Source: Prevotella sp.
GTDB lineage: Bacteria > Bacteroidota > Bacteroidia > Bacteroidales > Bacteroidaceae
NCBI GenBank assembly: GCA_017410365.1
Contig: JAFQQY010000042.1
Span: 1 to 54,057, forward strand
Length of the DNA: 54,057 nt
Direction: 5' to 3'
Each line of letters opens with the position of its first letter. Position 1 is the first letter of the stretch. The notes below the pieces were generated by a model. The model was not told where the DNA came from, searched no databases, and was given only the letters and a program-made list of their open reading frames with translations. Both the position numbers and the translations under genes were made by a program. Below are positions 1 to 54,057 of this stretch, piece by piece.

Positions 1-1
1 C

Positions 2-163
2 TTTGATAAGAAAAGCGACGCTGAATTGATGGAAGCAGTAGAGAAAGACTATGAGCGGGTCAAAGAAATATGGATGACGACGGAACAGGCATCCCCGATG
101 CTCTCCAAACGCTATCGCCTGCTCAGCCGATGGCAGTGGAAGATGGGTGCTGCATATTCCTTG
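2..163 (+). CDS. C-terminal part of an unknown gene, entering from the left edge and cut at a junction
   Basis: A reading frame with no start enters at the window edge and has protein-like composition (SDAELMEAVEKDYERVKEIW, then SKRYRLLSRWQW). At about position 163 it runs into DNA that is the antisense of a leuS fragment. The frame happens to stay open to a stop at 410-412, but the residues after the junction look like antisense translation rather than protein. I do not recognise the family. Its natural C-terminus has probably been lost at the junction. If this window starts at a contig end, an assembly chimera is also possible. Confidence 0.4.
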
Positions 164-273
164 GTTCAGCACGTAGAACTTCTGTTTGTTCTTGTCTTCA
201 GCAACCTTGTAGGTTTTCTGCTCTATCCATCGTTGCTGCCATTTCCTTTCGATGTCTCAAAATTGTATTCCAT
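164..273 (-). pseudogene. leuS: leuS 5' fragment (leucyl-tRNA synthetase N-terminus), frameshifted and truncated
   Basis: Reading leftward from the ATG at 273-271 gives MEYNF. After a one-base shift it reads R/D-IERKWQQRWIEQ then KTYKVAEDKNKQKFYVLN. This is the characteristic start of bacterial leucyl-tRNA synthetases (MEYNFRxIExKWQQRW...KFYVLNMFPYPSG). Restoring one base between TTT and GAGACATC puts both halves in frame. Similarity stops at about 164, exactly where the MFPYPSG (HIGH-region) motif should begin, and unrelated sequence follows. The remnant lies 33 bp downstream of the hypothetical gene at 307-894 on the same strand, so that gene may once have preceded an intact leuS. It cannot encode a functional enzyme, so a complete leuS is expected elsewhere in the genome. 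Confidence 0.75.
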
Positions 274-306
274 TTCTTTATGTTGTGTTTTAAAAATTCT
301 TTGTTT

Positions 307-894
307 TTATTTTATTCTTGTCAGAGTGTACTTTATATTATCCATCTTACCATATAGTTGTTTGCCGTCTGGGCTTAATCGTATGGTATCGCTGGGGTCT
401 TTGCCGTCATAAATAATTACAAGATCATCTTTCACTATATATTCTCCTTTAAACTTGGGCGTAACAGAGAGAGCGGCTTTCAATGCTTTTCGCTCCAACC
501 AGCTTGCCCCAGCGTTTTTCATGGCTTCTTCGTCGATTGTCATATCTGTATCTATGACAATCCTTTTTTCGTCTTTGAAGTTAAAGGTTAAAGCGGTCTT
601 CATGCCCTTAGCAAGTGCTTTGCTAACAGCAATAGCCTTCTCCATTTTCTTTTTTATCTCTTCTTTCTCTTCTACGTTAAGTTTTCTTCCTTTTTTCTTC
701 TCCTCTTCTGCTATCGCTTTATTCAACGATTCCTGCTTTTTGGCTTCTGATTCGCGCATTATTTTATCCATCATATTTGTCATGATATTGGCATTGTAGT
801 ATGTGTGTCCAGCAAGCTTTGTCTGTGCGTTGGCCAGTGCAACGCTTAACATCAGTAAAACAGGAAATATCGTTTTTTTCATCATTTGTTTCAT
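307..894 (-). CDS. Secreted hypothetical protein with charged helical region (lipocalin-like C-terminus?)
   Basis: A 195-residue protein with a clear signal peptide (MKKTIFPVLLMLSVALANAQ, cleavage after AxA). Residues about 50-95 are very rich in Lys and Glu and likely form a long charged helix (EEEKKKGRKLNVEEKEEIKKK). The C-terminal 90 residues alternate in a way that suggests a beta-sheet domain (TALTFNFKDEKRIVIDTDM ... LVIIYDGKDPSDTIRLSPDG), similar in feel to small Bacteroidota lipocalin-like domains, but I cannot assign a family. It is probably periplasmic. The start may be Met1 or Met5; Met5 gives the tighter signal peptide. The gene is 49 bp downstream of the HerA-like ATPase on the same strand and may be co-transcribed with it. 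Confidence 0.75.
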   Translation of the reverse strand: MKQMMKKTIFPVLLMLSVALANAQTKLAGHTYYNANIMTNMMDKIMRESEAKKQESLNKAIAEEEKKKGRKLNVEEKEEIKKKMEKAIAVSKALAKGMKTALTFNFKDEKRIVIDTDMTIDEEAMKNAGASWLERKALKAALSVTPKFKGEYIVKDDLVIIYDGKDPSDTIRLSPDGKQLYGKMDNIKYTLTRIK

Positions 895-943
895 TTACAT
901 TTAATTCTCTATGCCCATTCTCACCTCATTGGGAGGGGCAGGC

Positions 944-2443
944 TTATTTCTTCTTTGTAAGATTTCTGGCCAACTGAGTGACGGCTGTTTTCACGAAATA
1001 GGTTACGGCTGTGCCGATGATGCCAGCAAGGAAACCTTTTTTTGAAGATTTCTTGCTGCTTTTCTTTTCTTTGCGCTCTTCTTCCTTTTGTCGGCGTGCC
1101 TCTTCTTTCTCCCTTTCCATTCTTTCCTTTGTTTCAAGGGCAGCCTTTTCTTCTTCTTCACGCTGTTTGAGAATCTTTTCAGCAGCCGACTCGCGGTCAA
1201 CGGCAGTGTCGTACTTGCCACTGATGCGCGAAGTCTCGTTTATCTTGCTGCGCTGTTCGCTGGTGATGGCACCAATCTGACTCAGCGGGAAGAGAATCTT
1301 TGCTTTCTGTACAACCGATGGCGCACCCTTCTCGTCGAGGAATGACACCAGTGCCTCGCCAGTGCCCAACTCTAATATCTCCTTCTCTGTGTCGAAGGCA
1401 GGATTCTCGCGGAATGTTTGTGCTGCTGCTTTCACTGCCGCTTGGTCCTTAGGTGTGAATGCTCTCAGTGCGTGCTGAACGCGGTTGCCACACTGTCCGA
1501 GTATGGTTTCAGGCAAGTCGGATGGCGACTGAGATATGAAATAAACGCCTATGCCTTTAGAGCGAATCAGACGTACTATCTGTTCAATCTTGTCGGTAAG
1601 CGCTTTCGATGTGTCTTTGAACAACATGTGAGCTTCGTCGAAGAAGAACACCATCTTTGGCAGTTCCATGTCGCCAATCTCCGGCATCTTGTCGTAGATG
1701 TCTGTGAGCAGCCACATGAGGAATGTTGAGTACAGTTTCGGTTGCAGCATCAGCTTGTCGGCAGCCAGAATGTTCATAACTCCCCTACCCCCTTCTGTCT
1801 GCAGAAGGTCGAAGATGTCGAACGACGGTTCGCCAAAGAACTTGTCGCCGCCCTGTTCTGCCAGTGCCAGCAAAGCACGCTGGATGGCGCCTACCGAAGC
1901 CGATGAAATGTTGCCGTAGTTAGTCTCATATTTCTTTGCGTTCTTTGCCACATAGTCGAGCATCAGTCGGAGGTCTTTCATATCTACCAGCGGCAATTGC
2001 TCGTCTTTTGCTATTCGGAAAGCCAATGTCAGTACGCCTGTCTGCGTTTCGTTCAAGTCGAGCAGTCGTGCCAGCAGCATCGCCCCCATCTTCTCGATAG
2101 TGGTGCGCATGGGATGACCTTGCTCGCCGTAAACGTCGTAGAAGCGCACTGGGCAACCTTCAAACTGCAGTGTGGTGGTGTCCATGCCCCACTCTGCACA
2201 GCGCTTTTCAATAAACTTGCTAAGTCCGCCTGTCTGCGAGATGCCCGACAGGTCGCCCTTCATGTCGGCCATGAAACAAGGCACGCCAGCCTGCGAGAAA
2301 GTCTCTGCCAGCACTTGCAGCGTAACGGTCTTTCCTGTACCTGTAGCACCGGCTATAAGTCCGTGGCGGTTAGCCATCTTTCCGATGATATGGATTGGTC
2401 CTTCAGCCGAGTGTGCAACGTATAGTTGTTGGTCTTTATACAT
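944..2443 (-). CDS. HerA-like / DUF853 (YjgR-type) P-loop ATPase
   Basis: A 499-residue protein of the helicase HerA C-terminal-like (DUF853) family. The Walker A motif GATGTGKT is at residues 32-39 and the Walker B MVFFFDEAH around residue 264-272. The family belongs to the FtsK/HerA superfamily of motor ATPases; the cellular job of YjgR-type members is not settled. After about residue 410 there is a strongly charged coiled-coil stretch (KQREEEEKAALETKERMERE). A Lys/Ser-rich tail and a hydrophobic segment (GFLAGIIGTAVTYFV) follow, which could touch the membrane. A promoter-like TAATTTTG lies 33-40 bp upstream of the ATG. Length and motifs look intact. Confidence 0.88.
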   Translation of the reverse strand: MYKDQQLYVAHSAEGPIHIIGKMANRHGLIAGATGTGKTVTLQVLAETFSQAGVPCFMADMKGDLSGISQTGGLSKFIEKRCAEWGMDTTTLQFEGCPVRFYDVYGEQGHPMRTTIEKMGAMLLARLLDLNETQTGVLTLAFRIAKDEQLPLVDMKDLRLMLDYVAKNAKKYETNYGNISSASVGAIQRALLALAEQGGDKFFGEPSFDIFDLLQTEGGRGVMNILAADKLMLQPKLYSTFLMWLLTDIYDKMPEIGDMELPKMVFFFDEAHMLFKDTSKALTDKIEQIVRLIRSKGIGVYFISQSPSDLPETILGQCGNRVQHALRAFTPKDQAAVKAAAQTFRENPAFDTEKEILELGTGEALVSFLDEKGAPSVVQKAKILFPLSQIGAITSEQRSKINETSRISGKYDTAVDRESAAEKILKQREEEEKAALETKERMEREKEEARRQKEEERKEKKSSKKSSKKGFLAGIIGTAVTYFVKTAVTQLARNLTKKK

Positions 2444-2475
2444 AAGATTTTCAGTATGATGTCTGTTTAAAAAAA

Positions 2476-2483
2476 CAAAATTA
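2476..2483 (-). promoter_or_regulatory. Candidate -7 box for the HerA-like ATPase gene
   Basis: On the minus strand this reads TAATTTTG, matching the Bacteroidota -7 consensus TAnnTTTG. No good TTTG -33 box is visible at the usual distance, so this is a weak call. Confidence 0.35.
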
Positions 2484-2596
2484 CCACAAATAGTTGTAAT
2501 AACCGAATAATTCGCTCAAAATAATATTAAAATATTATTCCTTGCTCTTTAATATTAGTTTTTTCTTTACAAGAATCCCTTTTTTATTATATTCTG

Positions 2597-2627
2597 ATTG
2601 ATTTCCATATAAAATTGTCTATTTTTG
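2597..2627 (+). promoter_or_regulatory. Candidate promoter for the MalY/PatB aminotransferase
   Basis: A -7 box TATTTTTG (2620-2627) is preceded by ATTG (2597-2600) with a 19-bp spacer, close to TTTG-N19-21-TAnnTTTG. It lies 36 bp before the first ATG. Confidence 0.5.
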
Positions 2628-2662
2628 TATTGTTTTAAACAAAACAAGCGGCATACGCGATA

Positions 2663-3865
2663 ATGAAACAGATTAAAGAAATGAACAAATTTGATTTTGA
2701 CAAACTGACAGACCGAAAGGGAACAGGTGCGATTAAGTATGATGGTCTAACAGAAATATTTGGCAAGTCAGACCTGCTGCCTCTATGGGTGGCGGATATG
2801 GATTTCGAAACACCTCCCTTCATTGTCGATGCTTTGAAGAAAAGAATGGAACATCCTATCTTTGGATATTCTACGATACCAGATGATTACTGGACAACCA
2901 TCTGCCAATGGATAAACGACCGCCATGGCTGGAATGTGGAACCTGATTGGGTTACCTACATACCAGGGGTTGTAAAGGGTATAGGCATGGCCATAAATGT
3001 TTTTGTGAAAGAAGACGAAAAGATAATTATCCAGCCTCCTGTATATCATCCTTTCAGCTTAGTGCCACTTGGAAACAATCGTGAGGTAGTGCACAATCCT
3101 CTTCGTCGTATTCAGGATGGGGCGTATGAGATGGATTTTGATAATCTGGAACAAGTGGCTGATGATAAGTGCCGCATGCTGATACTCTCTAATCCTCATA
3201 ACCCCGGCGGAATAGTTTGGGATAGGGAAACGCTCAAGCGATTGGCTGATTTCTGTTACAAAAGGAACATACTGGTTATTTCAGATGAGATACATTGCGA
3301 TATGGCGCTTTGGGGCAACAAGCATATTCCGTTTGCCTCCGTTTCGCCAGAGGCCGAGGCTTGCAGCATCACATTTTATGCACCTTCTAAGACGTTCAAC
3401 ATTGCGGGAATTGTCAGTTCTTACGCTGTTGTTCCCAATAATGAACTGCGAAAAACGTTTTACGATTGGTTGAGTGCAAACGAACAGAATTGGCCGAACA
3501 TGTTTGCTGTCATTGCTACACAGGCGGCTTTCCGCGAAGGTGAAGAATGGCGTCAGGAGATGCTTCGCTACATAGAGCGGAATATCCTCTTTGTTGAGGA
3601 ATTCTGCCGCATGCATATTCTGCAAATCCGCCCTATGCGTCCGCAAGCCAGCTTTCTTGTATGGCTGGATTGCACGGCTTTAGAACTTTCACAAAGCGAA
3701 CTTGTTTCTCTCTTTGTAGATAAAGCCGGGCTTGCTCTTAACGACGGTGCCATGTTTGGAAAAGAAGGCGAGGGATTCATGCGCCTAAATGTGGGATGCC
3801 CTCAAAGCATACTTCGTGAAGCAATGGAGCGTTTGGAGGAGGCGGTGAATCAATATGCTTTGTAA
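2663..3865 (+). CDS. MalY/PatB-family PLP aminotransferase (probable cystathionine beta-lyase)
   Basis: A 400-residue fold-type I PLP enzyme. The layout is that of MalY/PatB proteins: an N-terminal FDFDKLTDRKGTGAIKYDG, a substrate-cap LWVADMDFETPP near residue 41, the NPHNPGG loop at 177-183, the cofactor-binding Asp in ISDEIH (208), and the Schiff-base Lys243 in YAPSKTFNIAG. Family members cleave cystathionine or other cysteine S-conjugates to a thiol, pyruvate and ammonia. Some have regulatory side roles, but nothing here points to one. An alternative start at Met7 (2681) would match the usual family N-terminus better. It is monocistronic and convergent with the ATPase gene that follows. 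Confidence 0.87.
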   Translation: MKQIKEMNKFDFDKLTDRKGTGAIKYDGLTEIFGKSDLLPLWVADMDFETPPFIVDALKKRMEHPIFGYSTIPDDYWTTICQWINDRHGWNVEPDWVTYIPGVVKGIGMAINVFVKEDEKIIIQPPVYHPFSLVPLGNNREVVHNPLRRIQDGAYEMDFDNLEQVADDKCRMLILSNPHNPGGIVWDRETLKRLADFCYKRNILVISDEIHCDMALWGNKHIPFASVSPEAEACSITFYAPSKTFNIAGIVSSYAVVPNNELRKTFYDWLSANEQNWPNMFAVIATQAAFREGEEWRQEMLRYIERNILFVEEFCRMHILQIRPMRPQASFLVWLDCTALELSQSELVSLFVDKAGLALNDGAMFGKEGEGFMRLNVGCPQSILREAMERLEEAVNQYAL

Positions 3866-3941
3866 ACGATTGAAAACATAAGAAAACAGACTATACGCCT
3901 GATTTTGCTGGGAAAAACATACCTTAGATTTAGCCTGTGGA

Positions 3942-5288
3942 TTACAAAAACAAAGTCATATAGACAGGGATATACTCTACCCCACCCTCACGCTTGTAGT
4001 CTTTGGTGTAAATTACATATTTGTTTATAATACGATCAGAGTATTTTGTGCAGAATTCATCTAATGATTTGTGTGATTTATATCCTGATGACTTAACCTC
4101 AATGGGGGATATTTTATGTTTGTCTGTAATGATGAAATCGACCTCATAATATTTCTTGCCTTCAGCGTATGGAATTGTATGATAGAAAAGGTTTTTGCCG
4201 GTTGCTTTTAGCATCTGGGCAATTAGATTTTCATATACATAACCAAGATTGGTGCTTAGTTTGTCGCTAAGCAATTTCTCGTAGATAACATTTTCTGTCA
4301 CATCGCTGTCCTTGAATGCGAGGGTAACGAAAAGACCAGTATCTGATGTGTACATTTTGAAATACTCCTGGTTTTTGGTCAGAGCCAACCCTATGTTTGG
4401 GTCATCTGTATGAAAGGCAATATTTGTGGTCATGCTGTCTTCCATATCTTTTATGATATTGATAACTCTGTCTATCTTTTCATCTGGCACAGCTTTGCCT
4501 ACTTGGTATCGAGATGTGTTTCTGCTCAGTTGTGCGGGAATGGCGTCATATATGGCCTTTGCCCTTCCTGAATTATCTATTTTAATAAAATCTTCTTCGT
4601 ACAATGCTATGATATCTCGTTTAACGCGGTCAACCGCCATGAAGTTGTTGGTTTTAATATATGCCGATACGGCTTGTGGCATACCTCCAACAAGCATATA
4701 TAGGCGTATGTCGCGCATAAGCTTCCTGTGAACAGCATCGCCAAGAGCTGTTTTGCTTTCAAAAGCCTTGCGCAGGAGAGGTATTGTTGCTTTGTCGCCC
4801 AATGCCCATCTGAATTCCTCAAAGTCCATTGGGTACATGTCAATCTTTGTCTCTTCGCTTGGGATAATGATATTGCGGCTTTTTGACCTTACGGATATCA
4901 ACGAACCTGTTTCGATATAGTCGTATCTGCCGTCTTTCACAAGATGTTTTATGGCTTGTCTTGCTAATGGTTGCAACTGTACTTCATCGAAAATTATGAC
5001 AGATTTGCGTTCATACAATTCTACTTGGAATATGAATTGCAATCTTAATAGAATGTAATTCAAATCAGATACGTCATTAAACAAGTCGTTCACTTCTTTA
5101 GATACTTTTGAGAAATCAATAAGTATGTAAGATTTGTATTCTTTGCGTGCAAACTCTTCAGCTATGGTTGACTTGCCAATACGGCGTGCGCCTTGTATGA
5201 GCAAGGCTGTCTCTCCGTTACGCTCTTGTTTCCACTTGAGCATAGAGTCGTAAATCTTTCTTTTAAAATGTATGTTTCCGCTGTTCAT
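3942..5288 (-). CDS. AAA_14/DUF4143 ATP-binding protein (first of two)
   Basis: A 448-residue protein of the AAA_14 plus DUF4143 group, common and multi-copy in Bacteroidota. The Walker A GARRIGKST is at residues 33-41 and the Walker B SVIIFDEVQ around 96-103. The C-terminal domain contains YYEVDFIITD followed by SPIEVKSSG, a spacing like the D...ExK core of PD-(D/E)xK nuclease folds. Whether it cuts nucleic acid is unknown, and the biological role of the family is not established. Its promoter lies inside a triple 32-bp repeat (5318-5403). It is only distantly similar to the other family member at 8360-9688, so this is not a recent duplication. Confidence 0.88.
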   Translation of the reverse strand: MNSGNIHFKRKIYDSMLKWKQERNGETALLIQGARRIGKSTIAEEFARKEYKSYILIDFSKVSKEVNDLFNDVSDLNYILLRLQFIFQVELYERKSVIIFDEVQLQPLARQAIKHLVKDGRYDYIETGSLISVRSKSRNIIIPSEETKIDMYPMDFEEFRWALGDKATIPLLRKAFESKTALGDAVHRKLMRDIRLYMLVGGMPQAVSAYIKTNNFMAVDRVKRDIIALYEEDFIKIDNSGRAKAIYDAIPAQLSRNTSRYQVGKAVPDEKIDRVINIIKDMEDSMTTNIAFHTDDPNIGLALTKNQEYFKMYTSDTGLFVTLAFKDSDVTENVIYEKLLSDKLSTNLGYVYENLIAQMLKATGKNLFYHTIPYAEGKKYYEVDFIITDKHKISPIEVKSSGYKSHKSLDEFCTKYSDRIINKYVIYTKDYKREGGVEYIPVYMTLFL

Positions 5289-5306
5289 AACTCAATAAAT
5301 TTACTG

Positions 5307-5338
5307 CAAAAATAAGGGTTTTGCCGTTTTCCACCAAA
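5307..5338 (-). promoter_or_regulatory. Promoter of the first DUF4143 ATPase, embedded in the 32-bp repeat array
   Basis: On the minus strand TTTG (5338-5335) and TATTTTTG (5314-5307) are separated by exactly 20 bp, a full match to the Bacteroidota consensus. The -33 box and most of the spacer (GTGGAAAACGGCAAAAC) are the repeat unit of the array at 5318-5403, so a repeat-binding factor would compete directly with polymerase. The predicted transcript start is about 10-15 bp upstream of the ATG. Confidence 0.65.
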
Positions 5339-5403
5339 TTTTTTTTGTCGTTTTGCCGTTTTCCACCAAATTTTTTTCGTCGTTTTGCCGTTTTCCACCA
5401 AAT
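5318..5403. repeat. Three tandem copies of a 32-bp unit overlapping a promoter
   Basis: Copies start at 5318, 5350 and 5382. Each begins GTTTTGCCGTTTTCCACC followed by AAAT and, in the first two, a T-run. The period is exactly 32 bp, about three helical turns, so the copies face the same side of the DNA. The copy nearest the gene supplies the promoter -33 TTTG. This arrangement is typical of an operator array rather than of a coding or CRISPR repeat. Confidence 0.8.
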
Positions 5404-5596
5404 GTTGCGTGATTGTTCTTGTGGAATGCAAATACTGATATGGCCATATTTGCCCATTTATTAACCGCAAGATTATTATTATTATTTTATTTCTATATAA
5501 CTCTTTGAATGATAATAATGGGGTGTTGATATGTTGATAAGCTCTTCTTTTTCTTATGTAGAAGATTAAATTTATCCATGTTGCAATGATAAATAT

Positions 5597-5628
5597 TCTG
5601 CTTAATTGAAAAATAACCATTAACTTTG
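5597..5628 (+). promoter_or_regulatory. Candidate promoter for the thioesterase / phosphatase pair
   Basis: A -7 box TAACTTTG (5621-5628) matches TAnnTTTG exactly; TCTG (5597-5600) stands at the right distance (20 bp) for the -33 box. The leader to the ATG at 5658 would be about 25 nt. The rest of 5404-5596 is AT-rich with no gene that I can see. Confidence 0.5.
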
Positions 5629-5657
5629 CACACGAAATCAACATTAAAACATGAGTT

Positions 5658-6083
5658 ATGGAAGAGAATATAAAATTCAGGCACTCAATGCCGGCACAGA
5701 TAAGATTCAGCGATGTCGATCAGTTCGGACATGTTAACAACTCCGTTTATTTCGCTCTTTATGATTTGGCAAAGACCACCTATGTAAAGGATGTGCTTGG
5801 CGATAGTGTCGATTGGCGCCGTATGGGCATCGTGGTGGCAAACATCAATGCCAACTTCCTGTTGCCGGTGTTCTTCGACGATAAGATAAAGATAGAGACG
5901 GCAACCGTGCATCTCGGCAACAAGAGTTTCACGTTGCTGCAGCGCGCTGTGACCGAAGATACGGGCGAGGTGAAATGCGAGTGCAAGACGGTGATGGTGA
6001 TGTTCGACCTAAAGGAAAAGCAGCCGATGCTGATTCCGGATGAGTTTAAGGCCATCATCAGGGAATATGAGCCGAACCTGTAA
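5658..6083 (+). CDS. Acyl-CoA thioesterase, 4HBT hotdog fold
   Basis: A 141-residue single hotdog-fold protein. The active-site signature DVDQFGHVNN (residues 19-28) carries the catalytic Asp21 and the HV-N pattern of 4-hydroxybenzoyl-CoA/YbgC-type thioesterases, which hydrolyse acyl-CoA or acyl-ACP thioesters in the cytoplasm. The true substrate cannot be told from sequence. The downstream histidine phosphatase starts 41 bp after the stop on the same strand, and a run AAAGGAGG sits in between, so the two are probably one transcript. Confidence 0.85.
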   Translation: MEENIKFRHSMPAQIRFSDVDQFGHVNNSVYFALYDLAKTTYVKDVLGDSVDWRRMGIVVANINANFLLPVFFDDKIKIETATVHLGNKSFTLLQRAVTEDTGEVKCECKTVMVMFDLKEKQPMLIPDEFKAIIREYEPNL

Positions 6084-6124
6084 GTACTAGTATCGAATTA
6101 TAGGTAAGTAAAGGAGGCAATCCG

Positions 6125-6646
6125 ATGGCATTGAATATCTGTATGGTGCGCCATGGTGAGACGGAGGAAAACGTTGCACGACTGCTGCAAGGTCACATGC
6201 CTGGCACGTTGACCGCTAATGGCAGACAGCAGGCGGAGGAGTTGCGCAAACAGTTGTGCATCAATGATTTTGATGCGATAGTGAGCAGCGACCTGAAGCG
6301 TGTTACCGACACCGTAGAGATATTGCTCGACGGGCGGACGGATGTAGAATGGAATACGACGCCGTTGCTGCGCGAAATAGATTGGGGCAGCATGACGGGC
6401 ATGAAGATAGCAGATGTTAACTTCAAGCAGATGGCTGCCGATGTGGAAACTCGTGAGATGCTTTATGAACGGGCGGGTAGGGCGGCCAAATGGTTGTGCG
6501 AGAATTACAACGATAAGAAATTGCTGGTTGTTTCTCATGGCTTGTTTTTACGTTCATTAACAGCTCAGTTGACCGGTGTACCAGTAGATAAACTGCATAC
6601 TATCGAAAGATTAGACAACTGCGGTATGCGATGGATTGAGGTTTAA
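6125..6646 (+). CDS. Histidine phosphatase family protein (phosphoglycerate-mutase-like)
   Basis: A 173-residue protein with the catalytic RHGE motif at residues 9-12 (MVRHGETEEN) and the second histidine, His138, in VVSHGLFLRSL. These are the two phosphate-pocket histidines of the branch 1 histidine phosphatases. Short bacterial members include alpha-ribazole phosphatases and general phosphomonoesterases. No cobalamin genes are nearby, so I leave the substrate open. An AAAGGAGG ribosome-binding-like run lies just upstream of the ATG, unusual for a phylum that mostly lacks Shine-Dalgarno sites. TAATC repeats follow the stop. Confidence 0.85.
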   Translation: MALNICMVRHGETEENVARLLQGHMPGTLTANGRQQAEELRKQLCINDFDAIVSSDLKRVTDTVEILLDGRTDVEWNTTPLLREIDWGSMTGMKIADVNFKQMAADVETREMLYERAGRAAKWLCENYNDKKLLVVSHGLFLRSLTAQLTGVPVDKLHTIERLDNCGMRWIEV

Positions 6647-6691
6647 TCTCTAATCTTTAATCCTTTTATTATCGTATTTTAATACAAATAA

Positions 6692-6723
6692 TTTGTATGT
6701 AAAAAAGATTTTACCTATTTTTG
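6692..6723 (+). promoter_or_regulatory. Promoter of the secreted multidomain protein at 6772
   Basis: TTTG (6692-6695) and TATTTTTG (6716-6723) are separated by 20 bp, an exact match to the Bacteroidota housekeeping consensus. The predicted leader is about 45 nt. Confidence 0.7.
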
Positions 6724-6771
6724 CATCATAAAAATAAAAAACATTATTAACATCTTAAATTATTTTACATT

Positions 6772-8154
6772 ATGAAAAAAACTCTACGCTTTTTATTACT
6801 TAGTTTATTAGTGATGATCTGTGGCGTTAGCTTCGCACAGACAACGGTGACGTTTGATGTTGCAGTTGACAAGAGTGCAAGTGCAGATGCTGGTGAGGTG
6901 AGTATAACCAAAGATGGCGTTACTATTGCAACAACCCAAGGAATTTTTGGCAACGGTTCGCAGTATCGCATCTATAAAAGTCAGACTTTCACTGTAACTT
7001 CAACAGAAGGCAATATCCAGAAGATAGAAATAATATGTACAGCAAGCGGAACAGCAAAATATGGACCTGGTTGTTTTACAGATCCAACAGCTGGTACATA
7101 TACCTATGATGACAAGGTGGGAACATGGGTAGGTGATGCTGCATCCGTTAGTCTTACAGCAAGTCTGAATCAGGTTCGCGCCACAAAGATTGTCGTAACC
7201 ATCGGTGCTGCTAATCCAGATGCAGTTGCAGCTCCAGTAATCACTGGTCAGACAGAGTTTGACACCACAACAGAGGTTACTATCACTGCAGGCGAGGGTA
7301 CAAGCGTTTACTACACACTCGACGGCACAGAGCCATCGGCATCAAGCACAGCTTATACTGCTCCTTTCACTATCGACAAGAGCTGCACTGTTAGCGCCAT
7401 TGCAATGAAGGGTGATAAGAAGAGCGATGTTGTGAAGAAGGAATTCACAAAGGTTGAACTTGAGGAAGTAACCATAGCAAGTCTGAACACACTTACAGCA
7501 GATAAGTCTAACCTCCTGCTGCGTCTCAACAATGCAAAGGTGGTTTATGTTGACGGCAATACATTACATCTGCGCGAGGGCGATAAGGCACTGATGTTCT
7601 ATAACTCACCAATAAAGATGGCAAAGAATGCTGTTGTTTCAGGAACTGTTAAGGTTGACTATGACAACTATTACGGCATTCACGAAGTAAAGGGCAATGC
7701 AATGACAAATGCCGACAATCTTACAATCACAGAAAGCAGCGAAGAGGCTAAGCCTGTAGTAGCTACAATTGCAGATGTGCTTGGCTTGAAGCACATTGCC
7801 GATCTCGTTGAGTTCCAGAACGTTCAGATTGTTTCAGAGGTTTCTGGCACAAGAACTAACTATTACGCTGTTTCTGGCGAGGATAAGATTCAGCTTTATG
7901 GTAATGACAAAGTTGTTAAAGATTATGCCGGTGACGGTAAGGCATATAATGTAGCTGGTGTGTTCAACAACATATACAGCAAGAAAGCTCAGATAGAGCC
8001 AACAGCCGTTACTTCATACGAAGCAACAGGCATCAACAGCGTAGAATCTAATGTTAAGAACAGCAATGCCATTTACAATATGGCTGGCCAGCGTCTGCAG
8101 AAACTGCAGAAGGGTTTGAATATCGTTGGTGGCAAGAAGGTTGTTGTGAAGTAA
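6772..8154 (+). CDS. Secreted protein with chitobiase C-terminal-like (Ig-like) domain and sorting-type tail
   Basis: A 460-residue secreted protein. Residues 1-23 are a signal peptide (FLLLSLLVMICGVSFAQ). The first domain (about 24-145) is a beta-rich region (GNGSQYRIYKSQTFTVTSTE). Residues about 150-225 match the Fn3-associated/CHB_HEX_C type Ig-like repeat (VYYTLDGTEPSASSTAY). Next comes an OB-like region of the kind seen in Bacteroidota surface proteins (NNAKVVYVDGNTLHLREG ... KIQLYGND). The end, IYNMAGQRLQKLQKGLNIVG then GKKVVVK, resembles the type A C-terminal sorting domain used by the type IX secretion system. No catalytic motif is visible, so this is probably a surface or secreted binding protein. 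It is monocistronic with its own promoter and terminator. Confidence 0.75.
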   Translation: MKKTLRFLLLSLLVMICGVSFAQTTVTFDVAVDKSASADAGEVSITKDGVTIATTQGIFGNGSQYRIYKSQTFTVTSTEGNIQKIEIICTASGTAKYGPGCFTDPTAGTYTYDDKVGTWVGDAASVSLTASLNQVRATKIVVTIGAANPDAVAAPVITGQTEFDTTTEVTITAGEGTSVYYTLDGTEPSASSTAYTAPFTIDKSCTVSAIAMKGDKKSDVVKKEFTKVELEEVTIASLNTLTADKSNLLLRLNNAKVVYVDGNTLHLREGDKALMFYNSPIKMAKNAVVSGTVKVDYDNYYGIHEVKGNAMTNADNLTITESSEEAKPVVATIADVLGLKHIADLVEFQNVQIVSEVSGTRTNYYAVSGEDKIQLYGNDKVVKDYAGDGKAYNVAGVFNNIYSKKAQIEPTAVTSYEATGINSVESNVKNSNAIYNMAGQRLQKLQKGLNIVGGKKVVVK

Positions 8155-8182
8155 ATACTCCATATAATACATACACGACATT

Positions 8183-8215
8183 TCCCCAGTGACTTAAATG
8201 TTGCTGGGGATTTTA
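8183..8215 (+). terminator. Intrinsic terminator after the secreted protein gene
   Basis: Inverted repeat TCCCCAG (8183-8189) / CTGGGGA (8204-8210) followed by TTTTA. The inner bases can extend the stem with wobble pairs. Confidence 0.6.
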
Positions 8216-8262
8216 GTTTGGCAATTATTATTTCTCATAAACAAGATTTTTTGGAGAAAATA

Positions 8263-8294
8263 TTTGTCTGTTAAAACAAAATGACATAACTTTG
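8263..8294 (+). promoter_or_regulatory. Promoter of the second DUF4143 ATPase
   Basis: TTTG (8263-8266) and TAACTTTG (8287-8294) are separated by 20 bp, an exact consensus match. Transcription should begin near 8298, just before the inverted repeat at 8309-8337. Confidence 0.7.
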
Positions 8295-8308
8295 CACGTG
8301 ATATGTGG

Positions 8309-8337
8309 GGAAAATGTGTGTAAGAAACACGTTTTCC
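8309..8337. promoter_or_regulatory. Inverted repeat in the leader of the second DUF4143 ATPase (candidate operator)
   Basis: GGAAAATGTGT (8309-8319) and ACACGTTTTCC (8327-8337) pair over 11 bp with one mismatch around a 7-bp spacer. The right arm read on the opposite strand (GGAAAACGTGT) shares GGAAAACG with the 32-bp repeat upstream of the other DUF4143 gene. Confidence 0.5.
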
Positions 8338-8359
8338 ATAGCAAAAGGGTGTTTTTGGA

Positions 8360-9688
8360 ATGAAAATAGAAAGAGATATCATAAGTCAATTGGCTGAATG
8401 GAAAGATGCTTCTATTCATAAACCTGTATTGATAAAAGGAGCGCGCCAGATAGGCAAAACATGGGTTATGCATGAGTTTGGCAGGCGTTGTTTTAAGCAT
8501 GTTGCGGAATTCAATTTCGATAGGGTAGATGAACTTCACTCTATCTTTGCAGGCAACAAAGATATCAACAGGATTATCAAGGAGCTGTCGGCAATATCTG
8601 ATGTTCCAATAATCCCAGGCGAAACATTGATTATATTCGATGAAATACAAGAGAGTGAGCATGCTCTCAATTGTCTGAAATATTTCTGCGAGGATGCCCA
8701 AGAATATCATGTTGTAGCAGCTGGCTCGCTGCTTGGCGTGGCTGTCAGAAAGAAAAGCATGACTGTGCCGGTGGGAAAGGTTAGGATTATGCGCATGTAT
8801 CCAATGTCTTTTAGTGAATATTTGCGAGCTGCCGACTTGTCAATATGGGAAAAGATAAGCCAGATAAGCAGAATAGCCGAATTGCCAGAACTCATCTTCA
8901 ACAAACTGATGCTTGAATATCGTCGCTATATGGTGTGTGGCGGTATGCCAGAAGCAGCATTGGCTATGATAAACAATGAAGGAAAGGGTGCTGTTGACAA
9001 TGCTCTGCAGGATATCCTTGACATGTATGAATTGGATTTCTCGAAATATGCATCGCCTATTGAAGTTACGAGGATAAATGCAATTTGGCGTTCGTTGCCT
9101 TCACAACTGTCGAAGGAAAACAGAAAATTCGTTTACAACGTGGTAAGAAGCGGTGCACGGGCGCGCGACTATGAAGATGCGCTTATATGGCTTGAAGAGG
9201 CAGGACTAATATATAAAGTTCAAGACGTATCAAAGCCGGGTATACCTTTAAGCGCATATTGTGAGACAAATGCCTTTAAAGTTTATGCTTCTGACTGCGG
9301 GCTATTGCGCCGAATGGCCAGAATACCGGCAGAGGCGTTCGTGTCAGACGTGTCAGGCTTTACCGAGTTTAAAGGTGCAATGGCAGAAAATGCAGTGTTG
9401 CTCTCTCTGATTAAGCAATTCGACACGCAGCCATATTACTGGACATCTGGCAATATGGCAGAAGTAGATTTTGTTGTGCAGATGGAAACAGAAGTGGTGC
9501 CGATTGAGGTTAAGGCTGAACGAAACACCAAGAGCAAGAGTCTTTCTGTTTATAACGATAAGTACAAGCCCAATATAAGAATAAGATATTCTGCAAATAA
9601 TCTGAAATTCAGCGACGGTATGCTTTGTTGTCCGTTGCCAATGGCGGATTTTACACACTGGCTGATGAACTTAGCAAATAAATTGTAA
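8360..9688 (+). CDS. AAA_14/DUF4143 ATP-binding protein (second of two)
   Basis: A 442-residue protein with the same architecture as the ATPase at 3942-5288. It has an N-terminal AAA_14 domain with Walker A GARQIGKT (27-34) and Walker [11 protein letters not shown] (91-100), then DUF4143. The C-terminal part contains [12 protein letters not shown] and VPIEVKAE, again a D...ExK spacing. Sequence outside these motifs differs widely from its paralogue. It ends 17 bp before mutS on the same strand, so mutS may be read from this transcript as well. Function of the family is not established; toxin-like, nuclease and regulatory roles have been proposed only loosely. Confidence 0.88.
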
Positions 9689-9705
9689 ATCGTAAATCAA
9701 TAATA

Positions 9706-12315
9706 ATGGCTACAAAAGACAATGAACTGACCCCGATGATGAAGCAGTTCTTCGACCTGAAGGCACAGCATCCTGATGCGGTGCTGCTGTTTCGTTGCGG
9801 AGACTTCTATGAAACATATTGCGAGGACGCGGTGACGGCATCAAGAATACTCGGTATTACGCTTACCAGACGCAGCAACGGAGGAACAGAGATGGCCGGT
9901 TTTCCGCATCATGCACTCGACACTTACCTGTCCAAACTGGTCAGGGCAGGCAAGCGCGTGGCCATTTGCGACCAGTTGGAAGACCCGAAACTGACAAAGA
10001 AACTGGTGAAGCGCGGCATTACAGAACTCGTGACGCCGGGTGTGGCGCTGAGCGACAACGTGCTGAACTATAAGGAAAACAACTTTCTGGCAGCAGTGAA
10101 CTTCGGAAAAACAGCTTGCGGAGTGGCGTTTCTCGACATCTCTACAGGCGAATTCCTTACAAGTGAGGGAACATACGACTATGTGGAGAAGCTGATGGGC
10201 AATTTCCAGCCAAAGGAGGTGCTTTACGATAGAAACAAGAAGCACGATTTCGACCGTTATTTCGGCAACCGCTTTTTTACGTTTGAACTGGACGACTGGG
10301 TGTTTACCGACCAGACGGCACGCCAACGACTGCACAAGCATTTCGGGGTGAAAAACCTGAAAGGCTTCGGTGTCGATCATCTGCATAGCGGAATAATTGC
10401 TGCCGGTGCAATATTGCAGTATCTGGAGCAGACACAACACACGCAGATAGGTCATATCACATCGCTGGCACGAATAGAGGAGGAGCGATATGTGAGAATG
10501 GATAAGTTCACCATACGCAGCTTGGAGCTCGTTAACCCCATGCAGGACGACGGTTCGTCGCTCTTGGACGTGATTGACCGTACGGTGTCGCCGATGGGCG
10601 GTCGACTGCTGAGGCGCTGGGTGGTGTTTCCGCTGAAGGATGTGAAGCCTATCAACGAGCGACTGGATGTGGTTGACTACTTCTTCCGCCAACCGGAATT
10701 CCGCGAACTGGTTGACGAGCAGTTGCATCGCATAGGCGACCTGGAGCGCATCGTTTCAAAGGTGGCTGTGGGCAGGGTATCTCCGCGCGAGGTGGTGCAA
10801 CTGAAGACGGCGTTGCAAGCCATCAAACCGATTAAGCAGGCTTGCGAGCATGCCGACAATGAGGTGCTGCGCCGTTTGGGCGAGAGAATAAGTCTCTGCG
10901 AATCGTTGCGCGACCGCATAAAAAGAGAAATACATAACGACCCGCCGCAGTTGGTAAACAAGGGCGGGGTGATACGCGACGGAGTGAATGCCGAGCTCGA
11001 CGAGTTGCGCTCTATAGCATTCCACGGCAAGGACTATCTTCTGAAGATTCAGGAGCGAGAGGCAGAGGCAACGGGCATTTCAAGTCTGAAGATTGGCTAC
11101 AACAACGTGTTCGGCTATTATCTCGAGGTGCGCAACACCTACAAAGAGAATGTTCCGCAGGATTGGATTCGCAAGCAGACACTGGCACAGGCGGAGCGAT
11201 ACATCACACAGGAACTGAAAGAGTATGAGGAGAAGATTTTGGGGGCGGAAGACAAGATTCTGTCGCTGGAGACAAGACTCTTCGGCGAACTGGTGATGGC
11301 AATGCAGGAGTTCATTCCTCAGATACAGGCAGACGCATCGCTGATAGCCAACCTCGACTGCCTGCTGTCGTTTGCAAAGTCGGCAGAGGAAAACCGCTAC
11401 ATACGTCCGCAGATAGAAGACTCCGACGTGCTTGATATTCGCCAGGGAAGGCATCCGGTGATAGAGAAACAGTTGCCGATAGGGGAGTGCTTCGTGCCTA
11501 ACGACATACATCTTGACAGCGACAGGCAACAAATAATAATCATAACAGGTCCTAATATGGCCGGTAAATCCGCCCTGCTGCGTCAAACGGCATTGATAGT
11601 ACTGTTGGCGCAGATAGGCAGTTTCGTGCCCGCAGAAGCCGCTATAATAGGTCTGGTGGACAAAATATTCACCCGTGTGGGTGCCAGTGACAACATTTCA
11701 CTGGGCGAATCAACGTTTATGGTTGAGATGACGGAGGCTTCAAACATTCTGAACAATGTCACTCCGCGCTCGCTTGTGCTCTTCGACGAGTTGGGTAGGG
11801 GAACCAGCACCTACGACGGCATCAGCATTGCCTGGGCAATTGTGGAGTATCTGCATGAGCAACCCAAGGCAAAGGCGCGCACGCTTTTCGCCACCCACTA
11901 TCACGAACTGAACGAGATGGAGAAGAACTTCGGTCGAATAAAGAACTACAACGTGAGTGTGAAGGAGCACGAGGGTAGGGTGATATTCCTGAGAAAGCTT
12001 ACCCGTGGAGGTTCGGAACACTCGTTCGGTATTCATGTGGCTGAGATAGCGGGCATGCCTAAGAGCATCGTAAAGCGTGCTAATGTTATTCTGAAGCAGT
12101 TGGAAAACGAGAATGCTCAGGTGGGTAAGGCAGGCAAACCGACGGCAGAGATTGCCAACAGCCGTGAGGGCATGCAATTGTCTTTCTTCCAGTTGGACGA
12201 CCCCGTGCTCACTCAGATTCGTGACGAGATTCTTGGTCTTGACATCAACAACCTCACTCCTGTTGAAGCACTCAACAAACTGAACGACATCAAGAAGATT
12301 GTTAGTCCGAAATAG
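9706..12315 (+). CDS. mutS: DNA mismatch repair protein MutS
   Basis: 869 residues, the usual length for MutS. The mismatch-reading FYE motif is at residues 34-36 ([12 protein letters not shown]) in domain I. The connector, lever and clamp regions follow, then the ABC-type ATPase with Walker A GPNMAGKS near residue 615. Walker [16 protein letters not shown] and the ATHYHEL switch come after. The protein recognises base mismatches and recruits MutL; no mutL is in this window. The start ATG is 17 bp after the DUF4143 ATPase stop with no separate promoter seen. An intrinsic terminator built from a perfect 15-bp stem follows the stop. Confidence 0.97.
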
Positions 12316-12335
12316 GAATAACTTTTATAACCACA

Positions 12336-12387
12336 AATTACACTAATTAAGCGAATTTATTGTCGTTTTAATTAGTGTAATTTTTTT
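12336..12387 (+). terminator. Intrinsic terminator after mutS
   Basis: A perfect 15-bp inverted repeat AATTACACTAATTAA (12336-12350) / TTAATTAGTGTAATT (12368-12382) continues into a run of T up to 12387. Confidence 0.7.
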
Positions 12388-12388
12388 A

Positions 12389-12433
12389 ATTCGTTGTAGA
12401 AATAATTCGCTTAATTAGCGCAATTCGTGGTTC
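12389..12433. repeat. Left direct repeat bracketing the MerR gene
   Basis: Starts ATTCGTTGTAGAAATAATTC and ends GCGCAATTCGTGGTT. It is nearly identical to 14000-14045 in the same orientation (a few substitutions and a 3-bp insertion). Confidence 0.65.
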
Positions 12434-12472
12434 CCATTTATTCCCACAAAAAGTTGTGCTTCGTTGTTTCTA

Positions 12473-12527
12473 GCATTACAAATGCATATACTCTATACGG
12501 CCGGATTGCAAATCCGTCCGAACGGAA
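12473..12527 (+). repeat. Dispersed double-palindrome repeat, copy 1
   Basis: Contains GCATTACAAATGC (12473-12485), then CGGATTGCAAATCCG (12502-12516), then a GAACGGAA tail. A second copy on the opposite strand lies at 33402-33455. Confidence 0.65.
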
Positions 12528-12569
12528 TAATGGTTACTCTAATAGGGTTTCAATGGAATGAAATAACAA

Positions 12570-12597
12570 GGGGATGTACCTTTTCGGGTGCATCCCC
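12570..12597. other. Strong hairpin, possible minus-strand terminator or repeat remnant
   Basis: GGGGATGTACC and GGGTGCATCCCC pair around a short TTTTC loop. No T-run follows on the plus strand. The intervening DNA from 12598 to 12900 is AT-rich and I see no gene in it. Confidence 0.5.
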
Positions 12598-12839
12598 TGA
12601 TTGTATAGTTATTTAATCAGAGATGTTCTACAAAAATCACGACCTCCTATTTTACATCCTTTTTTTACTATGCTATTATATTGATATTCAGTACAACATG
12701 TGTACTCTAAGGAAAAATCAGTATTATTCTAAACATAATAATTCCTACGGGATTAACCACAACTTTCGTCTCTGTATTTCTGAGAATATTATTCAATATC
12801 TCATCTGTGGTAATCAGTATTTATTACGAAATATTGAAC

Positions 12840-12855
12840 ATTAGTGTACACTAAT
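12840..12855. promoter_or_regulatory. Perfect 16-bp palindrome upstream of the MerR gene
   Basis: ATTAGTGTACACTAAT is a perfect palindrome about 70 bp upstream of the -7 box of the MerR-family gene, a plausible binding site for a dimeric regulator. Confidence 0.4.
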
Positions 12856-12899
12856 AATGTATAATTAAATAAAAATTTGATTATTTTTCGACTTTTCTC

Positions 12900-12932
12900 T
12901 TGACTCGTACCCAAGGGCATACACTAACTTTG
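12900..12932 (+). promoter_or_regulatory. Promoter of the MerR-family gene
   Basis: A -7 box TAACTTTG (12925-12932) with TTG at 12900-12902. The spacer of about 22 bp is longer than usual, and it contains the imperfect dyad GTACCC-AA-GGGCATAC. A long spacer containing a dyad is the usual hallmark of promoters controlled by MerR proteins, so autoregulation is likely. Confidence 0.5.
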
Positions 12933-12969
12933 CCACAGATTTCGAAATCAGACAAAAAATCGTGCGATT

Positions 12970-13800
12970 ATGAGAGAAAAAACAAAGTTAAAAATCGGAG
13001 AGTTCTCACAGATGATGCAAGTGACCGTGAAGACCCTGCGCCACTACGAACAAAAAGGATTACTACTCCCTTGCGAAGTAGATGAGTGGACTGGCTACCG
13101 CTATTACAGCGTTGAGCAGATGCAACGGTTAAACACTATCCGCCAATTGCAAAGTCTCGGTTTCTCACTTGACGAAATCAAGGAGTTGTATGAAGATGGG
13201 GCATGTACCCCAAGTGTCAAACAACTGAAAGAGAAAATAGAGAAAACAGAGCAACAGCTGCAATTATTGGTGGCACGACGCAGTCAGTTGATCAACTGGG
13301 TGAACGCTCACAAAAAAATTAAGACAATGGATAAATCTAAATTCAGTATTCAATCTTTGCCCGAAATTATCGTGGCAAGCCATCGCGAAATAATTCCTGA
13401 TTATGCCGCCCTCGGTCCGCTATGTGTAGAGAAAATCGGTCCCGAAATGCAACACCTCGGCTGTAAGTGCCCGGTTCCAGGCTATTGCTTCACCATTGAG
13501 CACAACAAAGAGTATTGCCCCACCGACATTGACATCGAGTATTGCGAACAGGTGGAAAAGATGGGCACAGACAATGCCATCATACAATTCAAGCATCTTG
13601 ATGCTGTTCCCAAAGCACTCTGCATGAAACACGTCGGTCCATATGAACGCTTCCATGAATCATTTACCGAAGCATTTGCCTACATGGAAGAGCAAGGTTA
13701 CAAGATTGCCGGATCTCTCCGCACGTCCTACATTGACGGCGCATGGAATCAGGAGGACCCAGAACAATGGCTATCGATAATTCAGATTCCTATTGAGTAA
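12970..13800 (+). CDS. MerR-family transcriptional regulator with GyrI-like ligand-binding domain
   Basis: 276 residues. Residues 8-75 form the winged helix (KIGEFSQMMQVTVKTLRHYE ... WTGYRYYS), and about 80-115 the antiparallel coiled coil that makes the dimer. Residues 122-276 form a GyrI-like/AraC effector-binding domain of the BmrR type, which binds hydrophobic or cationic small molecules. BmrR-like proteins usually activate a multidrug exporter, but no exporter is adjacent. Acting mainly on itself or at a distance is more likely. The gene stands alone between near-identical direct repeats at 12389-12433 and 14000-14045. Confidence 0.88.
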   Translation: MREKTKLKIGEFSQMMQVTVKTLRHYEQKGLLLPCEVDEWTGYRYYSVEQMQRLNTIRQLQSLGFSLDEIKELYEDGACTPSVKQLKEKIEKTEQQLQLLVARRSQLINWVNAHKKIKTMDKSKFSIQSLPEIIVASHREIIPDYAALGPLCVEKIGPEMQHLGCKCPVPGYCFTIEHNKEYCPTDIDIEYCEQVEKMGTDNAIIQFKHLDAVPKALCMKHVGPYERFHESFTEAFAYMEEQGYKIAGSLRTSYIDGAWNQEDPEQWLSIIQIPIE

Positions 13801-13999
13801 TATGGAGATAACCTACAGGTTATAATAGATATTCAGCATTCTATTATTGAATACCAACAACACAAAGAATACGGGACTCATTTCTGAATCTCGTATTCTT
13901 TATTTACACAAAATTATGGTGGATAGTGCCTGCAAAAAAATCCAGTATCGTTTCTTTATAGTTCACTATTGCATCCTTGAATCCGCTTTAATTCGTCAA

Positions 14000-14045
14000 A
14001 TTCGTTGTATAAATAATAATTCGCTTAATTAGTGCAATTAGTGGT
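14000..14045. repeat. Right direct repeat bracketing the MerR gene
   Basis: Starts ATTCGTTGTATAAATAATAA and ends GTGCAATTAGTGGTT. It is the partner of 12389-12433. Nothing else is visible between the MerR gene stop and the lgt stop. Confidence 0.65.
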
Positions 14046-14088
14046 TTATATTAAAGACAAATTCCGTGGTTTAAATAAAAGCCTTAAA

Positions 14089-14943
14089 TCATTGTCTCCG
14101 TCCGAGTTTCTCCATCCACTTGCCGCCAATCATGCAACTAACGCCGATGATTATGAAAGGGATGCTGAGCAGCTGACCCATGTTCAGTAGCATGTCGGCC
14201 TCGAACGCCTCCTGAATGTCTTTTGTGTATTCGATGAAGAAGCGGGCGGTGAAGATATATGTAAGACAGAGGCCGAAGAAGAAGCCTGTGCCCACCTTCT
14301 CAGAATGTTTCTTATACAAGTGCCAGCTGATGAAGAACAGTAGCAGATAGGCTATAGCCTCGTAGAGCTGACCGGGATGGCGCGGTACGGAATCGACACG
14401 CTCGAAGATGAACGCCCAAGGCACATCGGTTACCTTGCCAATGATTTCGGAGTTCATCAGATTGCCCATGCGGATGAGGCATGCCGTGATAGGCGTGGCA
14501 ATGGCAATATTGTCGAGCACGCGCCAGATGCTCATCTTTGTCTTACGTACATATAGCCATAAGGCAATCATCAGGCCTAAGGTTCCACCGTGCGAAGCCA
14601 AACCGGCATAGCCTGTGAAATAGAAACCGAAAGTCTCGCCCAGCCATGTGCCGTTATTGCCCAGTTGTATAGGCAGAATCATCTCCACAATGCCCTGCCA
14701 CGATGTGAGGTAGTCTTGCGGCTGATAGAAGATGCAATGCCCAAGGCGTGCGCCCAGCAGAATGCCTATAAAGCAGTAGAAGAACAGCGGTTCAAACTTG
14801 TCGTCGCCCAACTTCTGGTCTTTATATAGCTTTCTTACTATAAAGTAAGCCAGTGCCAATCCTATAAGCCAGCACAGAGAGTACCAGCGGATAGGGCCTA
14901 TGTTGAGGTCGGGATTCCAGGTGATGTGTAAAAAATGTTCCAT
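14089..14943 (-). CDS. lgt: Prolipoprotein diacylglyceryl transferase
   Basis: 284 residues, a multi-pass inner-membrane enzyme that transfers diacylglycerol from phosphatidylglycerol to the lipobox cysteine of prolipoproteins. This is the first step in lipoprotein maturation. The conserved [11 protein letters not shown] segment and the family signature [12 protein letters not shown] are present. The N-terminus ([14 protein letters not shown]) matches the family pattern. SusD and the DUF lipoprotein in the pectin locus of this window are typical clients. It follows the four-helix-bundle gene on the same strand. Confidence 0.95.
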
Positions 14944-14950
14944 TTTTTTT

Positions 14951-14984
14951 TGATTAAAGATTAGGGATTAAAGATTAAGGATTG
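14951..14984. repeat. TAATC-type repeat, right-hand arm at the 3' end of the four-helix-bundle gene
   Basis: Repeated GATTAAAGATTAGGGATTAA-type units overlapping the stop codon of the gene at 14975-15367. It is the inverted partner of 15380-15406. Confidence 0.6.
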
Positions 14985-15367
14985 TTTGCTTGTGGATTAA
15001 AGTCGCCATTATTTAATACAGATAAGCGTAAGGCGGACAGTTGTTTTGAAATAACTATCAGCTGATGTTCTGCATTTTCAAATTCGTCTTGGGTTATATA
15101 ACCTTGTTCAAGAGATAATTCAAGTTCACAGATGACTTCTGTAAGGGAACCGAAAGCAATTTCTATAAATCTTACTTTTTCTTTTGCGGAGAACCTGCCA
15201 AATCCTTCTGCTATGTTAATGGGTATAGAGGTAGATGCTCTTCGGATTTGTGAGCATAAGGCAAAGCGTTCATCTGATGGGAACTTCTTTAGTAATTGAC
15301 TTATATATGCAACCAAAGTTTTGGATTTTTGGTAAACATCAAGCTTTCTGAAATAGAACTGTTCCAT
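14975..15367 (-). CDS. Four-helix-bundle protein (S23 / 23S rRNA intervening-sequence type)
   Basis: 130 residues, all-helical, with the family signature FRKLDVYQKSKTLV at the N-terminus and IRRASTSIPINIAEGFGRFS in the middle. Such proteins were first found encoded in 23S rRNA intervening sequences. They are structurally related to the Avd accessory protein of diversity-generating retroelements and form pentameric helical bundles. The copies scattered through Bacteroidota genomes have no established function. This one is bracketed by inverted TAATCCTTAATC-like repeats, one of which overlaps the stop codon. That suggests the gene arrived as a discrete cassette between lgt and ychF. No reverse transcriptase or template repeat is nearby. 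Confidence 0.85.
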   Translation of the reverse strand: MEQFYFRKLDVYQKSKTLVAYISQLLKKFPSDERFALCSQIRRASTSIPINIAEGFGRFSAKEKVRFIEIAFGSLTEVICELELSLEQGYITQDEFENAEHQLIVISKQLSALRLSVLNNGDFNPQANNP

Positions 15368-15379
15368 AGCAATTAAGCT

Positions 15380-15406
15380 TTAATCCTTAATCATTAATCC
15401 TTAATC
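15380..15406. repeat. TAATC-type repeat, left-hand arm upstream of the four-helix-bundle gene
   Basis: Two copies of TTAATCCTTAATC separated by one base, in inverted orientation to 14951-14984. Confidence 0.6.
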
Positions 15407-15417
15407 TAGGTTCAACG

Positions 15418-16518
15418 CTACACATTGAACCTAAAATGCATAATATCTCCATCCTGAACGACATACTCCTTGCCCTCAACGCCAAGTTTGCCGGCTTCGC
15501 GAACAGCGGCTTCGGAACCGTATTGGATGTAGTCGTCGTACTTGATTACCTCAGCGCGGATGAAGCCCTTCTCGAAGTCGGTGTGGATTACTCCGGCACA
15601 CTGTGGAGCCTTCCAACCCTTGCGATATGTCCATGCCTTAACCTCCATCTCGCCTGCGGTGATGAATGTCTCAAGATTGAGCAGCGAATAGGCCTTCTTG
15701 ATGAGGCGGTTGACGCCGCTTTCTTCCAGTCCAAGCTCTTCAAGGAACAGCTGCTTGTCTTCGTATGACTCCAGTTCAGCGATGTCTTCCTCTGTCTTGG
15801 CGGCAATAATCATTGCCTCTGCACCCTCTTCGGCTGCCAAAGCCTCGATTTTCTTTGTAAACTCGTTGCCGTCCTTGGCTGAAGCCTCGTCAACGTTGCA
15901 TACGTAAAGCACAGGCTTTGAGGTGAGAAGGAACAGGTTGCGTGCTGCATCCTGCTCGTCTTTGCTGTCGAACTCAACGGTGCGTGCGTTCTTGCCCTGC
16001 TCCAGCACGTTCTTGTAGGCTTCCATCACGCTAACCTCTATCTTAGCCTCTTTATTGCCGGCAGCGGCAGCCTTCTGCTGTTTGGCCAGTTTCGCCTCGA
16101 TGGTTTCAAGGTCTTTCAGCTGCAATTCGGTGTCAATGATTTCCTTGTCGCGTATCGGGTCGATTGTGCCGTCAACGTGCGTGATATTGTCGTCGTCGAA
16201 GCAGCGCAACACATGGATGATAGCATCTGTTTCACGAATATTTCCAAGGAACTTATTACCCAGTCCTTCGCCCTTTGAAGCACCCTTCACGAGGCCGGCG
16301 ATGTCAACGATTTCACATGTTGCAGGTACTATTCTGCCTGGATGAACTATCTCGGCGAGCTTTGTCAGTCGCTCATCAGGAACAGTGATTACGCCTACGT
16401 TAGGCTCAATTGTACAGAAAGGGAAGTTTGCTGCCTGTGCCTTTGCGCTTGACAGGCAATTGAAAAGCGTAGACTTACCTACGTTAGGCAACCCTACGAT
16501 ACCACATTTTAATGCCAT
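15418..16518 (-). CDS. ychF: Redox-regulated ATPase YchF (Obg-family, OLA1-like)
   Basis: 366 residues, the standard length. The P-loop GLPNVGKST lies at residues 9-17, the G3 region DIAGLVKGASKGEGLGNKFL follows, and there is a C-terminal TGS domain (GWKAPQCAGVIHTDFEKGFI). YchF proteins prefer ATP over GTP because the G4 motif is altered, bind ribosomes and are linked to oxidative stress control. A TAACTTTG box on the minus strand at 16555-16548 fits a promoter about 30 bp upstream. Confidence 0.96.
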   Translation of the reverse strand: MALKCGIVGLPNVGKSTLFNCLSSAKAQAANFPFCTIEPNVGVITVPDERLTKLAEIVHPGRIVPATCEIVDIAGLVKGASKGEGLGNKFLGNIRETDAIIHVLRCFDDDNITHVDGTIDPIRDKEIIDTELQLKDLETIEAKLAKQQKAAAAGNKEAKIEVSVMEAYKNVLEQGKNARTVEFDSKDEQDAARNLFLLTSKPVLYVCNVDEASAKDGNEFTKKIEALAAEEGAEAMIIAAKTEEDIAELESYEDKQLFLEELGLEESGVNRLIKKAYSLLNLETFITAGEMEVKAWTYRKGWKAPQCAGVIHTDFEKGFIRAEVIKYDDYIQYGSEAAVREAGKLGVEGKEYVVQDGDIMHFRFNV

Positions 16519-16547
16519 ATTCTATTATAAACGTTTATATTCTGTTG

Positions 16548-16555
16548 CAAAGTTA
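16548..16555 (-). promoter_or_regulatory. Candidate -7 box for ychF
   Basis: Minus-strand TAACTTTG, an exact TAnnTTTG match 30 bp upstream of the ychF ATG; the -33 box is not clear. Confidence 0.45.
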
Positions 16556-16560
16556 ATGCA

Positions 16561-16686
16561 AAATTTCGGTTAAGCGAGTAAAATGAAAATTTATTTGCAT
16601 TTTCGAGCGAGAGAAATTTATTTAAAATTTCGATTTAGCGAGTAGGATATAAATTTATTTATATTTTCGAGCGATAGAAATTTATT
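16561..16686. repeat. Two tandem copies of a 64-bp AT-rich repeat between ychF and the DUF805 gene
   Basis: Copies start at 16561 (AAATTTCGGTTAAGCGAGTA) and 16625 (AAATTTCGATTTAGCGAGTA) and share TTTTCGAGCGA followed by GAAATTTATT. They occupy most of the divergent intergenic region. The remaining part to 16782 is AT-rich with no gene visible. Confidence 0.65.
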
Positions 16687-16782
16687 AAAACCTAGAGGAG
16701 ACGTGTTGTTGAGCGAAAGCGAAAAACAAAATAAATTTATTTATTTTTTATCCCGAGGTGCAGTTTATAAATAAAAAATCAT

Positions 16783-16790
16783 TACTTTTG
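16783..16790 (+). promoter_or_regulatory. Candidate -7 box for the DUF805 gene
   Basis: TACTTTTG matches TAnnTTTG and lies 28 bp upstream of the ATG; the -33 region is weak. Confidence 0.4.
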
Positions 16791-16818
16791 TAATGCTAAA
16801 CTAAAAACTGTTTTATCT

Positions 16819-17370
16819 ATGGAATTTGGACAATCAATCAAGACGTGTTTTTCTAAATACGCAACCTTTAGCGGACGCGCATCGCGTTCAGAGTTCTGGT
16901 GGTTTTATCTCTTCTATGTGCTTATTGGTTATGCAATAGGCATAATCATGGCTTTCGTTATGGTTGGAAGCATGATGTCTGCTGGTATTTCAGAGAATCC
17001 TACAGAGGAGGAGTCTTTACAGCTTGTGATGTCAATGCTTGGTTTTTATGGCATAGTTTTTCTTCTTTATATCCCTTTGATGATTCCTTTCCTGGCTGTA
17101 AGCATGCGCCGATTACACGATACAGGTCATAGCGGATGGCATTTATGGGGGCCAACGGCATTGATTATTGCAAGTCTTTCGGGTATGGCCATATCAGCGG
17201 AGGCAGGTTTTGTGTTTGTTATTGTCGGTTATCTGGCAGGCATTGTTTATGGTATAGTAATCTTTGTATGGCTTGTTACCAAGAGTAGTCCTACGGAAAA
17301 CGAGTATGGTCCTGTGCCTGAAGGTGTTTATCCCGTTATAGTGCAACAGGCGGATACAGTTCAACAATAA
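16819..17370 (+). CDS. DUF805 family inner-membrane protein
   Basis: 183 residues. The family signatures are the N-terminal YATFSGRASRSEFWWFYLF and the later SMRRLHDTGHSGWHLWGP. Four hydrophobic segments are evident (about 27-50, 72-95, 113-130, 137-160). The C-terminal cytoplasmic tail SSPTENEYGPVPEGV also fits the family, where a NxYGP ending is common. DUF805 proteins are widespread small membrane proteins of unknown function. The gene is followed by a strong intrinsic terminator and stands alone. Confidence 0.9.
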   Translation: MEFGQSIKTCFSKYATFSGRASRSEFWWFYLFYVLIGYAIGIIMAFVMVGSMMSAGISENPTEEESLQLVMSMLGFYGIVFLLYIPLMIPFLAVSMRRLHDTGHSGWHLWGPTALIIASLSGMAISAEAGFVFVIVGYLAGIVYGIVIFVWLVTKSSPTENEYGPVPEGVYPVIVQQADTVQQ

Positions 17371-17374
17371 ATAG

Positions 17375-17410
17375 AATGGGCAGAATTTTCGGTTCTGCCC
17401 ATTTTTATTT
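17375..17410 (+). terminator. Intrinsic terminator after the DUF805 gene
   Basis: AATGGGCAGAA and TTCTGCCCATT form an 11-bp stem (17375-17385 / 17393-17403), followed by TTTATTT. The A-rich left side suggests it may work in both directions. Confidence 0.75.
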
Positions 17411-17427
17411 GTTTTATTAGCTATTTG

Positions 17428-17652
17428 TCAGCTGCCCAAAAACATTCTGAAACAAGGTGTTTCGTCGCTTGTTTCTTCTGCTTCCAGACCTTCATAATAT
17501 ACGAAGTCAGACTTCTTCAGTTCTTCATGAAGAGCTTGGTTCAACTTGTATAAAACCTCAATCAGGGTGAATGAACTTTGATTGTTCGCAGTTAGTTCGA
17601 TGCTCTTTTCTTCAATCGAATCTTCCGTTTCGTTTGTCCCTTCGTAAATCAC
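17428..17652 (-). CDS. Hypothetical protein, probably the frameshifted C-terminal part of the next gene
   Basis: 74 residues from a GTG start, acidic (TEDSIEEKSIELTANNQSS ... KKSDFVYYEGLEAEETSDE). I do not recognise the family. The frame stays open for 12 more codons upstream of the GTG (NNKRIAKAPKIR), back to a TAA that overlaps the end of the membrane protein gene at 17673-18089. Adding a single A to the run in CATAAAATAAT would fuse the two into one protein of about 225 residues, so this may not be an independent gene. Confidence 0.5.
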   Translation of the reverse strand: MIYEGTNETEDSIEEKSIELTANNQSSFTLIEVLYKLNQALHEELKKSDFVYYEGLEAEETSDETPCFRMFLGS

Positions 17653-17672
17653 TCTTATTTTAGGTGCCTTTG

Positions 17673-18089
17673 CTATACGTTTATTATTTTATGATTAGGT
17701 GCATTGCCTAAAATCTCTTCATTATACTTTGTTAAGGCATCGCTGAAATCCTTTTCAGAGTCGTAAAGATTTCTGCCAAACTCCCATACAACAATGTTTG
17801 CAGAATTCTCTATTGGTTTTTGGTTAACAACTTGATTGTTAAGATGTTCAATTTCTTTCTGATATTTATTCAATATGTCTTTTTCACTCTTTGCCACCCA
17901 AATAGAGATGATGCCCACTAATGCCAGACTTGTGAACAGCCATACATTTTTATATTCTTTGATATGGGGTATGAGAAATCCGCAGATTACGACATATACT
18001 AGAAACACAACAGTACCGATAATGCCTCTTTTATTCTTCAGTTTCTTTGTTTCTGATTCTATTTTTTTCTTTAATATTTGCCTTTCCAT
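17673..18089 (-). CDS. Hypothetical two-TM membrane protein, possibly truncated by a frameshift
   Basis: 138 residues: a basic N-terminal helix (KKKIESETKKLKNKRG), two hydrophobic segments at about residues 23-45 and 49-66 (GTVVFLVYVVICGFLIP; VWLFTSLALVGIISIWV), then a helical soluble part ending APNHKIINV. It begins 17 bp after the polA stop on the same strand. The family is unknown. The ending is abrupt and an in-phase continuation exists in the next frame (17428-17652), so a one-base deletion in an A-run near 17685 is suspected. Confidence 0.6.
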   Translation of the reverse strand: MERQILKKKIESETKKLKNKRGIIGTVVFLVYVVICGFLIPHIKEYKNVWLFTSLALVGIISIWVAKSEKDILNKYQKEIEHLNNQVVNQKPIENSANIVVWEFGRNLYDSEKDFSDALTKYNEEILGNAPNHKIINV

Positions 18090-18106
18090 GTTTAATATTT
18101 CCAGTT

Positions 18107-20875
18107 TTAATGCGCTTCCAGCCAGTTTGCGCCCCAGCCGCTGTCGGCAACGAGTGGCACTTGCATTTGGAATGCCTGCTGCATCTCTTCCATAACTATG
18201 CGCTCTACCTGTTCGCGCTCTTCTGGCAGTACTGAGAAGTTGAGTTCGTCGTGTACCTGAAGAATCATTTTTGAACGAATATTCTCCGTTTTGAAACGGT
18301 TATGAATGCGAATCATTGCCACTTTAATGATGTCGGCTGCCGTTCCCTGGATAGGTGCATTGATAGCATTGCGCTCTGCAAAGCCACGGACGGTGGCATT
18401 GGCACTGTTGATGTCGGCGAGATATCGGCGACGACCGAATAGGGTAGTGACGTAACCATTCTGACGTGCCTCTTCCTTGGCCTTTTCCATGTATTCCTTT
18501 ACTTTCGGAAAACTTTCGAAATAGCCGTCAATCAACAGTTTTGCCTCGTCACGACTTATTTCAAGACGCTCGGCAAGTCCGAAGACGGTGATGCCATAGA
18601 TTATGCCGAAATTGGCACGCTTCGCCTTTGTTCGCTGGTCGCGCTCAACATCATTAATATCCTTTTTATATATCTTTGCGGCTGTTGCGGCATGGATATC
18701 ATGACCGCTACGGAAGGCTTCTATCATGTTTTCGTCGCCACTGAGGTGAGCCATCACGCGCAGTTCTATCTGACTGTAGTCTGCTGAGAAAAACATACAA
18801 CCTTCTTCCGGTATAAATGCCTTGCGAATTTCCTTGCCGTCTTCGCCACGCACAGGAATATTCTGAAGGTTAGGGTCGCTTGAAGACAGTCGGCCAGTGG
18901 CTGTAACGGTTTGATTGAACGATGTATGTATATGTCCAGTACGCTCATTTATCAGCTTTGGCAATGCGTCGATATATGTGCCGAGAAGTTTCTTTAACCC
19001 TCTGTGTACCAGTATGTCCGCCACAATCTCGTGCTTGCCTTTAAGTGTCTGAAGAACGTCTTCGCTCGTAACGTACTGTCCGGTTTTTGTCTTCTTCGGT
19101 TTCTCTATTATCTTCATCTTGCTGAAGAGAATATCGCCCACTTGCTTTGGTGATGCTATGTTGAAATGCTCGCCTGCCAGTTCGTAGATACGTTCTTCTA
19201 TTTCGAGCATTCTCTTTGTAAGAATGGCTGATGTTTCTTTAAGCGAGGTGGTGTCGATGCGCACACCTGTCATTTCTATCTCTGCCAAGACTGGCATCAG
19301 TGGCATCTCTATCTCACGGAACAGTTTTGTTGCGCCGTATTTCTCTAATTCTGGTTCGAGCTTGTTTTTCAGGCGCAATGTAATGTCGGCATCCTCGCAG
19401 GCATATTCATAAACCTGAGAGGGTGGGAGAGAGCGCATTGATTTCTGGTTCTTCCCTTTCGGTCCTATCAGTTCATCGATGTGGATGGTTTTATAGTTAA
19501 GGTATATCTCAGCCATGTAGTCCATGTTGTGTCTCAACTCCGGTTGGATGAGATAATGTGCTATCATGGTGTCGAACATTTTGCCTTTGAGCGTCACTCC
19601 GTATTTTCTGAGCACCATCAGGTCGTATTTCAGGTTCTGACCAATTTTCTCTATTTCTTCATTTTCATAGAGCGGTTTGAAGATGTTGACGATTTTTTGC
19701 GCCTCTTCCTGATTTTCGGGTATCGGCACATAAAAAGCTTTCCCTTCTTCTACAGAGAAGCTTAAACCCACCAATTCGGCATCGATTGCACTGGTAGAAG
19801 TCGTCTCCGTATCTAGAACGAGAAATTTATTTGTTAAAAAAAAGTCACAAATTTTGCGCATTTCATCCTCATTCTCAATAAGTTGATAGTCGTGAGAGGT
19901 TGTTCTAAGGGTCTCAAAATTTAAAATTTCTGCGTCATCTTGCCCATTGGGCGCAAAATTTGCAAATAAATCGAGTTGTAAATTATCAGTTCTTGGTTTA
20001 TTTTCAGGTTTTTTAAGAATTTTATTTGTTAGACTCTTAAATTCCAATTCGGCGAAAATTTTCTCCAGTTCTTCTTCGTTTGGCTCTTCATATTTCAGTT
20101 CATCAAGATTCAGTTCGATAGGAACATCAATTTTAATGGTCGCCAAGAATTTTGAGAATTTTATTTGATTGATGTTCTCTTCAACTTTTTTCTTTATTGC
20201 ACCTTTTAGTTTGTCAGTGGATGCAATAAGGTTTTCAATGCTTCCAAATTCTGAAATTAGTTTTATGGCTGTTTTCTCACCTACGCCTGGACAGCCAGGT
20301 ATGTTGTCTGAAGCATCACCCATCAGCCCCAGAAGGTCGATGACCTGTTGTGGTGAAGCAAGTCCGTATTTCTCCATTACTTCTTGTGGTCCCATAATCT
20401 CGTATCCACCTCCAAATCGTGGACGGTACATGCGCACATTTTCCTCAACTAATTGTCCGTAGTCCTTGTCAGGAGTTATCATGAATGTGTCAATAGACCC
20501 CATTTCACCGGCCTTTTTTGCCAATGTGCCTATAACATCGTCTGCCTCATAACCAGACTTTTCTAGCACGGGAATATTCATTGCATTTAAAATCTGCTTG
20601 ATTATTGGTACAGATTTCTTTATATCTTCGGGACAAGCTTCACGTTGTGCCTTGTATTCTGGATATATTTCGTGTCGGAATGTTGGTCCAACAGGGTCAA
20701 ATGCCACACCAATATAAGTTGGTTTTTCGCGTGTTATAACGTCGTTTATTGTGTTCACAAATCCCATAATGGCAGATGTGTTCATTCCCTTAGAGTTGAT
20801 TCTTGGGTTTTTGATAAAGGCATAGTAAGCACGGTAAATGAGTGCATATGCGTCTAAAAGAAAGAGTTTGTCCAT
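18107..20875 (-). CDS. polA: DNA polymerase I
   Basis: 922 residues from the ATG at 20875 (MDKLFLLDAYALIYRAYYAF). A longer frame upstream to 20959 adds a non-homologous leader and would overlap the opposing prenyl synthase start. The 5'-3' nuclease domain covers about 1-300. The 3'-5' proofreading domain looks active: VLDTETTSTSA, IGQNLKYDLM and YACEDADITLRL carry the acidic residues. The polymerase domain covers about 545-922 with motif A SADYSQIELRVMAHLSG, motif B RANFGIIYGI and motif C QVHDELNFSV. It removes RNA primers and fills repair gaps. It is divergent from the polyprenyl synthase gene. Confidence 0.96.
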   Translation of the reverse strand: MDKLFLLDAYALIYRAYYAFIKNPRINSKGMNTSAIMGFVNTINDVITREKPTYIGVAFDPVGPTFRHEIYPEYKAQREACPEDIKKSVPIIKQILNAMNIPVLEKSGYEADDVIGTLAKKAGEMGSIDTFMITPDKDYGQLVEENVRMYRPRFGGGYEIMGPQEVMEKYGLASPQQVIDLLGLMGDASDNIPGCPGVGEKTAIKLISEFGSIENLIASTDKLKGAIKKKVEENINQIKFSKFLATIKIDVPIELNLDELKYEEPNEEELEKIFAELEFKSLTNKILKKPENKPRTDNLQLDLFANFAPNGQDDAEILNFETLRTTSHDYQLIENEDEMRKICDFFLTNKFLVLDTETTSTSAIDAELVGLSFSVEEGKAFYVPIPENQEEAQKIVNIFKPLYENEEIEKIGQNLKYDLMVLRKYGVTLKGKMFDTMIAHYLIQPELRHNMDYMAEIYLNYKTIHIDELIGPKGKNQKSMRSLPPSQVYEYACEDADITLRLKNKLEPELEKYGATKLFREIEMPLMPVLAEIEMTGVRIDTTSLKETSAILTKRMLEIEERIYELAGEHFNIASPKQVGDILFSKMKIIEKPKKTKTGQYVTSEDVLQTLKGKHEIVADILVHRGLKKLLGTYIDALPKLINERTGHIHTSFNQTVTATGRLSSSDPNLQNIPVRGEDGKEIRKAFIPEEGCMFFSADYSQIELRVMAHLSGDENMIEAFRSGHDIHAATAAKIYKKDINDVERDQRTKAKRANFGIIYGITVFGLAERLEISRDEAKLLIDGYFESFPKVKEYMEKAKEEARQNGYVTTLFGRRRYLADINSANATVRGFAERNAINAPIQGTAADIIKVAMIRIHNRFKTENIRSKMILQVHDELNFSVLPEEREQVERIVMEEMQQAFQMQVPLVADSGWGANWLEAH

Positions 20876-20936
20876 AAAACTGATTATTTTAAGTGTAAAA
20901 TTACAAAAAAAATATTCAATATCCCGATAATTTGAG

Positions 20937-20944
20937 TAATTTTG
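20937..20944 (+). promoter_or_regulatory. Candidate -7 box for the polyprenyl synthase gene
   Basis: TAATTTTG matches TAnnTTTG and would start transcription only about 10-15 bp before the ATG at 20962. The box lies inside the upstream extension of the reading frame, which supports the later start. Confidence 0.45.
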
Positions 20945-20961
20945 TAACAAATTTCTCACGG

Positions 20962-21939
20962 ATGGATTACTTAAAACAGATAAAACAACCGATACAGTGT
21001 GATTTGGACGATTTCATCGAGATGTTCAATGGTTCTTTGTCGCATACTGATGGTATGCTTGCTCAGGTTTTAGATCACATACGCAAGCGAGCAGGAAAGC
21101 GTATGAGACCCATGCTTATTTTGTTGATGGCAAAGAATTATGGGTCAGTGTCTGAAGTTACGCAGCATTCAGGCGTCGGATTAGAGTTACTTCATACAGC
21201 ATCTCTTGTACATGATGATGTTGTAGATGAGAGTTCTGAGCGTAGAGGTCAAGCTTCTGTTAATGCAACATATAATAATAAGGTAGCCGTCCTTGTGGGT
21301 GATTATCTTCTGTCTACAGCTTTGCTTCATGTTTCTCTTACGGGTAATCAGCAAATTGTGCAATATTTGGCAGAATTAGGCAGGACTTTAGCTAAAGGAG
21401 AAATATTGCAATTGTCAAACATTAGTAATTCTGAAATATCAGAAGATGTATATTATCAGGTGATAAAGCAAAAGACTGCTGCTTTGTTTGAGGCATGTTG
21501 CGCTATTGGTGCTTTATCTGCTGGAGCAGTTTCCGAAGAAGTAGAAGCAGCAAGGCTTTTCGGTCAGAATCTAGGTATTGCTTTTCAAATACGTGATGAC
21601 ATTTTCGACTATTATGATTCTGAAGAGATAGGTAAGCCAACAGGTAATGATATGGCAGAAGGCAAATTGACATTACCTGTTATCTATGCATTGAATTCTA
21701 CAGGTAATTCTGATATGAACGAATTGGCTCATAAAGTAAAAGAGGGTAGGGTAAGTGCAGATGAAATTTCACGACTAGTTGAGTTCACTAAGAAACATGG
21801 AGGCATTGAATATGCAGAGCAAAAGATGGATTATTTCCGTCAATTATGTCTTGATTTCATTGCTAAGTATTCTGCAAAACAAGATGTAAAAGAGGCATTG
21901 CGAGCTTACGTCGATTTTGTTATTCAAAGAAATAAATGA
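20962..21939 (+). CDS. Long-chain trans-polyprenyl diphosphate synthase
   Basis: 325 residues from MDYLKQIKQP. It has GKRMRP at 45-50, the first Asp-rich motif HDDVVDE (Asp85, Asp86, Asp89) and the second RDDIFDYYD (Asp212, Asp213, Asp216). The residue five places before the first Asp is Ala80; a small residue there usually allows long products, consistent with side chains for menaquinone. It condenses isopentenyl diphosphate onto an allylic primer in the cytoplasm. Menaquinone is the electron carrier used by the Frd/Sdh complex encoded later in this window. The gene is single and ends in a shared bidirectional terminator with deoC. Confidence 0.88.
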   Translation: MDYLKQIKQPIQCDLDDFIEMFNGSLSHTDGMLAQVLDHIRKRAGKRMRPMLILLMAKNYGSVSEVTQHSGVGLELLHTASLVHDDVVDESSERRGQASVNATYNNKVAVLVGDYLLSTALLHVSLTGNQQIVQYLAELGRTLAKGEILQLSNISNSEISEDVYYQVIKQKTAALFEACCAIGALSAGAVSEEVEAARLFGQNLGIAFQIRDDIFDYYDSEEIGKPTGNDMAEGKLTLPVIYALNSTGNSDMNELAHKVKEGRVSADEISRLVEFTKKHGGIEYAEQKMDYFRQLCLDFIAKYSAKQDVKEALRAYVDFVIQRNK

Positions 21940-21956
21940 TATTATTGTTAATTATA

Positions 21957-21995
21957 AAACAAAAACAGGGAACTAATCCCTGTTTTTGTTGTTTA
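21957..21995. terminator. Bidirectional intrinsic terminator between convergent genes
   Basis: AAAACAAAAACAGGG and CCCTGTTTTTGTT form a long stem, with A-runs on one side and T-runs on the other. It can therefore serve both the prenyl synthase gene and the deoC operon. Confidence 0.75.
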
Positions 21996-22043
21996 TGATG
22001 CTTTTTATTAATCCGCTTTTTACTATCAATTTGATTTAATGTT

Positions 22044-22955
22044 TTAGAAGAACTTTGTCTCTTCGCCTGTTATCTCGCTTAAAAGCATATTAGCAAGACG
22101 ACTAGTTCCTAAACGTAACCATTTGTTTGTCAACCATTTCTCTCCCAAAATTTCCTTAACAATTGTATAATAGATGAGTGCGTCCATGACGGTGTTGATA
22201 CCACCAGCTGGTTTGAAGCCTATTTGTATGCCAGTTTCTTCGTAGTATTCCTTTATTGCCTGGCACATAACGTATGCTGCCTCAGGTGTGGCTGCGGGTT
22301 GCTCTTTACCTGTGCTTGTTTTTATGTAGTCTGCACCTGCATACATTGCAAGCAAAGACGCTTTCTTTATGTTTTCTGCTGTTTTCAAGCAACCAGTTTC
22401 AAGGATAACTTTCATAGCATTTTCGCCACAAACTTGCTTTAATTCGCTGATTTCATCGCATACACCTTCATAGTCACCGCTTAGGAATTTGCCAACAGAC
22501 ATAACGATATCTATTTCTGTTGCGCCGTCTTTAATAGCAAGTGCTGTTTCTGCTACTTTTACTTCTATTAGAGCTTGTGATGATGGGAAACTTCCTGATA
22601 CACATGCTATTTCAACCCCTTCCACCTCCAGTGATTCGCTTACTGTCTTGGCAAAACAAGGATAAACACATATCGTTGCCACGTGAGGAAGATCAGCAAA
22701 TGCTTCGTCAAATTCGTTGACTTTTTCAGTAAATGCCATCACGCTCTCTTCCGAATCTGTGGTTTTGAGCGTTGTAAGTTCAACACTTCCCATAAGGAAT
22801 TTTTTCACTTCCAAATTGTCGTTTTCATGTACTTTCTCAGTTATGATTTTTTTTACAGCTTCGCGTACTTCATCGTCTGAGAGTTTACAGTTATACTTGC
22901 TTAATGCTTCATCGTATTTATTAGCGTTTGCAAGGTTAAAATGATTTTCAGCCAT
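22044..22955 (-). CDS. deoC: Deoxyribose-phosphate aldolase
   Basis: 303 residues, class I aldolase with a TIM-barrel core. The Schiff-base lysine lies in DYIKTSTGKE and the assisting lysine in GFKPAGGI, as in E. coli DERA. It cleaves 2-deoxyribose-5-phosphate to glyceraldehyde-3-phosphate and acetaldehyde, ending deoxynucleoside breakdown. An N-terminal extension of about 50 residues before the core is usual for the longer form. It is the last gene of the mnmG-apt-uvrC-dtd-mazG-like cluster, 57 bp after the pyrophosphohydrolase gene. Confidence 0.94.
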   Translation of the reverse strand: MAENHFNLANANKYDEALSKYNCKLSDDEVREAVKKIITEKVHENDNLEVKKFLMGSVELTTLKTTDSEESVMAFTEKVNEFDEAFADLPHVATICVYPCFAKTVSESLEVEGVEIACVSGSFPSSQALIEVKVAETALAIKDGATEIDIVMSVGKFLSGDYEGVCDEISELKQVCGENAMKVILETGCLKTAENIKKASLLAMYAGADYIKTSTGKEQPAATPEAAYVMCQAIKEYYEETGIQIGFKPAGGINTVMDALIYYTIVKEILGEKWLTNKWLRLGTSRLANMLLSEITGEETKFF

Positions 22956-23012
22956 ATTATTCTTTTATTTGTAATTTACTGTTAATATGTTTGTTAGCTT
23001 TTGATTCTTTAT

Positions 23013-23342
23013 TTATAATTTTGAATTGTTCAGATGTCTTTTGCTGTCTCTTTTGGTTTTCTTCTCAATGCTTTTCTTTAGTTCTTCAGTGAGGTCAATT
23101 CCTGTTTGATTTGCCAAGCAAATTAGTACCCATAGCACATCAGCCATTTCCTCTCCAAGGTTTGCCTTTTCTCCTTCTTTAAAACTCTGGTCTCCATATT
23201 GTCGAGCCATGATACGTGCAAGTTCGCCTACTTCTTCAGTAAGGCAGGCCATATTTGTCAGTTCAGAGAAATATCGTACACCGTATTCCTTAATCCATTG
23301 GTCAACAGTAAGCTGAGCTTCTTTTATTGTCATACTATTCAT
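23013..23342 (-). CDS. MazG-like nucleotide pyrophosphohydrolase
   Basis: 109 residues with the MazG metal-binding pattern EEVGELARIMAR followed by EEMADVLWVLICLAN. These proteins hydrolyse nucleoside triphosphates, often unusual or excess (d)NTPs, to monophosphates. The ATG overlaps the stop of the upstream small membrane protein (TAATG), implying translational coupling. Met4 (MTIKEAQ) is an alternative start. The DNA salvage and repair neighbours (apt, deoC, uvrC) fit a nucleotide housecleaning role. Confidence 0.88.
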   Translation of the reverse strand: MNSMTIKEAQLTVDQWIKEYGVRYFSELTNMACLTEEVGELARIMARQYGDQSFKEGEKANLGEEMADVLWVLICLANQTGIDLTEELKKSIEKKTKRDSKRHLNNSKL

Positions 23343-23572
23343 TAAATTAGTTCAAACACAATAACATTGACAATTAGAAGTAATATAATTAAGTTTATTA
23401 TCTTGCTAACCATGCTTAATTCCTTCCATTTTATAAGTTTGTAAATTGTCTCTATAGCCCACATGCAGCAACCTGTAAACATTAATACTATTCGTGGTTC
23501 AATCCAATGCGAAAGTATATACAAAATTATACCCAAAACACCAATTGTTTCAATAATCTTTTCTTTGTTCAT
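23342..23572 (-). CDS. Small membrane protein of unknown function
   Basis: 76 residues with three hydrophobic stretches (IGVLGIILYILSHW, IVLMFTGCCMWAIETIY, KIINLIILLLIVNVIVF). It starts 11 bp after the dtd stop and its own stop overlaps the start of the MazG-like gene, so it is an integral part of the operon. I do not recognise the family. Confidence 0.65.
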   Translation of the reverse strand: MNKEKIIETIGVLGIILYILSHWIEPRIVLMFTGCCMWAIETIYKLIKWKELSMVSKIINLIILLLIVNVIVFELI

Positions 23573-23583
23573 ATTAATGATTT

Positions 23584-24036
23584 TTATTCCTTGTTTTTAG
23601 TGTCCATGCATATTGTAACAGGTCCGTCGTTAAGCAATTCAACCTTCATGTCTGCACCAAATTCACCCGTGCCCACTGTTTTACCAAGTGATTCAGTTAG
23701 CCCCTTACAAAAGTACTCGTATAAAGGCACAGAAATTTCGTGGCTTGCAGCTCTAAGCCAAGAGGGGCGATTGCCCTTCTTGTAGCTTGCAAATAGCGTA
23801 AATTGTGAGATTACAAGTATTTCACCATCTACATCCATTATGCTACGGTTCATTACGCCGTTTTCGTCGTCGAATACACGTAGTCCAATAATTTTTCTAA
23901 TCAGCCATTCTGCATCTTCTTTTGTGTCGTCTTCACCCACTCCAAGAAGTATGAGATACCCCTGTTTTATGGCCGATTTAACTTCGCCCTCTATTGTTAC
24001 ACTTGCATGTTTTACACGTTGAATTACTATTCTCAT
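23584..24036 (-). CDS. dtd: D-aminoacyl-tRNA deacylase
   Basis: 150 residues, full length. The N-terminus MRIVIQRVKHASVTIEG, the catalytic SQFTLFASYKKGNRPS and the cross-subunit NDGPVTI motif (the Gly-cis-Pro loop that rejects L-amino acids) are all present. The enzyme removes D-amino acids and glycine wrongly attached to tRNA. A TACCTTTG box 5-12 bp upstream of the ATG suggests an extra internal promoter giving an almost leaderless message. Confidence 0.95.
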   Translation of the reverse strand: MRIVIQRVKHASVTIEGEVKSAIKQGYLILLGVGEDDTKEDAEWLIRKIIGLRVFDDENGVMNRSIMDVDGEILVISQFTLFASYKKGNRPSWLRAASHEISVPLYEYFCKGLTESLGKTVGTGEFGADMKVELLNDGPVTICMDTKNKE

Positions 24037-24040
24037 ATTG

Positions 24041-24048
24041 CAAAGGTA
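24041..24048 (-). promoter_or_regulatory. dtd: Candidate internal -7 box just upstream of dtd
   Basis: Minus-strand TACCTTTG fits TAnnTTTG. The predicted transcription start would coincide with the dtd ATG. No good -33 box is seen. Confidence 0.3.
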
Positions 24049-24072
24049 GTATTTTTATTTATAAAGAGGCAT

Positions 24073-25917
24073 TTAGTTGTTTTCTTTTTCCTCTTTAATG
24101 TGGAAATAGTTGTATATTATCTCGGCCTTTGATGTACCTGTAATATTTGTAAGTGTTTGAATATCAGACTCCTTGATTCTTTTAACACTCTTAAGTTTGC
24201 TTATCAGTGCTTCTTTTGTTTTGGGTCCTATGCCCTTGATATCGTCAAGCTCGCTGTGAAGTGCATGTTTTGACCTTTTATCCCTATGGAAAGTTATGGC
24301 ATAGCGGTGAACTTCATCTTGTATTTGTGTCAGCACATGAAACAATTCGCTGTCGGTTTTAAGTTGGATGCTTTTTGCTGGTTGTCCATAAAGCAGTTCG
24401 TTTGTTCTGTGTCGGTCGTTTTTTGCCAGTCCTGCGATAGGTATTTTCAGCTTAAGTTCGTTCTCTATAACTTCTCTAACTACACTCATTTGACCTAGTC
24501 CACCATCAGTAATTATAAGGTCTGGTAGTGGAGAGTTTTCTTCAATCATTCTACTATATCTTCTGTAGACAACCTCCTTCATAGATGCGTAATCATCAGG
24601 TCCAACAACGGTCTTGATATTATACTTTCTATAGTCTTTTTTTGATGGTTTGAGACCCTTGAACACCACGCAACCAGCAACAGCATCAGAGCCAGATATA
24701 TTACTGTTATCAAAACATTCTATATGATACGGCATCTTAGGAAGTTGTAGTTTGTCTTGCAACTCTTTCATCAGGCGTGTTTGCTTCTGCTCTGGATTAA
24801 GTTTCTCTACTTGTTTTAGACGGTCAAACTTATATTGTTTACCGTTCATTACAGATAAGTCTAAAAGTGTTTTTTTATCACCCCTCTGTGGTACAGTTAT
24901 AGTTATACCTTCGAGGCTTATGTCCATTTCAAAAGGAACAATAATTTCTTTTGAGGTACTTTTAAAACGCTCGCGCATTTCTATTATGCCAAGAGACAGC
25001 AATTCCTCGTCTTTTTCGTCAAGTTTTTTCTTATATTCAAACGTAAACGATTGATTTATTGCACCTCCAGAGACATGCATGTAATTGATATATGCGGTCT
25101 TTTCGTCACTTGTAATGCTGAAAACATCTATGTTGTTGATAGTGTTGCTTACAACCTCACTTTTTGCGCAGAACCCTTCTATCAGTAGATATCTTCGTTT
25201 TATTTCTTCTGCCTGTTCAAACTTTAATTCCTCTGCTAGAGTCATCATTTCTTCTTTGAGTTCTTGCAGGATTTTTCTAGTGTTTCCCTTAAGTATTTCC
25301 TTAGCTTGAGCAATGCATTTTTGGTAGTCTTCAAATGATTGTTTTCCAACGCAAGGAGCACCGCAATTCTTTATATGATATTCAAGGCATACACTATATT
25401 TTTTGTCTTCTATTCCGTCTTTGGTTATTGGGAAACGGCATGTACGCGGACGATATAGTTTTTTTATTAATTCTAGAACTGCATACATTGAACCTAAGTG
25501 AGAATATGGTCCATAATATGTCCCCCATTTTTTGTTTACAGTTCTCGTTTTAAATACCCTTGGAAACATTTCACCAGTAATGCATATCCAAGGATATGTT
25601 TTACCGTCTTTTAGTAGTACGTTATACTTCGGATTGTATTTTTTGATTAAGCTATTTTCAAGCAACAAAGCATCTTCTTCGGTGTTTACAACAGTATATG
25701 TAATGTTGTGAATCTTGCTAACCAGTACTTTTGTTTTAAATCGGTCAACTTCTGTATGGAAATAACTTGAAACGCGATTCTTGAGGTTTTTAGCCTTGCC
25801 TACATAGATTATAGTGCCATCAGCATCATAATATTGATAACTGCCAGGTTTCTCTGGCAGTCGTTTTACTATGTCTTTCAGGTATACTAATCGCTTCTCG
25901 TTTTCTTCTTTTGTCAT
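24073..25917 (-). CDS. uvrC: Excinuclease ABC subunit C
   Basis: 614 residues. The GIY-YIG nuclease is at the N-terminus (KPGSYQYYDADGTIIYVGKA), and a Cys-containing region (CLEYHIKNCGAPCVGK) and UVR helices follow near residues 195-235. The C-terminal RNase H-like nuclease carries IECFDNSNISGS and DLIITDGGLGQ, and the end has helix-hairpin-helix motifs (LDDIKGIGPKTKEALISK). UvrC makes both incisions in nucleotide excision repair after UvrAB loads. A GGAG run precedes the ATG. The gap to apt upstream contains a parS site. Confidence 0.96.
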   Translation of the reverse strand: MTKEENEKRLVYLKDIVKRLPEKPGSYQYYDADGTIIYVGKAKNLKNRVSSYFHTEVDRFKTKVLVSKIHNITYTVVNTEEDALLLENSLIKKYNPKYNVLLKDGKTYPWICITGEMFPRVFKTRTVNKKWGTYYGPYSHLGSMYAVLELIKKLYRPRTCRFPITKDGIEDKKYSVCLEYHIKNCGAPCVGKQSFEDYQKCIAQAKEILKGNTRKILQELKEEMMTLAEELKFEQAEEIKRRYLLIEGFCAKSEVVSNTINNIDVFSITSDEKTAYINYMHVSGGAINQSFTFEYKKKLDEKDEELLSLGIIEMRERFKSTSKEIIVPFEMDISLEGITITVPQRGDKKTLLDLSVMNGKQYKFDRLKQVEKLNPEQKQTRLMKELQDKLQLPKMPYHIECFDNSNISGSDAVAGCVVFKGLKPSKKDYRKYNIKTVVGPDDYASMKEVVYRRYSRMIEENSPLPDLIITDGGLGQMSVVREVIENELKLKIPIAGLAKNDRHRTNELLYGQPAKSIQLKTDSELFHVLTQIQDEVHRYAITFHRDKRSKHALHSELDDIKGIGPKTKEALISKLKSVKRIKESDIQTLTNITGTSKAEIIYNYFHIKEEKENN

Positions 25918-25955
25918 TCTTGACTCCTTTTGTTTAAAGTACTTTTATAAAGATT

Positions 25956-25971
25956 TGTTTCACGTGAAACA
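25956..25971. promoter_or_regulatory. parS site 1 (ParB/Spo0J centromere sequence)
   Basis: TGTTTCACGTGAAACA, a perfect 16-bp palindrome that matches the conserved bacterial parS consensus base for base. It lies in the 93-bp gap between apt and uvrC. Confidence 0.9.
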
Positions 25972-26010
25972 ACAGTATTGTAACTTGTGCTATGAGTTGT
26001 TCACTTTGGT

Positions 26011-26541
26011 TTATATGCTTATTAGGGTTGTTATCTCTGTGTCCTTTTCAAAAGCATCTCGTCCATGCAAACCTTCGTCGCCTATTTCTATTATAAAATT
26101 CACGTAGACGTTTTGTGGGTTAAATCTTTTAACAAGATTGTATGCAGCGCGCATTGTTCCGCCCGTTGCAAGCAGATCGTCGTGTAATAATACCACATCG
26201 TCTGTTGAAATCGCGTCTTTGTGAATTTCTATCGTGTCTGTGCCGTACTCTTTGGAATAACTTTCCTGGACGGTTTCTGCTGGTAGTTTGCCTGGTTTTC
26301 TACAAAGAACGACTCCTGCACCTAATCTTAAAGCCAAGGCAGATGATAATACAAAGCCGCGGCTTTCGATTCCTACAATCTTTGTTATGCCTTTGTCTTT
26401 ATAAATCTCGTAAAGTTCGTCTACCATTATTTGTAGGCATTCAGGATTTTTAAACAGGGTAGTAACGTCTCTGAAGTTAATTCCCTTCACAGGAAAGTCG
26501 GGAATACTTCTTAAATTGTCAAGCAGTGTTTTGTTGTTCAT
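26011..26541 (-). CDS. apt: Adenine phosphoribosyltransferase
   Basis: 176 residues from MNNKTLLDNLRSIPDFPVKG; a longer in-frame start at 26583 would run into the parS site and lacks family similarity. The PRPP-binding loop VLLHDDLLATGGTM and the IVGIESRGFVL segment are typical. The enzyme converts adenine plus PRPP to AMP. One acidic residue differs from the usual VDDLLATGGT only in the preceding base. It sits between two parS sites inside a housekeeping operon. Confidence 0.95.
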   Translation of the reverse strand: MNNKTLLDNLRSIPDFPVKGINFRDVTTLFKNPECLQIMVDELYEIYKDKGITKIVGIESRGFVLSSALALRLGAGVVLCRKPGKLPAETVQESYSKEYGTDTIEIHKDAISTDDVVLLHDDLLATGGTMRAAYNLVKRFNPQNVYVNFIIEIGDEGLHGRDAFEKDTEITTLISI

Positions 26542-26575
26542 AATCAATGTGTTATATTTGTTTTGTTTGTTGTAA

Positions 26576-26591
26576 TGTTTCACGTGAAACA
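26576..26591. promoter_or_regulatory. parS site 2 (ParB/Spo0J centromere sequence)
   Basis: A second perfect TGTTTCACGTGAAACA, in the 60-bp gap between mnmG and apt, 620 bp from site 1. Confidence 0.9.
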
Positions 26592-26601
26592 GGGCGGCGC
26601 T

Positions 26602-28473
26602 TTATCTGCCAAGGAGTACTAACAGAACGTTAATGTCGCTTGGTGAAACTCCAGGAATACGGCTTGCCTGTGCTAATGTTTCTGGGTTTATAGCCTGTAG
26701 TTTTTGTCGAGCTTCGGTTGAAAGCTGATCCATCTCTGTATAGTAGAATCTGTCTTTAATCCTTATGTTCTCCAGACGATGCATTTTATCTGCAATGATT
26801 TTTTCACGTTCGATATATCCTTTATATTTGATGCGAATTTCGGCAGCTTCGGCAATCTCTTCGTTTCTATTGTTTAAGTTGCCAATCAGCTGTTTAAGTT
26901 CTGGAATAATGCCTGACAAGTTGTTAAAGTTGAGTTCAGGTCTGCTTACCAAGTCTATAAGTTTACAACTGCCATGGAGTGGGGCTGTGCCCATGCCTTC
27001 TAATTTCGAATTGATATCCTTTGCTTTTATATGGAATGTTCTGCAGAAATCCTCAATTTTTTCGATAGCATTTTTCTTTTCCAACCACCAATCGTAACGA
27101 TCTCGCTTGGCAAGCCCAATCTTATATGCACGCTCTGTAAGACGTGCGTCCGCATCGTCTTGTCGTAATAATATTCGATATTCGGCTCTTGATGTGAACA
27201 TACGATATGGTTCATCGACACCTTTTGTTACCAAATCATCGATTAAAACGCCAATATAACTCTCGTCGCGATGCATAACAAATGGAGTGCCTCTATAGCA
27301 TCTGATTGCTGCATTTGCGCCAGCAACTAGTCCTTGGCCGGCAGCTTCCTCATATCCTGTTGTTCCATTTACCTGCCCTGCAAAGAATAAACGTGGAATA
27401 ATCTTCGATTCCAACGAGTGGTTAAGTTGTGTCGGATCGAAGAAATCGTATTCTATTGCATATCCAGGTCTGTACACTTTCAAGTCTCTAAATGCCGGAA
27501 CTTTCCGTAAAGCGTCTATTTGTGCTTCCATTGGAAGTGACGAAGAGAAGCCGTTAAGGTACATTTCATTTGTGTCTACCCCTTCTGGTTCGAGAAATAA
27601 TGGATGCTGATGTCTATCAGGAAATGTCATTAGTTTCGTTTCCACCGATGGGCAATAGCGAGGTCCGATGCTTTGTATCTGTCCGTTGTACAGTGGAGAG
27701 TCGGCAATTCTGCTTAGTAATGTGTCGTGTACCTCCTTGTTTGTGTTGCATGTCCAACAAGGCAATTGCTTTAAAACACGTTTCTTGCCCATGTAACTGA
27801 ACTGATGGAAATCATGTTCGCCATCCTGAACCTCCATTTCATCGAGATGTACTGACCTTTTGTCGATGCGAACAGGTGTTCCTGTTTTCATTCTTTCCGA
27901 GCGGATGCCGTGGCGTGTTATGCTTTCTGTCAGATGTTTTGATGCAGGTTCGGCAATGCGTCCGCCTTCAACCATTTTTTTGCCTATGTGCATCAAGCCG
28001 TTTAAAAATGTTCCGGCAGTAATGACGGTGCAACCAGCCAGCAGTTCAACGCCCCATACGGTTCGAACTCCTATCGCCTCGCCGTTTTCTACTAGCAGTT
28101 CTTCTGCTTGGTCTTGCCAAATGTCCAGATTTTCTGTTCTGTCCAGCACGCTACGCCATTCCCAAATGAACTTTTCTCGGTCGCATTGTGCTCGTGGACT
28201 CCACATGGCTGGACCCTTTGAACGATTGAGCATACGGAATTGTATAGCCGTAGCATCCGTTACGCGTCCCATTTCTCCGCCAAGGGCATCGATTTCTCTT
28301 ACGATCTGTCCTTTTGCTATGCCGCCGACAGCTGGATTGCACGACATCTGCGCAATCTTGTTCATATCCATTGTCACCAAACAGGTCTTTGCGCCAATAT
28401 TGGCAGCAGCAACGGCTGCCTCACATCCGGCATGACCGCCTCCTATTACAATAACATCGTATTTCAGTATCAT
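26602..28473 (-). CDS. mnmG: tRNA uridine-5-carboxymethylaminomethyl modification enzyme MnmG
   Basis: 623 residues. The FAD-binding GGGHAGCEAA is at the start, followed by KIAQMSCNPAVGGIAKGQIV and the MLNRSKGPAMWSPRAQ region. The C-terminal helical domain ends ASRIPGVSPSDINVLLVLLG. With MnmE it installs the cmnm5 group on wobble U34 of several tRNAs. mnmG (gidA) often lies near the replication origin, which agrees with parS sites next to it. It heads the minus-strand operon leading to deoC. Confidence 0.97.
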   Translation of the reverse strand: MILKYDVIVIGGGHAGCEAAVAAANIGAKTCLVTMDMNKIAQMSCNPAVGGIAKGQIVREIDALGGEMGRVTDATAIQFRMLNRSKGPAMWSPRAQCDREKFIWEWRSVLDRTENLDIWQDQAEELLVENGEAIGVRTVWGVELLAGCTVITAGTFLNGLMHIGKKMVEGGRIAEPASKHLTESITRHGIRSERMKTGTPVRIDKRSVHLDEMEVQDGEHDFHQFSYMGKKRVLKQLPCWTCNTNKEVHDTLLSRIADSPLYNGQIQSIGPRYCPSVETKLMTFPDRHQHPLFLEPEGVDTNEMYLNGFSSSLPMEAQIDALRKVPAFRDLKVYRPGYAIEYDFFDPTQLNHSLESKIIPRLFFAGQVNGTTGYEEAAGQGLVAGANAAIRCYRGTPFVMHRDESYIGVLIDDLVTKGVDEPYRMFTSRAEYRILLRQDDADARLTERAYKIGLAKRDRYDWWLEKKNAIEKIEDFCRTFHIKAKDINSKLEGMGTAPLHGSCKLIDLVSRPELNFNNLSGIIPELKQLIGNLNNRNEEIAEAAEIRIKYKGYIEREKIIADKMHRLENIRIKDRFYYTEMDQLSTEARQKLQAINPETLAQASRIPGVSPSDINVLLVLLGR

Positions 28474-28499
28474 CTTTTTGTCGTATGATAATTTCGTTA

Positions 28500-28507
28500 C
28501 AAAATTA
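28500..28507 (-). promoter_or_regulatory. mnmG: Candidate -7 box for the mnmG operon
   Basis: Minus-strand TAATTTTG, an exact TAnnTTTG match 26-33 bp upstream of the ATG; the -33 box is unclear. Confidence 0.45.
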
Positions 28508-28597
28508 CAAAAACTTATTGAATAACATAATATCTAACTTTGATTTTAATCTAATAGTACTGAAGTTAGGGGTAAAATACCATAAACGATAACTAGA

Positions 28598-28678
28598 TCG
28601 AATTTGGTATACAGCGTATATACCATCGGTATACGCCGTGTATATCAAAAGTATACAGGCGGTATGCCAAATTTGATG
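28598..28678. repeat. Cluster of three GGTATAC-type palindromes between mnmG and the frd operon
   Basis: Three imperfect dyads follow one another at about 22-bp steps: GGTATAC-AGC-GTATATACC, GGTATAC-GCC-GTGTATATC and GTATAC-AGGC-GGTATGCC. They are wrapped by an outer inverted repeat (ATCGAATTTGG at 28598 and CCAAATTTGAT ending at 28678). The rest of 28508-28776 is AT-rich with no gene visible. Confidence 0.6.
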
Positions 28679-28776
28679 ATTATGATTCTCGGCAACCAAA
28701 AGTGTATTCTGTTTTATATTAATTGTAAGAAAAAACAACAAATGCAGTGTATATGGTTATTTTTGCCCTCAAATAA

Positions 28777-28807
28777 TTTGTTTTGTCATTAATTTATATT
28801 AATTTTG
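28777..28807 (+). promoter_or_regulatory. Promoter of the frdCAB operon
   Basis: TTTG (28777-28780), a 19-bp spacer and TAATTTTG (28800-28807) match the Bacteroidota consensus. The leader of about 90 nt contains a GC-rich hairpin (AGGTG at 28816-28820 with CACCT at 28840-28844) that stands out in AT-rich surroundings. Confidence 0.7.
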
Positions 28808-28903
28808 TGCGCTAAAGGTGACGTGCGTGCGCGCTCGAACACCTGTCAACTTATAAGAACTATTCAAACAAATTTTTTAAATATTTATTAATTTCAATCA
28901 ATT

Positions 28904-29593
28904 ATGTGGTTATTTAATTCATCAATTGGTCGTAAGGTTGTAATGTCGGTTACCGGTATTGCGCTTATCCTGTTCCTCACATTCCACATGTGCATGAACC
29001 TGGTTGCGCTCTTCTCTGGTGACGCTTACAACATGATTTGCGAATTCCTTGGTGCCAACTGGTATGCTCTCGTGGCTACAGCCGGCTTGGCAGGCTTGGC
29101 AGTGCTTCACATCGTTTACGCATTCATCCTGACTGCGCAAAACCGTAAGGCTCGTGGCGAGAACCGCTATGAGGTGACTGCACGTAACTCTAAGGTAGAG
29201 TGGGCATCACAGAACATGCTCGTACTCGGTATCATCGTAGTACTGGGTCTGTTGCTCCACTTGTTCAACTTCTGGTACAACATGATGTTTGCCGAACTTA
29301 TCCATGATCCATGGTTTGGCGGTCTGTACGCAACAGACGGTTACGGCTACATCGAGCAGACTTTCTCTAACCCTGTTTTCGTTGTTCTCTACATCGTATG
29401 GCTCGTGGCTCTCTGGTTCCACCTCACACACGGTTTCTGGAGTGCTCTTCAGACACTTGGATGGAATGGCAAGACATGGTTCTGCCGTTGGAAGGTTATC
29501 GGCATTGCTTACACAACACTGCTGATGCTCGGCTTCCTCGTAGTTGTATTGTGGTTTGCTGCTAAGGCATGGTGCTGCGGAGCTTGCTGCTAA
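28904..29593 (+). CDS. frdC: Fumarate reductase / succinate dehydrogenase cytochrome b subunit
   Basis: 229 residues with five membrane-spanning segments, the layout of the fused type B (diheme) cytochrome b anchor used with menaquinone. The start MWLFNSSIGRKVVMSVTG and the histidines in LILFLTFHMCMNLVALF, AGLAVLHIVYAF, LLHLFNFW and ALWFHLTHGFWSAL are the expected heme ligands. The protein carries electrons between menaquinol and the Fe-S subunit in the inner membrane. In anaerobic Bacteroidales the complex mainly reduces fumarate to succinate. Codons are strongly biased to a few choices, as in highly expressed genes. The alternative name is sdhC. Confidence 0.92.
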   Translation: MWLFNSSIGRKVVMSVTGIALILFLTFHMCMNLVALFSGDAYNMICEFLGANWYALVATAGLAGLAVLHIVYAFILTAQNRKARGENRYEVTARNSKVEWASQNMLVLGIIVVLGLLLHLFNFWYNMMFAELIHDPWFGGLYATDGYGYIEQTFSNPVFVVLYIVWLVALWFHLTHGFWSALQTLGWNGKTWFCRWKVIGIAYTTLLMLGFLVVVLWFAAKAWCCGACC

Positions 29594-29597
29594 AATT

Positions 29598-29702
29598 AAG
29601 TTAATAAGTAGACAAGTAGACAGGTTAACAAGTTGACAAGTTAATGGCTATCAACTAAAAGAAACAACTCGTCAACTCGTTTACACGTTTACTCGTCAAC
29701 TA
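29598..29702. repeat. AAGTTGAC-type repeats with inverted halves inside the frd operon
   Basis: The 127-bp gap between frdC and frdA holds repeated units on the left (AGTAGACAAGTAGACAGG, then TTAACAAGTTGACAAGTTAA) and their imperfect reverse complements on the right (ACTCGTCAACTCGTTTACAC, then TTTACTCGTCAACT). The two halves could fold into one long imperfect hairpin in the transcript. Confidence 0.6.
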
Positions 29703-29720
29703 AAAAATATACTCAAAGAA

Positions 29721-31703
29721 ATGGCTAAGACATTAAATTCAAGGATTCCAGAAGGCCCAGTGGCCGAAAAATGGACCAACTATAAGGCTCACCAGCGCTT
29801 GGTGAACCCAAAGAATAAGCTGAAGCTCGACGTTATCGTGGTAGGTACTGGTTTGGCTGGTGCTTCTGCCGCTGCATCACTCGGTGAAATGGGCTTCAAC
29901 GTTTACAACTTCTGCATTCAGGATTCTCCACGCCGCGCTCACTCTATCGCTGCTCAGGGAGGTATCAATGCAGCCAAGAACTATCAGAACGACGGCGACT
30001 CAGTTTATCGTCTGTTCTACGATACAGTAAAGGGTGGTGACTATCGTGCTCGCGAGGCTAACGTTTACCGTTTGGCTGAGGTTTCAAACGATATCATCGA
30101 CCAGTGTGTGGCTCAGGGTGTTCCTTTCGCTCGCGAGTACGGCGGTATGCTTGCCAACCGTTCATTCGGTGGTGCTCAGGTGTCTCGTACATTCTATGCA
30201 AAGGGTCAGACAGGTCAGCAGCTCCTTCTCGGTGCTTACTCTTCACTCTCTTGCCAGGTTAAGGCTGGTAAGGTTAAGCTTTACACTCGCTACGAGATGG
30301 AAGACGTGGTTATCGTTGACGGCCGCGCTCGCGGTATCATTGCAAAGAACCTCGTAACAGGTAAGCTCGAGCGTTTCAGTGCCAATGCTGTTGTAATCGC
30401 TACTGGTGGTTATGGAAACACATACTTCCTCTCTACTAACGCTATGGGCTGTAACTGTACTGCTGCTGTTCAGTGCTACCGCAAGGGTGCTTACTTTGCA
30501 AACCCATCATACGTTCAGATTCACCCAACATGTATCCCTGTTCACGGCGACAAGCAGTCTAAGCTTACTCTTATGTCAGAGTCTCTCCGTAACGACGGCC
30601 GTATCTGGGTGCCAAAGAAGATTGAGGATGCAAAGAAACTGCAGTCAGGCGAAATTCAGGCATGGGATATTCCAGAAGAAGACCGCGACTACTATCTCGA
30701 GCGCCGCTATCCAGCATTTGGTAACCTCGTTCCACGCGACGTTGCCAGCCGTGCAGCTAAGGAGCGTTGCGACCATGGCTTCGGTGTAAACAACACTGGT
30801 CTTGCTGTGTTCCTCGACTTCTCTGAGTCTATCAACCGTCTTGGTGTAGATGCAATGAAGCAGCGTTATGGCAACCTCTTCGATATGTACGAGGAGATTA
30901 CCGATGTTTATCCAGGCGACTTCGCTAAGGAGATAAACGGTGTTAAGTACTACAAACCAATGATGATCTTCCCTGCTGTTCACTATACAATGGGTGGTAT
31001 CTGGGTTGACTACGAGCTGATGACCACTATCCCTGGTCTGTTTGCTATCGGTGAGTGTAACTTCTCTGACCACGGTGCCAACCGCCTTGGTGCTTCTGCT
31101 CTTATGCAGGGATTGGCCGATGGTTACTTCGTATTGCCATACACCATCCAGAACTATCTCGCTGACCAGAGTCTGTGGGCACGCCTGTCTACCGATCTGC
31201 CAGAGTTTGAGGCAGCAGAGAAGGCTGTTGAGGCAGAAATCGACCGTCTGATGAACATCAAGGGTAAGCGCAGTGTTGACTCTATCCACAAGGAACTCGG
31301 TCTTATCATGTGGGACTATGTAGGTATGGGTCGTACAGCTGAGGGCTTGAAGACTGGTCTTGAGAAGATGAAGAAGCTCCGCAAGGTATTTGACACAGAG
31401 CTCTTTATTCCTGGCACAAAGGAAGGTCTGAACATCGAGCTCGACAAGGCTATCCACCTGCGCGACTTCTTCACAATGGGTGAGCTTATCGCTTACGACG
31501 CATTGCACCGTGAGGAGAGCTGTGGTGGTCACTTCCGTGAGGAGCACCAGACAGAAGAGGGTGAGGCTAAGCGTAACGACGCCGACTTCTTCTACGTAGG
31601 CTGCTGGGAGTATCAGGGCACCGACGACAAGGCTCCTGAACTCATCAAGGAACCACTCGAGTATGAGGCAATAAAGGTACAGACACGTAATTATAAGAAT
31701 TAA
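29721..31703 (+). CDS. frdA: Fumarate reductase / succinate dehydrogenase flavoprotein subunit
   Basis: 660 residues. The FAD-binding [19 protein letters not shown] is near residue 40, and the histidine for covalent FAD attachment is in [18 protein letters not shown]. The active-site region around [20 protein letters not shown] and the C-terminal FAD-capping [20 protein letters not shown] are intact. It interconverts fumarate and succinate on the cytoplasmic side of the membrane. It is somewhat longer than the E. coli proteins, as usual for the epsilon/Bacteroidota type. It has the same strong codon bias as its neighbours. The alternative name is sdhA. Confidence 0.96.
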
Positions 31704-31708
31704 ACAAC

Positions 31709-32464
31709 ATGGCTAAAAATATAAGTTTTACATTAAAATATTGGAAGCAGGATGGTCCTAAGGCTAAGGGACACTTCGACGAGCGCGAGATGAAGAATAT
31801 TCCGGACGATACATCGTTCCTCGAAATGCTCGACATCCTGAACGAAGAACTTATCAATGAAGGTAAGGAACCATTCGTGTTCGATCATGACTGCCGCGAG
31901 GGTATCTGCGGTATGTGCTCACTCTACATCAACGGTCATCCACACGGACCTGCAACAGGTGCTACAACCTGTCAGCTCTATATGCGCCGCTTCAACGATG
32001 GCGATGTAATCACCGTTGAACCATGGCGTTCAGCTGCATTCCCTGTAATCAAGGACTGTATGGTTGACCGCGGTGCATTCGACAAGATTATCCAGGCTGG
32101 TGGTTATACAACTGTTCGCACTGGTCAGGCTCAGGATGCTAACGCTATCCTCATTCCAAAGGAAGATGCTGACGAGGCTATGGACGCTGCAACATGTATC
32201 GGTTGCGGTTGCTGTGTAGCAGCTTGTAAGAACGGTTCTGCCATGCTCTTCGTTTCATCTAAGGTTAGCCAGCTGGCACTGCTCCCACAGGGCCGTCCAG
32301 AGGCTGCACGCCGTGCCAAGGCAATGATTGCCAAGATGGACGAACTGGGCTTCGGTAACTGTACCAATACCCGTGCATGCGAGGCAGAGTGTCCAAAGAA
32401 CGAGTCAATCGCTAACATCGCACGCCTGAACCGCGAGTTCTTGAAGGCTAAGTTGGCTGACTAA
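31709..32464 (+). CDS. frdB: Fumarate reductase / succinate dehydrogenase iron-sulfur subunit
   Basis: 251 residues, starting 5 bp after frdA. The [2Fe-2S] ligands are in [20 protein letters not shown] followed by TTC. The [4Fe-4S] motif is [14 protein letters not shown], and the third cluster ligands are in [17 protein letters not shown]. It passes electrons from the cytochrome b to the flavoprotein. With three complete cluster motifs the subunit appears functional. The alternative name is sdhB. Confidence 0.96.
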
Positions 32465-32520
32465 TAAAAACAACGAATTACTCGAATTAAACGAATTATT
32501 CGAAATATCCTCTCACGATT

Positions 32521-32557
32521 CCAACCTTGTAAGGGCTTCATGCCCTTACAAAGTTGG
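32521..32557. other. Long near-perfect hairpin after the frd operon
   Basis: A 16-bp stem with one mismatch (CCAAC-C-TTGTAAGGGC / GCCCTTACAA-A-GTTGG) and a 5-base loop. No T-run follows, so it is more likely an mRNA 3'-end stabiliser or a palindromic repeat than a simple terminator. The DNA between it and the frdB stop has the AATTCGTT-type repeat sequence. Confidence 0.6.
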
Positions 32558-32641
32558 ATGACTACATTAAATATTATATACTAACAGAATAGCGTTTCTG
32601 TTCGACACTTATTTTTAGATATTGAGCTTTTGCTCTTGTTC

Positions 32642-32794
32642 TTGGGACTCGAATACCGCCAAACATTCACATCCAAAGAAGAACAAGTTAACAAAGGTTC
32701 ACGCTCATGGGCGTGGACTGTTCGTTCTTGTCTTTGGATTGGTCACTTGGCGGTAACCGGAGTCTCGATAAGTTCGGATGGTTACGCCTTTTTT
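32642..32794 (+). ncRNA. Candidate structured RNA (long branched hairpin with overlapping terminator)
   Basis: Five nested helices can be drawn by eye. P1 is 32642-32650 with 32760-32768 (9 bp with wobbles). P2 is TACCGCCAA 32654-32662 with TTGGCGGTA 32747-32755. P3 is ATCCAAAGA 32671-32679 with TCTTTGGAT 32731-32739. P4 is AGAAC 32680-32684 with GTTCT 32724-32728. P5 is GTTCACGC 32697-32704 with GCGTGGAC 32711-32718, closed by a 6-base loop. Internal loops are 3/4 and 8/7 bases. The right side of P2 can instead pair downstream to form an intrinsic terminator ending at 32794. A free-standing RNA (6S-like in outline) and a cis-acting attenuator for the gene at 32813 both fit. I see only a weak promoter-like TATTTTTA at 32610-32617. 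Confidence 0.6.
32749..32794 (+). terminator. Intrinsic terminator that shares a strand with helix P2 of the structured RNA
   Basis: GGCGGTAACC (32749-32758) pairs with GGTTACGCC (32780-32788), leaving one bulged base, and TTTTTT follows at 32789-32794. Its left arm overlaps the right arm of P2, so the two helices exclude each other. Confidence 0.6.
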
Positions 32795-32812
32795 ATTAAT
32801 TGGATTTTTAAT

Positions 32813-33088
32813 ATGGCAGAAACAAGGTTTCATGATTGCCCGAAATGTGGGAAAGAAAATGTTGTAGGCTATCTAAAAGAAGATGGTGGAGCAAAAGTTG
32901 GCAAAGTGGTAAGTGCAGGTGGATTGGCACTTAGTGGTGCGTTAATAGGTGGTCCTTTAGGAGCATTAGCAGGTTTGGCTATTGGCAAATGGTATGGTGA
33001 TAAAGTAACACAACCTCATGGATGGACTGATTTTGTTTTTAAATGTCCAAGATGTAACCATGAATTTACAGAATCTTTTAAAATGTAA
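32813..33088 (+). CDS. Small protein: split zinc ribbon around a glycine zipper
   Basis: 91 residues from MAETRFHDCPKCGKEN. One CxxC knuckle is at the N-terminus (CPKC, residues 9-12) and the second near the C-terminus (CPRC in VFKCPRCNHEF). Between them lies a glycine-rich hydrophobic segment with small-residue spacing typical of glycine zippers (AGGLALSGALIGGPLGALAG). It looks as if a membrane-inserting hairpin has been placed inside a zinc ribbon. An in-frame extension upstream to 32630 would be the structured RNA and is rejected. It is followed after 5 bp by the 101-residue gene, so the two likely form an operon. Function is unknown. Confidence 0.7.
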   Translation: MAETRFHDCPKCGKENVVGYLKEDGGAKVGKVVSAGGLALSGALIGGPLGALAGLAIGKWYGDKVTQPHGWTDFVFKCPRCNHEFTESFKM

Positions 33089-33093
33089 TTATT

Positions 33094-33399
33094 ATGGACT
33101 TTTTATATTGTGGAGAAGATTTGCTTGATGATTTAGATTCTTTTGAAGCAGAGGATTCCTTTGAAGGCATTCATGATATAATAGAAAGCAATATATCATT
33201 TGGTTCCAGTGCAGAGAAAACCTTGGAATATGATTTAAGACAAGCACAAAAGAATATTGATTATTATGAAAGAGAAATTAGAAATTTCAGTGATTCAACA
33301 ACAGAGACATATAGGAGAAATTGTCTTAGCCATCTTGAACAAGCTGTGAAAAAAGCTAATGATATAGCAGAGCAATTGCAGAAGTTGCAATCAAAATAA
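33094..33399 (+). CDS. Hypothetical acidic, coiled-coil protein
   Basis: 101 residues. The first 40 are highly acidic (LLDDLDSFEAEDSFEGIHD); the rest is helical with coiled-coil character (LRQAQKNIDYYEREIRNF ... LEQAVKKANDIAEQLQKLQ). There is no signal peptide or membrane segment. It starts 5 bp after the zinc-ribbon/glycine-zipper gene and probably works with it. I do not recognise the family. Confidence 0.65.
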   Translation: MDFLYCGEDLLDDLDSFEAEDSFEGIHDIIESNISFGSSAEKTLEYDLRQAQKNIDYYEREIRNFSDSTTETYRRNCLSHLEQAVKKANDIAEQLQKLQSK

Positions 33400-33401
33400 C
33401 T

Positions 33402-33455
33402 TCCGTTCGTGCGGATTTGCAATCCGCACGCCATGAATATAAGCATTTGTAATGC
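33402..33455 (-). repeat. Dispersed double-palindrome repeat, copy 2 (opposite strand to copy 1)
   Basis: On the minus strand it reads GCATTACAAATGC, a spacer of about 15 bases, GCGGATTGCAAATCCGC, then ACGAACGGAA. This is the same order as 12473-12527. The palindrome at 33409-33429 has perfect 9-bp arms. Confidence 0.65.
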
Positions 33456-33534
33456 GCACTACAACTATTTTGCAGTTGCAAATCCGATGGAATGGGCAAA
33501 AATAAATTGAGCCAATAGCACAAATTCCGATATT
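33451..33534 (+). repeat. 84-bp direct repeat, left copy, bracketing the hairpin array
   Basis: Begins AATGCGCACTACAACTATTT and ends AATTCCGATATT. It is about 87% identical by eye to 33917-34000. Confidence 0.7.
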
Positions 33535-33662
33535 GGCTCAATTTGTATTATATGGCAATAATTATTGACTCAGTTAGCCAAAAAATCCTGAATGACATCA
33601 TGCTTTTTTGCCGAATGTTGCTGTTAAGCGGAATCGACCATCATTGTGTCTGATATTTATTC

Positions 33663-33812
33663 TTGGGCTAAAACGATAAAAAAATCGTCAGTTTAGCCCA
33701 AGAATAACCGATAGTAGGGCTAAAACGACGAAAAATCCTTTAGTTTAGCCCGATAATAACGGATAGTAGGGCTAAAACGATAAAAAAAACGTTAGTTTAG
33801 CCCAAGAATAAC
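33663..33812. repeat. Three tandem hairpins with an exact 52-bp period
   Basis: GGGCTAAA occurs at 33665, 33717 and 33769, and its complement TTTAGCCC at 33692, 33744 and 33796, giving three hairpins of about 35 bp. The inner loops differ (CGATAAAAAAATCG, CGACGAAAAATCC, CGATAAAAAAAACG). The 17-bp linkers are near-identical (AAGAATAACCGATAGTA type). It lies in an 815-bp stretch with no convincing gene. Confidence 0.8.
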
Positions 33813-33916
33813 ACAAGGGCGTTTGGGAGGGTAGATTATATTTTTTGCATCAATTTGTAAAGAGTCACTTTATAAATTTGCACAAAATCATAAAATGGTG
33901 TTTATTATCTCTATAC

Positions 33917-34000
33917 AATGCGCACAACAACTATTTTGCAGATTTCAAATCTGATGGAATGGGTAAAAATAAATTGAGCAAACAGCATAATTCCGCTATT
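33917..34000 (+). repeat. 84-bp direct repeat, right copy
   Basis: Begins AATGCGCACAACAACTATTT and ends AATTCCGCTATT. It contains the palindrome CAGATTTCAAATCTG (33939-33953). Nothing further is visible between it and the promoter at 34168. Confidence 0.7.
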
Positions 34001-34167
34001 AGATATGTAATTATTTTCTTAGTAACAAACTTCTTACTATTTGCTAATTTTCGGGATAAAACGATAAAAATCACCGAGTTAGTTGGGAAATAGCGTGACA
34101 CATGAATCCATTCGGAATTAAATACGTGGAATAGTTGGATGAAAGATTGCGAAAATAAACTATTTTT

Positions 34168-34199
34168 TTTGGTGAATACATTTGAAAATGATATTTTTG
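34168..34199 (+). promoter_or_regulatory. Promoter of the DUF389 gene
   Basis: TTTG (34168-34171), a 20-bp spacer and TATTTTTG (34192-34199) match the consensus exactly. The box lies downstream of an in-frame ATG at 34188 and overlaps the upstream part of the reading frame, so the translation start must be the ATG at 34215, with a leader of about 12 nt. Confidence 0.7.
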
Positions 34200-34214
34200 C
34201 AAAAAATAAATATT

Positions 34215-35567
34215 ATGAACACTGACATTAAAAAGATTTACGACATAGTAAAAGGATACTTTAATGCTATGCCAGACAAAGAAAATGAAAGCGATACGAT
34301 AAAAGAAATAAGTAGGAACGTTGTCTTTCATGGAGCAAATCTCTGGGTTCTTGTATTTGCTATTTTCATTGCGTCGTTAGGACTAAACGTAAACTCAACA
34401 GCAGTTATTATCGGTGCTATGCTTATATCGCCGCTTATGGGACCAATCATTGGCATGGGTTTGGCCATTGGCATCAACGATTTTGAACTGCTGAAACGCT
34501 CTGCCAAAAATTATCTTGTCGCAACAATAATAAGTATCATAACAGCTGCAGTATATTTTCTGCTTACACCACTTGATGAGGCACAATCAGAGTTGTTGGC
34601 ACGCACCTCGCCAACCCTCTATGATGTGCTTATTGCCTTATTTGGAGGAGCAGCAGGCATACTCGCAATATCAACCAAAGGAAAAGGCAATGTTATTCCA
34701 GGAGTAGCTATTGCCACAGCCCTTATGCCACCATTGTGTACTGCCGGTTATGGCATTGCCATTGGCAACATTTACTACTTTATGGGAGCTTTCTACCTGT
34801 TCTTCATAAATACAGTCTTTATATGTATGTCAACATATATTGGTGTAAAGATGCTGAAGTTCACACCCAATAGCACTGCAGAAAACCCCAATCATCAGAG
34901 AGTAAGAAAATACATAATAGCCATTGTTGTCTTAACTATGGTTCCAGCTACATTCATGACCGTGAATATAGTTAAAGAAAGCATGCTGAAATCAAACATC
35001 AACCATTTTATAAAGAATGAGCTGATATTCAGCGGCACACAAATAATATCCAACAATATAGATACTAAAAATAAAAAGCTCACTATTACTGCCGTAGGAC
35101 AGGAGATAGGAAGCAAGGAGATAGAATATGTTACAGCCAAACTGCCAAACTACAATTTGGAAGACTATAAATTATCAATCATCCAAGGTGGACTGAACGA
35201 TAGCATCATAATAAGCAGATTGCAAAATGAGACAACCGCTAAGACCAACACACAGCAGCTATTGGCACAGGCAGGACAGATAAAAACATTAGAGCTTCAG
35301 CTGAACAACTATACCAAATACGAGAAAATGAGCAATGAACTAAGAAAAGAAATAAGCATTTTATTTCCTAACATAAGCACAATAGCATTAGCTCCAGCGA
35401 CAGAAATAAAAATAGATAATACTATAACCACAAACTATATAACGGCAATAGTTGAGCACAAGAAAGAGGAAACTATAAGCAGCAGTGAGCACAGAATGCT
35501 GGAAGAATGGATTAAAACCAGAACTAAAGCAGACAGCCTACGACTGATTATTGCCAAAACAAGATAA
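34215..35567 (+). CDS. DUF389 / TIGR00341-type membrane protein
   Basis: 450 residues from MNTDIKKIYDIVKGYFN. The DUF389 core with about six to seven membrane segments covers residues 45-265 and carries the signature GAMLISPLMGPIIGMG followed by GAAGILAISTKGKGNVIPGV and AIATALMPPLCTAGYGIA. Residues 270-450 form a soluble domain with a coiled-coil stretch (QAGQIKTLELQLNNYTKYEK). DUF389 proteins are hydrophobic proteins of unknown transport or structural role. The start is set by the promoter position. It is monocistronic. Confidence 0.87.
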   Translation: MNTDIKKIYDIVKGYFNAMPDKENESDTIKEISRNVVFHGANLWVLVFAIFIASLGLNVNSTAVIIGAMLISPLMGPIIGMGLAIGINDFELLKRSAKNYLVATIISIITAAVYFLLTPLDEAQSELLARTSPTLYDVLIALFGGAAGILAISTKGKGNVIPGVAIATALMPPLCTAGYGIAIGNIYYFMGAFYLFFINTVFICMSTYIGVKMLKFTPNSTAENPNHQRVRKYIIAIVVLTMVPATFMTVNIVKESMLKSNINHFIKNELIFSGTQIISNNIDTKNKKLTITAVGQEIGSKEIEYVTAKLPNYNLEDYKLSIIQGGLNDSIIISRLQNETTAKTNTQQLLAQAGQIKTLELQLNNYTKYEKMSNELRKEISILFPNISTIALAPATEIKIDNTITTNYITAIVEHKKEETISSSEHRMLEEWIKTRTKADSLRLIIAKTR

Positions 35568-35645
35568 AAGCAGAGGCAATTAAGAAGTCTATACAAATAT
35601 TTTTAATAACATCGGTGGAATTTTTACCTTAATTTAGAAGATAAT

Positions 35646-35777
35646 ATGAGAGAGTCTAATAATCAAAATTTTAAGTATTGCCTATATGGGGCAGTAGCTA
35701 TTGTGGCCGAGACAATGGAGGAACTGACAAGAATAATCGAGGAGGTGCGTGTAAGACTTCAGTCTTCACAACTTTAA
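35646..35777 (+). CDS. Small ORF, 43 residues, just upstream of the GNAT gene
   Basis: ATG at 35646 to TAA at 35775-35777 encodes a mostly helical peptide (YGAVAIVAETMEELTRIIEE then VRVRLQSSQL) with amphipathic pattern. Its stop is 10 bp before the GNAT ATG, so it could be the first gene of that operon or a translated leader. There is no independent evidence of expression. Confidence 0.4.
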   Translation: MRESNNQNFKYCLYGAVAIVAETMEELTRIIEEVRVRLQSSQL

Positions 35778-35787
35778 TAACCTTTGC

Positions 35788-36297
35788 ATGATTCGAACCA
35801 TACGCATAGCCACAGAGCAAGATCTGCCCCGTATTCTGCAACTGATAGAATACGGACGGCAGAAGATGCGCCAGATGGGCAACATTGAGCAGTGGTCCGA
35901 CGGCAACCCCAAGCGCGAGCTTTTGGTGGAGGATATAAGCCGAGGCTATAGTTATGTGGTTGAAGAGGGTGGAGTGGCAGTAGCCACGTTTGCCTTCATC
36001 GAAGGGCCAGACATAACATATGATAATATTTACAAAGGCAAATGGGTTGACGACATGCGCCCCTACTTTGTTGTCCATCGCATGGCGAGCATGCCGGGAG
36101 TGCATGGCATATTCAACGATGTGCTCGACTACTGCTTCAAGCATACCGATAATATCCGCATAGACACCCACCGCCAGAATCACCTCATGCGCCATGCACT
36201 GGAAAAATACGGTTTTGACTACTGCGGAATAATCTATCTGCTCGACGGGGCAGAGCGTCTGGCGTATCAGAAAACCACCATCACACCTGACATTTAA
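35788..36297 (+). CDS. GNAT-family N-acetyltransferase
   Basis: 169 residues. It starts with the GNAT pattern MIRTIRIATEQDLPRILQLI, has the central strand VAVATFAFIEGPD, and the acetyl-CoA-binding region near FVVHRMASMPGVHGIFNDVL. The C-terminal part has IRIDTHRQNHLMRHALEKYG, typical of GNAT motif B. The acceptor is unknown. Its stop is 3 bp before the next gene, so both are co-transcribed. Confidence 0.87.
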   Translation: MIRTIRIATEQDLPRILQLIEYGRQKMRQMGNIEQWSDGNPKRELLVEDISRGYSYVVEEGGVAVATFAFIEGPDITYDNIYKGKWVDDMRPYFVVHRMASMPGVHGIFNDVLDYCFKHTDNIRIDTHRQNHLMRHALEKYGFDYCGIIYLLDGAERLAYQKTTITPDI

Positions 36298-36300
36298 ACA

Positions 36301-37014
36301 ATGGCACTGTATATCTTTCTGCTCAGCATCGGTGCCAGTTTCGTTCAGCGCACCACAGGCTTCGGCTTCGGCATCTTCATCATGACCATGCTGCCCTTCT
36401 TCCTGCCATCCTACGGTGAGGCGACGGCACTGTCGGGATTGCTTGCCATGACCACCTCGCTGCCCATCGTGTTTCGCCTGCGCCGTTTTATATGCTGGCA
36501 GCGCCTGTGGATGATACTGCTCACGTTCGTTGTCGTGTCAGCCTTTGCCATCTTCTGGCTCACGAGCATAGAAGACCGCCTGCTCTACATCATCCTCGGT
36601 TGCATGCTCGTGCTTACCAGTATCTATTTCGCAGTGTTCAGTCAGCGCATCAAACTGCCCTCCACAAGGTCGGTACAGATAGGTGCTGGTGGTCTTAGCG
36701 GACTAATGGGCGGTTTCTTTGGCATGCAAGGACCGCCCGCCGTTCTTTATTTCATCTCTTCCGAGCCAAGCAAGGAGCACTATATGGCCATGGCTCAGAC
36801 CTATTTCCTTATCGGCAATGCCATGATGACCCTTGTGCGGTTGTACAACGGATTCGTCACCCCCGCCGTTCTCGACGGCTATCTCTACGGCATAGGCGGC
36901 GTTGCCCTCGGCACGATGCTCGGTGCCTACGTCTTCAACCATATTCCCGCCCGCCTCTTCCGCTATATCGTCTATGCCTATATCGGCATCAGCGGTTTGA
37001 TAATACTTTTATGA
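36301..37014 (+). CDS. TauE/SafE (TSUP) family membrane permease
   Basis: 237 residues with seven to eight membrane segments. The two family repeats are visible: SFVQRTTGFGFGIFIMTMLP near the start and GAGGLSGLMGGFFGMQGPPA at about residues 120-140. TSUP proteins move organosulfur or other small organic anions across the inner membrane; the substrate here is open. The gene is coupled to the GNAT gene (3-bp gap). Confidence 0.87.
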   Translation: MALYIFLLSIGASFVQRTTGFGFGIFIMTMLPFFLPSYGEATALSGLLAMTTSLPIVFRLRRFICWQRLWMILLTFVVVSAFAIFWLTSIEDRLLYIILGCMLVLTSIYFAVFSQRIKLPSTRSVQIGAGGLSGLMGGFFGMQGPPAVLYFISSEPSKEHYMAMAQTYFLIGNAMMTLVRLYNGFVTPAVLDGYLYGIGGVALGTMLGAYVFNHIPARLFRYIVYAYIGISGLIILL

Positions 37015-37147
37015 AGCAGCGGTAATTTCCTATCTGTTTTGTAAATCAAGTAGATTATTTTGTTATTACCCCTTAAAGGTAAAATATTCTACCTGATAAT
37101 TGTTTTTTATAAGGAATTTTGTAGAAGAAACTAAAAACTTTTACAAA

Positions 37148-39826
37148 ATGCGTATGAAATCTAAAGCCATTATTTTAACGCTGTTGCTTGCCATGACTTC
37201 AAGCCTCAGCGCACAATTGCGAGTTGACATCAATATGTTTGGCCGTTCAGAGTCAGAAGGTTTGGAATCTGGATATACAGCTTGGACATTTGGGCGTGTA
37301 CCCTCTGCCGAAGGCAGTTTTACCCATTCCGATGGAAGTAATGTTACGATTAAGATTAGTTCTGTGCCAGGATTAGCTGGTAATGGCGTGCGTTCCAACT
37401 ATTGGAAACAGGGCGTTGTCAACTATGGTTACAAGTTGCTTGCCGACGGTGCTTACGTGATAGAATTAGAAGACCCGACAGGTGCATCTAATGATTATTT
37501 AGATGTAAAAGAAGGTGCTTCTGGAATACGTTTGGAAATAAGCGGTTTGGCAGCAGGAGAACACTCGCTGCTTGCATATCATAATGCAACCGACGCTTGG
37601 ACAGAAGGACTGCCGCCGTTGATGGTTAAGGTGAATAACAAGGTGGTTGCACGCAATGTGGCACAAACATGCCGTGCAACCAAACAGAGCGATTCAGGAC
37701 AAAGTTATGTAACGTTCAGTTGTGCTGCCGGCGAGACCGTAGTTGTTGACTATATAACAGTGCCCCAATCGGGCACAACATATTCTGCCACTGCAGCCAT
37801 CATCAATGCATTTGTTTTTGATGAAGGCAATCCGCTCACACAGGCAAAGAATCCATATCCTAAAAAAGGTGATCAGCATGTTGATGCCGACTCTGGTACG
37901 CTAAAACTCTGTTGGCAACCTGCGGCTGCTGCAGTAAAGCATCATCTTATGATAGGAACAGAGCCGGGCAAGTTGAGCGAAGTAGCTGTACTTACAGATA
38001 CAACCTATACGCTTGACAATCTGTCTTGTCTGCCCACATATTACTGGCGCATTGACGAGGAAGATGCGTCAGGTCAGGTTTATAAAGGAGAAGAATGGAG
38101 TTTCCGTAAGCGCCAGCTTGCATTCCCCGGTGCTGAGGGTTACGGACGCTTTGCTATTGGAGGTAGAGGCGGAACTGTTTATCATGTAACCAATCTCAAC
38201 AACGACCACAATCCGGGTTCTTTGCTCTACGGACTTGTTGACGTAGAGGGACCGCGTACCATTGTGTTCGATGTTTCGGGTATAATTGATATGGGCTTTG
38301 GTGCTGTTTTTGTTGACCCTTATGTTACCATAGCTGCACAGACAGCACCAGGCAAGGGCATCTGCCTTAAATATTCCAATCTTAATATAGGCAGTGAAAA
38401 TATATGCCGTTTCCTTCGTGCACGCAGAGGCTATGGTGATACAGGAAACGCACTTGGAGTGACTGGCGCCGACCATACTATTATAGACCATACAACAGCG
38501 GCATGGGGTACCGACGAGACATTCTCAAGTCGCGGAGCAAAGAACATTACTTTCCAGCATAGCATGATTGCAGAGGCCTTGGGCATTGCAGACCATAAGA
38601 ATTATGAGTCGGGAAAGAATCATGGTTTTGCAGCAACCATCGGTGGCAGCATTGGCACGTTCAGCCATAACCTTCTGGTCAACTGCAACGGTCGCAACTG
38701 GAGTATGGGCGGAGGACTTGATGGCGAAGGCAAGGCGGCAGGAGAGCTCGATATGTTCAATAATGTATGCTACAACTGGCACGGGCGCACTACTGATGGC
38801 GGTGCCCGTCTGATGCAGTTTGTAAACAACTATTACAAGATGGGACCTGACACGGATAATCCAGTACTCTTCACTGCCCAGAACGAACTTGGCGGTCATC
38901 GCGCACAGTTTGCCTATGTCAGCGGTAATGTGCGTATAAACAAGGACGGCAGTGTAACTAACGATAAGAAAGATGTTACATACAATGCAACAGGCGATTA
39001 TCCGGAAGAAACATGGTACGATGCACCGTTCTTCCCTTCTGAGGCAACCATACATACAGCTCATGATGCATATAAGATAGTAATGTCGGAGGTGGGTGCT
39101 ACTATGCCTTGCCGTGACGACCATCATCTTCGCATGATAAAGGAGACATTGGAGGGTTCATGGACATACAAGGGCAGTCGTTCCGGCATTCGTGGAGAAA
39201 TAGACCATGAAGATGATTGTGGCGGTTTTGAAGTATTCCCAGAAGAAACACGCCCTGCTGATTACGATACCGATCAGGACGGAATGCCTAATTGGTATGA
39301 GGTGGCTATTGGTTCGGATGCTCATCAGGCAGACAATAACTCAGACCCAGACAACAATGGATGGACATTGCTTGAGGAATATCTGGAGTTTATGGCAAAT
39401 CCGTATATTGTATTGAAATCGGGTGGAAAAGGCAGCATTAATCTGGCTGACCATTTCAAAGGTTTTGCCAAGTCGCCGGTATTCACTTGCCAAGTTCTGG
39501 AGGGAGAAAATGTGGCAAGCGTCAGTGTTGGAGGCAGCACTCTCTATGCAACGGCACAAGGTGTGTCTGGCATTGCAGTTGTCAAGGTTGTTGTGACCGA
39601 TGCAGATGGTACAACTTATGAAAAGCGTATGTCTGTTGCAGTTACAGACGACGTTACGGCCATCAGCAGTCAGTCAGTAGATTTCAGCAATGTAGAAGTG
39701 GCAAAGAGAGAGTTCTATACCCTCGATGGCAAGAAGGTGGAAAGTATGCGTTCTCATGAAACATATGTTATGCGCATAACAGATACTAAAGGCAATATCC
39801 ATTCTGTAAAGATTATCAAAGATTAA
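37148..39826 (+). CDS. Secreted PL1-like pectate lyase with Fn3-like and calcium-binding modules
   Basis: 892 residues from MRMKSKAIILTLLLAMTSSL (signal peptide); an in-frame Met at 37100 would add 16 non-signal residues. The order is: a CBM/malectin-like N-terminal region (about 25-230), an Fn3-like domain (about 235-320), and a right-handed beta-helix pectate lyase domain from AFPGAEGYGRFAIGGRGGTV (about 325-620). A calcium-loop segment, DYDTDQDGMPNWYE, follows near 705, then Ig-like strands and a C-terminal sorting-type tail (REFYTLDGKKVESM ... HSVKIIKD). Pectate lyases cleave de-esterified homogalacturonan by calcium-dependent beta-elimination. It opens the pectin utilisation locus. Confidence 0.85.
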   Translation: MRMKSKAIILTLLLAMTSSLSAQLRVDINMFGRSESEGLESGYTAWTFGRVPSAEGSFTHSDGSNVTIKISSVPGLAGNGVRSNYWKQGVVNYGYKLLADGAYVIELEDPTGASNDYLDVKEGASGIRLEISGLAAGEHSLLAYHNATDAWTEGLPPLMVKVNNKVVARNVAQTCRATKQSDSGQSYVTFSCAAGETVVVDYITVPQSGTTYSATAAIINAFVFDEGNPLTQAKNPYPKKGDQHVDADSGTLKLCWQPAAAAVKHHLMIGTEPGKLSEVAVLTDTTYTLDNLSCLPTYYWRIDEEDASGQVYKGEEWSFRKRQLAFPGAEGYGRFAIGGRGGTVYHVTNLNNDHNPGSLLYGLVDVEGPRTIVFDVSGIIDMGFGAVFVDPYVTIAAQTAPGKGICLKYSNLNIGSENICRFLRARRGYGDTGNALGVTGADHTIIDHTTAAWGTDETFSSRGAKNITFQHSMIAEALGIADHKNYESGKNHGFAATIGGSIGTFSHNLLVNCNGRNWSMGGGLDGEGKAAGELDMFNNVCYNWHGRTTDGGARLMQFVNNYYKMGPDTDNPVLFTAQNELGGHRAQFAYVSGNVRINKDGSVTNDKKDVTYNATGDYPEETWYDAPFFPSEATIHTAHDAYKIVMSEVGATMPCRDDHHLRMIKETLEGSWTYKGSRSGIRGEIDHEDDCGGFEVFPEETRPADYDTDQDGMPNWYEVAIGSDAHQADNNSDPDNNGWTLLEEYLEFMANPYIVLKSGGKGSINLADHFKGFAKSPVFTCQVLEGENVASVSVGGSTLYATAQGVSGIAVVKVVVTDADGTTYEKRMSVAVTDDVTAISSQSVDFSNVEVAKREFYTLDGKKVESMRSHETYVMRITDTKGNIHSVKIIKD

Positions 39827-39840
39827 AAATACCTGTAAAA

Positions 39841-41574
39841 ATGTTTCAACCTATGCGAAAACTATTGGTTGCAGTAACAATGTCAACCGTGGCCTTGGCG
39901 TCAGTTATGGCACAATATCCGCAAGTAGATCCTTCGGCACAGCAACAGGCTGATGCCGAAGGTGCTCAATATAAGCCACATCGCGACTCGGCATGGGCAG
40001 AGGCTTATAAGATAGTGATGAAAGAGGCGCGTGAAGGTCGCCCTTATGTGCCATGGGCTTACAGACCTTATGATCTTGTCAAGGCAGAGATACCGGCATT
40101 TCCAGGGGCAGAAGGTGGTGGCATGTACACTCCTGGCGGCAGAGGCGGCAAGGTGCTCACTGTTACCAATCTCGACGATAGCGGTCCTGGGTCGTTTCGT
40201 TGGGCATGTGAGCAGGGTGGTGCGCGCATAGTGGTGTTCAATGTTGCTGGCATTATAAGACTCAAGTCGCCAATCAGCGTGAAGGCTCCATATATCACTA
40301 TTGCCGGGCAGACAGCACCAGGTGACGGTGTGTGTATTGCAGGAGAGACGTTCCAGATAGACACCCACGACGTGATAGTGCGTCACATGCGCTTTCGCCG
40401 CGGACAGACCCTTGTCACCAAGCGCGACGACTCGTTTGGGGGCAATCCTATTGGAAATATAATGATAGACCATTGCTCTTGCCAATGGGGACTTGATGAA
40501 AACATCTCTTTCTATCGTCACATGTACCAACCGCACAAGGAGGAGGAACGCCGCAAGCTGCCAACGGTCAATATAACGATACAGAACACAATCTCGGCAA
40601 AAGCTCTCGATACATGGAACCACTCGTTCGGTTCTACAATCGGTGGCGAGAATTGTTCTTTCATGCGCAATCTGTGGGCGTCAAATGCCGGCCGCAATCC
40701 CAGTATAGGATGGGGAGGCGTTTTCAATTTCGTCAATAATGTTGTGTTCAACTGGTGGTATCGGACTGCTGACGGTGGCGACCACATGACCATGTCCAAC
40801 TTTATAAACAATTACTACAAGCCAGGGCCTGCTACAAATATGAAATCGCCAGTAGCACACCGCATATTACAAACAGAGGCAGGAAGACAAAAAGGGACTA
40901 AAGACATATATGGCAGGGTATATGCAGCAGGAAATATTGTAGAAGGAAACGAGAAGGTCTCTGCCGACAACTGGGCTGGAGGCATCCAAATTGGAACGAT
41001 GGACGGTTGCGGCGATTATGAACAACTGGTGCGTTCAAATCGTCCGTTCGAAATGCCGTATATTAAACTGATGACTGCCATCCAAACTTATGAATATGTG
41101 CTTGATAATGCCGGTGCCACATTGCCGTGCCGCGATATTATTGACCAACGGGTAATAGATGAGGTTAAAACGGGCAAACCCTATTATGAAGACAATATCC
41201 CTGAAGATGCTCATGGCGATATGCGTGGTTTGCATAAACAGTCGCGTGGCAAGGATGGCTATTTCAAACATCGCCGTTTGTCTAAAGACTCTTATAAAAT
41301 AGGTATCATTACCGACCCTCGACAGATGGGCGGTTATCCTGACTATCATGGAACACCAAGGACTGACAGCGACGGTGATGGCATGCCCGACAAATGGGAA
41401 GTGGAAAATGGCCTTAATCCCAACGATGCCTCTGATGCCAATGGCGACTGTACAGGCGATGGATATACCAATATTGAGAAATATATAAACGGTATTAGCA
41501 CTAAGACAAAGATAGATTGGCGTAATCTTAATAATAATTATGATACATTGGCAGAAAGGGGATTTTTAATGTGA
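39841..41574 (+). CDS. Secreted PL1-like pectate lyase
   Basis: 577 residues with a signal peptide (MRKLLVAVTMSTVALASVMAQ; Met5 is an alternative start). The beta-helix lyase domain starts at IPAFPGAEGGGMYTPGGRGG (about residue 83) and contains the family's DHCSCQWGLDENISFYR and ASNAGRNPSIGWGG. The C-terminus ends in a calcium-binding type segment, DSDGDGMPDKWEVENGLNPN, with no sorting-type tail, unlike its neighbour. It shares the PL1 core with the preceding gene, starting 14 bp downstream, but is not a recent duplicate. Confidence 0.87.
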   Translation: MFQPMRKLLVAVTMSTVALASVMAQYPQVDPSAQQQADAEGAQYKPHRDSAWAEAYKIVMKEAREGRPYVPWAYRPYDLVKAEIPAFPGAEGGGMYTPGGRGGKVLTVTNLDDSGPGSFRWACEQGGARIVVFNVAGIIRLKSPISVKAPYITIAGQTAPGDGVCIAGETFQIDTHDVIVRHMRFRRGQTLVTKRDDSFGGNPIGNIMIDHCSCQWGLDENISFYRHMYQPHKEEERRKLPTVNITIQNTISAKALDTWNHSFGSTIGGENCSFMRNLWASNAGRNPSIGWGGVFNFVNNVVFNWWYRTADGGDHMTMSNFINNYYKPGPATNMKSPVAHRILQTEAGRQKGTKDIYGRVYAAGNIVEGNEKVSADNWAGGIQIGTMDGCGDYEQLVRSNRPFEMPYIKLMTAIQTYEYVLDNAGATLPCRDIIDQRVIDEVKTGKPYYEDNIPEDAHGDMRGLHKQSRGKDGYFKHRRLSKDSYKIGIITDPRQMGGYPDYHGTPRTDSDGDGMPDKWEVENGLNPNDASDANGDCTGDGYTNIEKYINGISTKTKIDWRNLNNNYDTLAERGFLM

Positions 41575-41630
41575 ATCAGTGAAATTATGCCATTCCATCG
41601 ATAATTTTACACCAAGACGGTAAGATTTTC

Positions 41631-41638
41631 CACCTTTG
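41631..41638 (+). promoter_or_regulatory. Weak promoter-like box before the lipoprotein-SusC-SusD genes
   Basis: CACCTTTG differs from TAnnTTTG at the first base. A TTTA about 21 bp upstream could be a degenerate -33 box. Promoters under activator control are often degenerate, so this is only a possible site. Confidence 0.25.
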
Positions 41639-41725
41639 CATAATATTAAATAGATAATTTTGCAATGTAATGTTAACGCTAACCGCTTGAAACTAAATTT
41701 TTAAATTTCTAAATACAAAAAAACT

Positions 41726-43288
41726 ATGAACGGTAAACTTAAAAAGTTAATCAACAACCGTGTCGGTAGTCTAGCTCTATCCTGTTTGACAGGAGCAATG
41801 CTATTGACAGGTTGTGCAGAGGGTTATGACTCTCCCGACGGTTTTGATGCAGGTGTCAGGAACACGCAACTTGTAACACCTCCGTCAGACTCAATTCGTT
41901 TTGTGCTCAATACAGCAGGCGACAAAGCAACCATATCGTGGCCATTGGTGCGTGGGGCCAAAGGATGTGAAGTGACATTCAGAAATGTTGATGACCCGTC
42001 TAATCCTTATGTTGTAGATGGCTATGAGAACTATCTGGTTGATGGCAGTTCTTTTACTGTGTCTGTTTCAGAAGATTCGAAATATGAACTTTATATGAGA
42101 GTTATAGGCAATGAAGACTTAGGCAACAAAAGTGATTCGGTAGTTGTGACAAGTCTTTCTACCTTGGTGCCATCAATCATGACTATTCCGAACGGTTCGG
42201 ACATAACAACATATATTGCCGAAAATCCTATCGACTCATTGTATCTTGGACAGGAAGTCGCAATTGACCTTGAGGCTAACGGTGAATATACCATGAGCGG
42301 TCCTGTAGATTTCGGCGGACAGAAGATGACTTTCCGCGGTGACAAGATTTATCGTCCGGTAGTCAAGATGACAGGAAGCGGTACGCTGATGTCTTACGCT
42401 ACGTTGAAGGTAAAATATATTAACTTCGATATGGCAGAATCAACAGCCAAGTCGTTCATCATGGTTAGCAATACTAATATTCCAGATAGTCTGAAAGGTG
42501 TTAACCAACCTGATAAATATTCTGGTTCAAAATTCCAACGCAACAACTATATGCTGGAAGATCCCTTCTACGTGGCACATTGCTGGATAAAAGATATGCC
42601 TGCATCTTTCTTCCATGACAATGAGGTTAATTGCGCTGTTTGGTATCTTACCATTTCCGACTGTATTGTGCAGATGAATCGTGGTGCTACATCTCATAAC
42701 CGCGGCAACGGTTCACAGGCTTTCATCTCACTGGAAAAGAAGGGCGTTGCAATAAAGCATCTTGTTATTGAAAACAGTACCATCTTCAACATACAAGACC
42801 AAGACGCTTATTTCCTACGCTATTCAAACAACTCAAATGCACAGGCAGTAAAGGCTTTTGGTGAAAAGGATGCAAGTTATTCTACAATTACTACAGACTT
42901 CAGAAACACAACATTCAGTCGTGCGTTCTCTCAAGGAAAATGGTGGAACAACACAAGTGGAAACGGTCAGACAACAACCATCGACCACTGCATATTCCAT
43001 AATATGTCTGCTGGTCAGATAACAAGACGTATTACAGGAACAAAGAACTATAAATTTAACTTCTGGCAAGGTGAGGGTACTGATTATAGTACAAATGATT
43101 CTTATGGCGCACCATTTGCGGCATATTATGAAACAATTTTCACGGGGGCATTTGAGCAGTCGCTCGATCTGAGCCAACCTAACGGAGGTGTCAACTTCAC
43201 TCCGCAGGAAAATGAGGTTATTAAGAACAGAGGAGGCGATCCACGCTGGTTGCCAGTTCAGAACAATGAGACAGAAGTGACAGAATAG
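41726..43288 (+). CDS. Surface lipoprotein of the pectin locus (Fn3-like plus DUF4957/DUF5123-type helix)
   Basis: 520 residues. The lipobox is LLTGC with Cys30. Residues about 45-145 form an Fn3-like domain (TISWPLVRGAKGCEVTFRN), and the rest reads as a right-handed parallel helix (FGGQKMTFRGDKIYRPVVKM ... TIDHCIFHNMSAGQ). This resembles the DUF4957/DUF5123 lipoproteins often found with PL1 genes and SusC/D in pectin loci. No catalytic residues are apparent, so a surface glycan-binding role is the best guess. It precedes SusC by 26 bp; such proteins more often follow SusD. Confidence 0.75.
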   Translation: MNGKLKKLINNRVGSLALSCLTGAMLLTGCAEGYDSPDGFDAGVRNTQLVTPPSDSIRFVLNTAGDKATISWPLVRGAKGCEVTFRNVDDPSNPYVVDGYENYLVDGSSFTVSVSEDSKYELYMRVIGNEDLGNKSDSVVVTSLSTLVPSIMTIPNGSDITTYIAENPIDSLYLGQEVAIDLEANGEYTMSGPVDFGGQKMTFRGDKIYRPVVKMTGSGTLMSYATLKVKYINFDMAESTAKSFIMVSNTNIPDSLKGVNQPDKYSGSKFQRNNYMLEDPFYVAHCWIKDMPASFFHDNEVNCAVWYLTISDCIVQMNRGATSHNRGNGSQAFISLEKKGVAIKHLVIENSTIFNIQDQDAYFLRYSNNSNAQAVKAFGEKDASYSTITTDFRNTTFSRAFSQGKWWNNTSGNGQTTTIDHCIFHNMSAGQITRRITGTKNYKFNFWQGEGTDYSTNDSYGAPFAAYYETIFTGAFEQSLDLSQPNGGVNFTPQENEVIKNRGGDPRWLPVQNNETEVTE

Positions 43289-43314
43289 TAACTCACACAA
43301 CTAAAAACAAATTC

Positions 43315-46300
43315 ATGACTATGAATAGAAAATATATATTGATGAGTCTGCTTATGGGCATGCTGGTGGGGACTACAACTCCAGTCATGGCTCAACAGAC
43401 CAAGAAGGCAACAGTGCAAACCGGCCAAAAGACGGTGACAGGTGTTGTTGTCGATGAAAACGGCGAACCTGTAATTGGAGCAACTGTTAAGGTGGTAGGC
43501 GACAACAAGGCAGGTGCAATAACCGATATTGATGGTAAGTTCACCATAAAAGTAGCAAGCAATGCAAAACTTAAGATTTCCTATATCGGCTATCTCACAC
43601 AGACAGTTGCAAAACTCGATAATCCGAGGGTTGTACTGAAGGAAGACGACACCCAGCTCGACGATGTTGTGGTTGTTGGTTATGGAGCGTTGAAGCAGAA
43701 GAATGTTACGGGTTCTATTGAGGTTATCGACCCAGCCGAACTTCAAGACCTCTCTGTCAGTAACCTTTCCGAGGCACTTATAGGTCTGTCGCCATCAATA
43801 CATGTTGACATGCCGTCAACTGGTCGTCCAGGCGAAAATGCCACCATTACCATCCGTCAGGCAAAGGATGCTGTAGCGCTTGTTCCTACAGGAAAGGACG
43901 CCAGCGGTATGAACATTGGAGGTGATAGCGATCCAGCTCCGCTCTATGTTATCGACGATTTCGTTTATCATGACAAGGCTAAGGGTGAAGAGGAATTCAA
44001 TAACCTCGACGTTGACGAAGTTGAAAGCATAACAATCCTTAAAGATGCCTCAGCCGCCATTTATGGAGCATACGGTGCGTATGGTGTAATTCTTGTAAAG
44101 ACCAAGCGTGGAAAGAGCGGTACTCCGCGTATCTCTTATAATGCTCAATATGGTTTTGTTGACGCAGTGAAACATGCTGATATGCTCGACGGTTATAATT
44201 ATGGCCGTATATATAATGCGGCACGAGCAGCCAACTGGTTGCAACAGAAGGGCAAGGGCCAGCAGGACGATATGCTGTTAAACTATTTCCAGGCCGACGA
44301 ACTTGAGGCTATGAAGAAAACCAACTATGACTTGCTTGACAAGTATTGGTCATCTTCTATCTCACAGCGTCACAGTGTGAACTTAAGTGGTGGTACTGAG
44401 AAGGCAAACTATTTTGCAGGAGCTTCTTATTATACTCAGGACGGTAACATAGGCAAGTTGGACTATGACCGTTGGAACTATCGTGCCGGTGTATCAGGAA
44501 ATGTGTCAAAATATACCAAGGCTACAGTTTCTGTTTCGGGCGATTATTCCAAGAAGATTTCCCACATGTCAAGTTCTGGCGGTGGCAATCAGGAAGACTA
44601 TGTGTATATGATGAAGAATCCTTCTTATGTACCCGACGAGATAAACGGCTATCCGATATATCATTCAGGCATGGAGAATAACCCATCGTTCAACAACTAT
44701 TACAACTACAAGAGCCTTTATGACTCTCGCAATAATCAGGAGCAGACAGCCAACAGCATGTCATTGCAAGCTTCTCTTGAACATGATTTCAGCTGGTGGG
44801 AACCATTGAAGGGGTTGCAACTCAAGTTTACATATTCAAAAAATATCAACAACGACAAGCGCAACCAGATACGTATGGAGAACTATGTTTATCGTGTAAA
44901 GAACCGTGGAGGTTCCGGCAAACACCTTTATGTTACAGATCCGTCACAGATAATCGACAACGACCCGTTGATTGATTATGATGAAGAGACGCTTGAAGGA
45001 TTCCGATATACATCTTTTGAAAATCTTGAGGAGCGTATTCTTAACAGCGGTCAGAGTTCTTACATCAGTCGTGAAATGTCGCGTGGTGACAGTTATCAGA
45101 TGAACCTCATGCTTATGTATGCTCGTCAGATAGGCAAGCACAACATCAGCGGTACTTTCTCTATTGAAAAAGGAGAGTCTGATTCTGAAAATGTATATGC
45201 AAAGGGTACACATCCATTGCTGTTTACCGACGGACAGTCAAACTCTCTCTCAGACGACTCTGAGAAGGAGGTTAGCTGGACTCGCAATGAAGCTGGTAAT
45301 CTTTCTTATATCGGACGTCTGAACTATTCTTATGCCGACAAATACCTCTTTGAGTTCCTTGTACGTTCTCAGGCATCAACAAAGTTCTCGCCAGACAATT
45401 ATTGGGGCGCATTCCCAAGTGTTTCTGCCGGTTGGGTTATGTCAGAGGAAAAATGGTTCCCTAAGGAGTCCACAAAGATTGACTATCTTAAGATTCGTGC
45501 TTCTGCTGGTATCATGGGACGTGACAATGTTGATGCATGGCGCTGGTTGCAGTTGTATAGCTATAACGAGTATGGAGGTGCCATTTTCGGTACTGACGTG
45601 ACACAGCTTACCGGTCGCTCTTTCCAATTGCCTGAGAAGTCGGGTACAAACCCTGATCTTCGTTGGGACAAGAACTACAAGACCAACTTCGGTATTGATT
45701 TGCGTATGCTTGATAACCGCCTGTCTGTATCTCTTGATGGATACTATGATTTCGGAAGAGAGATGTTTGCCTATCCTGGTGCCATCAATTTGCCTGGTAC
45801 AGTAGGTATTTACGCTGCGCCGGAAAACTACAGCGAGATGGATATGTATGGACTTGAACTCATCGTTGGATGGCGTCAGCGCATAAATAACGATATGTAT
45901 TTCTCTGTAAGAGGCGGTTTCGCATGGGACGACAACAAGGTGAAGAAGTACTATTGGGACAATCCGCTGGAGTTTGACTCTTACAGACCAAACCAGCGTA
46001 CAGACCGTGGTCTGTGGGGATTGTCATGTATGGGTATGTTCCGCAGTTATCAGGAAATCGAGGAGTATTTCGACAAGTATAAAATTACCGACTATCTTGG
46101 ACTGTCACAAGACAAGGTACATCCTGGTATGCTCATTTATGAGGACATTCGCGGAAAGCGCGACGAGGAAACAGGCCTGTATAGTCCGATACCCGACGGA
46201 GTCATAAGTGCTCAAGATGATGTGGTGCAGATTTCAAAACGCCAGAACAACCCGTATAAGACAAACCTTAATCTGAACTTCGTGTATAAGTCATTCTCAC

Positions 46301-46770
46301 TCAATGCTACACTTACGGCAGAGTGGGGAGCATATACTCTGATGCCAGGAGAATTGCGTGGTGAAAAATTCAGTGACATGGAGAAGCAGAACGTGTCAAC
46401 AATGTGGAACGACATGTTTATCTATGAGGATGTGTTGGATGCTCAAGGCAATGTCATCGCGCAGGCAAATCCTGACGGACGTTGGCCAAACTTCGGATTT
46501 ACCAGCGGAAACGTGAACAGCCAGGCTTCTACATTCTGGAGAATGTCGGCAGCAGAGATTATGTTGCGCAATATCTCAGTTGCTTACACATTGCCTAAGA
46601 AATGGGTTCGCTCAATAGGCTTGCAGAGTGTACGCTTCAACTTGACATGTCAGAATGCATTCAGCTTCTATAATGCTATACCTGGCGGTTACTGGGATAA
46701 CTTTGCAGGAAACTACGGCAGCTATCCTGTAGTGCGCAAGATAACAATGGGTCTTAAGGTTTCGTTCTAA
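43315..46770 (+). CDS. SusC/RagA-family TonB-linked outer membrane protein
   Basis: 1151 residues with a signal peptide ending PVMAQQ. A carboxypeptidase-regulatory-like domain (VTGVVVDENGEPVIGATVKV) comes next, then the plug with the SusC-type segment LDDVVVVGYGALKQKNVTGS, then the 22-strand barrel that ends in the aromatic-rich YPVVRKITMGLKVSF. With SusD it imports oligosaccharides, here probably pectic fragments, using TonB energy. The SusD gene follows 19 bp later. Met3 at 43321 is an alternative start. Confidence 0.94.
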   Translation: MTMNRKYILMSLLMGMLVGTTTPVMAQQTKKATVQTGQKTVTGVVVDENGEPVIGATVKVVGDNKAGAITDIDGKFTIKVASNAKLKISYIGYLTQTVAKLDNPRVVLKEDDTQLDDVVVVGYGALKQKNVTGSIEVIDPAELQDLSVSNLSEALIGLSPSIHVDMPSTGRPGENATITIRQAKDAVALVPTGKDASGMNIGGDSDPAPLYVIDDFVYHDKAKGEEEFNNLDVDEVESITILKDASAAIYGAYGAYGVILVKTKRGKSGTPRISYNAQYGFVDAVKHADMLDGYNYGRIYNAARAANWLQQKGKGQQDDMLLNYFQADELEAMKKTNYDLLDKYWSSSISQRHSVNLSGGTEKANYFAGASYYTQDGNIGKLDYDRWNYRAGVSGNVSKYTKATVSVSGDYSKKISHMSSSGGGNQEDYVYMMKNPSYVPDEINGYPIYHSGMENNPSFNNYYNYKSLYDSRNNQEQTANSMSLQASLEHDFSWWEPLKGLQLKFTYSKNINNDKRNQIRMENYVYRVKNRGGSGKHLYVTDPSQIIDNDPLIDYDEETLEGFRYTSFENLEERILNSGQSSYISREMSRGDSYQMNLMLMYARQIGKHNISGTFSIEKGESDSENVYAKGTHPLLFTDGQSNSLSDDSEKEVSWTRNEAGNLSYIGRLNYSYADKYLFEFLVRSQASTKFSPDNYWGAFPSVSAGWVMSEEKWFPKESTKIDYLKIRASAGIMGRDNVDAWRWLQLYSYNEYGGAIFGTDVTQLTGRSFQLPEKSGTNPDLRWDKNYKTNFGIDLRMLDNRLSVSLDGYYDFGREMFAYPGAINLPGTVGIYAAPENYSEMDMYGLELIVGWRQRINNDMYFSVRGGFAWDDNKVKKYYWDNPLEFDSYRPNQRTDRGLWGLSCMGMFRSYQEIEEYFDKYKITDYLGLSQDKVHPGMLIYEDIRGKRDEETGLYSPIPDGVISAQDDVVQISKRQNNPYKTNLNLNFVYKSFSLNATLTAEWGAYTLMPGELRGEKFSDMEKQNVSTMWNDMFIYEDVLDAQGNVIAQANPDGRWPNFGFTSGNVNSQASTFWRMSAAEIMLRNISVAYTLPKKWVRSIGLQSVRFNLTCQNAFSFYNAIPGGYWDNFAGNYGSYPVVRKITMGLKVSF

Positions 46771-46789
46771 TCTCTAATAAGAAACAATT

Positions 46790-49114
46790 ATGAAAATATT
46801 CAATAATATATATAAAGTAGGTGCAGGTGCTCTGTTTTTGATGAGCCTTGCCTCAACAGTGGGTTGTAGTGACGACTTCTTGGCTGAAAAACGCCCATAC
46901 GGAAGTTTCGGTCCGGAGCAGGTTTATGCAGATATGACATCTGTGAAATTACGTCTTAACTATATCTACCAGCGTTCGTTGCCATATCATGGCGGTGCAA
47001 AGGATAACGTAGATAATTATGCTCCAGACTACTGGCCGGTAGGATACAATGATTATCTCTCATTGCATACAGAGGAGTTTCCTGGTTATGGCAAATTGTC
47101 TGATCCTTCTCAGGTGTGGACAAACGAGAATATAGCCAAGTTCTTCTTTTACGGAATCAATGAAAGTCCATGGAAGAAGATGCGTGAATGTACCGATGTG
47201 ATTGTTCGTGTTAATGAAAGTACAACCCTTGACAAAAAAGACATAAAGGAAACAGAAGCGCAGGCCCGTTTCTTCCGCGCTTCACGCTATTTCCGTCTGT
47301 TCAAGCGTTTTGGTGGTTTGCCTATCGTAACCGAGATACAGAGCACTGTGCTTCGCGACTCTTCAACCACACGTATGCCTCGCAATTCTACAGAAAAGAC
47401 ATTCAACTTCATTATTGAAGATCTGACAACAGCTGGCGACATTTTGCCAGTGCGTTGGGAAGAAGAAGCTAACGACTGGGGGCGCGTAACCTCTGGTACG
47501 GCATACGCTTTGGCAGGCTATGTGGCAAACTATTATGCTAGTCCGGTGTTTAACCGTGCCGACGAATCAGAGCGTTGGCAACAGGCTTACGAACTGAACA
47601 AGAAAGCACTTGAGCAATTGGCTGCCGGTGGATTTGGTCTGTCTTATGCCGGCGATCCTGGGGTTAATGCCAGCAACTGGGCGCGTATCTGGTGCAATGT
47701 GCTCTGTGGAGAATCCCAGGCAAGCGAGGGCGTCTTTATAAAGATTTGTAATAATGCTGCCCACGACGAGAATATTCACAATGCATGGGAGAAGAGCATA
47801 CGCCCTAGCAACTCACGAGGCGATGGTTCGATTACTCCTACTGCTGAGATGATTGATGCCTTCCCTATGGCAGACGGAAAGCGTCCGACTGAAACAGGTG
47901 CATATTCCTACGACAAGAAGGTGTTCTTCCTGAACCGTGACCCGCGCTTTTATCGTACCTTTGCTTTCCCTGGCACAGAATGGCAGTTTAACGGTAGCAT
48001 TGCAGCCGAGTATCTTGAATCAGAATGTCCATATCAGGGCGGACAGGACTATAAACTGATGAATTTTGCATGGTATCCAAGTCTTGAAGAGGCGCTTGAT
48101 ACAATCAAGGCTGGCTATTTCACCGATTTCCTCGGCAACAGCGGACAGTCTGTTTATGTGCGCAAGAAGTCGCAAGACTATGCTTTGGGCGAGCGCACAA
48201 TGATTAACTGGAACTCAGAAGACGGTTTCGCAATGAACGGACAGCCGCTCATAGCAATGCGATATACCGAGGTGCTGCTCAATTTTGCTGAGGCTGCATG
48301 CGGTGCTGGCAAACTGGAAGAAGCCTGGGATGCTTTGGTAAAGATACGTCAGCGTGTCTATGGTGCTGAGGCAGGCAACTGCGGACTGGATGAAACTATC
48401 AGAGGCGACCGTGCCAAGATGTTTGAGGCTATCCTTTATGAGCGCAAGATAGAACTGGCTTACGAGGGCAAGCGCTTTGACGACTGTCACAGATGGATGC
48501 TCTTTGACGGCGGTGAGGGTCAGAGCGAGCTCAATACTTCATGGGCGCTCACAGCATGGGGTGGCAATACTTGCCGCTATCTGGGTGTGACACCGCTTAA
48601 CGACATCACCATACATAAGCTTGAGATGCATTTCGACCCTACAGTATATACCGGTGCAAAGGACAACTTGATGAACCCCTTTGACGTTCTCGGTATAGAA
48701 CGCCCGCAGGCTTTGACCTTGAACGAGAGTTTCATAGCACGTCTGGAAACTACAACAGGCTCAGACGGAGCAGACTCTACATATTATGTCTATGTTGATA
48801 GTGAAAACAATCCTAACCGTAAGTATGTAGAGAAACTTGCTGCTTTCTACAACCAGTATCTTGTGCGCAAGGATATTGCCACAATGACAAGTACTGCTGT
48901 AACTGGTACTAATCCGGTTTGGGACAAGAAGTGCTACTTGATGGGACTTAACACTGCCGACCAAAAGGCAAATCCTAATGTGGCTCAGACCATCGGCTGG
49001 AATAGTCTGTTTGGTGGTTTCGGTGTGTTCGACCCTCTGAGCAAGACACCTATTACTGCAGTAGAAGGTGAAGTGGCTGCTCCAGAGGATACTCCCAGTG
49101 AAGGGGTTGAGTAA
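46790..49114 (+). CDS. RagB/SusD-family outer-membrane lipoprotein (unusually long)
   Basis: 774 residues; SusD proteins are usually about 500-650. The lipobox has Cys26 (STVGC) followed by SDD, which fits the acidic surface-export signal of Bacteroidota lipoproteins. The family landmarks are present: ETEAQARFFRASRYFRLFKR, the TPR-like helices, and the C-terminal YTEVLLNFAEAACGAGKLEE followed by LYERKIELAYEGKRFDDCHR. The extra length is mainly in the last 180 residues (from about 590). It forms the lid over the SusC channel and binds the glycan. Confidence 0.93.
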   Translation: MKIFNNIYKVGAGALFLMSLASTVGCSDDFLAEKRPYGSFGPEQVYADMTSVKLRLNYIYQRSLPYHGGAKDNVDNYAPDYWPVGYNDYLSLHTEEFPGYGKLSDPSQVWTNENIAKFFFYGINESPWKKMRECTDVIVRVNESTTLDKKDIKETEAQARFFRASRYFRLFKRFGGLPIVTEIQSTVLRDSSTTRMPRNSTEKTFNFIIEDLTTAGDILPVRWEEEANDWGRVTSGTAYALAGYVANYYASPVFNRADESERWQQAYELNKKALEQLAAGGFGLSYAGDPGVNASNWARIWCNVLCGESQASEGVFIKICNNAAHDENIHNAWEKSIRPSNSRGDGSITPTAEMIDAFPMADGKRPTETGAYSYDKKVFFLNRDPRFYRTFAFPGTEWQFNGSIAAEYLESECPYQGGQDYKLMNFAWYPSLEEALDTIKAGYFTDFLGNSGQSVYVRKKSQDYALGERTMINWNSEDGFAMNGQPLIAMRYTEVLLNFAEAACGAGKLEEAWDALVKIRQRVYGAEAGNCGLDETIRGDRAKMFEAILYERKIELAYEGKRFDDCHRWMLFDGGEGQSELNTSWALTAWGGNTCRYLGVTPLNDITIHKLEMHFDPTVYTGAKDNLMNPFDVLGIERPQALTLNESFIARLETTTGSDGADSTYYVYVDSENNPNRKYVEKLAAFYNQYLVRKDIATMTSTAVTGTNPVWDKKCYLMGLNTADQKANPNVAQTIGWNSLFGGFGVFDPLSKTPITAVEGEVAAPEDTPSEGVE

Positions 49115-49157
49115 ACTGTGATTACTTTTTAGGTTTATGTTATTATACATACAACTA

Positions 49158-49202
49158 AGCCGGAAGACTGTCGTGAGGCACTCTTCCGGTATGCCTTTTT
49201 TC
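49158..49202 (+). terminator. Intrinsic terminator after the susD-like gene
   Basis: CCGGAAGA (49160-49167) pairs with TCTTCCGG (49182-49189), followed by TATGCCTTTTTT. Confidence 0.7.
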
Positions 49203-49232
49203 ATTGGTGCATGAATATTATCGGCAACTTTC

Positions 49233-49264
49233 TTTGCCATAGTCGCCCGAAAATACTATCTTTG
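49233..49264 (+). promoter_or_regulatory. Promoter of the propeller/AraC regulator
   Basis: TTTG (49233-49236), a 20-bp spacer and TATCTTTG (49257-49264) match the housekeeping consensus exactly. The regulator is therefore probably expressed at a constant level, independent of the locus it controls. Confidence 0.7.
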
Positions 49265-49287
49265 TAACATAAAATAATTACTGACTA

Positions 49288-52200
49288 ATGCGTAAAATAT
49301 TGGCTTTTCTTTTTCTTTGGTTGCTGCTGATGCATTCGCATACAGCCAAGTCGCAACCTGACTGCCGGATAACCCGCTATTCAGAACTGAACCATAAGGT
49401 TTGGAATGTTTCATACGTATTGCAAGACAATGCTGGCTTTATGTGGTTTACGACATCAAACGGGCTGTATCGGTTTGATGGCTATGAATTTCAGAATTTC
49501 AAATCAGACGTAGGCGACGGCTTGCGCATGACGTCCGACAAGATAAAGCATACGTATCAAGACATTAACGGTAACCTGTGGTGCCTGATTGATAACAGGG
49601 TTTTTATGTTTGATGTTTCCACTTATAAGTGGATAGACGTGCTGGCACGTCTGGAAAGCAATATGAATTGCATATTTGTTGTTGAGAAAGTACGCACTCT
49701 CCCCAATGGTCAGGCATGGCTGATATGCGCAGGTGGAACCTTGCTTGTGGCCAATACTAAGAGACCTTCAGAAAGCGCAAAGGTTGCAGTGACAGAGTTT
49801 ACAGATACAGACACCGACATCTGTGCCGATGGAGCTGGCAATACATGGCTGTTTGCCACAACCGGTACGCAACTTTATCGTAATGGCGAACTGAAATCTT
49901 ATGATTTTGTGTGTGCTGACAGAACTGTAAAAGATGGCAGGATGTGGTTGCTCGACCGGAAAGGACGCCTTCATGAGTTAGATACCGTTTCTTATGTTAT
50001 CAAACCGTATGAAAATTTGGAAATTCCTGAGAAAGCTATCGGTATAAAAGTTTTCTCTGACAATAGAATGATATTGCATTCTGCAGCCAATGCCTACATG
50101 AGTATAGGTAAGCAGTCGTATCGCCGTATAGAGACTGAAGGACGGATAGAAAGATATACCGAAGACCGGAACGGAAGAATCTGGATGCAGACAGCCTCCC
50201 ATAAACTTTATGTAATGGATAAGGGTTCTTATGTGCCGCAATTAGTTTCAAACGATTTTCATAAATCCACCTATCTGTTCGAAGATGCTTTCTCTACAAT
50301 ATGGTTGCTGGGCAACGATGGCAACGTGAGCTATATTGATAGTAGAAGCAAACAGCTTGTGCAGACAGATTTAGGCAGTGCTGAACTGCAGGGCGGCTAT
50401 TACTATGAAGACAAACAAGGCAACTTGTGGTTGCTTAACGAGCATGGAGTTTTTAAGTTTGTCTTCAGTAAACAAAGTTATGAGCAGTTTTTTGACGACA
50501 AACTCGTTCATGTGAAAAGTATGCTTCTCGACAATAAGGGCAGATATTGGATGGGTGACAGAACCCTAGGAACAGTAAAAATCTTTGCAGCAGACAATTC
50601 TGTAATAGGATACTTGGGCGCAGATGGCAAACTGCATAAAAACTATGTCAGGTTTGCCAATATCTATTCTGCATATCAAGACAGTAAAGGGCAGATATGG
50701 TTGGGTAGTAAGCCTGATGGCTTGTTCCGTCTTAGAGAGCAGGCGAATGGCGCATTTAAAGTAGAACATTTTGAGAATAATCCGGCCGACTCTTATTCTC
50801 TGAGTGGCAGTTCGGTGTTCTGTATCAGCGAAGACAACCGAGGGCGAATATGGCTGGCCACACATGGGGGCGGAATAAACTGCATTGATAATCCTGGAGC
50901 AGAAAAACCACGCTTTGTCAATAGCAACAACCTTCTGGCGAGGTACAAGGAATCATATAACAAGAAGACTTTCTCTGTGGCATTCACTCGTAAAGGTGTC
51001 ATGCTTGCAGGTAGCAATAAAGGATTGATGGTGGCTGACGCAAATGTTGACGACCTTTCGCAAATGACCATAAGACTGCACCAGAGAGAACCCGACAGAC
51101 GCAATAGCCTTAGCAATAGTTATGTGAGAAATATAATTGAAGACAGTCTTAACAGAGTCTTTGTGTGTACGGAGAGTGGCGGAGTCAATCAGATAGTCAG
51201 TGATAGTCTGTTGGCAACAAAACTCGATTTCCTGCATTATTGTTCTCATACAGATTTTCCAACCGATATTGCACAATCTGTGATAGAGCACGATGGTAAA
51301 CTTTGGGTTGTTGGCAGGAACATGTTGGTTAGGTTGAATCCTGACTCAAGCACTATCAATCATTCAAATGCATTTCTTGAAACTGAGCAACTTGTGTTCT
51401 CTGAGGCTGTTCCAAAGAAGTTGCCTGATGGCAGATGGCTGTTCGGACTGCAATTTGGTGGTGCTATAGCATTAAACCTTGACTCTATGATGGTTAATGA
51501 AAATAATCATCGAATAGCAATAACGTCGGTTCGTATTCACGACAAACTGTATTTTGGCAACAGCGATACAATCATGTTGCAATCAAACCAGCGAGATTTG
51601 AGTATAGGTTTTGCTATGCTCGACTATTCCAATACCGAGAATATCGACTACGCTTATAGTATGAGTGCCGATGGACATGCCAATAGAGTGTATCTCGGAA
51701 ACACACACAGTCTGGCTTTTGCCGATATGCGACCTGGAACTTACGAACTTCGTCTATACTCAACAAATGGTGAAGGCCAGTGGACGGGAAATAGCAGACT
51801 CATTACAATTATCGTAAAACCCACTTTCTGGGAGACTCCTTGGGCATGGCTGTTCTGGGCGATGGTTGTAGGTTGCATAGCTTATGTTGTCTATCTTATG
51901 CGTCGATATATACGACGCATAAATATGCAACGGCAAGAAACTCTTGATGCCTATTTGCAGTTGCTCAATCAGAACGAGCAGGAGCAAAAGGAGTTTGAAG
52001 AGAAACGGAGGGAACTGCTCGAAAGAAACAATCAGGTGCATAATGATGTTTTTATGCAGAGGGTTATGGCTTTTATCAAAGACAATTTGGCTAATGCCGA
52101 CGTTAACATGGACGATATGGCAGCGGCCTCGGCCAGCAGTAGGACGGCAATGAACAGGAAAATCAAACAGATGACAGGAATGACGCCAGTAGAACTGCTT

Positions 52201-52362
52201 AAGAAGGCACGATTGCAGAAAGCCTGCCAGATGCTTGTTGACGATGTTTGTTCTGTCAACGAGGTGGCATTTGCTTGCGGTTTCTCTGACCCAAAGTACT
52301 TTAGTAAATGCTTCAAGTCGGCCATAGGCATGACTCCAACAGAATATCGTTTAAAGAAATAG
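49288..52362 (+). CDS. Membrane-spanning propeller-AraC regulator lacking kinase and receiver domains
   Basis: 1024 residues. A signal peptide (1-22) leads into two-component-regulator propeller repeats (about 25-720; e.g. DNAGFMWFTTSNGLYRFDGY, DSKGQIWLGSKPDGLFRL, DNRGRIWLATHGGGINCI). A Y_Y_Y domain follows (about 760-845), then one membrane segment at about 851-870 (WLFWAMVVGCIAYVVYL). A charged coiled coil covers about 885-925 and a C-terminal AraC-type HTH about 930-1024 (VNEVAFACGFSDPKYFSKCF). A standard hybrid two-component system would have HisKA, HATPase and receiver domains of about 400 residues between membrane and HTH. None of their motifs is present, and the coiled coil joins directly. 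It probably controls the pectin genes as a membrane-bound one-component factor. Confidence 0.85.
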   Translation: MRKILAFLFLWLLLMHSHTAKSQPDCRITRYSELNHKVWNVSYVLQDNAGFMWFTTSNGLYRFDGYEFQNFKSDVGDGLRMTSDKIKHTYQDINGNLWCLIDNRVFMFDVSTYKWIDVLARLESNMNCIFVVEKVRTLPNGQAWLICAGGTLLVANTKRPSESAKVAVTEFTDTDTDICADGAGNTWLFATTGTQLYRNGELKSYDFVCADRTVKDGRMWLLDRKGRLHELDTVSYVIKPYENLEIPEKAIGIKVFSDNRMILHSAANAYMSIGKQSYRRIETEGRIERYTEDRNGRIWMQTASHKLYVMDKGSYVPQLVSNDFHKSTYLFEDAFSTIWLLGNDGNVSYIDSRSKQLVQTDLGSAELQGGYYYEDKQGNLWLLNEHGVFKFVFSKQSYEQFFDDKLVHVKSMLLDNKGRYWMGDRTLGTVKIFAADNSVIGYLGADGKLHKNYVRFANIYSAYQDSKGQIWLGSKPDGLFRLREQANGAFKVEHFENNPADSYSLSGSSVFCISEDNRGRIWLATHGGGINCIDNPGAEKPRFVNSNNLLARYKESYNKKTFSVAFTRKGVMLAGSNKGLMVADANVDDLSQMTIRLHQREPDRRNSLSNSYVRNIIEDSLNRVFVCTESGGVNQIVSDSLLATKLDFLHYCSHTDFPTDIAQSVIEHDGKLWVVGRNMLVRLNPDSSTINHSNAFLETEQLVFSEAVPKKLPDGRWLFGLQFGGAIALNLDSMMVNENNHRIAITSVRIHDKLYFGNSDTIMLQSNQRDLSIGFAMLDYSNTENIDYAYSMSADGHANRVYLGNTHSLAFADMRPGTYELRLYSTNGEGQWTGNSRLITIIVKPTFWETPWAWLFWAMVVGCIAYVVYLMRRYIRRINMQRQETLDAYLQLLNQNEQEQKEFEEKRRELLERNNQVHNDVFMQRVMAFIKDNLANADVNMDDMAAASASSRTAMNRKIKQMTGMTPVELLKKARLQKACQMLVDDVCSVNEVAFACGFSDPKYFSKCFKSAIGMTPTEYRLKK

Positions 52363-52429
52363 ATTTCTTGTATGTATTAACGGAAAAATCAGATTATATA
52401 AGGTTATAAAGCGATAATTACACATCAAT

Positions 52430-53731
52430 ATGAAAAAGATTGTTTTAATGGCATGTCTGTTTTTAGGGTTGTTCAATCCTGTGTCGGCAGAAACTGTGCC
52501 GTTTTATGTTGTCGATGGACTGTTGTATGCAAACAACTCAAATACGTTGGGACTTGATTATGTGCCGGGAGCAGAGACTGTTACTGTTTATGCCCCAGAC
52601 GGCAAAGGTGATTGCTTCAGCAACGGCATAGTGATGGCAGCCTTTAAAGGAGATTTGTATTGCATGTGGCAGAGCAGCAAGAAGGACGAGGATGCCAGTG
52701 ATACGTGGGTGGCATATAGTCGCAGTACAGACGGAGGCAAGTCGTGGTCCAAACCTATGGTTTTGGCAGAGACAATATCCAACGGCTACTGCTCTTCTGG
52801 CGGTTGGCTTGCTACAGCAGACAAGTTGATAGGTTATATCAACACATGGCCGGCAGGTTTAAGTCCTAAGGGCGGATATACCAGATATGTAGCAAGTGAA
52901 GACGGAATTAACTGGACAGTACCGGCAGATGTGCTTATGGCAGACGGAACACGGATGAATGCCATATTTGAGCAAGACCCTCATGTGCTTCCTGATGGCA
53001 GAATAGTTAATGCTGCCCATTTTCAACCAGGATTGAAGATTTCGCCTATCTATACCGACGACCCTTATGGCATTTCGGGATGGAGGAAAGGACAATTCAG
53101 TTATACCAGCAATGGCGACCAGAGTCGTGAACTCGAACCCAGTTTGTATTGGAAGAAGGACGGAACTCTTGTGATGGTGTTTCGCGACCAAAAGAGTACA
53201 TATAAGAAGATGGCAGCTACAAGTACAGATCGTGGAGAGACGTGGTCAAAGGCAGTTGTGACTGCCGTGCCTGATGCCCGTACAAAGCAGAGTGCAGGCA
53301 ATCTTCCTGACGGTACTGCATATTTCGCATGCAATCCTGTTGACAATAAGACCCGTCTTCCGCTTGCCCTTCTGCTAAGCGATGATGGGACGTCTTTTGA
53401 CAGAGGCTATCTCTTGCGCAGTAGTAATGAAATACAGTCATTGCGCTTTTCTGGAAGTGCCAAGCGTGCCGGGTATCATTATCCCAAGTCAATGGTGCAT
53501 GATGGTTATCTTTATGTAGCTTATGCTACTAATAAAGAGGATGTAGAATATACGCGTGTACCTATAAGTCAGTTATCAACAGGAATCAACGCTGTTGTTA
53601 ACGATATTTCTAAAAACAATGCTGCCGTATATACCATTAGTGGCGTTATGGTTCGCAGGGCAGGGGAGTCGTTAGAAGGCTTGCCAAAGGGATTGTATAT
53701 TGTTAACGGAAAGAAATGCCTTGTTCGGTAG
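52430..53731 (+). CDS. Secreted BNR/Asp-box beta-propeller protein (sialidase-fold)
   Basis: 433 residues with a signal peptide (MKKIVLMACLFLGLFNPVSA). Asp-box motifs are clear (STDGGKSW near residue 101 and STDRGETW near 264), as in six-bladed neuraminidase-fold propellers. The usual sialidase RIP arginine motif near the first blade is not visible, so calling it a sialidase would be unsafe. In a pectin locus a glycoside hydrolase or lyase of this fold is possible. The end, VYTISGVMVRRAGESLEGLP followed by KGLYIVNGKKCLVR, resembles a type A C-terminal sorting domain. It follows the regulator by 67 bp on the same strand. Confidence 0.75.
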   Translation: MKKIVLMACLFLGLFNPVSAETVPFYVVDGLLYANNSNTLGLDYVPGAETVTVYAPDGKGDCFSNGIVMAAFKGDLYCMWQSSKKDEDASDTWVAYSRSTDGGKSWSKPMVLAETISNGYCSSGGWLATADKLIGYINTWPAGLSPKGGYTRYVASEDGINWTVPADVLMADGTRMNAIFEQDPHVLPDGRIVNAAHFQPGLKISPIYTDDPYGISGWRKGQFSYTSNGDQSRELEPSLYWKKDGTLVMVFRDQKSTYKKMAATSTDRGETWSKAVVTAVPDARTKQSAGNLPDGTAYFACNPVDNKTRLPLALLLSDDGTSFDRGYLLRSSNEIQSLRFSGSAKRAGYHYPKSMVHDGYLYVAYATNKEDVEYTRVPISQLSTGINAVVNDISKNNAAVYTISGVMVRRAGESLEGLPKGLYIVNGKKCLVR

Positions 53732-54057
53732 GGAATGGTCATTCCCTGCCGTGCATTTTCAGTAAAACCAGTAGTGCTCATATATGCAAAGGTATGAAAA
53801 TTGCCCAATTAAACAACTGATATGTAGGAATAAAATTCGCCATAAGGTGAAAATTGCTCAATAAGAACATTATGTTGCCTTTATGATATTATGGAAAGTT
53901 TCGTATCTTTGCAACCGGATAATAAAGAAAATCGTATCTATTTGAGTGACAGAGGTCAATAAAGAGGTCAAAAGTTGTTGGTAACGATTTAGCGACATTA
54001 CCACCGCACCGATACGCTGTGCTTTGCTTATATCAAACAACTCTTTCTGTATCGCAA
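53732..54057. other. Gene-free right end with a hairpin and a promoter-like box
   Basis: GGGAATG (53731-53737) and CATTCCC (53740-53746) form a short hairpin at the stop of the propeller gene. A -7 type TATCTTTG lies at 53904-53911 without a clear -33 box. No convincing coding sequence follows to the window end; a gene on either strand may begin outside. Confidence 0.4.

Follow-up and report, generated by a model that had tools for sequence, protein, structure and literature searches.

Attenuators of the trp type, found in amino-acid operons, consist of four leader segments that pair either as 1:2 together with 3:4 (the terminator) or as 2:3 (the antiterminator), with a U-tract before the gene. 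Transcriptional riboswitches and T-boxes also rely on a conserved fold of the 5' leader that competes with a terminator, and T-boxes, the Firmicutes comparison for reach, stand in front of many genes per genome. In the capsule loci of Bacteroides, leaders of the UpxY/RfaH type are subject to regulated premature termination within a long leader. For structured RNAs of the Bacteroidetes, Weinberg 2010 (PMC2864571) gives the motifs Bacteroidales-1, Bacteroides-1, Bacteroid-trp and Flavo-1, with Rfam accessions.

Here we analyse an element within a 54,057-nt contig of Prevotella sp. (JAFQQY010000042.1, hereafter the window), which is one copy of a large, apparently undescribed family of Bacteroidota leader RNAs. 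From sequence comparison and predicted folds, we consider it likely that this leader acts in cis and controls the downstream gene by transcription attenuation, using a four-segment design. The plan is the same as in trp-type attenuators, but no leader peptide runs across segment 1, pairing 2:3 lies inside a conserved hairpin of 120 nt, and the genes that follow are diverse and mostly encode exported proteins instead of serving one pathway. As in riboswitches and T-box leaders, a conserved 5' leader fold is set against a terminator and occurs before many genes per genome, although the leader has no Rfam match to such families and is carried by Bacteroidota. With UpxY/RfaH-type leaders it has in common the phylum and the long leader, and would also share regulated premature termination. 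Like the motifs given in PMC2864571, it is a structured RNA of the same phylum recognized by comparative genomics, but it showed no match to them in the Rfam scans.

These scans, a check proposed in the earlier note on this DNA, found no family in the window at the gathering score, in agreement with that note's failure to recognize a known riboswitch core. The stretch 32460-32860, searched at E up to 10, gave chance-level matches (best 0.42, a microRNA family), and no match to the leader, nor membership of a described riboswitch family, appeared in scans of further loci, in two partly overlapping sets of 20 and 17. At one of the 20 loci scanned (L345, 1387-1455), the DUF805 RNA (RF03081, 79 bits) was found 45 nt behind the element; it is also a cis-regulatory motif, but a separate one of 68 nt. 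We found no description of the leader in Rfam 15 or in the literature searched by full text, title or abstract, a scope outside which lie supplements, preprints and most subscription papers. The available parts of PMC8040213, PMC6414381, PMC9723704, PMC7366714 and PMC2864571 do not describe it either; PMC8040213, as far as available, refers to thousands of candidate RNAs placed in its supplements, and an unannotated earlier listing there is possible.

Structure of the window element

The segment 32642-32794 of the + strand has a predicted folding energy of -58.8 kcal/mol, compared to -38.3 +/- 3.9 kcal/mol in 200 dinucleotide shuffles (z -5.26), none of which equalled it, and the minus strand folds more weakly (-50.2 kcal/mol, z -4.7). 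The earlier note had read a structured RNA here, made of five nested helices in one long bulged hairpin, and the predicted fold is indeed a single long bulged hairpin with helices P1-P5 (Table 1). Both of the perfect 9-bp pairings that it placed more than 50 nt apart are exact: TACCGCCAA/TTGGCGGTA, which joins 32654-32662 to 32747-32755 with 84 nt between, and ATCCAAAGA/TCTTTGGAT, which joins 32671-32679 to 32731-32739 with 51 nt between. A further perfect complementarity, between CTTGTTCTT (32635-32643) and AAGAACAAG (32679-32687), is part of a second switch helix, 1:2.

As had been noted, a hairpin ending in TTTTTT lies just before the gene with zinc-ribbon and glycine-zipper features: the tail GGATGGTTACGCC runs into the U-tract, and the ATG follows 18 nt past it. 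The zinc-ribbon matches of the 91-aa product are weak, under the Pfam cut-offs. The hairpin formed by P2-3' and the tail amounts to -15.1 kcal/mol by itself and uses the same 5' arm as P2, so that the two helices are mutually exclusive. It is absent from the output of a generic terminator scan, which covers loops of 3-8 nt only and reported the P5 hairpin instead.

Table 1. Features of the leader element and its neighbours (window coordinates).
Feature	Position	Strand	Basis or remark
Upstream gene, presumably frdB/sdhB-like	31709..32464	+	context; name presumed from its sequence
Conserved upstream module, ACAGAATAGCGTTTCTGTTCG... then ...TAGATA	32584..32621	+	common to other Prevotella-type copies (upstream of 74 copies; 14-copy comparison)
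Segment 1	32622..32646	+	pairs with segment 2, -22.7 kcal/mol; includes the CTTGTTCTT stretch
P1 5' strand	32642..32650	+	partner 32760-32768; P1 pairs vary on both sides
P2 5' strand TACCGCCAA	32654..32662	+	fold, exact pairing, covariation
Segment 2	32673..32701	+	most of P3-5', P4-5', internal loop, part of P5 5' strand
P5 5' strand GGTTCACGCT	32696..32705	+	fold, covariation
Segment 3 = P5 3' strand GGGCGTGGACT plus a few nt	32709..32723	+	partner P5-5' or tail (-15.9 kcal/mol)
P4/P3 3' strands	32727..32739	+	fold
Internal loop GGTCAC between P3 and P2	32741..32746	+	well conserved among Prevotella-type copies
P2 3' strand TTGGCGGTAACC	32747..32758	+	also possible terminator 5' arm in the Prevotella-type sub-family
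P1 3' strand	32760..32768	+	fold
Segment 4 = tail GGATGGTTACGCC	32776..32788	+	contains near copy of P5 5' strand
U-tract, end of conserved element	32789..32794	+	between-copy homology stops about here
Downstream gene, 91 aa, zinc-ribbon and glycine-zipper-like; putative controlled gene	32813..33088	+	ORF

Covariation among homologues, another check named in the earlier note, is strong. In alignment A4 (46 copies), 96.1% of the cells are paired, 31 of the 43 pairs show changes on both sides, and two-sided cells number 309, whereas shuffles give 86 +/- 8 and slid versions no more than 68. Because both A4 and A5 were fitted to the structure of the model, their pair counts lean towards it. A4 also contains 244 G-U cells and 19 A-C cells, numbers that would be reversed on the other strand, and this excess of about 13 to 1 indicates that the + strand acts as RNA. 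Helix P2 is almost strictly Watson-Crick, unlike the other helices, with G-U in 0 of 367 cells in A4 and 1 of 542 in A5. Few loop letters are conserved class-wide (68 rows).

Distribution of the family

A nucleotide search of 60 genomes gave matches in nine, all from one genus and including the genome of the window, where two further copies were found. Covariance model R1, built on 12 copies, matches 115 of 200 genomes of the genus at E <= 0.001; its strong matches in 75 sources number 75 and score 108-173 bits (L050 and L074 being the same place), with 59 matches of 29-47 bits on the opposite strand. Weak matches elsewhere in the class share the layout, and model R2 was built next, on 46 copies. 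At E <= 1e-6, R2 recovers 89/396 genomes of the class, 79/198 of the order and 21/198 of the phylum, figures that, as with R1, include the genomes used to build the model, which match by construction. Six of the 21 phylum genomes lie outside the class with weak scores (48-61 bits), and the copies of three of them (L354, L355, L357) have the hairpin, a tail able to pair with P5-3' and the U-tract.

Because the large searches scored 7-14 candidates per genome, copy numbers are lower bounds, and match counts in them can include both strands of one place. Genomes G051 and G773 each carry the element in at least 13 distinct places. Of the seven copies in the genome of the window, three share the type of the window element; the other four belong to a second type and are followed 47-96 nt later by a gene, which in three cases looks by eye like a BspA-type repeat protein. 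In named genomes, at least 118 stretches were found by pattern, and all 118 listed are copies by model, 70 with R1 (83-172 bits) and the other 48 with R2 (48/48, 115-163 bits). The carriers among the matches listed are Prevotella-group species, Paraprevotella, Leyella, Palleniella, Xylanibacter and Segatella and, as labels of metagenome-assembled genomes (MAGs), Alistipes, Bacteroides, Phocaeicola, Muribaculaceae and others. Cultured strains with model-confirmed copies include Leyella stercorea DSM 18206, Paraprevotella clara YIT 11840 and Segatella copri iAQ1173.

Two strong copies (L117, L138) come from a MAG labelled Bacillota (NALB_7861_17), a label that is probably wrong. Locus L328 carries two leader copies on the same strand about 1.2 kb apart (1501-1655 and 2862-3012), and L017 (1424-1600) keeps the 5' module and the tail without the central hairpin, before a gene with a signal-peptide-like start. 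Phage and plasmid collections gave no match to the element. Viral contigs gave 33 pattern matches, of which only L262 is a copy by R2, the other 32 scoring nothing and serving as a specificity control for this model. L262 (10591-10758, 142 bits) is a clear copy in a contig of a viral collection; the leader may perhaps be carried by mobile elements, or the contig may not be viral.

Competing helices

Segment 1 lies upstream of P1, and its pairing with segment 2 (the P4-5'/P5-5' region) extends over some 20 nt. The strength of each pairing with its own partner was compared to the mean of swapped partners in 168 non-redundant copies, 114 of the Prevotella type and 54 distal. The own partner was stronger for 1:2 in 89/114 and 52/54 copies (p 5e-11 and 2e-10), for 2:3 in 85/114 and 46/54 (p 1e-8 and 5e-8), and for 3:4 in 79/114 and 46/54 (p 2e-5 and 3e-9), p values that, despite the removal of redundant copies, are still too small because the copies are related. 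The control pairings 1:3 and 2:4 showed no such advantage in the same 168 copies, and base composition alone is therefore not the cause; in distal copies 1:3 does beat shuffled sequence (p 0.005), but not swapped partners. Mutually exclusive helices with copy-specific complementarity, as in an attenuator, are thus found across the 168 copies. The earlier note had seen one such exclusion, P2 against P2-3':tail, which holds, but it missed the partner helix 1:2 that completes the switch.

The tail nearly repeats the P5 5' strand. In the 97 of 199 copies that are in alignments A4 and A5, it pairs with P5-3' at <= -6 kcal/mol in every case (97/97), and with P2-3' at that level in 39/39 copies of the window's type and 24/58 distal copies. 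The earlier proposal of P2-3' as the 5' arm of the terminator consequently may hold for the Prevotella type and was rejected as a general one, the family-wide arm being P5-3'. Within the Prevotella type, the own and swapped energies of tail:P2-3' are equal (-10.57 kcal/mol both). Deviant P5 strands are matched by deviant tails in L270/L305/L310 (related copies) and L308, and in L355, from another class, the P5-3' strand GGGGTGTTCC has the matching tail GGAACACCC. The tail of distal copies also pairs copy-specifically with sequence past the U-tract (own -10.5, swapped -8.8 kcal/mol), and the RNA beyond the supposed stop may matter in them.

A terminal U-run of at least five is present in 109/149 copies of set D and 45/49 distal copies, versus 20/431 and 12/143 control stretches. 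A GC-rich helix with a U-tract right behind it, as an attenuator needs, is therefore usual though not universal, since 40 of the 149 set D copies have no U-run of five. Set D, which includes eight distal copies (L265-L272), is the first group in the U-run, box, mini-ORF and gene-start counts, and the swap, fold-energy, tail-pairing and ORF-overlap tests used the corrected split into Prevotella-type and distal copies. The loop of 3:4 is about 50 nt or more (32724-32775 in the window), long for an intrinsic terminator.

When partial transcripts ending after segment 2 are folded, 1:2 is in the best fold in 114/114 and 53/54 copies; at full length it is in 5/114 and 3/54. With the enforced pairs picked by a duplex program, the full hairpin beats the state with 1:2 and 3:4 in 110/114 and 51/54 copies, by a median of 8.7 and 13.0 kcal/mol, and in the window copy the full-length best fold has -66.6 kcal/mol and the alternative state -55.6. 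Termination hence requires a kinetic argument, and the switch is probably kinetic, the finished hairpin being the more stable fold.

Covariation, strand-specific G-U pairs, a U-tract with a start codon nearby and copy-specific competing helices all agree with the attenuator logic of the earlier note, and we propose the following course of events. Segment 1 would pair with segment 2 first, as in the computed best fold of the partial transcript. For read-through, segment 2 would then be drawn into P1-P5, which would act as antiterminator: with segment 3 and P2-3' locked up in it, a terminator could not form and the gene would be read. For a stop, 1:2 would persist and segment 3 would pair with the tail before the U-tract, where transcription would end about 20 nt before the start codon; in the sub-family of the window, P2-3' could replace segment 3 as partner of the tail. 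The rate of the exchange from 1:2 would be set by a signal, most likely a protein or a small molecule acting on the conserved internal loops of P1-P5.

Genes behind the leader

Downstream sequence of 300 nt or more is available for 196 copies, and in 190 of these an ATG-initiated ORF of 50 aa or longer begins within 150 nt, at a median distance of 21 nt; at control positions upstream, such an ORF begins within 150 nt in 285/529 cases. The element thus lies shortly before a gene start, the position of an attenuator. Judged by a simple hydropathy criterion rather than by a trained predictor, signal-peptide-like starts occur in 120/144 of the products in set D and 28/46 of the remaining distal ones, versus 178/551 control ORFs from the same loci. 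Pfam was run on 135 of the 190 products: exclusion of incomplete products, those longer than 620 aa and repeat products left 146, of which L154, L113, L272, L301, L304, L338, L344, L345, L313, L316 and L320 were left out of the scan. Among the 135 products, 53 Pfam families are represented; 10 products match BspA-type repeats, eight match the type IX sorting domain, and at least 54 match no family.

Six loci chosen for bearing the element share with the window frdB and about 235 nt of leader, and similarity ends at window 32792-32798, at the U-tract; the gene directly behind the leader has no nucleotide match to the window in any of them, and one, L140, matches the window again 3 kb further on. 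Similarly, two copies from the genome of the window match at 89% identity across 418 columns, up to a point within the U-tract, and the genes behind them show no similarity. With homology stopping at the U-tract and different genes behind, the leader behaves as a reused unit. Cassette insertion at frdB was considered and not retained: behind frdB the loci compared are not alike (6 of 20 relatives and three further loci, missed by the frdB end pattern, were outside the comparison), and no empty site is shown.

A gene for a Cro/C1-like helix-turn-helix (HTH) protein of 66-78 aa recurs behind the leader (L302, L303, L323, L327, L343, L346, L188, L110). A search with it gave 34 matches in 16/119 genomes, and of the 30 loci fetched, 13, from seven families, are immediately preceded by the leader in the same orientation (seven of these leaders score under 50 bits, three of them under 35). 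The small HTH protein may be a core target or a regulator of the leader. A rival reading makes the leader an antiterminator controlled by an RNA-binding or RNA-polymerase-associated protein, such as this HTH protein or a NusG paralogue of the UpxY type. One regulator would account for the control of unrelated genes, and the HTH genes are recurrent cargo, but at E <= 0.01 the leader is missing from 17 of the 30 HTH loci, including that of the HTH relative in the genome of the window, whose match carries an internal stop, and we hold such a protein to be possible but rather doubtful.

Unlikely, in our estimation, is a strict ligand-binding riboswitch in which P1-P5 is the aptamer and a metabolite stabilizes it and antiterminates. 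Conserved internal loops within a strongly covarying scaffold, the 5' leader position and the two-state architecture would all suit it; the scarcity of loop letters conserved class-wide and the functional diversity of the genes behind, which do not belong to one pathway, speak against it.

Sequences upstream of the leader

A promoter-like box, TAnnTTTG, is enriched at -20..-120 in distal copies (27/49) and at -120..-220 in set D (47/144); elsewhere it occurs in about 4-12 copies, except for 31/142 at -220..-320. The two-codon ORF ATG-NNN-stop is likewise enriched (64/143 and 21/48, versus 21-36 and 5-12 at nine other spacings). It lies about 30-260 nt before the element (e.g., L062, L015, L276, L329), often in a TTGCC[T/A]ATGAAATAA-like context, and may keep ribosomes out of the leader. 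The window copy has no TAnnTTTG box in 32201-32660 and no such mini-ORF in 32361-32640; transcription may reach it from the frd operon. In copies that lie behind frdB or another gene, a different 5' part replaces the promoter box and mini-ORF (window 32460-32580; L054, L059, L069, L075, L079, L087, L098, L140), several of them with a CTCTCATCTCCACCGC...GGTGG hairpin. Between frdB and the element, the window also contains a nearly perfect 17-bp hairpin, TCCAACCTTGTAAGGGC, at 32520-32558, with no U-tract behind it, repeats of AACGAATTA/TCGAATTA at 32472-32507, and a stretch, 32460-32501, with 32 matches elsewhere in the same genome.

The box in part of the copies and a 3' end resembling a terminator would fit an independent small RNA that ends at a terminator of its own and just happens to adjoin genes, but gene starts cluster a few nt past the U-tract in nearly all copies, competing helices would serve no purpose in such an RNA, and we regard it as improbable. 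The 6S-like variant raised in the earlier note is not supported, there being no match to the 6S model or another Rfam family, seven copies in the genome of the window rather than a few (and the 13 or more places in each of G051 and G773), and a gene that begins a few nt past the element.

Attenuation of the trp type proper, with ribosomes on a leader peptide overlapping segment 1, is very improbable. The enriched mini-ORF could speak for it, but it ends before segment 1 and is missing from the window copy, and ORFs running into segment 1 are depleted in both groups, 9/113 against 41 +/- 4 when shuffled (one copy with short upstream sequence being omitted) and 3/54 against 14 +/- 4, which makes a ribosome on a leader peptide unlikely as the sensor. 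An equally remote idea is a DNA-level element such as a folded, attC-like recombination site spreading gene cassettes, which dispersed copies, unrelated genes behind and the sharp end of homology at the U-tract would suit, but the integron attC comparison fails on the G-U to A-C ratio, which is not strand-neutral and implies selection on one strand as RNA, and the U-tract and the short distance to start codons are left unexplained.

Significance for the Bacteroidota

We return to the attenuating leader as the preferred reading. The same RNA stands before unrelated genes, most of them for exported proteins, and probably acts as a portable unit that controls accessory surface proteins. A bolder extension, which we put forward tentatively and hold to be somewhat less than even, is a phylum-wide portable sensor-switch, in which one RNA before unrelated surface-protein and regulator genes would let a single signal toggle a species-specific exterior; it would be a new riboswitch or antiterminator class with a T-box-like reach. 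What appears new, judging by the sequences, is an attenuator by construction of unusual size and with an unusual range of genes, and it would be a very widespread attenuator family that works without a translated leader peptide. Gut and rumen Bacteroidota have many accessory surface proteins, the control of which is mostly unknown. With a conserved leader in front of many of them in the same genome, the sequence by itself would delineate a regulon and provide a lead towards its signal, and the leader would offer a ready-made switch for engineering gut commensals.
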